From the IMG/VR virus record IMGVR_UViG_3300042444_000023, positions 1 through 29,317 of that record: 29,317 bases of DNA. One strand, 5' to 3'. Shown here one piece after another: positions 1 to 29,317 of this stretch (positions are counted from its first letter, which is position 1; each line of letters begins with the position of its first letter). The notes under the pieces were generated by a model. That model saw only the letters and a program-made list of their open reading frames with translations, had not been told where the DNA came from and did no database searches. This stretch comes from a virus. Position numbers and translations under genes: made by a program.

Positions 1-294
1 TTGGCTATAAACCTCGTCTTGTTTTCTACTTACCGACGTAGGCCACCATACTTGCATTTTAATTGTGTTAAGTAGGTAGCTTTTTACCGTGTTTTGGTCG
101 GCTTCGTGGTCGTCCATGCTAGCAACGTGCAAATATGCGTTGTTTATTATGGTGTCAGCCTTGACCATTATAAGATCTAGCTTTTTATGGTGGCGTAAAC
201 GCGTCAACATGTGGTTAGTATATGCCCTAACCTCGTCGTAATTCGCGGTTATATACGCGTCAAGAATTTTTTTGATACCAGACAAGGAACTCAT
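1..294 (-). CDS. Sigma-factor-like regulator, N-terminal part (left repeat copy)
   Basis: This is the N-terminal 98 codons of the gene seen whole at 28499-29080; the rest lies beyond the left edge. Six bases differ from the other copy (10, 109, 172, 174, 175, 211) and all are silent, which shows a coding sequence under purifying selection. The copy also fixes the start. The reading frame runs open further upstream in the right-hand copy, but here it meets a TGA just before the ATG at 292-294 (MSSLSG). The start overlaps the end of the 67-residue gene upstream. For function see the full-length copy. Confidence 0.85.
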   Translation of the reverse strand, partial: MSSLSGIKKILDAYITANYDEVRAYTNHMLTRLRHHKKLDLIMVKADTIINNAYLHVASMDDHEADQNTVKSYLLNTIKMQVWWPTSVSRKQDEVYSQ

Positions 295-463
295 TATAAT
301 AGTTCACGCGATCCGAAGCGGCGCACAAACATCGGTTGTCATTTTGGCCCGTTACGGCGTTCTTTATCTTTTGCAGCTTTTTAAGGTGCATTTTACTTAG
401 CCGTGTTGGCGTAAGTTGTTCGAGCAATTTGCTAGCCTCTAGTTGTTGAGCCTCTGTAAGCAT
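260..463 (-). CDS. Conserved small phage protein, 67 residues (left copy)
   Basis: I do not recognise a family. The protein is basic and probably helical in its first half (LTEAQQLEASKLLEQL, then several Lys/Arg), followed by a short Cys pair (CLC, about residues 46-48) and an aromatic tail ending FLVWYQKNS. There is no signal peptide or membrane segment. The gene lies between a membrane-protein gene, whose end it overlaps by 25 bases, and the sigma-like gene, whose start it overlaps by 35 bases, so translation is probably coupled. Compared with its copy at 29046-29249 it has one silent change and two replacements (V/T and Y/F near residues 53-55). That pattern supports it as a real gene and suggests a tolerant patch. 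It may be a small regulator made with the sigma-like protein, but that is a guess from position. Confidence 0.8.
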   Translation of the reverse strand: MLTEAQQLEASKLLEQLTPTRLSKMHLKKLQKIKNAVTGQNDNRCLCAASDRVNYYNEFLVWYQKNS

Positions 464-690
464 AGGTCTAAAGCATGAGCGGTTAAACTTATAAGCGTAG
501 CCGTTAAAAAGTCACCAGTTAAAGCCCAACTAGTCCAAAAGCCTACGCACTTAGGACACCCGAAAGCGGCGTGTATAGCTATTGTAAGATTGTTAATTGG
601 TATACGGCTAAAGATAGCGTCTAAAAGTAGCTGTAATGGCTCAAAATTGACAAGCCACCACGCTAGCGAAACATATATTAGTATTTCCAT
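439..690 (-). CDS. Small membrane protein with a CPKC-GFW motif (DUF1360-like)
   Basis: An 83-residue hydrophobic protein with likely membrane segments at about 2-16 and 53-72 and an amphipathic stretch at about 17-30. Residues 45-52 read CPKCVGFW, a Cys pair followed by a Gly-Phe-Trp at a membrane edge, as seen in small DUF1360-like membrane proteins; the family link is from memory of the motif. I chose the ATG at 688-690. A TTG at 724-726 would add 12 residues but overlaps a plausible -33 promoter element. The gene is the first after a strong terminator (745-760), so it probably opens a new transcription unit that runs through the 67-residue gene and the sigma-like gene. Its function in infection is unknown. 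A role in the envelope (superinfection or lysis timing) is possible but untested. Confidence 0.75.
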   Translation of the reverse strand: MEILIYVSLAWWLVNFEPLQLLLDAIFSRIPINNLTIAIHAAFGCPKCVGFWTSWALTGDFLTATLISLTAHALDLCLQRLNN

Positions 691-694
691 AAGC

Positions 695-726
695 CAAAAG
701 TATACGTTTTTATATTCGTGTTTCAA
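695..726 (-). promoter_or_regulatory. Candidate Bacteroidota promoter, TTG-N21-TACTTTTG
   Basis: On the minus strand a TTG (724-726) is followed after 21 bases by TACTTTTG (702-695), which fits the Bacteroidota -7 consensus TAnnTTTG. It lies just downstream of the 745-760 terminator, where a new promoter is expected. The predicted start of transcription would fall almost on the ATG at 690, so the message would be nearly leaderless. That makes this weaker than the promoters at 2945 and 7872. Confidence 0.4.
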
Positions 727-738
727 TTATTTTTCAAC

Positions 739-760
739 AAAAAAGCCCCAATTAAGGGGC
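739..760 (-). terminator. Intrinsic terminator ending the recombination operon
   Basis: On the minus strand a GCCCC/GGGGC stem (760-756 with 749-745) has a six-base loop and is followed at once by six T (744-739). It lies 21 bases beyond the end of the last gene of the operon that starts at 2914. It separates the early recombination genes from the membrane-protein and sigma unit. Confidence 0.85.
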
Positions 761-780
761 CTCTAGTAGTAGTTAAGCGT

Positions 781-981
781 TTAAAGTTGGTGTCTTATTA
801 TGTACTCGTCTAGCTTTACCGCCGTACTTAACGAAACGTCTTTACCATCTAGGAAATTTTGAATTTGGAAAGGGTGAAACTTACCCGTTTTTTCTTTGAT
901 TTCCTCGGCTATTTGGTTACGTGTTTTCGACTTTAAAACCTCGCGCATCTTATTACGCAATTCTATGTCGTTAATGTTCAT
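781..981 (-). CDS. Small helix-turn-helix DNA-binding protein
   Basis: A 66-residue protein that looks like a single Cro/XRE-type helix-turn-helix domain. The first half (about 9-30) is a basic helix leading into NQIAEEIKEKTG. The second half reads FHPFQIQNFLDGKDVSLSTAVKLDEYI, where Q-x-x-NFLDGK then S-x-x-TAVKLDEYI is the usual spacing of a recognition helix followed by the helix that packs on it. It probably acts as a transcriptional regulator of the phage. It is the last gene of the early operon, six bases after the gene at 988-1221 and just before the terminator, so it may feed back on early promoters. The leader before its ATG is A-rich and ends GTTATG, like many starts in this genome. 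No second domain and no lysogeny genes are visible, so calling it a repressor is not justified. Confidence 0.7.
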   Translation of the reverse strand: MNINDIELRNKMREVLKSKTRNQIAEEIKEKTGKFHPFQIQNFLDGKDVSLSTAVKLDEYIIRHQL

Positions 982-987
982 AACTTT

Positions 988-1221
988 TTAAAATGGTAAG
1001 TCGTCGTTAAGTGTTACGGGTGGGTTTGTAGGTTCTTGGGCTACGTATGGTTCGCTAAATGATGCCGAAAAGAACTTTTCACCAGTCTTTGTGTCCTTTA
1101 CCCAAAGTGCTATTTCCATTTCTTTGCCGTTTACTACGCATTTTCCTTTGTAGTCTGGGTGGCTTTCCGTCTTTTTGTAGGTGTTTTTAAAGATTGCACC
1201 CGCGTTGTTCTTTGTTTCCAT
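988..1221 (-). CDS. Phage DNA-metabolism protein with SSB-like acidic tail
   Basis: A 77-residue protein. The body (about 8-58) has the beta-rich pattern of small conserved phage proteins with KTESHPDYKGK then VNGKEMEIALWVKD and GEKFFSASFSEPY. The last residues are LNDDLPF. A DD-L/I-P-F end is the hallmark of the C-terminal tip of bacterial single-stranded DNA-binding proteins, which recruits repair and replication enzymes. With an annealing protein, an exonuclease and NinG in the same early region, a single-stranded DNA-binding or tip-mimicking role is reasonable, but the body is too short for a classical OB fold and this is an inference. The start codon shares one base with the stop of the tiny membrane-protein gene upstream (TAATG), so the two are translationally coupled. 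Confidence 0.8.
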   Translation of the reverse strand: METKNNAGAIFKNTYKKTESHPDYKGKCVVNGKEMEIALWVKDTKTGEKFFSASFSEPYVAQEPTNPPVTLNDDLPF

Positions 1222-1349
1222 TATATATTATAGATTAAATTGATTACTAAAATAATTGCAATTACTGTTACCAGTATCATTGTGCCGTATGCCGATAGTT
1301 CGCTTCGGTTTTTTTCTTGGCGGGTTGGTTTATATTCTTTTTGTTTCAT
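1221..1349 (-). CDS. Tiny single-pass membrane protein, 42 residues
   Basis: A 42-codon gene that is easily missed because of its length. The first 20 residues are charged (MKQKEYKPTRQEKNR), and residues about 23-41 form one unbroken hydrophobic segment (MILVTVIAIILVINLIYNI), so a single-pass inner-membrane protein with a cytosolic basic N-terminus is likely. Its stop codon overlaps the start of the downstream gene as TAATG, which is strong support for it being translated. I do not recognise a family. Small membrane proteins of this kind in early regions often modify the host envelope or exclude other phages, but nothing in the sequence says which. Upstream is a 98-bp AT-rich stretch with three imperfect repeats. 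Confidence 0.75.
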   Translation of the reverse strand: MKQKEYKPTRQEKNRSELSAYGTMILVTVIAIILVINLIYNI

Positions 1350-1363
1350 TGTTCTTGTTGTTT

Positions 1364-1440
1364 AAGCTTATAAGTTTAAATTTTCAACTGTTTTGTAAGC
1401 TTATAGGTTTACATTTTAATTTAGCTTATGTGGCAATTTT
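1364..1440. repeat. Three imperfect 19-21 bp repeats in an AT-rich gap
   Basis: The two units at 1364-1384 and 1397-1417 share AAGCTTATA-GTTTA-ATTTT with two mismatches and lie 33 bases apart. A third, weaker unit at 1422-1440 keeps AGCTTAT and CAATTTT. They fill the non-coding gap between the MazG-like gene and the tiny membrane-protein gene. CTTATAAG inside the first unit is a perfect palindrome. They could be binding sites for a regulator such as the helix-turn-helix protein downstream, or small origin iterons. Confidence 0.5.
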
Positions 1441-1446
1441 TACCCC

Positions 1447-1713
1447 TTATCCTTGTTTGTTTTGTTTCGTGTTTATAGCCTCTCGGTAACCATTGCTAAA
1501 CGCTTCGACCTCTAGTAGCGCTATGTCTTTTTTAATGCGCTCTAGGTACAATGTGGCGTCCATTAGTTCTTCTTGTAAGTGGGTTAGCCATTGATCTAGT
1601 GTTAAGTCGTTTCGTGTTAGCGGCGTTCCGTATTTTTTTAGGCCCGTGTTTGAGCGTTCGACGTACTTTGCAAGCACGCTTTTTACTATCTGATCTTCTA
1701 CTTCTTGTTTCAT
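1447..1713 (-). CDS. MazG-like nucleotide pyrophosphohydrolase
   Basis: An 88-residue all-helical protein. The segment from about 19 to 61 reads ERSNTGLKKYGTPL, then DQWLTHLQEELMDATLYLERI. The E-E-x-x-D motif in the helix QEELMDATLYL is the metal-binding signature of the MazG / all-alpha NTP pyrophosphohydrolase superfamily, and K-K-YGTPL is common in the phage versions. Such enzymes hydrolyse (d)NTPs to (d)NMPs and pyrophosphate, and may adjust nucleotide pools or lower alarmone levels during infection. The substrate cannot be read from the sequence. The start overlaps the end of the YqaJ-type exonuclease gene by four bases, which places it in the recombination operon. The tail after residue 70 is polar and probably loose. 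Confidence 0.7.
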   Translation of the reverse strand: MKQEVEDQIVKSVLAKYVERSNTGLKKYGTPLTRNDLTLDQWLTHLQEELMDATLYLERIKKDIALLEVEAFSNGYREAINTKQNKQG

Positions 1714-2390
1714 AGGAAATTATATAAGGTGTTAAAATACTCGCGGCATAGTTCTACGCGTTCTTTTATTTCGTTTACTACTTGTTCGTCTTTTTCTACT
1801 TTAAAGACCTTTACACGGCGATTGTCGGGTATGTGGTCAAACGAATGGCGCTTTAACACTTCGTCGCGTAATTCCTGGCTTTCATCCATAAGTCTAGCGT
1901 TCCAATGAGCGCGACGCACCTCGTCTTCAATCATATCCGCGGGTGTGTTGACTAGGCAGTAAACTAACAAAGCTTCGGTTTTACCCGTAAGTTCCATGTA
2001 GCCTTGCAATTGGTAGTAATAATCCTTTGTAGGAATTTCGGTAGCAAAAAATGGAAACGTAGTAGCATCCCAAGAACTTTTGACGTCCAAAAGTATATCG
2101 TTCGTGTTTACGTCTGGCGTACCCGTTAAGAACTCGTTTTCAAAGTGTTCGTGGTTCTTATATAAGAAACCTAATTCTAGCGCGTTTGAGGCCATTTCTA
2201 TGGCTTCGTCTTCTACTAGGTTACCTTTGTCGGTGTAACGGCTTGAAAACGTCTTAATAACGCCGTATTTGGCACTTAGCACTTGTTCTTCTATGTATGT
2301 CTTTGCGGTTTGGCTTAATAACTCCCCCTTTGTGCGAGGGGAAGTCATTATTTTACCTATGGCAGAACATCGAATTTTGAAAGTCTTCAT
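1710..2390 (-). CDS. YqaJ-type (lambda Exo-like) recombination exonuclease
   Basis: A 226-residue protein of the PD-(D/E)XK fold. The N-terminus (KIRCSAIGKIMT, 5-16) matches the opening of YqaJ viral recombinases. Acidic residues follow in KGNLVEDEAI (about 55-64). The catalytic core is GTPDV (90-94, Asp93) with LLDVKSSW (100-107, Asp102 and Lys104), and YYYQLQGYM (124-132) supplies the conserved Gln and Tyr of the family. These enzymes resect a DNA 5' strand so that the partner annealing protein can load on the 3' overhang. The annealing partner (ERF type) is directly upstream with a four-base ATGA overlap, the classical two-component recombination pair. The length is normal for the family and no key residue is missing. 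Confidence 0.9.
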   Translation of the reverse strand: MKTFKIRCSAIGKIMTSPRTKGELLSQTAKTYIEEQVLSAKYGVIKTFSSRYTDKGNLVEDEAIEMASNALELGFLYKNHEHFENEFLTGTPDVNTNDILLDVKSSWDATTFPFFATEIPTKDYYYQLQGYMELTGKTEALLVYCLVNTPADMIEDEVRRAHWNARLMDESQELRDEVLKRHSFDHIPDNRRVKVFKVEKDEQVVNEIKERVELCREYFNTLYNFL

Positions 2391-2914
2391 AACGCGTTAA
2401 GCATATCGGTTTGTCCTTCGGTTAATTCAAAGCTAGCTTCTAGCTTTTCGCGGGTATATTCACCTTTTGCGATAGCTTGCACCGCTGCGCTGAAACGCTT
2501 TTGGTCAATAGGCTTTTTCTTTGGTTCGTGTTTTACTTGTTCGCCGCTTGCGTCCGTGTCTTTGTCCGTAACAAGTGTGAGGGCCGCCGAGATGGCATAC
2601 CTTCGGTAGTAGGTCGCGCCCGAACCAAACGACTGGTAGTCGTTCATTCCTTTAAGGCTTACGCTAGGAATAGCAACCATGCTTTCCATGTTTTCGCCAG
2701 ACTCTACGTGAAAAATAATTGTACAAATGTAGTTTTCGCCGTCTTTAGTGTGTAGGTTTTGGGTAAATCCTAGCCCGTGTTTTGCTAGTAGCGGGTTAAT
2801 TACTTTAAAAATTGCGGGTAAGTCCGAATAAGAATAGCCAAACCCTTGCGTACCTTTGTGGATTACTGGTACTTCTTGCTGAAAAGCCGCAAGCGCTTTG
2901 AATAAATGTTTCAT
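2387..2914 (-). CDS. erf: ERF-family single-strand annealing protein
   Basis: A 175-residue protein with the ERF superfamily core: FGYSYSDLPAIFKVINPLLAKHGL begins at about residue 25, then SFGSGATYYRRYAISAALTLV (95-115) and TDKDTDA (116-122). ERF proteins bind single-stranded DNA and anneal complementary strands. They serve phage recombination, genome circularisation and repair. The region after about residue 125 is a charged linker (EPKKKPIDQKR) followed by a small helical tail, as often seen. It is the first gene after the strong promoter at 2945-2974, with an A-rich leader ending GTTATG, and it overlaps the exonuclease gene by four bases. Together the two make a Red-like recombination pair. 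Confidence 0.92.
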   Translation of the reverse strand: MKHLFKALAAFQQEVPVIHKGTQGFGYSYSDLPAIFKVINPLLAKHGLGFTQNLHTKDGENYICTIIFHVESGENMESMVAIPSVSLKGMNDYQSFGSGATYYRRYAISAALTLVTDKDTDASGEQVKHEPKKKPIDQKRFSAAVQAIAKGEYTREKLEASFELTEGQTDMLNAL

Positions 2915-2944
2915 AACTTGTTGTTTTTAAGTGTTAACTATATG

Positions 2945-2974
2945 CAAATATATAAAGATATTTCGATATACAAA
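2945..2974 (-). promoter_or_regulatory. Early promoter before the annealing-protein operon
   Basis: On the minus strand TTTG (2974-2971), 18 bases, then TATATTTG (2952-2945) match the Bacteroidota sigma factor consensus (TTTG and TAnnTTTG) exactly. The expected transcription start is about 25 bases before the ATG at 2914. The flanking 16 bases (2939-2954) are identical to those of the promoter at 7866-7881. Confidence 0.85.
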
Positions 2975-2978
2975 CTTT

Positions 2979-3461
2979 TTAAGTAAATTTTTTTATATTT
3001 TTTATTCTGGTGGTGTACGTGTCGCTTTTGAATACCCAGCTACCCCAGTCTATTTCGCCTTTTTTCTTTAGTTGAGCTATTTTATAAAATTCGTCTTTTG
3101 CTAGGTAGCCTATAATATATCCGTATTTCATGCTTTTAGAAACGCTACACCATAAATAGAAGTCTGTTTTTTGTCTAGTGTTACTTGCGTCTATATTGGC
3201 GTTGAAGTCGTTTGTAGGTTCTTTATCGGTTTGTATGGTCTTAACGTCTATTTTTTTTCCGTTTATTTCTAGGTCGTTGTCGTAACTGCCTACGTATTGC
3301 ACGGGTTTGTTTATTGATCGCAAAAAGTGCATAGCAATAACCTCACCTAGCGCCCCGTATATTTGACTTTCGCCTTGCGTTATTGAATTTGTTAGCGCCT
3401 TAAAGTTGTAAAGCTTTTGCGCTTGTAAAATTTGCTCGTCTGTAATTTCTATTTTTATCAT
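2979..3461 (-). CDS. PD-(D/E)XK nuclease-like protein
   Basis: A 160-residue protein I read as a small nuclease of the PD-(D/E)XK superfamily. GALGEVIAMHFL (36-47) gives the usual conserved Glu (Glu40) in the first core helix. YDNDLEI then KIDVKTIQ (60-77) gives the core strands with an Asp and the D-x-K pair (Asp72, Lys74). The later part (YLWCSVS, about 102-108, then YGYIIGYLAKDEF) looks like the following strands. Enzymes of this type resolve branched DNA or cut host DNA; the substrate is not evident here. It follows the NinG gene with a four-base overlap, so a role in recombination or Holliday-junction processing is plausible. Its low-GC end abuts the promoter at 2945. Confidence 0.65.
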   Translation of the reverse strand: MIKIEITDEQILQAQKLYNFKALTNSITQGESQIYGALGEVIAMHFLRSINKPVQYVGSYDNDLEINGKKIDVKTIQTDKEPTNDFNANIDASNTRQKTDFYLWCSVSKSMKYGYIIGYLAKDEFYKIAQLKKKGEIDWGSWVFKSDTYTTRIKNIKKFT

Positions 3462-3976
3462 GGTATTTGGTTTATTTTTTTCTTGTATATTTTTATTAGT
3501 TCTTTAAGTTCTTCGACGTCCCAGCGTTTCTCTAGGTGCGCTCGGCCTTGTAATTCTATTAATTTGGCGGCGCCTATGCGTTGTTCTATGCCTATTTGGT
3601 AGTTCAAAAGATTGCCAGACAAAAAAGTGTTGCAGTGTTCGCATTGTAAATGCACGTTGTCTTCGTCAAACCTTACGTTTGAGTGACCGCCTTGGCTATA
3701 ATAGTGGCCCGCGTTCTTTTTCTTGGGCGGTTGGTTGCATGAAATGCAAGGTTTACCCTCGTCGCGTTTACGTATGTAGGTATTGAATACTTTTTGTGCG
3801 TCTTTAAGCCAGTCGGTTGTTGTCTTTAGTTCGGTTGTCCATTTCTTTTTCGTGTTTTTCCATGATGCCGTTTTAACTTCTTCTACAAAAGCCTTAACGC
3901 ATTCGTCTTTTAGGCAAAATTTATGGTTGAAGCGTATGGGTTCGAACTTGTCTTTGCAATTCTTACAACGTGGCAT
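3458..3976 (-). CDS. ninG: NinG (Rap)-like recombination protein
   Basis: A 172-residue protein of the NinG family, the lambda Rap recombination nuclease. An N-terminal zinc knuckle has CKNC (4-7) with Cys21 and Cys26. A second cluster has CISC (77-80), then AGHYYSQGGHSNVRFDE (89-105) and VHLQCEHCN (108-116), the HNH-like signature of the family with CEHC as zinc ligands. Rap cuts branched recombination intermediates. I chose ATG at 3974-3976; the frame opens two codons earlier at a TTG inside the end of the upstream gene, giving TGATAATG at the junction. It sits between the coiled-coil gene and a putative nuclease, in the replication and recombination block. The length is close to that of lambda NinG (about 200). 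Confidence 0.9.
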   Translation of the reverse strand: MPRCKNCKDKFEPIRFNHKFCLKDECVKAFVEEVKTASWKNTKKKWTTELKTTTDWLKDAQKVFNTYIRKRDEGKPCISCNQPPKKKNAGHYYSQGGHSNVRFDEDNVHLQCEHCNTFLSGNLLNYQIGIEQRIGAAKLIELQGRAHLEKRWDVEELKELIKIYKKKINQIP

Positions 3977-3978
3977 TA

Positions 3979-4269
3979 TCAAAAGCTTTGTGTTTGTATT
4001 TCTATTTCTAGTTCTTTAACCCTTTGTAATAGATCTATGTTTCGGCTAGCGAGAATTGTATTTTCTCTACTTATCGCTACTGCGTGTTCGTGTAGTCTAC
4101 TAAAAAACGAAATAGCCTCTAGCAATTCTTGTTCGCTTTTTTCTGCGCCTTGTATGTAGTCCTTTGCTTCGGGTCTTGTTTTAAGTATTTGTTCACGTGC
4201 GGTCTTTATTCTTTGCTGAATAGCCCAAAGGTTAGCCCGTGTTTTTATTATTTCAAGTCCTAGTTCCAT
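3979..4269 (-). CDS. Coiled-coil phage protein of unknown role
   Basis: A 96-residue, wholly helical, highly charged protein. Heptad-like leucine and isoleucine spacing runs through most of the length, clearest at about 38-60 and 70-92 (ENTILASRNIDLLQRVKELEIEIQ). There are no cysteines, signal or membrane segments. I do not recognise a named family. It lies directly between the DnaB-like helicase gene (two-base gap) and ninG, all in one operon, so it may be a helicase-associated or DNA-binding accessory factor; this is inferred only from context. Confidence 0.75.
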   Translation of the reverse strand: MELGLEIIKTRANLWAIQQRIKTAREQILKTRPEAKDYIQGAEKSEQELLEAISFFSRLHEHAVAISRENTILASRNIDLLQRVKELEIEIQTQSF

Positions 4270-4271
4270 GT

Positions 4272-5240
4272 TTAAAAAGGTGTTTTTGTTTGGTGTTCTG
4301 GTTTGTAATAAGTTCCCCTATTGGCGTAAACTCTATTTCCTTTGTAATCTAACATATAGTATTGGTAGCGATCTACGTCTAGAAACATTTTGTAGATTCC
4401 GTTTTTTGACACGCCTTTGGGTTTACTCTTTGCTACTTTCAAATGTACTTCGTTTTTTTCTGCGCCCGTTCCGTCGCTATTTGCTAGTCCGTAAGGAGGT
4501 CGCCAAGGAATTAACACGCTTAGACCTTTTCTAAACCATACTTGACCGCCCGCAAAGTCGCGCGCGCTAGGAATAGGGAAATAACTAACGTCTGTTCCAG
4601 CTATTGTTTTACTAGTTACCATTGGTTGGTCCCTTACGTGGTTTATAACGCAGTTGTGTCGGCCCGTTTTACGTGCGTTCTTACGAACTTGCCCTAAAAT
4701 GCGACTTAAATACTTGTCTTCGCGTCCTAGGTCGCTTTGTTGGTATTCTTCGCTTAACTCATTCCACGGGTCTATTGTAGTGGTGTGTATTTTAATCCCC
4801 TCTTTGCGTTCGATTTCGTCTACTAGGTCGTAAAATTTGGTTATGGTTAGGTCTTCGTCAATAGGATCAATTACGATGAAATGCTCGTTTACAAACATTT
4901 CGGCGCTTACTTGTTCGCCGTTTGTCATTGCGTTCTGGCCTTGCACGTATGGTTTGCCTATGTATTTATAGCAAAGTTCGGCGTATATTTCGGCAGCGCT
5001 TCCAGTTTCTGGGCTGAATACCACGTGTCGCCAGCCATGTAAACACGAAAGGTTTATAAGAAATTCAAACCATAGTTCTGTTTTACCGCTTGCGGGTGCT
5101 GAGCCTATGTAAGTAGTACAACCCTCTTTGATTGTAAAGGGTAACATATCCCAGTCCCAACCAATGCCTTTTCCTTTTACGTCTTTTTGTAGGCGTATTT
5201 CGAACATTTCCGAATTTAAGTTTTGTAGTCTAGTGTACAT
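4272..5240 (-). CDS. DnaB-like (SF4/RecA-fold) replicative helicase
   Basis: A 322-residue ATPase that matches the C-terminal motor domain of DnaB/Twinkle helicases without the N-terminal primase-binding domain. Walker A is GSAPASGKT (46-54). Walker B is the hydrophobic strand TTTIDP (153-158). INHVRD (199-204) fits the sensor that follows, and PSARDFAGGQVWFRKGL (224-240) occupies the place where DnaB family members carry the DNA-binding loop and late motifs. It should unwind DNA at the phage fork as a hexamer. The gene directly follows the DnaD-like gene (start next to its stop), which fits a loader and helicase pair. No primase or toprim domain is present in this protein or elsewhere in the window, so the phage probably uses host primase and polymerase. 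Confidence 0.85.
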   Translation of the reverse strand: MYTRLQNLNSEMFEIRLQKDVKGKGIGWDWDMLPFTIKEGCTTYIGSAPASGKTELWFEFLINLSCLHGWRHVVFSPETGSAAEIYAELCYKYIGKPYVQGQNAMTNGEQVSAEMFVNEHFIVIDPIDEDLTITKFYDLVDEIERKEGIKIHTTTIDPWNELSEEYQQSDLGREDKYLSRILGQVRKNARKTGRHNCVINHVRDQPMVTSKTIAGTDVSYFPIPSARDFAGGQVWFRKGLSVLIPWRPPYGLANSDGTGAEKNEVHLKVAKSKPKGVSKNGIYKMFLDVDRYQYYMLDYKGNRVYANRGTYYKPEHQTKTPF

Positions 5241-5861
5241 TTATTCCCAAATTGGTGCTGGTTGTTTGTATATAGGTTTGCTTGCGTCTACTTGTTTTTG
5301 ATTCCATCGCTTTATTCGTAGTTCTAAATTAAAGCTAGTTTGCTTTTCAAAGCGCATCTTTTTGTCTTTAGGTCCGTGTTCTGTCCAATACTCGTAAAAC
5401 TGTCTTACCATTTCTTTTCCGTACAATTCTACAAAAGGAACTAGACTAGAAGCAAACATTTGTTTGCGCTCTTTAATACTATCTATTTCTTTATCTTTAT
5501 CTACTTCTTTAATGCTAGAGCCTGGCTTTAGCGTCGCTTTAGCCTTGCTTAAGCCACCCTTACGACCCGACTCGCTGAGTTTCAAACGTTTAGCGGTTAT
5601 TTCTTTACGCTCTAAATCTAAAAAAGAAATTACTAAAAAAGTTTTTTTCGTCTTTAAATAATTTTTTTCAATCAATTTTTCAATTAATTCTGAATTTCTT
5701 AAGCGCAGCTTTGCCTCCTCTATGGTTAGGCAATTATTCCTATTCCAGTATTCAGCGCATACGCTTATAAAAGCGCCTTGCAACTCAAAACTTTCGTAGC
5801 TTATATTTCCCGTGATCCATTCGGTCGCGTTAAATTTAAAGAATGGTAGTTCTTTGCTCAT
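5241..5861 (-). CDS. DnaD/DUF1376-like replication initiation protein
   Basis: A 206-residue protein with two parts. The N-terminal part (about 5-95), beginning with FFKFNATEWITGNI and including LQGAFISVCAEYWNRNNCL, resembles the winged-helix DUF1376 / DnaD-like domain of phage replication proteins. A charged linker (about 96-140) is rich in Lys, Ser and Glu and contains SGRKGGLSKAKAT. The C-terminal part (FYEYWTEHGPKDKKMRFE, about 160-178, then LELRIKRWNQ) is the short motif common at the end of Bacteroidota phage replication proteins. It probably recognises the origin and recruits the helicase encoded next to it. Upstream is the structured leader at 5862-5985, whose terminator-like hairpin ends 20 bases before the ATG, so expression may be controlled by attenuation. 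Confidence 0.75.
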   Translation of the reverse strand: MSKELPFFKFNATEWITGNISYESFELQGAFISVCAEYWNRNNCLTIEEAKLRLRNSELIEKLIEKNYLKTKKTFLVISFLDLERKEITAKRLKLSESGRKGGLSKAKATLKPGSSIKEVDKDKEIDSIKERKQMFASSLVPFVELYGKEMVRQFYEYWTEHGPKDKKMRFEKQTSFNLELRIKRWNQKQVDASKPIYKQPAPIWE

Positions 5862-5971
5862 TGTTTAATTTTTAGGCAACAAAAAAGCCTCATAAATCCG
5901 CGAGGTCCGACTTTCGCTTCATTATAAGGCTTCAATAATTCCTTTGAGTTTATGGTGTCGGACCAACTCAT
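5858..5971 (-). CDS. Possible 37-residue leader peptide
   Basis: An open frame starts at the ATG 5969-5971 and ends in a TGA that overlaps the ATG of the DnaD-like gene (ATGA, 5861-5858), the coupling seen throughout this genome. The peptide would begin MSWSDTINSKELL and contain GPRGFMRLFCC. It is read straight through the hairpins of the structured leader. It may be a real coupled gene, a leader peptide that times the hairpins, or chance; the RNA structure alone could explain the conservation. The start sits only three bases after a -7 box, so translation would need a transcript from further upstream or a leaderless one. Confidence 0.35.
   Translation of the reverse strand: MSWSDTINSKELLKPYNEAKVGPRGFMRLFCCLKIKQ
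5882..5970 (-). ncRNA. Structured leader RNA with terminator-like hairpin
   Basis: Read on the minus strand, hairpin 1 has TGAGTT (5970-5965) pairing with AACTCA (5950-5945) and an inner GGT/ACC around the loop CCGAC. Hairpin 2 pairs AAGCCTTATAA with TTATGAGGCTT over 11 bp (one G-U) and encloses GCGA/TCGC with a loop containing GTCGG. T6 follows directly. The two loops are complementary, and GGTCCGAC (5964-5957) can instead pair fully with GTCGGACC (5911-5904). This could be an attenuator, a riboswitch-like element or a small RNA. See the finding for tests. Confidence 0.6.
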
Positions 5972-5974
5972 GTA

Positions 5975-5982
5975 CAAATATA
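5975..5982 (-). promoter_or_regulatory. Candidate -7 box TATATTTG before the structured leader
   Basis: An exact TATATTTG on the minus strand, identical to the -7 boxes at 2945 and 7872, sits four bases before hairpin 1 of the leader. No TTTG or TTG is found at the right distance upstream (the region is the end of the DnaA-like gene), so the promoter is incomplete or activator-dependent. Confidence 0.5.
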
Positions 5983-5986
5983 ACGT

Positions 5987-6415
5987 TTATTTTTCTAAAA
6001 GGTTGCTTTCCGCTAAAAGTTTTTCGTAAACACCTAGCTTAACACGTCGTCGAATACGTTTGAAGTCGCGAATAGTTCGGGCCTCTATAATGTCCGTTTT
6101 TAGGTCGCGTTTTTTAGCCGTGCTTTCTTCTGGGAATATCAATACGCTGCCCTCTAGTTGTTGTTTGAGTTGTATAGTTTCGAACTTGTAGTCTTCGTCG
6201 TTATAACCCATTAGGTTTTCATGCGTTTTAAGCCCATGAATTATAGTAGCGTGGTGCTTACCGAATATTTCACCAATTTGCGAAAGGCTAAAGCCGCTAG
6301 TTCTAAGTTCGTGGTATAGGAACGCGCGTTTGTAAATCAATCCGCGATCTCTACACTTGTTTGTTAAGTCGTAAGCCGCTATAAGTTCGTGAATAAGTGC
6401 TATTTTGTTTTTCAT
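5987..6415 (-). CDS. DnaA domain IV-like DNA-binding protein
   Basis: A 142-residue protein. From about residue 24 to 68 it matches the DNA-binding domain IV of DnaA: RGLIYKRAFLYHELR, then FSLSQIGEIFGKHHATIIHGL (42-62), where DnaA has S-L-x-x-I-G-x-x-F-G-x-R-D-H-x-T-V-x-H. The first His of KHHAT replaces the usual Asp of RDH. The rest (about 70-142) is basic and helical with RDFKRIRRRVK and is unlike DnaA; no AAA ATPase domain is present. It probably binds an origin or operator. It is the last gene of the operon that starts at 7849, overlapping the small gene upstream by four bases, and lies immediately before the replication-gene leader. Confidence 0.8.
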   Translation of the reverse strand: MKNKIALIHELIAAYDLTNKCRDRGLIYKRAFLYHELRTSGFSLSQIGEIFGKHHATIIHGLKTHENLMGYNDEDYKFETIQLKQQLEGSVLIFPEESTAKKRDLKTDIIEARTIRDFKRIRRRVKLGVYEKLLAESNLLEK

Positions 6416-6558
6416 ATTTCCGTTATTTTAAACTTACCTAGGTTAAAGTTGTTTGTATATAGTAGTTCCGACTTCATGGCATAGGCCATAGTTTTAGAAT
6501 AAAAACGCCAGCTTTGAACCGCTTTAGTTCCGACGTAGTAGGTTAGTAAGTATTTCAT
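6412..6558 (-). CDS. Small phage protein, 48 residues
   Basis: A 48-codon gene that joins both neighbours by four-base ATGA overlaps: its ATG with the stop of the gene at 6555-6749, and its TGA with the start of the DnaA-like gene. That double coupling is the main evidence that it is translated. The sequence is basic and aromatic (MKYLLTYYVGTKAVQSWRFYSKTM at the start, FNLGKFKITEI at the end), looks like a small alpha/beta fold, and has no membrane segment. I do not recognise the family and can assign no function beyond membership of the early operon. Confidence 0.7.
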   Translation of the reverse strand: MKYLLTYYVGTKAVQSWRFYSKTMAYAMKSELLYTNNFNLGKFKITEI

Positions 6559-6749
6559 AGCTTTTCTATTTCGTGTTTTACTTGTTGCCAATATGGTAAA
6601 TGTACAGATGTTGCAACTGTCATACTACTAATTACCTCATCAACTGCAATCAATGCAAGTTCGTTAGCAACATGACTTATTATATAAACACCATCCATAG
6701 GGTATTTCATTTTATCTACTAATTCTTCTGCTTTTTCTTTTGGTGTCAT
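6555..6749 (-). CDS. Conserved small phage protein, 64 residues
   Basis: A 64-residue helical protein. The opening MTPKEKAEELVDKMK and the closing YWQQVKHEIEKL are a pattern I have often seen in small proteins of Bacteroidota phages and prophages, with a central ALIAVDEVI helix. The family has no known function. The gene overlaps its upstream neighbour by four bases (ATGA) and its downstream neighbour likewise, so it is co-translated in the early operon. Base composition of this gene and the next is more A/T-rich than the surrounding genes, which may indicate recent exchange. Confidence 0.75.
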   Translation of the reverse strand: MTPKEKAEELVDKMKYPMDGVYIISHVANELALIAVDEVISSMTVATSVHLPYWQQVKHEIEKL

Positions 6750-7066
6750 AGCTTATTTATTTTATACGTTTGAGTTCCGTCTTTTAGTTCTTTGTGTATT
6801 ACCTTTCCTTCTTCTACAAGTTGTCCTAATGCTACAAAAAAAGGCGTTAAATTCCATTGCGGTATACCAGTAAGCATAAAATCATAATCCATTTTTCCTA
6901 ATATGTCCCAGTCAAAGTCAGAAGGCGTTTTTATTTTACCGTCACTCATATATTCAAGTAAGAATTTTTTAGCTGGTTTTATTAATCTATTTTCATTGCA
7001 TTTTGTAGGCATAAACTTTTTAACTTTTTTTGGTTGATTTATTTTTTTTAATGGTTGGCAGCTCAT
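6746..7066 (-). CDS. Winged-helix-like small protein
   Basis: A 106-residue protein with a strongly basic first 35 residues (many Lys, with KKFLLEYM), then about 40-106 with the look of a winged helix: SDFDWDILGKMDY, PQWNLTPFFVALGQLVEEGKVIHK, then LKDGTQTYKINKL as the wing. DNA binding is thus plausible, for example as an early regulator, but there is no family match I can name. It is A/T-rich compared with flanking genes. Its ATG overlaps a TGA at 7065-7063, suggesting a further short gene upstream, and its own end overlaps the next gene by four bases. Confidence 0.65.
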   Translation of the reverse strand: MSCQPLKKINQPKKVKKFMPTKCNENRLIKPAKKFLLEYMSDGKIKTPSDFDWDILGKMDYDFMLTGIPQWNLTPFFVALGQLVEEGKVIHKELKDGTQTYKINKL

Positions 7067-7200
7067 ATTTCTTGCATTTTAATTTCACAAATTCGGTTAT
7101 AAAGACCCTCGTTAAAGTTAGTCCAAAATCGGTTTATTTGGTAGCGGTTAAATGGGCCAGTCAGTGGAGAAATGGTATTCGTCGTTGTATTCGGTGACAT
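7063..7200 (-). CDS. Possible small coupled gene, 45 residues
   Basis: A frame ending in the ATGA that starts the gene at 6746-7066. The last 29 residues (FNRYQINRFWTNFNEGL, then ICEIKMQEI) look protein-like and lie outside the upstream gene. The only ATG available (7198-7200) lies 53 bases inside the upstream gene and gives a low-complexity N-terminus (NTTTNTIS). The coupling argues for it; the start does not. A rare start codon closer to 7147 is possible. Confidence 0.35.
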   Translation of the reverse strand: MSPNTTTNTISPLTGPFNRYQINRFWTNFNEGLYNRICEIKMQEI

Positions 7201-7465
7201 AGTCGTCTTCGAAGTAGTTGTCTTCGTAAAGCTTAATAAAGCGTTCGTCACATTGGCGGGTTTGTTTAATAGTAAGTGTTTCATTATATGTTTTTTTAGT
7301 TATTTTATAATTTGCGTAAGCGTCGTAAATTTCTATTTCGTATTCGGCTAGTATTTCTCCGTTCGTTTTTGTGTCGCCCTCATCCCATAGGGTAACCATT
7401 AAGTAAACAAAGTTTTTGCCGTGTGCCTTGTAAACTTCAAAGTCTTTAATTTCTGGTGCTATCAT
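7148..7465 (-). CDS. Acidic early protein of unknown function
   Basis: A protein of about 105 residues rich in Asp, Glu and Tyr (for example EGDTKTNGEILAEYEIEIYDAY, and YEDNYFEDDYVTEYNDEYH near the end). It is predicted to be soluble and beta-rich in the first half, with no Cys and no membrane segment. I do not recognise a family; the very acidic end could mimic DNA, which is only a suggestion. I chose the ATG at 7463-7465, which follows the stop of the upstream gene directly (TAACATG). ATGs at 7483 and 7492 would add 6 or 9 residues by overlapping that gene. Confidence 0.65.
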   Translation of the reverse strand: MIAPEIKDFEVYKAHGKNFVYLMVTLWDEGDTKTNGEILAEYEIEIYDAYANYKITKKTYNETLTIKQTRQCDERFIKLYEDNYFEDDYVTEYNDEYHFSTDWPI

Positions 7466-7466
7466 G

Positions 7467-7703
7467 TTATTTAAATTTGTCATTGTATACATGGTTCATG
7501 TACTTGTTATAACTTGTCTTTAATTCGTACGTGTTTTGCTTGTATGTTTGCGGATCTGTTGTCGAGTGGTCTAAACGTGGTGGGGTGTTTGTACTTACCA
7601 ACCAAAAGAAACCAATAAACAAAACTATTCCTACTAGGATGCTATGCGCTAAATCTTTTTCGTCTTTGTTAAATGCGCGGTATTCGTTAATTAAGTTTTT
7701 CAT
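7467..7703 (-). CDS. Single-pass membrane protein, 78 residues
   Basis: A 78-residue protein with a charged N-terminus (MKNLINEYRAFNKDEKDLAH), one membrane segment at about 21-38 (SILVGIVLFIGFFWLVS), and a polar tail of about 40 residues rich in Thr, Tyr and Asn. The tail is probably in the periplasm, with the basic/acidic N-terminus in the cytosol. No family is recognised. It overlaps the 49-residue gene upstream by four bases (ATGA) and is the second gene of the early operon driven from 7872. Such early membrane proteins often alter the host envelope, but that is not shown here. Confidence 0.7.
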   Translation of the reverse strand: MKNLINEYRAFNKDEKDLAHSILVGIVLFIGFFWLVSTNTPPRLDHSTTDPQTYKQNTYELKTSYNKYMNHVYNDKFK

Positions 7704-7849
7704 ATTGCTGCTATTAAGTGTTTTAACATTTCGTTGTAAAGGGCAAAAGCCAGGCGGGTGTAGGCATGGTCGTAACCTAGCGCGTCGCGTGTAGCTTCGT
7801 AAGCGTTCCAGAGGCGGGCTTCTTCTTGAATAATTTGTTGTGTTGTCAT
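7700..7849 (-). CDS. Small first gene of the early operon, 49 residues
   Basis: A 49-codon gene whose ATG (7847-7849) lies 22 bases beyond a consensus promoter and whose TGA overlaps the next ATG (ATGA, 7703-7700). The peptide is helical and polar with aromatic residues (EEARLWNAYEATRDALGYDHAYTR, broken here into its main features: two helices joined around GYDH). The leader before the start carries CAAAAAC, as do several starts in this genome. No family is recognised. Being first in the early operon it should be made soon after entry. Confidence 0.75.
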   Translation of the reverse strand: MTTQQIIQEEARLWNAYEATRDALGYDHAYTRLAFALYNEMLKHLIAAI

Positions 7850-7871
7850 GTTGTTAGCGTTTTTGTATATG

Positions 7872-7902
7872 CAAATATATACACTTAATCGTTATTAACA
7901 AA
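7872..7902 (-). promoter_or_regulatory. Early promoter of the small-gene operon
   Basis: On the minus strand TTTG (7902-7899), 19 bases, TATATTTG (7879-7872), an exact Bacteroidota-type promoter. The core TATATGCAAATATATA (7866-7881 as written on the plus strand) is identical to that of the promoter at 2939-2954. The predicted transcription start is about 15-20 bases before the ATG at 7849. Confidence 0.85.
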
Positions 7903-7993
7903 AAAAAGTTGCATTTTTTTAACATTATTTTTTAAATGCTAGTATTTACGGGGGTTACAGACGCAAAATATTTTTAAAAAATTTTTAGGAAAA
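7903..7993. other. AT-rich non-coding gap, possible origin
   Basis: About 90 bases between the early promoter and the terminator at 7994 hold no gene. The stretch is roughly three-quarters A/T with runs of A and T and an inverted repeat GCATTT (7911-7916) and AAATGC (7934-7939). It contains no clear DnaA box. An origin is possible given the AT content and the nearby DnaA-like and DnaD-like genes, but nothing here proves it. Confidence 0.3.
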
Positions 7994-8018
7994 CAAAAAA
8001 GCCACCCCGAAAGGTGGC
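7994..8018 (-). terminator. Strong intrinsic terminator after the head and lysis unit
   Basis: On the minus strand GCCACC (8018-8013) pairs with GGTGGC (8006-8001) around a TTTCGG-type loop, followed by seven T (8000-7994). It lies 34 bases beyond the metallophosphoesterase gene and ends the late unit before the early promoter at 7902. Confidence 0.9.
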
Positions 8019-8051
8019 CTAGAACAATTATGAAACGTGTAAAGTTAATTA

Positions 8052-8930
8052 TTACAACGGGAATTTACAACTATCAATGTTTTTGTGCATCTTTTTAATG
8101 CCGTCGCGTTCTACTCTACTACTTTCAAATAGCAATATACGGCCGCCCGTTGGCTTAACTGGTGCGCCTCGCTCAACGTGCCAGCCTTTTGATCCGTCGC
8201 CGTATTCTTCTTTATACGTACCCGTTAACATCAAATGAATTTCTTTATGTTCGTGTCTGTAACCCGTCTTTGTATTATAATTAATAGTGTCGCGGACGTC
8301 GTTACGGGCTGCGTTTTCGTGAATATGTCCCATTGTAAACACGTCGAAGTCTTCGTACATTTCTAAAGCTCTAGTAAGGTTCAAAGCACCTTTAGTAACT
8401 ACACCACCACCGCCAGAACCATGAAAGTATTTCACTTTAAATGAAGTTTCTATGTTACTTTCCACCAATTGACGAACAATTAACCAACCGCCGTAACCAC
8501 CCGTAAACACGTTAGCACCATTCTTATAGTTAAGTAAGTCTACAAAGCGTTGCAAAAGGTCTGTTTCTTGGTATTTTATTATAGCGGTTTCGTGGTTTCC
8601 GTAACCAATTACCGTAAGTATATGGGCGTAAGGTGACCACCATTCTACGGCGGTTTCCACTATACTATCCAAATACTTTGAGTTGTTATGTTCGGGGCGA
8701 ATGTCCGACTTATTACCGCGGCGATCGCCTTTGCCTTGCATCAAACAAAAAAAGTCGCCGTTAATCATTACGGGAATGTCGTTTTCTTTACAATAGTCTA
8801 AGTCTTTTTTTAGTCTTTGCCAGTCACTTTTTGGGTTGTCCCAATGTATGTCGGAAAGCATAGCTATTTTTATTTGCTTACCTTGTAACTGTATTTCGTG
8901 AATGTTCTTTGCGTGTTTTTTTACTATCAT
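8052..8930 (-). CDS. Calcineurin-like metallophosphoesterase
   Basis: A 292-residue enzyme with all motifs of the metallophosphoesterase superfamily in order: SDIH (26-29), NGDFF (57-61), YGNHET (110-115), FHGSGGGG (169-176) and GHIHEN (201-206). These supply the Asp, His and Asn ligands for two metals, so it should be active on phosphoester bonds. The closest analogues are Mre11/SbcD-like nucleases and phage phosphoesterases; the substrate is not evident. A Gly-rich run after the fourth motif is unusual. It is the last gene of the late unit, overlapping the spanin-like gene by four bases and followed by a strong terminator. Placement beside lysis genes may mean late expression, perhaps for DNA or nucleotide turnover before lysis. 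Confidence 0.88.
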   Translation of the reverse strand: MIVKKHAKNIHEIQLQGKQIKIAMLSDIHWDNPKSDWQRLKKDLDYCKENDIPVMINGDFFCLMQGKGDRRGNKSDIRPEHNNSKYLDSIVETAVEWWSPYAHILTVIGYGNHETAIIKYQETDLLQRFVDLLNYKNGANVFTGGYGGWLIVRQLVESNIETSFKVKYFHGSGGGGVVTKGALNLTRALEMYEDFDVFTMGHIHENAARNDVRDTINYNTKTGYRHEHKEIHLMLTGTYKEEYGDGSKGWHVERGAPVKPTGGRILLFESSRVERDGIKKMHKNIDSCKFPL

Positions 8931-9370
8931 AAAGTGTATTTAGAAAACTTAAGCAGCCAATTTGTAAGGAAACCAGCACCGAAACCTATAATAAAAAGCC
9001 ACAAGTTAGCTTTTGTTTTCTTATTACGTTCGGTTTTCCACTTAACAACCTCAACTTTTTCTAGCATTTTAATAGTGTCGCGTTTTAGTCTGTATTCAAT
9101 ACGTGTTTCAAGTCGCGTTTTAGGCACAAAAGAACGCTTGTAACGCACTATTGTATCTTTTTGGTATACTACCCTTTCCCATGCAATTGAGTCCCTTAAA
9201 ACGTACGGAATCGAGTCAATAGAATATACCGTAATTGTGTCTTCGATAGTGTCGCAGCGGTAACCTTTTTTCATTGCCTTAGTTACGTGGTAATTTGCCG
9301 AGCAACTTGTCACAATTATTGCTAAAATAAGTGACAAAAATATAAGGCTATAAGCTGAAAGTTTTTTCAT
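8927..9370 (-). CDS. Unimolecular spanin-like lipoprotein
   Basis: A 147-residue protein with a signal peptide (1-22, basic then hydrophobic) ending in a lipobox IVTSC, with Cys23 as the lipidation site. A long periplasmic region follows (about 24-118), rich in Thr, Asp, Arg and Lys in alternating beta-like pattern, and one membrane segment near the C-terminus (about 123-140, LWLFIIGFGAGFLTNWLL). A lipid anchor at one end and a transmembrane segment at the other is the layout of u-spanins such as T1 gp11, which join inner and outer membranes and fuse them at the last step of lysis. It follows the endolysin after 12 bases, with the holin next upstream, which supports this role. No homologous family was recognised, so the call rests on topology and position. 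Confidence 0.75.
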   Translation of the reverse strand: MKKLSAYSLIFLSLILAIIVTSCSANYHVTKAMKKGYRCDTIEDTITVYSIDSIPYVLRDSIAWERVVYQKDTIVRYKRSFVPKTRLETRIEYRLKRDTIKMLEKVEVVKWKTERNKKTKANLWLFIIGFGAGFLTNWLLKFSKYTL

Positions 9371-9382
9371 TTCTGTAAGGTT

Positions 9383-9847
9383 TTAAGCTGAAATTTCGAA
9401 GTGCATCCAGTCGTAGTTCTTGGCCCTACCTAAAGACAAGAACCCGTGTTTTTCGAAAATGTCTAGCATTTGTTTGTATTCGGGTCTGGCAAAGCGTGCC
9501 GTTTTACTGGTTTCCTTTAAGGTGTTACGAACGGGGTCTAAATCTATGGCAATACCCCAGGCGTGCTTTGACCAACTAGAACCGCCACGCATTTTGCGAA
9601 AGTTGAAACAACCCCCGTAAAGGTCTATACCTAGTTCTACTATACGTTCGTACCCATAGACGGCTAAAAGTTCGTTAAACACGCTTAAAAAGGCCTTAGC
9701 TACGTCTTTGTGGCAACGCATCTTTGTTACTTTCGTGTCTGTGTCCCATGCTATGCGCATAGGGTAAGGCAAATTAATAGTAGTTAGGTACGTTCCGCGC
9801 TCGTTTGGCGTTCCGTATTTAGCTAGGGCTTGGGCAGTTGTTAGCAT
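9383..9847 (-). CDS. M15 (VanY-like) peptidase endolysin
   Basis: A 154-residue enzyme with the M15 D-Ala-D-Ala/L-Ala-D-Glu peptidase signature. [12 protein letters not shown] (93-104) gives zinc ligands His95 and Asp102, and WMHFE (147-151) gives the third ligand His149. It should cut peptidoglycan stem peptides. There is no signal peptide, so it would need the holin to reach the wall. It lies after the holin and before the spanin-like gene, the standard lysis order. The gap from the holin holds interlocking hairpins (9863-9898) ending 15 bases before its start, which may control translation. The length is typical for single-domain phage M15 endolysins. Confidence 0.9.
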
Positions 9848-9862
9848 AACGTGTTTTTAAAG

Positions 9863-9898
9863 GCGCAAATGTCCAGTTTTTTGCGCTATAAAGTGGAC
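9863..9898 (-). promoter_or_regulatory. Interlocking hairpins before the endolysin start
   Basis: On the minus strand GCGCAAA (9886-9880) pairs with TTTGCGC (9869-9863), and GTCCA (9898-9894), directly after the holin stop, pairs with TGGAC (9875-9871). The two helices interlock in H-type pseudoknot order, but the last connector is a single base, so they more likely exclude one another. The 3' end lies 15 bases before the endolysin ATG, so a translational switch is possible. Confidence 0.45.
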
Positions 9899-9899
9899 T

Positions 9900-10325
9900 T
9901 TATTTCAAGTCTTCTAATTGTTCTTTGCTACGTAGGGCAAAAGCTTTGAACTTGTCCCAAACATTGACACCAGTTACCGAAAAGTAGCTTTCGTTAATGC
10001 TTTTAACCTCAGTAACTACGCAAAAGAAAGTAAACATTTTTGTTAACACTAGGTCAATAGCAATGAATTGGCCTAGAATGTCGGAAACTACAAATTTTTC
10101 GAGTAGGAAAATAAACACAATAGCGCCCGAGTAAAGAAGGCTTTTGCTAATCGTATGGCTTAGGCGTCGCGATCTTATGGAAACCCAGCCGCCCTTTTTA
10201 ACGCTGCGCCAAATACCAAAACACGTATCTAAAACTATTGAAAGTATAGCTACCAAAACAAGCGGTGTAACGGGTGCTAAAACCGACAACACGGCAAAGG
10301 CGAAAATTTGTAGTTTCGTTGTCAT
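9900..10325 (-). CDS. Phage holin
   Basis: A 141-residue protein with three likely membrane segments: about 7-32 (with Pro18 and Pro21), 63-80 and 88-106. An Asp in the first segment (LDTCFGIWRSVKKG, 32-45) and the sequence after it match the toxin-secretion/phage lysis holin family (Holin_4 type), where LD-x-x-x-G is followed by a basic stretch and SRRL. The C-terminal tail is charged. I start it at ATG 10323-10325, which shares a base with the stop of the connector gene (TAATG). A longer reading would add 28 residues of the connector's overlap. The endolysin follows. Confidence 0.8.
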   Translation of the reverse strand: MTTKLQIFAFAVLSVLAPVTPLVLVAILSIVLDTCFGIWRSVKKGGWVSIRSRRLSHTISKSLLYSGAIVFIFLLEKFVVSDILGQFIAIDLVLTKMFTFFCVVTEVKSINESYFSVTGVNVWDKFKAFALRSKEQLEDLK

Positions 10326-10882
10326 TAGAAAACCATTATAGCGTTGTTGTACCCGTTGTCGTTGTAACGTTGCCCACAACGTCCGTAACAAGTTCCTACG
10401 CAATCGCACGCGTCAATCATGGGGCGTAAATCTGTGTCGCGGTTCTGTAAGCTAGTGAATAACGGAAACAAATTTTTGTTAGCTAGTAACCATCTAGACA
10501 AACGAGCTTCAAAGAAACTGGCTTTTTGTGCGTAATGCTCCATTGAAAAGGCAACCTCGGCACGGCTTACACTATTTGAATAGTCGCCGTTTTGTGTTTG
10601 AATACCTTTGTTTTTAAGTTGGTAAGATAGCCCGAAAACAGCATCCTCTGCCGAGCGCCACGCTACCACGGGCTGAATGAAAGTTACTAGGTCTTCTTCG
10701 TCGTTGGTTAACGTTTGGTCATTGTACTTTTCTAAAAGGTCGTTGTAAAACACCGAACCCAAAATAGGTTGTACCCTAAGGTCTGACTGCGTTTTAATGT
10801 ACGGGGTTACGTCTGTAACGTCTACGTTCGCCGTAATTGGCGTGTTCGTCTTTAGGTAGTTTTCGGTTATGAAGTAAATCAT
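10325..10882 (-). CDS. Head-tail connector (DUF6712-like)
   Basis: A 185-residue protein. The opening FITENYLKTNTPI, NVDVTDVTPYIKTQSD (about 4-34) is typical of the small adaptor proteins found beside the portal in Bacteroidota phages (DUF6712 type, from memory). The middle is helical (DEEDLVTFIQPVVAWRSAEDAV), as in gp6-like adaptors that extend the portal ring to receive the tail. The C-terminus has five cysteines in CDCVGTCYGRC (near 159-169), which suggests a metal site or disulfides in the assembled particle. It overlaps the portal gene by four bases, which agrees with the role. The Cys cluster is unusual for an adaptor. Confidence 0.7.
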   Translation of the reverse strand: MIYFITENYLKTNTPITANVDVTDVTPYIKTQSDLRVQPILGSVFYNDLLEKYNDQTLTNDEEDLVTFIQPVVAWRSAEDAVFGLSYQLKNKGIQTQNGDYSNSVSRAEVAFSMEHYAQKASFFEARLSRWLLANKNLFPLFTSLQNRDTDLRPMIDACDCVGTCYGRCGQRYNDNGYNNAIMVF

Positions 10883-12192
10883 TTCTTAAATGTTTGGGCG
10901 GGTTCTGGTTGTGCTACGACGTCGCCACCTTCAACGGGTGGTAAGCTTGCAAGCGCTCGAACTTCGTTAGGTGTCATGGTATCTAGGACTTTTGTAGCTA
11001 CTAACGGCGACATTGCGTTAAGTGCGTCTTGCGTTTTACTAGCGTCGCCCTCAACTTCTACAATTGTTTCGTTAATAATCTGGAAATTCTTAATAGAAAA
11101 CGCAGCGCTAATTCTTGAAACGTTCAATAGTTCTTGAAATATTTCGGTTACTTGTTCACGCAATGGAATAACAACGTTCTTTTCAAAGATTACGTAGGCT
11201 TGTTTAATGTCAGCGCCACCACCCAAAGACCCCGTAGTACGAACGCCCATTAATATAGGGTCAATTGTATGGGCAAAGCAAATTTGTTCTGTGTTTAAAG
11301 CGCTAGCCTCTTGAAACAATTTGTCGTTTTGGTTTACTGGTATGCTTTCAATTTTTGGTAGTTGGTCTTGGCTATTGGCAAAAAATGCAACACCTTTACC
11401 AGCGTTGGCGGCGCCTTTCATTCTGTCTATTGTGTCACGTAACACCTTCTTTTCTTCTTCGCTTTGTGGGCGTTTAGGGAAAAGCATAGCAAAAGACGGG
11501 AAAATAGAGTTCTGAATGTTCGACTTTGCGAAATATGAAAGCTCACCCGAAAGGAAAGCGAAGTTTAAAGCGCTAGAATATTGCGGTAATGAATAGTAGT
11601 CTTGTCCAATTGACGGCAATTCGTAGGCCCATAGCTGGCACTTGTCAGCACAAAGCGGGTGAAATGCTTTTATTTCCTCTACGTCAATTCGACTAGACCA
11701 ATCCTCGCACAAATAGTAGCGGTCTTTTTTATTATTGATCCTTACCTTTTCGGGGCTTACATTTTCGATGCTTTTAACCTTTCCTTTTTCGTCAAAGTAC
11801 AACTTAAAGTAAACACGGTGGTGCATTACTAGTTGCTTAGTCACGGCTTTAACAGACTTTGAAAGACGCATTTTCTTTTCCCAAGTGTAAAGCGCTAGCT
11901 TTTCGTCTGGTGTAAGCTTGTCCGTTTTAATTTCGTAGCCAGCACCGATAGCAGCGTTTACTTTAAAGTCTACAATAGCCCCATGTAAAGGCGACATATA
12001 GTAAAGTTGGTTCAAAGTTTCTGGAAAAAGGTTGTCTTGTCCAAATGGCACGTAGCCCGCCACTTGGTAGCGTCCGTTTACATAAGGCAAAGTAAGGTTA
12101 CCGCCGCCAATTTTACCAAAAGGTGTAGAGAATGACTGGTAGCCCTCTAGCACTTCGGTTTTAGGTTGTTTGAATCTATCGAAAATTCCCAT
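10879..12192 (-). CDS. Portal protein
   Basis: A 437-residue protein with the general form of phage portals. PFGQDNLFPETLNQLYYMSPLHGAIVDFKVN, split here as PFGQDNLFPE and YYMSPLHGAIVDFK (about 49-79), is the stalk/wing start common in Bacteroidota phages. A central region follows with SPEKVR and YSSALNFAFLSGELSYFAKSNIQN. Then comes a helical part with QICFAHTIDPILMGV (about 307-321) and GGADIKQAYVIFEKNVVIPLR, the crown-side helix typical of portals. Twelve copies form the ring at the capsid vertex through which DNA is pumped and to which the terminase docks. It lies downstream of the major capsid gene rather than upstream, an uncommon order, and overlaps the connector gene by four bases. Confidence 0.85.
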   Translation of the reverse strand: MGIFDRFKQPKTEVLEGYQSFSTPFGKIGGGNLTLPYVNGRYQVAGYVPFGQDNLFPETLNQLYYMSPLHGAIVDFKVNAAIGAGYEIKTDKLTPDEKLALYTWEKKMRLSKSVKAVTKQLVMHHRVYFKLYFDEKGKVKSIENVSPEKVRINNKKDRYYLCEDWSSRIDVEEIKAFHPLCADKCQLWAYELPSIGQDYYSLPQYSSALNFAFLSGELSYFAKSNIQNSIFPSFAMLFPKRPQSEEEKKVLRDTIDRMKGAANAGKGVAFFANSQDQLPKIESIPVNQNDKLFQEASALNTEQICFAHTIDPILMGVRTTGSLGGGADIKQAYVIFEKNVVIPLREQVTEIFQELLNVSRISAAFSIKNFQIINETIVEVEGDASKTQDALNAMSPLVATKVLDTMTPNEVRALASLPPVEGGDVVAQPEPAQTFKK

Positions 12193-12195
12193 TGT

Positions 12196-12546
12196 TTAGT
12201 CGTATATCGAAGAAACGGCAACGCCAGCAACAACCATGCGGCCTTCTTCTATTAAATTTAAGTCTGTTGTATTCGTGTTTTCATCTACTATTATAGGCGT
12301 GTCACTTTCAAACACGCTGTATTTGTATTGGCCTTTGATTAGCGTAACGTCTGTGCCTTCTTCTAACGTGAAAAGGTTGTAACGTACGGGCCAGTTGCTA
12401 GTGTCTGTGCCTACCCAATAAATAGGCTCTACGGCGGTGTTATATTCACCCTCAAACACGAACAAATAGTAGGGGTTAACTAACGTCGTTACTTCGCTTA
12501 AAGTCAAAGCAAACGTGTTTATTTCCCCTTTGTCTATGTAAATCAT
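12196..12546 (-). CDS. Small beta-rich head or tail accessory protein
   Basis: A 116-residue protein, beta-rich and acidic: EINTFALTLSEVTTLVNPYYLF, then EPIYWVGTDTSNWPVRYNLFTLEEG (shown in parts, about 8-75), and a C-terminal EEGRMVVAGVAV. This resembles small single-domain proteins found between capsid and portal genes in Bacteroidota phages, perhaps an Ig-like decoration or neck protein; no named family. I start at the ATG 12544-12546. The frame opens 13 codons earlier, but only this ATG carries the TTAATATAGTT leader shared by other structural genes. It is preceded by a hairpin terminator at 12586-12605, so its message may come partly by read-through. Confidence 0.65.
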   Translation of the reverse strand: MIYIDKGEINTFALTLSEVTTLVNPYYLFVFEGEYNTAVEPIYWVGTDTSNWPVRYNLFTLEEGTDVTLIKGQYKYSVFESDTPIIVDENTNTTDLNLIEEGRMVVAGVAVSSIYD

Positions 12547-12585
12547 AACTATATTAAAGTTCAAAACCTTAACGTTCAAAAACAC

Positions 12586-12605
12586 AAAACCCCCTATAAA
12601 GGGGG
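12586..12605 (-). terminator. Weak intrinsic terminator inside the head operon
   Basis: On the minus strand a CCCCC/GGGGG stem (12605-12601 with 12594-12590) with a six-base loop is followed by only four T (12589-12586). It sits between the tail-tube-like gene and the accessory gene and probably lowers transcription of portal and lysis genes relative to the capsid. Confidence 0.65.
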
Positions 12606-12633
12606 CTAGTGTATTCCGAATAAAAGGACCTAA

Positions 12634-13146
12634 TTAAACGAGGCCAGCAACGATAGTTGGGTCAACGGCAAAGGCCAATGTTTCGTTCTCCGCAACAAGC
12701 GTAACGCTGTATTTAGAACCGTCAGCGCGGACCGTCCCAGAACCTTCGCCGAATGCGCTAACTTGCAAGTATGGAAAATACCAATAATTGCCGTTTGCGT
12801 CACCGATTACAGCGTTCAAGTATTGTTGACCAGCTGCAAGAACTTTAATAGCGCGGCTTTTCTCTTGGTCGCGGCGGTGAAACATTAAGTTAATAGTTTG
12901 AGTAACGTAAGACGAACCGTTAATTAAGTCGATAGTTCCGTCTTCGGTAAAGCTACCAGTATTACGTTTGAACTCTAAAGCTACGTAAGGGGCAGTTTTT
13001 GTAATAGAGGTTACTTCCCAGTTCGTGCCCGTTTCGTCGGTTACGATACCAGTAATGTTGTCTTGTTGGTTAATCAACAAAGTATAAATCCCGCCCGAAT
13101 TGTTCAAGCAGTCTTTTAGGATTTCTTCTAAAGTAGCACAAGCCAT
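12634..13146 (-). CDS. Tail-tube-like structural protein
   Basis: A 170-residue beta-rich protein. The first residues are ATLEEILKDCLNNSGGIYTLLI, followed by INQQDNITGIVTDETGTNW and SITKTAPYVALEFKRNTGSF (in parts, about 24-66), then FHRRDQEKSRAIKVLA (near 89-104), GDANGNYWYFPYL and a last strand. This is the layout I associate with tail-tube proteins of Bacteroidota siphoviruses, with a G-G-I near the start and an internal helix. It has strong expression signals: it lies one gene after the capsid, between two terminators, with an A-rich leader. If it is the tube protein, its place among head genes is unusual. It could also be a head decoration protein. Confidence 0.55.
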   Translation of the reverse strand: MACATLEEILKDCLNNSGGIYTLLINQQDNITGIVTDETGTNWEVTSITKTAPYVALEFKRNTGSFTEDGTIDLINGSSYVTQTINLMFHRRDQEKSRAIKVLAAGQQYLNAVIGDANGNYWYFPYLQVSAFGEGSGTVRADGSKYSVTLVAENETLAFAVDPTIVAGLV

Positions 13147-13168
13147 TTTTTCTAGTTTTTTGTAGTTA

Positions 13169-13197
13169 TAAAAAAGGGCGGCGTATTATGGCCGCCC
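13169..13197 (-). terminator. Strong intrinsic terminator after the capsid gene
   Basis: On the minus strand GGGCGGC (13197-13191) pairs with GCCGCCC (13182-13176) over seven G-C pairs around an eight-base loop, followed by six or seven T (13175-13169). It lies 28 bases after the major capsid stop and should raise capsid message relative to downstream genes. Confidence 0.9.
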
Positions 13198-13224
13198 CGT
13201 ATCATTTTAAATTGTGTCTAACGA

Positions 13225-14151
13225 TTAGTCGAAACAAACGTTGTACATTACAATTTGGTCTGGGTTCGTGTAGTGGAAACCAGCTTTCAAGTTAGCACGT
13301 GTACGGATGTACGGCTCAGCAACTGAATCAGAAAGGTTAACCGCTTTCAATGCTTTAGCGTCGCCTTCTGCGTCAAATGCGTAGATAAGGTCTGTCTTAA
13401 GTGCAAGAACGATTGTGTTAGCTGGTGCGCCTTCTGCCAAAACAATTTTAATACCTAAGAAAGTAGGTGCTAAAGGTGCAGTAACATAAGTCAAAGTGTT
13501 GCCAGATGCAGCAGCAATTTGGTAGTCAACGAATACGTCGCTAGAAACGAACATACGAAGGTCAGCGCGCTTAGATTGTACGGCAGCTGGTGAAGCTTGT
13601 AGTACGGCAGTCATTTGCGCAAGAACATTTGAGCTATTGATAGCACCATTGTAAAGGCCGATTACTGCATTGTCAGCACAAAGTTTTTTAACATAACCGT
13701 CACACAAAGAAAGAACTTCGTCTTCGCTTTCTGTGTCACCTTGCCAACGGATCAACTCTAAGTCGTTACCGATACGGCCAGCCATTTCATTCCAGTAGTA
13801 AGCCATGAATGAAGGAACGCTAAAATCGCCGTTTGAACCTTGCGACATTTGCAAAGCCAAGAAAGACTGCTCGAGGTCGAACTGACAAATTTGGCTCATT
13901 GCTGAAAGCGCACAAACGTCAATGTCAACTGCATCTAAGTTGTCCGTAGGGGCAGCAAAGTTACATGTAGAAGGCGCAAGTAAGTTACCAAAAGTAACGT
14001 TTGCAAGTTTCGTTGCTGACTTAATACCAGGCAAAGTGCGGTAGTTGTCTGCGATGTCTTCAGTCAAATAAGCTTTTGAATAGAATTCATCTGGGTTAGG
14101 ACATAACAACGCGTTTGTGTCTACGTCCAAGTCAAATTTAAGATTTCTCAT
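13225..14151 (-). CDS. Major capsid protein
   Basis: A 308-residue protein that I read as the major capsid protein of HK97 fold. Evidence is its place directly after the protease-scaffold gene, its length, a strong A-rich leader (AAAAACCAACAAAATG) and a strong terminator behind it. The sequence has a mixed beta/alpha pattern with a long central helix-rich part (LEQSFLALQMSQGS, MAYYWNEMAGRIGNDLELIRW at about 97-139 in parts) and a C-terminal ARANLKAGFHYTNPDQIVMYN typical of capsid proteins of Bacteroidota phages. The first 40 residues may be the delta domain or be removed by the protease. Five cysteines lie in the first half (CALSAMSQICQF), which could matter for shell stability. Confidence 0.85.
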   Translation of the reverse strand: MRNLKFDLDVDTNALLCPNPDEFYSKAYLTEDIADNYRTLPGIKSATKLANVTFGNLLAPSTCNFAAPTDNLDAVDIDVCALSAMSQICQFDLEQSFLALQMSQGSNGDFSVPSFMAYYWNEMAGRIGNDLELIRWQGDTESEDEVLSLCDGYVKKLCADNAVIGLYNGAINSSNVLAQMTAVLQASPAAVQSKRADLRMFVSSDVFVDYQIAAASGNTLTYVTAPLAPTFLGIKIVLAEGAPANTIVLALKTDLIYAFDAEGDAKALKAVNLSDSVAEPYIRTRANLKAGFHYTNPDQIVMYNVCFD

Positions 14152-14181
14152 TTTGTTGGTTTTTATTTTGTTTTTATTTGT

Positions 14182-15156
14182 TTACTTGTTTGATGCGCGA
14201 AAGGCTTTGAACTTGTCAAATACGCTTGACATTTTTGTGTCTTTAGCCATTTCGATTTCTTCTTCTTCACGAATTACGCCCATTTCTTCGATTTGGTTTT
14301 TCAAGTCTGCAATCATTCCGATTACTGCGTTAACTTGTTCTTCGATGATAGGCATAACAACCGCTTTGATTGCTTCGGCGTCCGTAGCTGGATCAACTGC
14401 CATTGCAGTTTCAGTTACTTCTTCTTCGATTACTTCTTCTTCGGTTACGCTTGTGTCTTCCATAGCAACTTCTTCGGTAACTTCTTCTGTTACTTCGGCC
14501 ATTTCTTCTTCGACAACTGGTACTTCTTTTACTTCTACTACTTGGCCATCTTTAACCACGTAGATTTTGCCTTCTAAAAGGTGTTCTCCGTCTGGGAAAT
14601 TCATATTATTTTGTTTTAAGTGTTTACTTAATTTCATACCCAGAAAGCCTTCAATAGAAAAACCGACTTGTTCGTTTTTTACTAGCGTGTTGTAATAGTC
14701 TACGTCGGTAACTTGAGCCGTTAACATTAACGTGCCTTTAGGAACTTCGATGCCGTAGGTTGTATATGCTTTGTCTTGGGTAGGGTTTTCGACTATCCAC
14801 GCTTCAAGAATGTAAGCGGGAACGCCTTTGTTTTGGTCATGCTCTAAATTGAAAACGTTGCGGTTTTGCAAGTCACGCATAAACTTTACGTGTATTTGTT
14901 CGATTGTTTCCTCGTCAAATGTTACGTAGTATTCTTCTTCGTCGCGTCTGTAAATTTCCATCGGGATCATTGCGGGCGCGGTAACTCTGTATTTTAGTTC
15001 GTCGGCAAAGAAATGTTTAGCCACGTTTGAAAATGCTAAACCCTTAACTTTAATAGCGGGGTTTGAAGTGAAAGCAATTTGTTCGATGCCTAAATCTTCG
15101 CCGTCGCTATACTCGGGGTCTATTGTAATTTTGTAAACGGGTAAGTCGTTAACCAT
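14182..15156 (-). CDS. XkdF-like prohead protease fused to a scaffold
   Basis: A 324-residue protein in two parts. Residues 1-175 match the XkdF-like prohead serine protease: NLEHDQ (103-108, His106), LEAWIVENP (117-125), then KGTLMLTAQVTD (140-151) and GFSIEG (165-170, Ser167 as nucleophile). Residues about 208-255 are a low-complexity acidic run with repeats of TEEV, and 258-300 are a helix likely to form a coiled coil, as in scaffolds. The protein should guide capsid assembly, then cleave scaffold and itself. A good internal start lies at codon 185 (ATG 14602-14604, with AAAACAAAATAAT before it), which could make scaffold alone. The main start has the shared TTAATATCGTTATG leader. The gene heads the head module and diverges from the plus-strand pair. 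Confidence 0.85.
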   Translation of the reverse strand: MVNDLPVYKITIDPEYSDGEDLGIEQIAFTSNPAIKVKGLAFSNVAKHFFADELKYRVTAPAMIPMEIYRRDEEEYYVTFDEETIEQIHVKFMRDLQNRNVFNLEHDQNKGVPAYILEAWIVENPTQDKAYTTYGIEVPKGTLMLTAQVTDVDYYNTLVKNEQVGFSIEGFLGMKLSKHLKQNNMNFPDGEHLLEGKIYVVKDGQVVEVKEVPVVEEEMAEVTEEVTEEVAMEDTSVTEEEVIEEEVTETAMAVDPATDAEAIKAVVMPIIEEQVNAVIGMIADLKNQIEEMGVIREEEEIEMAKDTKMSSVFDKFKAFRASNK

Positions 15157-15200
15157 AACGATATTAAAAAAAGCCTATATTTGTTCAAAAATTATATACT
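15157..15200. promoter_or_regulatory. Divergent promoter region of 44 bases
   Basis: This gap separates two divergent starts. On the plus strand TATATTTG (15176-15183) is an exact -7 box about 18 bases before the ATG at 15201, with no clear -33 element. On the minus strand TATAATTTTTG (15198-15188) is a -7 box off by one base. The TTAATATCGTT leader of the protease gene is also here. Both transcripts must start in or beside this gap, so control of the two directions may be linked. Confidence 0.6.
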
Positions 15201-15740
15201 ATGGTTACTATTTTAAACAAAGAAATTCCTAACGAATTAAACGAGTTGACTATCCAGCAATTCGAAGACATTACAGAAATTCATGCTAACGAAAAGCTAG
15301 ACCACGTCGAAAAACACTTAGAGGTTTTTAAGTACATGGGCGCACCAGAAGAAATTGAAGACGTAGACTTCGAAGACTTTAAAGAATACATTCGTCTTTT
15401 CAACACGGCAAAAGCCCCCGAAGGCATTTTATTGAAACGCTTTGAAGCGGACGGGTATACATACCAAGCCTACGACGAAGAATGGAAATTGAGCGCTAAA
15501 GAAACTAAGCTAATCGAAAAGATTTTAAACAACAAACACAAAGGGTATATTTCCGAGGTGCTAGCGGTATTGTTTAAACGTACCGACTTAGGTAAAAACG
15601 AACACTACACCGACGCTCATGTAAAGTTTAAGGCAAAAATTATACGTGAACTACCCGCCGAGGTTGCCGTGCCTTACCTAGTTGCCGTAGCCGAAACAAT
15701 TAACAAACAAGTTCAAAGCCTTAATGAACCTACCGCATAG
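15201..15740 (+). CDS. Plus-strand structural protein, paralog A (possible tail chaperone)
   Basis: A 179-residue acidic, helical protein. It shares a domain with the next gene: NELTIQQFEDI (near 14-24), an acidic stretch EEIEDVDFEDFKEYIRLF, then ADGYTYQAYDEEWKLSAKE and YISEVLAVLFKRTDL (about 116-130). The helical, acidic makeup and a tandem related gene resemble tail assembly chaperones, which in siphoviruses bind the tape measure. Here the second gene starts within the end of this one in another frame (17-base overlap), instead of by a programmed slip. It is one of only two plus-strand genes in the genome. The chaperone role is inferred; position is unusual, as the tape measure is 4 kb away and on the other strand. 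Confidence 0.7.
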   Translation: MVTILNKEIPNELNELTIQQFEDITEIHANEKLDHVEKHLEVFKYMGAPEEIEDVDFEDFKEYIRLFNTAKAPEGILLKRFEADGYTYQAYDEEWKLSAKETKLIEKILNNKHKGYISEVLAVLFKRTDLGKNEHYTDAHVKFKAKIIRELPAEVAVPYLVAVAETINKQVQSLNEPTA

Positions 15741-16506
15741 TTGGCACGAAGTTAAGCTATACCAGTTTAAGGAACTCCGCGCGCTTAAAGATGCGGGCGG
15801 GTTCTTTAACATTCAGCTAGAAACATTGGCTATTTTAGCGGACGTAAGCACGGACGAAATAGAAGAACTAACGCTAGAGGAAATAGCCACGTTATTCAAG
15901 TCTGTAAAATGGGTGCTACATGAACCTAAAAAGGGCTTGTCTAACGAACTATTGCTAGACGGGGAAACGTACACCTTACAACCATTCAAGAAACTAACGC
16001 TAGACGAGTTTATAGACCTTGAATATTTTCTACAAAACGACTACTTAGTACATATTTCGCATATAGTTTCCGTGTTTTGGCGTCGTACTCGCCTAGATGA
16101 GTGGCAAAATGTACAATTTGAACCCTATATATTTAGCCCTTTTGATCGTAACGAACTATTCGACGACGTAGAAATAACAAAAGTCTACGGCATTTTAAAT
16201 GAATACCTAAAATATAGGGAAAATTTCATGCAAAAGTACACGGCTTTGTTCAATTCAGACGACGAACCAGACGACGAAAAGCTAGACCCTAAAGATTTCG
16301 ACACCATAGAGGAATATAAAGACGAATTAAAGGCCCAAGAACAAAGCAAAAAAGCCCGCAAGTGGGGCTGGGAAAGTTTGATTTACGACTTATGCGAAGG
16401 TGACTTTACAAAAATAAAGGCAGTCGGTGAACTGCCCTTAATACTAGTTTTTAATATGCTTGCAATGCGTAAAGAAATGGGCTTACTTGAAACCCCTAAA
16501 GGCTAA
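15724..16506 (+). CDS. Plus-strand structural protein, paralog B (longer)
   Basis: A 260-residue protein whose first 135 residues align with the gene before it: HEVKLYQFKEL, STDEIEELTLEEIATLFK, LDGETYTLQPFKKLTLDEF and HISHIVSVFWRRTRL match in order. An acidic, loose segment follows (DDEPDDEKLDPKDFDTIEEYKDE, about 178-200 in parts), then a C-terminal helical domain from WGWESLIYDLCEGDFTKI to the end (about 218-255). A shared N-terminal domain with an added C-terminal domain is like the G and GT pair of tail assembly chaperones, but made as two genes. Its end overlaps the tail gene at 16483 by 24 bases on the other strand, so the two transcripts converge and are antisense to one another. Confidence 0.7.
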   Translation: MNLPHSWHEVKLYQFKELRALKDAGGFFNIQLETLAILADVSTDEIEELTLEEIATLFKSVKWVLHEPKKGLSNELLLDGETYTLQPFKKLTLDEFIDLEYFLQNDYLVHISHIVSVFWRRTRLDEWQNVQFEPYIFSPFDRNELFDDVEITKVYGILNEYLKYRENFMQKYTALFNSDDEPDDEKLDPKDFDTIEEYKDELKAQEQSKKARKWGWESLIYDLCEGDFTKIKAVGELPLILVFNMLAMRKEMGLLETPKG

Positions 16507-16917
16507 CGCCGCGTTAAAGTCGCCACCGATTGGTTCGAACGTGTAAATAATGCTTTTCTTGTCGCCCAAAATTCTAGCTACTTGCAGAATAGGGTAACGC
16601 TTTGTCATCCATTCCGTGTATTGTGCGTATATTTCTGCGGTTATTCCCTCGGCGTTTAGGCGTTGGGTAAGCTTTGCGCAAAGGTCAAAGGGTAACATGT
16701 TTACAGTTCCGTTGTTTAGAAACCCGAAATAGTACATTGCTACAATTTGTATTTCTAATTCACCAAGGGCGGGTATCTTTGCGTTAATACGGATTGAATC
16801 GTAAAGCGCTTGCGTGTCTATTAAAGCTTCTTCGGCAATAATACGGCGCAATGTCTTTGCGATCTTATTACGTGTTTTATAAAGAACGTTAAACGTCCCG
16901 TTATTCTTGTATGCCAT
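16483..16917 (-). CDS. HK97 gp10-like tail-completion protein
   Basis: A 144-residue protein. The basic N-terminus and helix TRNKIAKTLRRIIAEEALIDTQALYDSIRIN (in parts, about 16-46), then ELEIQIVAMYYFGFLNNGT (about 53-71), fit the gp10-like family, where an arginine-rich helix precedes D-T-x-x-L-x-x-S and the Y-x-x-F/Y-x-x-x-G-T motif. These proteins finish the head-tail joint or tail tip. The match is by pattern only. It overlaps the start of its upstream neighbour's end by 17 bases and its 3' end overlaps the plus-strand gene B. It is the last gene of the long tail unit, and I see no terminator behind it. Confidence 0.55.
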   Translation of the reverse strand: MAYKNNGTFNVLYKTRNKIAKTLRRIIAEEALIDTQALYDSIRINAKIPALGELEIQIVAMYYFGFLNNGTVNMLPFDLCAKLTQRLNAEGITAEIYAQYTEWMTKRYPILQVARILGDKKSIIYTFEPIGGDFNAALAFRGFK

Positions 16918-17269
16918 TTGCTAGAAAGTTAGGTTCGTATGGAAACTCCTCAGTTGTTGCGTGTCCAGCAAATGCGTGTTTTGGGTTCTTTGGTTCTACT
17001 AAGTTAGCCCCGAAGTCGTAAAGCTCAGAACTCATAACATCGTAGTGATAGCCTTCTGCGTAGATAGGTTCTTCGATTACTTCCATTCCATCCATTACTG
17101 GAGGGGTCAATAGGATGAGACCGATTTCAACAACTGCTTGTACTCCGCTTCCGTATGCTTCGTGTTTTTCTCCGTCAATACCTTCGACCTCGATTAGTAT
17201 TCCTTTTGCGTAAAGGTCGGCAACTGCTGCCGCCTTGTCTGAATAAGTCAGTTTATATATGCTTGTCAT
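16901..17269 (-). CDS. Small protein downstream of the receptor-binding gene
   Basis: A 122-residue protein that starts MTSIYKLTYSDKAAAVADLYAKG and has acidic middle segments (VEGIDGEKHEAYGSG, MDGMEVIEEPIYAEGYHYDV). I do not recognise a named family. It lies after the receptor-binding gene with an ATGA overlap (17269-17266), so it is translated with it; proteins in this place often help fold or attach the fibre or are part of the tail tip. I start at 17269 because of that coupling. A frame open a further 16 codons upstream would run far into the neighbour. Confidence 0.65.
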   Translation of the reverse strand: MTSIYKLTYSDKAAAVADLYAKGILIEVEGIDGEKHEAYGSGVQAVVEIGLILLTPPVMDGMEVIEEPIYAEGYHYDVMSSELYDFGANLVEPKNPKHAFAGHATTEEFPYEPNFLANGIQE

Positions 17270-19005
17270 ATCGTTGTAAGTTGTGCGAGTTGAGTGTTTG
17301 TAAGGCGAGTTTTCCAAAGGGCGGTAGCGTTTACATTGACATTTGACATATTACTAACATCTGCCCCATTAATTTCAAATGCGCTCATTGTTGGAATGTT
17401 TCCGCTTGTATCAGTTCCGATAAGCTGGCCGTCTATATAAAATGCAAAATCATTTTGCTTGTAGGCAATAGCGAGTTTATGTCTGCCATTTGAAAGTGTG
17501 GATGTTGAAAAAGCGAATTGCTGAACGCCTCCTATGTATGACTCACATACAAAAATATTATTTCCTACTTGATATAAAAAAATAGAGTTCATATAAGCAT
17601 TTGCTCCCACCGAGTTTGCAATCATAAAAATGAAAAGACTCGCTTGATTAGGTTTGAAAACATCCACAAAAAATGTCCCCTCAGTTTGCCCTATAAGCGA
17701 ACTAATACCAGTCTTTGAAATAACATCTGCGTTGCGTGTTACACTTGCTGAGGTTGTAGGTATGTAGGAAGTAGGGTAAGCGCCAGCTTCGGCTTGAGCA
17801 CCATAAACATATATACCACTTGTTCCAGTACCTACAAAACTATTTTGACCCGAATTGTTTATCAAGCCTAATCCAAATGCTTTGTTTCCAGAAGTTCCAA
17901 CAGTTGTTGCTGATACTCTTATAAAGCCATTAGCGTACTCCTCAACAGTTGCGTTAGTAAAATTAGAAGAAGTGCTTACTACTGACATAGTAGAAATGTT
18001 AAAAACAACCCTTCCTCCATCAGAATAATTTTCAATACAGCATCTGCTATATTCTGCCTCTTTAACAAAAAATGATATTGTTGTAGGGCTTGCTAAACCA
18101 ACTATAAAACGTAATATTCCGTGTTGCGCATTGTTCGTGTTGTCATTCAGCTTTGATGCGTTTACCAATCCGTCTGGACTGATTATAGCTGAAGCAATTA
18201 TAGAAGCGTCAGTTTTGCTCCAAGCAGCGTTATCAAAAGACGAACTCCAAGTGTAAATATTAGTTCTTTGCGGTTCTACAAGTAAACTTGGACAAGTACC
18301 ATTTGAGTAGTCAAGTCTTGGGATGTTAAGTCTTGTTTCCGTTTTTTGGTAGTCTTTAGCGGTTGAGCCTTCGACAAGTTGTGCGCCCCAAACATAAAAA
18401 TCACCAGTTGATGATGTAGCCGCCGCCCTTGCTGCACTTGCTGAATCAATAGCAAAAATATCAATAGCAGCACCAATGCCACTTGTAAAGGACATTGTGC
18501 AGCGATACCAACCATCCCCATAGTCTTCAATTTGAGGTGTACAATTAGCGTAAGAGCCTAAAACACCATCTTGTAAATCAAAATTAGCGTAAGGGTCTGA
18601 ATCATTGCCGATTAAAAATTGTGTATATCTATGCGTTCCTTTCTTCATAAACCAACTCAAAGAGTATGTGCCATTCAATGATACAAGTTGATAAATTAAT
18701 TTTGTATTGGTTCCTGCATCTAAAGTGAACTTATCCGCAGTTAAAGTGCCATCGGGTGCGGTTGTGTTATTAGCGGTAATAGTTCCATTTATTAAAACCC
18801 AAGCCGCATTGCTAAAATCTTGGCTATATTGTGCAAGATTGTAAGGCACTAACTCCACCAAGCCAGCAGAGTTTACTCTTGTTGCGGTGGTCGCTCGTGT
18901 TACTGACATATCGCCAGAACCATCGGACGGAATAACGGAATAAAGTTTGCCCTCTTTATATCCGTTTGGCGTTACAATTAAAGAGGCAGTATCTAATAGG
19001 CTCAT
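17266..19005 (-). CDS. Lectin-like receptor-binding (tail fibre) protein
   Basis: A 579-residue protein of three likely jelly-roll modules. Module 1 (about 55-225) has YSQDFSNAAWV, TTAPDGTLTADKFTL and DFYVWGAQLVEG. Module 2 (about 250-415) repeats the pattern with SSSFDNAAWSKTD, ISPDGLVNASKL and GIYVYGAQAEAG. Module 3 (about 430-575) resembles a LamG / concanavalin-like domain, with GRHKLAIAYKQNDFAFYIDGQLIG near its end. Such modules bind surface glycans, so this is the best candidate for host recognition. The start of the protein (MSLLDTASLIVTPNGYKEGKLYSVIP) is a common attachment segment in Bacteroidota phage tails. It is higher in A/T than its neighbours, as expected for a swapped host-range gene. 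Its start overlaps the Trp-repeat gene by four bases. Confidence 0.8.
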   Translation of the reverse strand: MSLLDTASLIVTPNGYKEGKLYSVIPSDGSGDMSVTRATTATRVNSAGLVELVPYNLAQYSQDFSNAAWVLINGTITANNTTAPDGTLTADKFTLDAGTNTKLIYQLVSLNGTYSLSWFMKKGTHRYTQFLIGNDSDPYANFDLQDGVLGSYANCTPQIEDYGDGWYRCTMSFTSGIGAAIDIFAIDSASAARAAATSSTGDFYVWGAQLVEGSTAKDYQKTETRLNIPRLDYSNGTCPSLLVEPQRTNIYTWSSSFDNAAWSKTDASIIASAIISPDGLVNASKLNDNTNNAQHGILRFIVGLASPTTISFFVKEAEYSRCCIENYSDGGRVVFNISTMSVVSTSSNFTNATVEEYANGFIRVSATTVGTSGNKAFGLGLINNSGQNSFVGTGTSGIYVYGAQAEAGAYPTSYIPTTSASVTRNADVISKTGISSLIGQTEGTFFVDVFKPNQASLFIFMIANSVGANAYMNSIFLYQVGNNIFVCESYIGGVQQFAFSTSTLSNGRHKLAIAYKQNDFAFYIDGQLIGTDTSGNIPTMSAFEINGADVSNMSNVNVNATALWKTRLTNTQLAQLTTI

Positions 19006-19373
19006 ATATCAAATGAATTTAAAGTAATTTCTAAACAAGTTTCGGCTTCGAACACCCCGCCATCGGTGGCTATCCTATCCATAAAAATATCTATAAGGTC
19101 AGCGTTCGCTTGTATTTGTAATGCAAGGGCTTGAATCCATGATCCGTTTACGGGCGCAGTTGCTCCGAAGTCCTCGGCTAATGCTTGAATCCATGCTTCG
19201 CCTTCTTCTTTGTTTACGTTAAAAAAGTCACAAAGGGCCTCTAGCCAAGTGCCGTTTACCGTTTGGGTTATTCCGTAGTGGTAACATATTGATTGCCACA
19301 AGTTCCCGTTTACGTCCGCCGCTTGTAAGTCGTGCGCTATGGTGTGCAGCCATGATTGATTGTAAATAGCCAT
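19002..19373 (-). CDS. Trp-repeat tail protein
   Basis: A 123-residue protein built mainly of four or five repeats of 17-18 residues, each starting with Trp followed by a small/hydrophobic pair and ending in Asn-Gly: WLHTIAHDLQAADVNGN, WQSICYHYGITQTVNGT, WLEALCDFFNVNKEEGEA, WIQALAEDFGATAPVNGS, WIQALALQI. The last 25 residues hold RIATDGGVFEAETCL, a motif also found at the start of the 945-residue tail protein. It may be an adaptor between the tail tip and the receptor-binding protein, whose gene overlaps it by four bases. The start carries the AATATTGTTATG leader typical of the structural genes. No named family. Confidence 0.7.
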   Translation of the reverse strand: MAIYNQSWLHTIAHDLQAADVNGNLWQSICYHYGITQTVNGTWLEALCDFFNVNKEEGEAWIQALAEDFGATAPVNGSWIQALALQIQANADLIDIFMDRIATDGGVFEAETCLEITLNSFDI

Positions 19374-19389
19374 AACAATATTATTTTAA

Positions 19390-19836
19390 TTAGTCCCCTT
19401 GTTTTAGTGGGACGGCGCAGTCGGTCCAATTGTTTACGCAGAAAGTTGCGGACATAACCCACCCCGCCGCGTAGTCTAACAAGTCGTTGTTTAACGGCGT
19501 AAAAGTTGGCGTATCTACAAAGTCAAAGTCGTAGTTTGTAGAATTGATAAAGTAGGTAAACAAGTCGTATAGTATTTGCTGGCAGTCGGACAAAATTACG
19601 TTAATATTTGCGCGGTCTTTTTGGATTATGTCAAAGCAATAAATGTCTAACACAAAGTCGTTCGTGTTTTCGGTGGCTAAAGCTGACACGGGAACTATAA
19701 AAACAATAGGGTATTTCTCGTCTTTAGTAGCGAAGTTAAACATTTGTTCTTGAAAGTCCGAACCAACCTTTTTAACTTGTACATGGTTGTTGTAAAACGT
19801 TTCAATTTCGTTAATGAGTGCTTGGTAACTTGTCAT
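19390..19836 (-). CDS. Tail-completion or baseplate protein
   Basis: A 148-residue protein, mixed alpha/beta, with IETFYNNHVQVKKVGSD (about 11-27), a strand-rich middle (YPIVFIVPVSAL, FVLDIYCFDIIQKD) and a distinct C-terminus LLDYAAGWVMSATFCVNNWTDCAVPL (in parts, about 118-144). The middle resembles tail terminator proteins, and the W-x-x-x-x-x-F-x-x-x-x-x-x-D-C-A-x-P end is common in Bacteroidota phages beside the tape measure gene. It is here directly after the tape measure (ATGA overlap). A role at the tail tip or terminator is inferred from position and pattern only. Confidence 0.6.
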   Translation of the reverse strand: MTSYQALINEIETFYNNHVQVKKVGSDFQEQMFNFATKDEKYPIVFIVPVSALATENTNDFVLDIYCFDIIQKDRANINVILSDCQQILYDLFTYFINSTNYDFDFVDTPTFTPLNNDLLDYAAGWVMSATFCVNNWTDCAVPLKQGD

Positions 19837-21860
19837 AATTCAGACCCTTGTTTAATTTTATTGATTTTACTTTGCGTGTTTGTAATGTCGCTTTCGCTTA
19901 CAATGGCTTGCACTACTATGTTTTGGTTTGTGCTTACGCTTTGCGGTTGGCCTACCGTGTTTAACTGGTTGCCTTGTCCAAACATTTGAACCGCTGGTGT
20001 TAATGGGCTAACGCTTGTAGACGATCCACTAGGCGAACTACCACCGCCACCGCTTACCGTACCGCTAGGGTTTGTAAGAAGTGTTTTTGCTTTAGCTATG
20101 TTCGTGGTAATTTGTAGAATACCCGACGCGAATTGTGCAATACCAGCCGCACCCGCTGACACCCCGTTGAAAGGGTTTGACTGCGAGGCCGCAACTAGAG
20201 CCGAAATAGCTTTTGCCGTGTCGATACCTATCTGGATCAATGCGCTAGCCTTGTTGAAGTTTTCTAGTTTCTTTTGGTCTTTAATAAAGGCGTTCCCTAG
20301 TGCGCCTATGCCGTTTACCACGTCACTGGCTAAAGTTAGTTTAGCGTCGCGTTCGTTTTTAGCGTCTTCAATTTTCTTTAAGCTAGCTTCTTTTTCGTCT
20401 TTTGCTACTTTGTCGTTAATAGCTTTAATTTCTGCCGCGCGTTTTTCCTCTATCGCTTTGGTGTCCATGCCGTATTGTTCGGCTAGTGCTATAAGTTCAA
20501 AATACTTTGTTTGTACGGCGTCTATTTCGCGTTGTGCGTCCGTCATTTTCAACTGGCGCACTGTTTCCTCAAAGTCTTCTTGTGCTTGTAGTTGTACGTT
20601 TTCGTTGTCTTTGATTGCTTTGTTTATGTCCGCTTGTCGTTTTGCGGCAGCGTCCGCTTGCACTTTTGCGCTTGCATCTAGTTCCGCTTGTTTTTGGCTT
20701 TCGTATAGCTTAGTAAGTTCGACTTTTTCTTTGCCCGTAAGGTTTTCGTTTTTCTTTACGTCTTCAATTAGGCGTCTATATTTCTCGTTTGTCGTAGCTA
20801 TTTCGCGTTCGTTCTCGTCGGCGATCAAAGCTATTTCTATGTCCTTAATTGTACGCGCTGCGTCTAGTCTATTCTTAGCGTAGGCCTTTGCGTTTTCCAC
20901 GCGTTTAGCGTTAGCCTCTTTGTCCTTTTGTTCTTGTTCGGCTGCGTCTTGAATTTCTAGCAATTGGCGTTCTTTACGTCCCTCGCTTAATATCTTTTTT
21001 TCAGCAGCAATTTGTTCGCGTAATTTCTTACGGCGTTCTAGGTTGTCTTTAGATGCTATCTTTTGTAGTGCTGCGTATTCCTTTTGTTGGTCACTTAGAC
21101 GACCTTGCGCCTCTTTGCTTACTGCCTTTGACTTAGCCACCTCTAGATCCGTGGTATCTTTACCCGCTGCCTTTGCTTTGGCTATTTCTATGTCGTATGC
21201 GTCACTAACTTTCTCGGCGCGTTTCTTAGAACTTTCGGCAGCCTTTTCGTTAGCCTTCGCCATTTTCTTTGCGTTTTCTTCGGCGGCGTAATTGGTTAAG
21301 CCCATTTCATCCGTTAGCTTTTTAAAGCCGTTTATAATAGCGTTTATGGGCGCCATTAATAAATTAAATGCTTTTTCTAGTGCGCCTATTTTTGCTAAGA
21401 AGGTAACGAAAGCAATAACTAAACCAGCTATAATTGCAGCTAGTAGAAATAAAGGGTTCGCTAGAATTTGAGCGCCTAGTCTTACAAAGGCCCCGCCTAA
21501 CGTTTTTACCGTGCTAGTTATGCCTTTAATCGCACCGCTTATTTCCGCTTTGCCTACACCACCCAAAGCCTTACTAAATACCTTTGCTTTTTCGCTTGCG
21601 CCCTCAAAGTCTAGGCTAGCTAGGTCGGCTTGTATCATGCCAAAGGAATTGCTTACCGCCTCAAATTTTGAACCCGTGTTAAAGACGCCTACTTGTTCGT
21701 TTACGTCTTTAAGTTTGTCCGCTAGTTCACCCGCTTTCTGGGCTAGCTTAGTCATTGTTTCGGGATCTGTTGCGTTAGCTATTTCGCCCTTAACCGCTTT
21801 AAGTTCGGCTTTAATAGCAGCAATGCCCGTAAGTTTTAAAGGAATTTGTACTTCATTCAT
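19833..21860 (-). CDS. Tail tape measure protein
   Basis: A 675-residue protein with the build of a tape measure. The first 100 residues are helical (AIKAELKAVKGEIANATDPET and following). A hydrophobic segment at about 130-160 (LFLLAAIIAGLVIAFVTFLAK) is the part that may enter the host membrane. About 190-540 is almost wholly charged helix, rich in Lys, Glu and Ala, with strong coiled-coil character. A second hydrophobic patch lies near 560-590, and a Gly/Ser linker with a Gln-rich tail ends it. Length sets tail length, roughly 100 nm at 1.5 angstrom per residue, in line with a siphovirus. The start has the TTAATATAGTTATG leader. The gene overlaps the next by four bases. Confidence 0.9.
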   Translation of the reverse strand: MNEVQIPLKLTGIAAIKAELKAVKGEIANATDPETMTKLAQKAGELADKLKDVNEQVGVFNTGSKFEAVSNSFGMIQADLASLDFEGASEKAKVFSKALGGVGKAEISGAIKGITSTVKTLGGAFVRLGAQILANPLFLLAAIIAGLVIAFVTFLAKIGALEKAFNLLMAPINAIINGFKKLTDEMGLTNYAAEENAKKMAKANEKAAESSKKRAEKVSDAYDIEIAKAKAAGKDTTDLEVAKSKAVSKEAQGRLSDQQKEYAALQKIASKDNLERRKKLREQIAAEKKILSEGRKERQLLEIQDAAEQEQKDKEANAKRVENAKAYAKNRLDAARTIKDIEIALIADENEREIATTNEKYRRLIEDVKKNENLTGKEKVELTKLYESQKQAELDASAKVQADAAAKRQADINKAIKDNENVQLQAQEDFEETVRQLKMTDAQREIDAVQTKYFELIALAEQYGMDTKAIEEKRAAEIKAINDKVAKDEKEASLKKIEDAKNERDAKLTLASDVVNGIGALGNAFIKDQKKLENFNKASALIQIGIDTAKAISALVAASQSNPFNGVSAGAAGIAQFASGILQITTNIAKAKTLLTNPSGTVSGGGGSSPSGSSTSVSPLTPAVQMFGQGNQLNTVGQPQSVSTNQNIVVQAIVSESDITNTQSKINKIKQGSEL

Positions 21861-21875
21861 AACTATATTAACCTT

Positions 21876-24713
21876 TTAGTAAGTGCGAATTTCTAGAGTT
21901 GTGTTATTTAATACGTTGTCTTGGTGGCTATGCCCCGAAGTCCTACAAGTAACTACTACTATATTGCCGTCCGTGTTTATGTAGGCGCTTGTAAGGTAGT
22001 CATGTTCTACGTTATTAATCATTACATAGGTTGTAAGCGTGTCTAGTGGTAAATCTGCAGCCCCTAAATATTCACCTTGGGCAGTTCTAAACCATCGTAC
22101 ATTGCCTATGTTATTGGCTAATTCTAAGGCCGTAGGCGCAGCCGTTCCGACTTGGGTAAGGTTAGCTATGTAAGACGTTGCTTGCGTGGCTATGCCGTTA
22201 ATTCTAGGTGTTATAATTCCGTCTTCATTTAGCGTTCTATCGTCGCCAATAACTAAGCCGCGAACACCTGGTGCAATTGTGTTACGCGTGCCGTACACCG
22301 CTACGTTTGCACCCTCTAGGATGAGGTTACCAGAGGACATGCGCGACGTGTATACAGATGACAAGGCAACTTGCGTTGTAACGCTAGGCGCGGTTGCACC
22401 CGTGTTTGAAATGAAAGGCGCTAGCTCTAGTTCGGTGTCTACGCTTATAAGTTCTACTTTAGTTAGCGTGTCCGCGTTTGCATTGTAGTCCATTACCTTA
22501 TTGATATTCCACCACGAATTGTCTATGCGGATTTTGTCGTTAAGCTTTAGGCCGTGAATGTCCGCTTCGGTTAACCTAAAGAACGCCGTAAGCATTTTGC
22601 CTTCGTTTATCTGGTTAATTGTTCGGCGCCAATATAAATTATATAGGTTGTTATTGGTTAACGTTTGCGGTTGGTAATAGTAAAAGTCGCAAGTCCCAAA
22701 GTTTAAGTCGAAACTAGGCGTGTTTGCGTTGTCGAAATGCGTAATGGCTGGGTAAGTAGTGACGCCGTAAGTACCAGTTAACCCGCCGTCGATTAGATCG
22801 TAAGAGCCGCAAGGTTGCACCCCGCCGTCGTAAAGTATTCTTAACCCCGTCTTAGGCGTTTGCCCGTCAATCATTGGTACGATTGCACCGAATGTAGTTG
22901 AGGTTATTGGCGTAGGGCTAAAGATTAGTTCCTTTGTGTCTATGTCTTTAACGTACTCCGAATTAAAAATGTATTCGAGTTGCCCGTAAACCTCGCGCGT
23001 TGTGTCAAAATACAACTGGTTTGCGCTGTCGGTGTCTTGTTTGTAGGTTAAGATTAAGCGCTTGTTTGTTACGTCTGGTAAAAACTCTAGGTTTTGTTCG
23101 CGGTCTTTGGCTAGTTTGTTTGTCCAGTCTTTCTCGTCGCCGTTGTCGTAGTATTCGTCGCGGTGTGTTAAGATTATATTGTTCGGTTGTTCTGGGTCTA
23201 CGTCTGCAAATAGGTTGTACATTGTAAAGATTGACTTAACAAAGTCGCTTTGCTTTATCTTTTGCGGTACGTATTCATTCATGGTAACGAACCCGCCTAT
23301 CGGTTGGGTGTTACTATTCGGCGTAATTTCTAGTTGAATGTCTGTAATTTCTACTTGAATGGTTACTTGCGCGGGAACGCCAGCAGCAGTTCGCCACGTA
23401 GTTAAGCCAAATTGCCAGTTTGATTGTAGACCAACTTGCAAACGTAGAATATCACTAGTCGAAATATAACCCGAGGGGCTAGTTACTACTAGGTTGCTAT
23501 AAGTTCCAAACACAGAACCGCCAACGGGTATAAATGTGCTAATTGTGGTAGGCGTTAAAAATGCGCTAGCACCTTGCAAAGATGGGCCAACCGCTTTAAG
23601 GTACGGCGTAAACGTTCTAGCTTGTGGCACGTATGTAGCCGACTGGCTATTGAATACATAAGGTTGTACTGGTGCGGCCCCGTAATTGAATACGCGTAAT
23701 TGATACGTAATGGTTGACTTAAATTCGTAGCCTTGCGAAGCCGCGGGGTCGGTGTCTGTTGGTGCAGTGTACAAACCCGACGCTGGCGCAAACAAGCCTT
23801 GCGGGTCTTGGTCTTCCGTCCATCCTACAATGTCCTCAACAAAGCCAATAAAGTTGCCGTTCGTTGGTTGGTTAGCGTTTGTATTGTATACGTTGCTAGC
23901 AAGAACCTTGTAGTCCGACCAATCTATTTGATTTTCGTCGCCGTTGTAAGGAATTAGCAACTTGTCAAAGCGTGCCGCCGCTTGCGCCGCCCAAGTGTAT
24001 GTAAAACCAGCGTTTGCAAATATCCTATCGAAGTACGTCTTTGCGTATATTGCGGGTTTAAGTTGGCGAACGTTGTATAGGTTGTCCGTGTCGTAAGGTA
24101 ACACGTACTTATAGCCGTTGGCTTGCGTGAACGCGTAAGTAGAAATAATGCTACTAGAATTTGAATAGTGGTTAAGGTCGGAAAAGTCTATGTCGGTAAG
24201 TTCGGCGTTTGTTATGGCCGTAAATAGTTCCGCTTTCGTGTCTTTTATTAACACTTCGTAGTTAGCAACTTGTTCGTAGGCGTCCGTTGTTTGTGTTTTG
24301 TTGACGGCTACCAATTGCAAAATAGCGTCTTCAAGAATTAAAACGTCGTTTTGATATACTTGGCAATGCGTTATTTTGGTTAAGTCAAACGTTCCCGCGT
24401 CTATATTGACGTCGTAGTAATGGTTTAAAATACGGTTGTTGTTGTCCGTAGATGGTAGCACAATGGTTTTGGAAAACGTACCCGTGCGTTTTGTAATGTC
24501 GCGAATTTCACCCACCGAAAAGGTAAGCGGAACGTTCACGTCTGGGCGTACGTCTAAAATGCCGCCTATAAGTTCCTCGCCACCTAATGATTTTAGGAAC
24601 GCCGACAAACACGCGGGCGCCTCAAAAGTTCCCCCGTCTGTTATTACTCTATTTTGAAAGCTACCTACTTGGCCGCTTATTGTAGTGCCACCACCTAAAA
24701 CTATCTTAACCAT
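21876..24713 (-). CDS. Large tail tip or baseplate protein
   Basis: A 945-residue protein, the largest in the genome. The N-terminus (VGSFQNRVITDGGTFEAPACL, near 17-36 in parts) carries the TDGG-FEA-CL motif shared with the Trp-repeat protein. RTGTFSKTIVLPSTDNNN (about 76-93) is the motif I associate with baseplate hub proteins of Bacteroidota phages, where it reads R-T-G-x-F-S-K-T-x-x-L-P. Beta-rich domains follow up to about 700, and the last 200 residues look like a fibre attachment region with small repeats. It probably forms the tail hub or tip. It sits between the 476-residue tail gene (overlap of eight bases) and the tape measure, in the usual late order though reversed with respect to many siphoviruses. 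Confidence 0.75.
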   Translation of the reverse strand: MVKIVLGGGTTISGQVGSFQNRVITDGGTFEAPACLSAFLKSLGGEELIGGILDVRPDVNVPLTFSVGEIRDITKRTGTFSKTIVLPSTDNNNRILNHYYDVNIDAGTFDLTKITHCQVYQNDVLILEDAILQLVAVNKTQTTDAYEQVANYEVLIKDTKAELFTAITNAELTDIDFSDLNHYSNSSSIISTYAFTQANGYKYVLPYDTDNLYNVRQLKPAIYAKTYFDRIFANAGFTYTWAAQAAARFDKLLIPYNGDENQIDWSDYKVLASNVYNTNANQPTNGNFIGFVEDIVGWTEDQDPQGLFAPASGLYTAPTDTDPAASQGYEFKSTITYQLRVFNYGAAPVQPYVFNSQSATYVPQARTFTPYLKAVGPSLQGASAFLTPTTISTFIPVGGSVFGTYSNLVVTSPSGYISTSDILRLQVGLQSNWQFGLTTWRTAAGVPAQVTIQVEITDIQLEITPNSNTQPIGGFVTMNEYVPQKIKQSDFVKSIFTMYNLFADVDPEQPNNIILTHRDEYYDNGDEKDWTNKLAKDREQNLEFLPDVTNKRLILTYKQDTDSANQLYFDTTREVYGQLEYIFNSEYVKDIDTKELIFSPTPITSTTFGAIVPMIDGQTPKTGLRILYDGGVQPCGSYDLIDGGLTGTYGVTTYPAITHFDNANTPSFDLNFGTCDFYYYQPQTLTNNNLYNLYWRRTINQINEGKMLTAFFRLTEADIHGLKLNDKIRIDNSWWNINKVMDYNANADTLTKVELISVDTELELAPFISNTGATAPSVTTQVALSSVYTSRMSSGNLILEGANVAVYGTRNTIAPGVRGLVIGDDRTLNEDGIITPRINGIATQATSYIANLTQVGTAAPTALELANNIGNVRWFRTAQGEYLGAADLPLDTLTTYVMINNVEHDYLTSAYINTDGNIVVVTCRTSGHSHQDNVLNNTTLEIRTY

Positions 24714-26136
24714 TTATTACGTCGTTGTTTGAAAGCTTAACTACTATCGTTTGTTTGATTAGGTTTTTGTTACGCTGTTTGAACACCTCGTAACTATTTG
24801 TTGTAAGGATTACTGGTACGTATTCCGTACTTGTCACCAGCGGGCCGTCGGGGCAAGTGTAAGTTACGCGCTTCATGTATACTTGCGGGCTTGTGACTAG
24901 TTCCTCAAAGTAAGCGGCCATTTCGCCGTTCATCCAATTGGTATTTAGTTCTAGTGTTTTGGTAGCGCTTACTTGAAACGTATTGTAGCCAAATTCGTGG
25001 GTATCGTATTTCCATTCCCCGCTAGATACAAAGCCCGTCACGTCTTTGTTGTACTCGTCGCGTTGCACTTCGCCACGTTCGTAGTTCTTGAGTTGAAAAG
25101 CAAAGCTAGACATTGAACCCATGCGATCCAAAAACACTAGGTCTACTTCTTCGATGCTTTCGCGGCGGTCTATATTCACGCGGTACTTTGCAGACTTTTG
25201 CCCGCTATCGTCGTAATAGAACGTGTAATAGCTTGTGTCGGACTTTATCAAAGGTAAGCTGCCCGACGTTACGGTAAGCGTGCCGAGGTTGTTAGGACCT
25301 ACGGCAATGCCTAGAATTGAACCCGTGCTAGCGGTGTTTTTATACAATATGTCGCCGTTGCTATTTTCAAACACTATCTTTTTACTAGGTTTGGCTTTAG
25401 CGTTTAGCCAAAGGTCTTGACCTAGCGTTGCGTAAAATTCCGTTTGCGGTTGGTTAGTAAGCCAAAGTTTCGTGTTTGTGTTTAGGGTGTACTTGTTTTC
25501 GTCGTATGTCGGAAAGTCAGCCCAACGGAAAGCACCGTTAAAGACTTGTTTGCCAAACATTGTAATATCGTAGGTAACTATTTTGCGGTTGTCGGCATAG
25601 GTTACCACCCCGTCAATTGCTGCGTTTGTTACGCTAGACCATGACACGCCAATTTCGAACCATGTACCCGACGCGTTTGTAACTACGTGTAAGCCCTCAA
25701 CAAGTGGGTTTGCCGTGCCGCCGTCCGATTGCACTATGTTTATTTGGTCGCCTATTGAAAAGGTGTTAGTAACGTTCACGCGTACAAAGCCGCCCGAGTT
25801 GGTTAGTGAACTAGTGTAGGTAAATTCGGCTAGGTATTCTTCGCCCGTTTGTAGGGTAAAGGGTAGGAAACAATTTGCCGCGTCGTAGTCCGTGTTTACG
25901 TTGGGTTCAAAGTTCCATGATAGGTAGCTAGTTAAGAACCTACTTAGGTCAAGTTCGCCGTAGCCGTCCGCTATTCGTGGTAAGACTTTGAAACGTCCTA
26001 TTCGGGTAGGCCCGTCGTATACGTCAAAAATGTACTTGAACCCGTCTAGGTTTTTGTTCGTTGAGTCTATTAAGAACTTAACGGGGTTGAAAGCGGGGGT
26101 GAAGCTTTGGGGTTGTGCTATTGTAGTTTGTGCCAT
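24706..26136 (-). CDS. Tail protein with beta-sandwich domains
   Basis: A 476-residue beta-rich protein. It opens with SFTPAFNPVKFLIDSTNKN and FKYIFDVYDG (about 11-42 in parts), a pattern that recurs in tail proteins of Bacteroidota phages. An inserted module at about 127-180 (NTFSIGDQINIVQSDGG, then VVTNASGTWFEIGV) looks like a small Ig-like or carbohydrate-binding domain. The second half has RVNIDRRESIEEVDLVFLDRMGSMSSFAF (in parts) and ends in VVKLSNNDVING. It may be the distal tail or baseplate component that works with the 945-residue protein, whose gene overlaps it by eight bases. The TTAATATAGTTATG leader is present. No named family. Confidence 0.7.
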   Translation of the reverse strand: MAQTTIAQPQSFTPAFNPVKFLIDSTNKNLDGFKYIFDVYDGPTRIGRFKVLPRIADGYGELDLSRFLTSYLSWNFEPNVNTDYDAANCFLPFTLQTGEEYLAEFTYTSSLTNSGGFVRVNVTNTFSIGDQINIVQSDGGTANPLVEGLHVVTNASGTWFEIGVSWSSVTNAAIDGVVTYADNRKIVTYDITMFGKQVFNGAFRWADFPTYDENKYTLNTNTKLWLTNQPQTEFYATLGQDLWLNAKAKPSKKIVFENSNGDILYKNTASTGSILGIAVGPNNLGTLTVTSGSLPLIKSDTSYYTFYYDDSGQKSAKYRVNIDRRESIEEVDLVFLDRMGSMSSFAFQLKNYERGEVQRDEYNKDVTGFVSSGEWKYDTHEFGYNTFQVSATKTLELNTNWMNGEMAAYFEELVTSPQVYMKRVTYTCPDGPLVTSTEYVPVILTTNSYEVFKQRNKNLIKQTIVVKLSNNDVING

Positions 26137-26166
26137 AACTATATTAAAATTCTAGTTCGTGTTAAT

Positions 26167-27318
26167 TTAGAACGCAAAATAGGCGTCGTCGGTAAAGTAT
26201 TGCCCTTTGATATAGGTTGTCGCGTACCTTACGGCGTCCATAGCATCGTCGAATAGCTTAACGGGTTCATCCGTGATTGTGTCGCCTATCTTTTTCCATT
26301 TGTAGTTTTGGTATTCCTTTTCCAAATTCTTGTCGGCTAGGGCAAACACGCCAAAGGTTTTAATGTTGTCGATACCCTTTTTGACGACCTTATTTGCGTT
26401 AAGGACGTTGTACCCCGCGTTATTCATTTCGGCAATGATCTCGGGGCGTGCGTAGTCGGCAATTATTTCGGTTTCCTTTTCGACGTCTAGCGATGCCATG
26501 CGGTCTATAAGGTTCGAGGTGGTAAGGTAGCTTTCGTATATTACGGGTTCTATGAATATGTCCTTTTCATGCCAGTAAATACGCATTAAAGCGGTGGGGT
26601 GATTATACCCAAAGTCTAGCCCGTATACAAATTGCGTGAAGCGTGCGGGGCGGTGTGGTAAAAACGTCCAGTTTGAATATATGTTGGCTTTGCTTATTGC
26701 GTGTTCACCTAGCGCATAGATTTGATACAGCGCTTCGTCGGTGCGTTTGAGGTCCTCAATTTGGCGTTTGATGCTATCTGGTAGAAACGGGTTGTCGCGG
26801 TACGTGCTTTTGATTAGTACGCTTTCGTCTTTTGGTAGTTCGTAAAGCCAGCTTGTTGAGTCGGACGGGTTATAATCAAAGATTAGCTTTTGTTCGGTAC
26901 GCATGTTTAGCTGCGTAAAGTCGTCTAGAAAAAGTTCGTTTGCCTCGTTACACCATGCCACGTGCCTTTTTCGGCCCCTTATTTTCTGCTCGTCGTCAAC
27001 TGAAAAGAATTCGACTATCGAACCATTCGGGAACGTGTATATGTGTTCGCTCATGTTATGGCTAGTCTTGTCGTATATTCCCGCCTCTTTAAGCACTTCT
27101 AGAAAGTCGCGCATAGCCGTTGCCCGTAACGCTGGGAAAGTCTTACGAATGATGCTGACAACCTTTTGAGGGTTCTGTAAGCAATACACCATTATAAGCT
27201 GGCAAAGGCTGTACGTCTTACTTGAACGGCTGCCCCCTTCGTTAATGATAAAACGCGCCTCGTTATTATAAAGCGCGTCGTAATTCCGTTCAAAAACTAT
27301 TGTAGACTTGAGATCCAT
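26167..27318 (-). CDS. terL: Terminase large subunit
   Basis: A 383-residue packaging ATPase-nuclease. The Walker A-like motif is GGSRSSKT (28-35). Walker B is HVAWCNEAN (119-127, with Glu125 as catalytic). The coupling motif is FDYNPSD (147-153). The C-terminal RNase H-like nuclease has YGLDFGYNHP (232-241, Asp235), IIADYARPE (285-293, Asp288) and KLFDDAMDAVRY (354-365). All key residues are present. It pumps DNA into the prohead and cuts the concatemer. The sequence resembles PBSX/Terminase_3-6-type large subunits. The small-subunit gene is directly upstream, sharing one base. Together with the permuted contig ends it suggests headful packaging, though the cut mode cannot be proved. Confidence 0.93.
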   Translation of the reverse strand: MDLKSTIVFERNYDALYNNEARFIINEGGSRSSKTYSLCQLIMVYCLQNPQKVVSIIRKTFPALRATAMRDFLEVLKEAGIYDKTSHNMSEHIYTFPNGSIVEFFSVDDEQKIRGRKRHVAWCNEANELFLDDFTQLNMRTEQKLIFDYNPSDSTSWLYELPKDESVLIKSTYRDNPFLPDSIKRQIEDLKRTDEALYQIYALGEHAISKANIYSNWTFLPHRPARFTQFVYGLDFGYNHPTALMRIYWHEKDIFIEPVIYESYLTTSNLIDRMASLDVEKETEIIADYARPEIIAEMNNAGYNVLNANKVVKKGIDNIKTFGVFALADKNLEKEYQNYKWKKIGDTITDEPVKLFDDAMDAVRYATTYIKGQYFTDDAYFAF

Positions 27319-27749
27319 TACTCTAGCTCTTTGGTGTCGGGTCTAATAATTGAAATTTTGATTTCGTTTATGTTTTCGCCGTTGCTGGTTACGTCCGTCT
27401 TTTCGGTTAGGTTATTCAAACGTTGAGTTATGGACGGGTTGTACTGGCCAACCATGCCACCTTCAATTTGGTCCTGGCGTATTGCTTTCTTTATACGTTG
27501 GCAGACCCCGCAATAATCTTCGTACGCTCCATTGGTATTTCTAAAATAATGGTCAATTGTTACGCCTAGTTCGTACCCGAATACTTCGAAGCCTTCGTAC
27601 GTTAACGGAACGCGCAGTTTTTCTTGAACTACTTTACCGCTTTGTAAAGCTTTGTCTATTACCCTTGGGTTTGATTGTACTTTGTCCTTGTAGGCTAAAA
27701 ACATTTCTAATAGCTTTTCTGGTGTTTCTATGTACTTATGCTTTCCCAT
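27318..27749 (-). CDS. terS: Terminase small subunit (gp3-like)
   Basis: A 143-residue protein resembling the gp3-like DNA-packaging family. The opening ETPEKLLEMFLAYKDKVQSNPR (about 8-29), then LTYEGFEVFGYELGVTIDHYFRN (about 49-71) with a short helix-turn-helix, and ICQRIKKAIRQDQIEGGMVGQYNPSITQRLNNLT near the C-terminal half (in parts) are the family's usual segments. The last part (EKTDVTSNG and KISIIRP) is the region that binds the large subunit in related systems. It recognises the phage DNA for packaging. Its stop shares a base with the start of terL (TAATG-type junction). The leader contains AAAAACACGAA, a motif found before several starts here. Confidence 0.85.
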   Translation of the reverse strand: MGKHKYIETPEKLLEMFLAYKDKVQSNPRVIDKALQSGKVVQEKLRVPLTYEGFEVFGYELGVTIDHYFRNTNGAYEDYCGVCQRIKKAIRQDQIEGGMVGQYNPSITQRLNNLTEKTDVTSNGENINEIKISIIRPDTKELE

Positions 27750-27927
27750 TATTCGTGTTTTTATAGTGGTCTAAAAATTGGTCTTCGGTTAGTTCTTCTA
27801 CGCATAGTAGGTTTGGCATGTCTGTTAAGTAGATAATTATATGGTTTTCGTCTTTTCTTAGTTCGACTTCTACGGCGTGGCCTATATGGCTCATGTTTAC
27901 GCCCATGTCTATAAGATAAAAAGCCAT
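27736..27927 (-). CDS. Small acidic protein of the packaging cluster
   Basis: A 63-residue acidic protein with a short beta-rich middle (AVEVELRKDENHIIIYLTD, about 18-36) and a C-terminal helix (VEELTEDQFLDHYKN). I do not recognise a family. Its ATG directly follows the stop of the upstream gene (TAAATG), and its end overlaps the terS start by 14 bases, so it is in the packaging operon. It could be a small chaperone or regulator; no motif tells. Confidence 0.65.
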   Translation of the reverse strand: MAFYLIDMGVNMSHIGHAVEVELRKDENHIIIYLTDMPNLLCVEELTEDQFLDHYKNTNNGKA

Positions 27928-28107
27928 TTACTTTTTGTTTAGTGACTTAACGTATTGCGTTAGGGCCTCGCGTTTGTGCGTTTCCCATACCCTATTACAT
28001 ACAGCGTAACGTTCGAACTTGTCTGGGAAGCTATTTACACTTTCCTCAGCGGCCATGCAACGTTCTAGGTACTTTTCTTTACCCTCTCCTTTAATTGGTT
28101 GTGGCAT
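27928..28107 (-). CDS. Small conserved phage protein, 59 residues
   Basis: A 59-residue protein beginning MPQPIKGEGKEKYLERCM and continuing VNSFPDKFERYAVCNRVWE. The pattern MPxP-x-x-G-E-x-x-x-x-F/Y-x-x-R-C-M...FPD-x-x-x-R-x-A-V-C-x-x-x-W is common in small proteins beside terminase and head genes of many phages (function unknown). I start at the ATG 28105-28107 because the longer reading only adds a basic stretch from another frame of the neighbour. It lies 17 bases inside the end of the gene upstream and runs to the start of the next. The two Cys are conserved in the pattern and may bind metal. Confidence 0.75.
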   Translation of the reverse strand: MPQPIKGEGKEKYLERCMAAEESVNSFPDKFERYAVCNRVWETHKREALTQYVKSLNKK

Positions 28108-28357
28108 CTTTTCTTCTTTTTCGTGTTTTCTTAACAACTGGCTTCGGTTCTTCAACTGCGTCCGCTTGCGCCACTTCGTGATCAATGCCCGTGTAGCTAA
28201 TTGTTTGGTTTTCCTTTTCGAATAGGTAGCCCAAACCTAGTGTAGTGTAATACGTGAAGCGCTTAGGGTCTATTTTGTCTACTTCTACTCGGCGTTCGCC
28301 TAGGACACTATCGTAAATAATGATTGTTTTGCCCTTGTATTCTTCTTTAATTTTCAT
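28091..28357 (-). CDS. Small protein with basic tail, packaging cluster
   Basis: An 88-residue protein. The first 60 residues form a small beta-rich domain (MKIKEEYKGKTIIIYDSVLG, then YTTLGLGYLFEKE). The last 15 are basic (KKTRKRRK), as in DNA-binding or capsid-internal tails. I start at ATG 28355-28357, whose TGA-overlap with the 53-residue gene upstream (ATGA) supports the choice; the longer reading begins in that gene's frame. No family is recognised with confidence. It is in the run of small genes between the sigma-like gene and terS and shares the AAAAACACGAA leader. Confidence 0.7.
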   Translation of the reverse strand: MKIKEEYKGKTIIIYDSVLGERRVEVDKIDPKRFTYYTTLGLGYLFEKENQTISYTGIDHEVAQADAVEEPKPVVKKTRKRRKDATTN

Positions 28358-28515
28358 CTTTCGTGTTTTTCTATGGTTTCTACTATAATTCCTATGCCGC
28401 TCAAAGCAATAAAGCACCCCGTTAAAAACAAAGCGTGTCGGTATTCGCATAGGGCTATTAATACGCCTATTGACATAACAACAATGCCCGCAGCTATTTT
28501 ATTGGTCTTTTCCAT
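28354..28515 (-). CDS. Tiny two-pass membrane protein, 53 residues
   Basis: A 53-codon gene found by reading the gap between the sigma-like gene and the next. Two hydrophobic segments, at about 7-22 (IAAGIVVMSIGVLIAL) and 29-46 (LFLTGCFIALSGIGIIVE), are joined by CEYRHA, so it should be a membrane hairpin. The stop TGA overlaps the downstream ATG (ATGA, 28357-28354), and the start lies 17 bases inside the end of the sigma-like gene. The leader is AATATAGTTATAGAA. Its role is unknown. A holin-like or immunity role fits such a size, but the known holin is elsewhere. Confidence 0.7.
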   Translation of the reverse strand: MEKTNKIAAGIVVMSIGVLIALCEYRHALFLTGCFIALSGIGIIVETIEKHER

Positions 28516-29080
28516 TTCTATAACTATATTCGATTTCCTTAATTCTTTGTTTCAAAGCCTTTATCATGTAGTACGCAGAGGTCCTAGGTATGTCGAAGAA
28601 CTCGGCCATTTCTCTAGAGGTTTGGCGGCGGTGTTCAAAATACGCCTCGGCTATCCTTTTTTCCACGGGGCTAACCAATTCGTCTAAGTAAATAGCTATG
28701 CAAGCTTTGCGTAGGTTTATAAGTTCTTCTATTTTGACCTTATGCTCTATTTCGGTGTCGTTGGGTTCGTCTTTTGCTATGTATTCTTGGCTATACACCT
28801 CGTCTTGTTTTCTACTTACCGACGTAGGCCACCATACTTGCATTTTAATTGTGTTAAGTAGGTAGCTTTTTACCGTGTTTTGGTCGGCTTCGTGATCGTC
28901 CATGCTAGCAACGTGCAAATATGCGTTGTTTATTATGGTGTCAGCCTTGACCATTATTAAGTCTAGCTTTTTATGGTGGCGTAAACGCGTCAACATATGG
29001 TTAGTATATGCCCTAACCTCGTCGTAATTCGCGGTTATATACGCGTCAAGAATTTTTTTGATACCAGACAAGGAACTCAT
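28499..29080 (-). CDS. Sigma-factor-like transcription regulator
   Basis: A 194-residue helical protein. The C-terminal region (about 130-190) has the build of sigma region 4: LDELVSPVEKRIAEAYFEH, then TSREMAEFFDIPRTSAYYMIKALKQRI, a helix-turn-helix with a final recognition helix. The N-terminal 100 residues are helical with NAYLHVASM and LLNTIKMQVWW, loosely like sigma region 2. It may direct host RNA polymerase to late promoters. It sits at the head of the packaging and tail unit. The start ATG 29078-29080 is chosen because the extended frame is broken by a TGA in the other repeat copy. The first 98 codons are duplicated at 1-294 with only silent changes. A related phage small-terminase or replication role cannot be ruled out. 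Confidence 0.7.
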   Translation of the reverse strand: MSSLSGIKKILDAYITANYDEVRAYTNHMLTRLRHHKKLDLIMVKADTIINNAYLHVASMDDHEADQNTVKSYLLNTIKMQVWWPTSVSRKQDEVYSQEYIAKDEPNDTEIEHKVKIEELINLRKACIAIYLDELVSPVEKRIAEAYFEHRRQTSREMAEFFDIPRTSAYYMIKALKQRIKEIEYSYRNGKDQ

Positions 29081-29249
29081 TATAAAAGTTAGTGCGATCC
29101 GAAGCGGCGCACAAACATCGGTTGTCATTTTGGCCCGTTACGGCGTTCTTTATCTTTTGCAGCTTTTTAAGGTGCATTTTACTTAGCCGCGTTGGCGTAA
29201 GTTGTTCGAGCAATTTGCTAGCCTCTAGTTGTTGAGCCTCTGTAAGCAT
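29046..29249 (-). CDS. Conserved small phage protein, 67 residues (right copy)
   Basis: This copy of the gene at 260-463 differs by one silent change and two replacements: it reads DRTNFYNEF where the other reads DRVNYYNEF. The V/T change takes three base changes in one codon, which is more than drift between near-identical strains would usually give and hints at selection or recombination there. It overlaps the start of the sigma-like gene by 35 bases. For a description see the left copy. Confidence 0.8.
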   Translation of the reverse strand: MLTEAQQLEASKLLEQLTPTRLSKMHLKKLQKIKNAVTGQNDNRCLCAASDRTNFYNEFLVWYQKNS

Positions 29250-29317
29250 AGGTCTAAAGCATGAGCGGTTAAACTTATAAGCGTAGCCGTTAAAAAGTCA
29301 CCAGTTAAAGCCCAACT
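29225..29317 (-). CDS. Membrane protein with CPKC motif, C-terminal part (right copy)
   Basis: The last 30 codons of the membrane-protein gene seen whole at 439-690, cut by the right edge of the window. The bases are identical to 439-531. It supports circular continuity: both partial genes at the edges are completed by sequence at the other end. Confidence 0.75.
   Translation of the reverse strand, partial: SWALTGDFLTATLISLTAHALDLCLQRLNN

Follow-up and report, generated by a model that had tools for sequence, protein, structure and literature searches.

What lies between two replication-like genes on the minus strand of IMG/VR record IMGVR_UViG_3300042444_000023? The window, i.e., the whole stretch of DNA analyzed here (29,317 nucleotides, positions 1 to 29,317 of that record), carries a gene whose product resembles the C-terminal part of DnaA at positions 5987 to 6415 (PF08299 at E = 1.4e-6, narrowly short of the Pfam cut-off). 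Downstream of it, at positions 5241 to 5861 with its ATG at 5861, lies an open reading frame for a DnaD-like, putative replication-initiation protein. In PHROG, this product matches two families of unknown function, phrog_19415 and phrog_29280, and it has relatives in 56 viral contigs. The first-pass annotation, made from this single sequence, had read the segment between the two genes as a structured leader with a -7 box, two hairpins with complementary loops, and a terminal T run. All of these elements were found on the minus strand as described, and relatives of the segment showed covariation.

Layout of the element in the window

The element was read directly from the minus strand at positions 5982 to 5881 and consists of a -7 box, hairpin P1, hairpin P2/P2b, and a run of six T residues. 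The -7 box, TATATTTG (positions 5975 to 5982), is of the Bacteroidota type TAnnTTTG. It is followed by hairpin 1, which is formed by the P1 5' strand GAGTT (5965 to 5969) and the P1 3' strand AACTC (5946 to 5950). Its loop contains kissing strand 1, GGTCCGAC (5957 to 5964), and ACCATA lies between this strand and the P1 3' strand. Hairpin 1 had been described as having 6 + 3 bp. The P1 stem indeed has 6 bp in the window, 5 of which are conserved among relatives, but the inner 3 bp (GGT/ACC) are not conserved.

A linker of 14 nt (5932 to 5945) leads to the terminator hairpin; it contains the conserved motif GGWATTATT (GGAATTATT in the window), with near-invariant columns in a class A alignment. 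In this hairpin, P2 (5' strand, 5922 to 5931; 3' strand, 5886 to 5895) is separated by an internal loop on both sides from P2b (GCGA, 5914 to 5917; TCGC, 5900 to 5903). After AA, P2b GCGA is followed by kissing strand 2, GTCGGACC (5904 to 5911), in the terminator-hairpin loop. GGTCCGAC (5964 to 5957) and GTCGGACC (5911 to 5904) are complementary over 8 nt. The T6 run (5881 to 5886) is the putative intrinsic terminator and 3' end of the RNA. The ATG of the replication gene follows the T run, as had been annotated, but at a distance of 19 nt (5862 to 5880) instead of 20. Direct reading of the window revealed no second TAnnTTTG box between the T run and the ATG. Folding of the lone window sequence gave a z score of -2.4, with 4 of 200 shuffled sequences equally good. 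The fold was thus only moderately better than that of shuffled sequences, and a single sequence did not suffice to rule out chance.

Comparison of class A relatives

Searches with the DnaD-like, DnaA-like, and helicase proteins each yielded tens of viral contigs, and pattern scans added further relatives. The RNA type of the window itself is referred to as class A. In the DnaA-like/DnaD-like neighborhoods, nearly every locus had the same RNA layout, and the hairpin loops changed in step. Covariation in related phages, a check proposed by the first-pass annotation, was assessed in 26 distinct class A sequences. Across the 27 pairs of the four helices, 99.9% of the cells were paired, and 22 pairs had changes on both sides. 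Double changes occurred in 4 of the 5 P1 pairs and 8 of the 10 P2 pairs, and both of these helices were paired in 100% of cells. P2b contributed 4 pairs (all with double changes), and the kissing strands contributed 8 (6 doubly changed, 99.5% paired). None of 500 shuffles was as good on pairing or covariation, and sliding of the partners by 1 to 3 columns lowered pairing to 31 to 46%. The pseudoknot was also counted independently, in another alignment (54 distinct sequences) that had been fitted to a covariance model blind to the kissing pairs; these pairs held in 95.4% of cells, with double changes in 6 of the 8. Eleven different kissing-strand sequences occur across class A. The loop sequences vary no more than the other stems, and thus nothing marks the loops as specificity seeds.

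The same 8-bp pairing had been annotated as an alternative fold that competes with both hairpins. Since all four helices are kept and covary together, it is, on comparative grounds, a loop-loop kissing pseudoknot that coexists with both hairpins. The comparison thereby supports the annotated arrangement of kissing loops, promoter-like box, and terminator ahead of the replication genes, and the alignments confirm that the conserved structured RNA with kissing loops is real. The TAnnTTTG box ends 3 to 5 nt before P1 in all 93 distinct class A loci, which places the RNA start at about the base of P1 and fits the earlier suggestion of a small RNA made from its own promoter. All listed members carry a T run, although it was among the extraction criteria and its presence is partly built in. 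Class A RNAs have a tandem-GA internal loop. The alignments were inspected for a riboswitch-type core and contained a few invariant linker and internal-loop positions and no large conserved core. One clear copy per genome was found in 13 class A genomes.

L041 is a natural recombinant with the loops of two lineages and imperfect pairing (a mismatch). An enlarged version of the RNA is found at L056:1977-2079 and L057:1965-2067; its hairpin 1 is longer, and additional complementary stretches lie beside the loops.

Distribution and family status

The class A model matched Cellulophaga phage phi19:1 (E = 9e-8), Flavobacterium phage FL-1 (E = 3e-7), and, weakly, morran9-1 (E = 0.027); the class B model, built for the sister class described below, gave a weak match in FCV-1 (E = 0.005). 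These four phages and 11b, FCL-2, and V186 all have the -7 box, both hairpins, and the T run. Their loops share 7 to 8 complementary bases and differ in sequence among the seven phages. These cultured relatives were found only with the covariance model and the architecture scan. When named phages were searched at the DNA level, neither the RNA of the window nor a class B RNA retrieved any relatives, and a search of GTDB genomes via two helicases gave none either. The architecture scan yielded 181 matches (94 distinct) in 2.66 Mb of loci versus 1 in a Markov-1 control. The loci were partly picked for having the RNA, and the count of 181 is thus a measure of specificity and not of frequency. About 94 distinct sequences with the same architecture are located near replication genes.

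The comparison with Rfam that had been suggested was also performed. Rfam 15 at the gathering score gave 0 matches in the window, the best hit for the segment alone had an E value of 0.72 (unrelated families), and neither 8 viral relatives nor the cultured phages had a match at the position of the RNA. This test covers the Flavo-1 and Bacteroidales-1 families only if they are part of Rfam 15. By the Rfam test, the predicted RNA is a new family. A search of the open-access literature revealed no description of it. A widespread, strongly supported RNA family is thereby added to a phage group for which no regulatory RNA of such a kind was found described, and its presence in cultured Flavobacterium and Cellulophaga phages makes it directly testable.

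In morran9-1, the hypothetical gene gp042 is annotated across the kissing RNA (L293:2619-2762) and is probably not a real gene. The same phage carries a separate known motif, the DUF805b RNA (RF02914), at L293:1300-1334.

A third copy of the loop sequence in class B

A sister class of RNAs, class B, occupies the same site. In this class, P1 is short (GGGT/ACCC or GTTC/GAAC, among others), the loop spans 6 to 7 nt, P2b has 3 bp, and the two loops are fully complementary to each other. An AGUA/GAA internal loop, which the extraction pattern itself required, is present in 38 of 38 class B loci; its sequence is that of a sarcin-ricin or loop-E motif.

Of the 38 distinct class B loci, 36 carry the hairpin-1 loop sequence once more, as a third copy 0 to 5 nt before the downstream ATG. 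This copy covaries with the loops through seven states (AGGCAG, AAGCAG, GTGCAG, ATGCAG, GAGCAG, GTTGCAG, and GGGCAG). Permutation of the loops among loci, which ignores the relatedness of the sequences, gave a mean of 7.0 and a maximum of 17 of 38 matches in 20,000 permutations, compared to the 36 observed. The two exceptions are L072 and a second RNA copy in L198. L072 is a natural recombinant whose loops and start-site copy belong to different types. In L198, the second copy (4705 to 4786) is a diverged kissing RNA (GTTACGG/CCGTAAC) directly before an HNH endonuclease gene. Outside the 38-locus set, the third copy is absent from L063 and L313/L314, and L310, a separate lineage, has a three-way match at the start codon.

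The 19-nt spacer of the window carries no third loop copy, and within class A the start-site copy was found solely in the L098/L102 lineage. A search for loop targets elsewhere in the phage revealed no enrichment among 111 class A loci. Likewise, no enrichment of loop sequences near gene starts was detected in 14 near-complete class A genomes, including the window (the loop of one of them, G010, was misread).

Genes next to the RNA

The DnaA-like gene is located upstream of the RNA in 113 of 131 loci. Class B RNAs nearly always precede a replication-initiation gene with interchangeable N-terminal domains. The gene downstream of class A RNAs varies and is often a small gene or a homing endonuclease gene, so that the RNA is at most a candidate regulator of any one particular gene there. 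The first-pass annotation had proposed control of the DnaD-like and helicase genes. For class B, the start-site copies strongly suggest that the RNA controls the DnaD-like/replication gene, and for the class A of the window such control is only inferred.

Homing-endonuclease-type genes follow the RNA in FCV-1, V186, and some viral loci. HNH or GIY-YIG homing endonuclease-like genes are placed right after it in L050, L245, L246, L247, L297, L302, and L180, and the site looks as if it were a preferred landing place for such genes.

Proposed mechanism and alternative explanations

The best explanation, to which we assign a probability of about 0.5, is a structured phage RNA of ~95 nt with kissing loops that would gate expression of the replication operon. 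Its structure and synteny come from the comparison of relatives, and we infer transcription from the box, termination, and regulation. Transcription would start at the RNA's own TAnnTTTG promoter beside P1 and end at the intrinsic terminator, resulting in an RNA of ~95 nt in which the hairpin-1 loop and the terminator-hairpin loop would form a kissing complex. In most cases transcription would end at the T run and release a small RNA; transcripts that read through would carry the same RNA at their 5' end, as the leader of the replication operon.

Judging from the class B relatives, the terminator-hairpin loop may be the anti strand. In class B, the anti loop would have two partners of the same sequence, hairpin 1, which is made first, and the start site, which is made last. 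In the simplest model, an anti loop bound to hairpin 1 would leave the start site free. If a second RNA or a protein, or else a folding choice, removes hairpin 1, the anti loop would take the start site, and its pairing there might block initiation or permit it, as in IncI-alpha repZ. Because Bacteroidota initiate translation on unstructured leaders, repression would be the more likely direction in this class B model. Acting in trans, the small RNA, once free, could also occupy these sites, which would provide dosage feedback on replication-gene expression. In class A RNAs that have no start-site copy, the kissing complex would act via termination, RNA stability, or a trans partner. Since the window's class A has neither a start-site copy nor loop targets in the 14 genomes, it may work via termination, a free small RNA, or a host partner. 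The absence of the start-site copy from class A (except L098/L102) and from a few class B RNAs speaks against the gating explanation, as do the lack of enriched loop sequences near gene starts in the 14 genomes, the unremarkable variability of the class A loops, and the changing downstream gene of class A.

A more specific form of it is possible and is put forward tentatively. It would be a phage replication switch in which one transcript holds a target loop and, within its terminator hairpin, an anti loop, joined in class B by a second target at the start codon, with the released RNA serving as copy-number feedback. The terminator hairpin would then both end the transcript and decide the translation of the replication gene, a plasmid-style control operating in phages. 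If the start-site copies work as they look, one hairpin would be both a terminator and a translational lock on the replication gene; if true, this resembles plasmid copy-number control.

Several other explanations have to be weighed against gating of the replication operon. The RNA could be a stand-alone small RNA that acts in trans or assembles with itself, its loops holding its own shape, joining molecules, or meeting a host RNA, and its position setting only the timing. The promoter box and terminator of all members, the varying class A downstream genes, and the lack of the start-site copy in most class A loci are consistent with this somewhat doubtful alternative, but the covarying start-site copy of class B points to cis action there, and enriched partner sites were not found in the class A phage genomes. 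A transcription attenuator appears unlikely; in it, read-through past the T run into the replication genes would be set by the loop-loop pairing itself or by a protein or ligand stabilizing or breaking this pairing. In its favor, the kissing strand is located inside the terminator hairpin itself, the -7 box is not repeated between the T run and the ATG, and the tandem-GA (class A) and AGUA/GAA (class B) internal loops suggest a rigid, recognizable shape. However, the kissing complex leaves the terminator stem unbroken, and the RNA is thus not a classic antiterminator.

The site between the DnaA-like gene and the DnaD-like/helicase genes would suit an RNA that marks an origin or primes the replication of phage DNA. 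This is quite improbable, as a primer would need no terminator, homing-endonuclease-type genes follow the RNA in FCV-1, V186, and some viral loci, and the GC skew shows no clear turn at the site. The loop copies are also inverted and direct repeats that change together, as would be expected of repeated DNA sites for a phage regulator whose shifting specificity makes them covary. Such sites are nearly excluded by the covariation of the flanking stems P1, P2, and P2b, and the copies sit exactly in hairpin loops. The leader peptide mentioned in the first-pass annotation, encoded by a 37-codon frame that ends in ATGA in the window, is refuted. Its ATG is present in only 27 of the 93 class A loci, the open frame ranges in length from 0 to 50 codons, and P1 at about the transcript start leaves no upstream room for ribosome binding. 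A frame kept at the expense of pairing had been named as the outcome that would speak against a structured RNA; the opposite was observed, with the pairing kept and the 37-codon frame not.

Comparison with known RNA systems

The ColE1 RNAI/RNAII pair has short, fully complementary hairpin loops that kiss, and the fully complementary loops of 6 to 7 nt in class B resemble them. Here, in contrast, the loops are part of one transcript on the same strand, and there was no sign of a primer role. The phi29-type prohead RNA (pRNA) is a phage small RNA with complementary loops. The RNA described here differs from it in its fold and in having no Rfam match, and it belongs to the replication module, ~20 kb from the terminase gene (positions 26167 to 27318 of the record). 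Identity with the phi29 pRNA was rejected by this location, which is not that of a packaging module.

The phage RNA would work most like the replication leaders of IncI-alpha plasmids, from which it differs in several respects. IncI-alpha repZ is activated by a pseudoknot between a loop and the start region (PMC8383071). In the repZ leader/Inc RNA system of IncI-alpha ColIb-P9 (also IncB and IncL/M), a leader hairpin loop pairs just before the gene start and another RNA competes for the loop, a scheme that the class B phage RNA would share. The competitor of repZ is a separate antisense RNA, whereas here hairpin 1 and the anti loop share one transcript, the anti loop is part of a terminator hairpin, and the system is found in phages. 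A hairpin loop complementary to the start of the replication gene, as in repZ, was found in the 36 class B loci; the window itself has no such match. If the class B reading holds, the RNA would be a variant of the loop-loop pseudoknot regulators of replication genes. In pT181-type attenuators, a terminator in the leader of a replication gene is subject to an RNA-RNA choice (PMC8383071), and the phage RNA would likewise combine these two features. It differs in that no antisense transcript is known here and in that the loop-loop kissing leaves the terminator stem intact.

Ends of the record

The ends of the record, positions 1 to 463 and 28499 to 29249, bear near-identical minus-strand genes. 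The sequence MLTEAQQLEASK... is encoded at positions 260 to 463 and again at positions 29046 to 29249 with a few residues different. These near-identical genes make it probable that the two ends of the record join, overlapping imperfectly.
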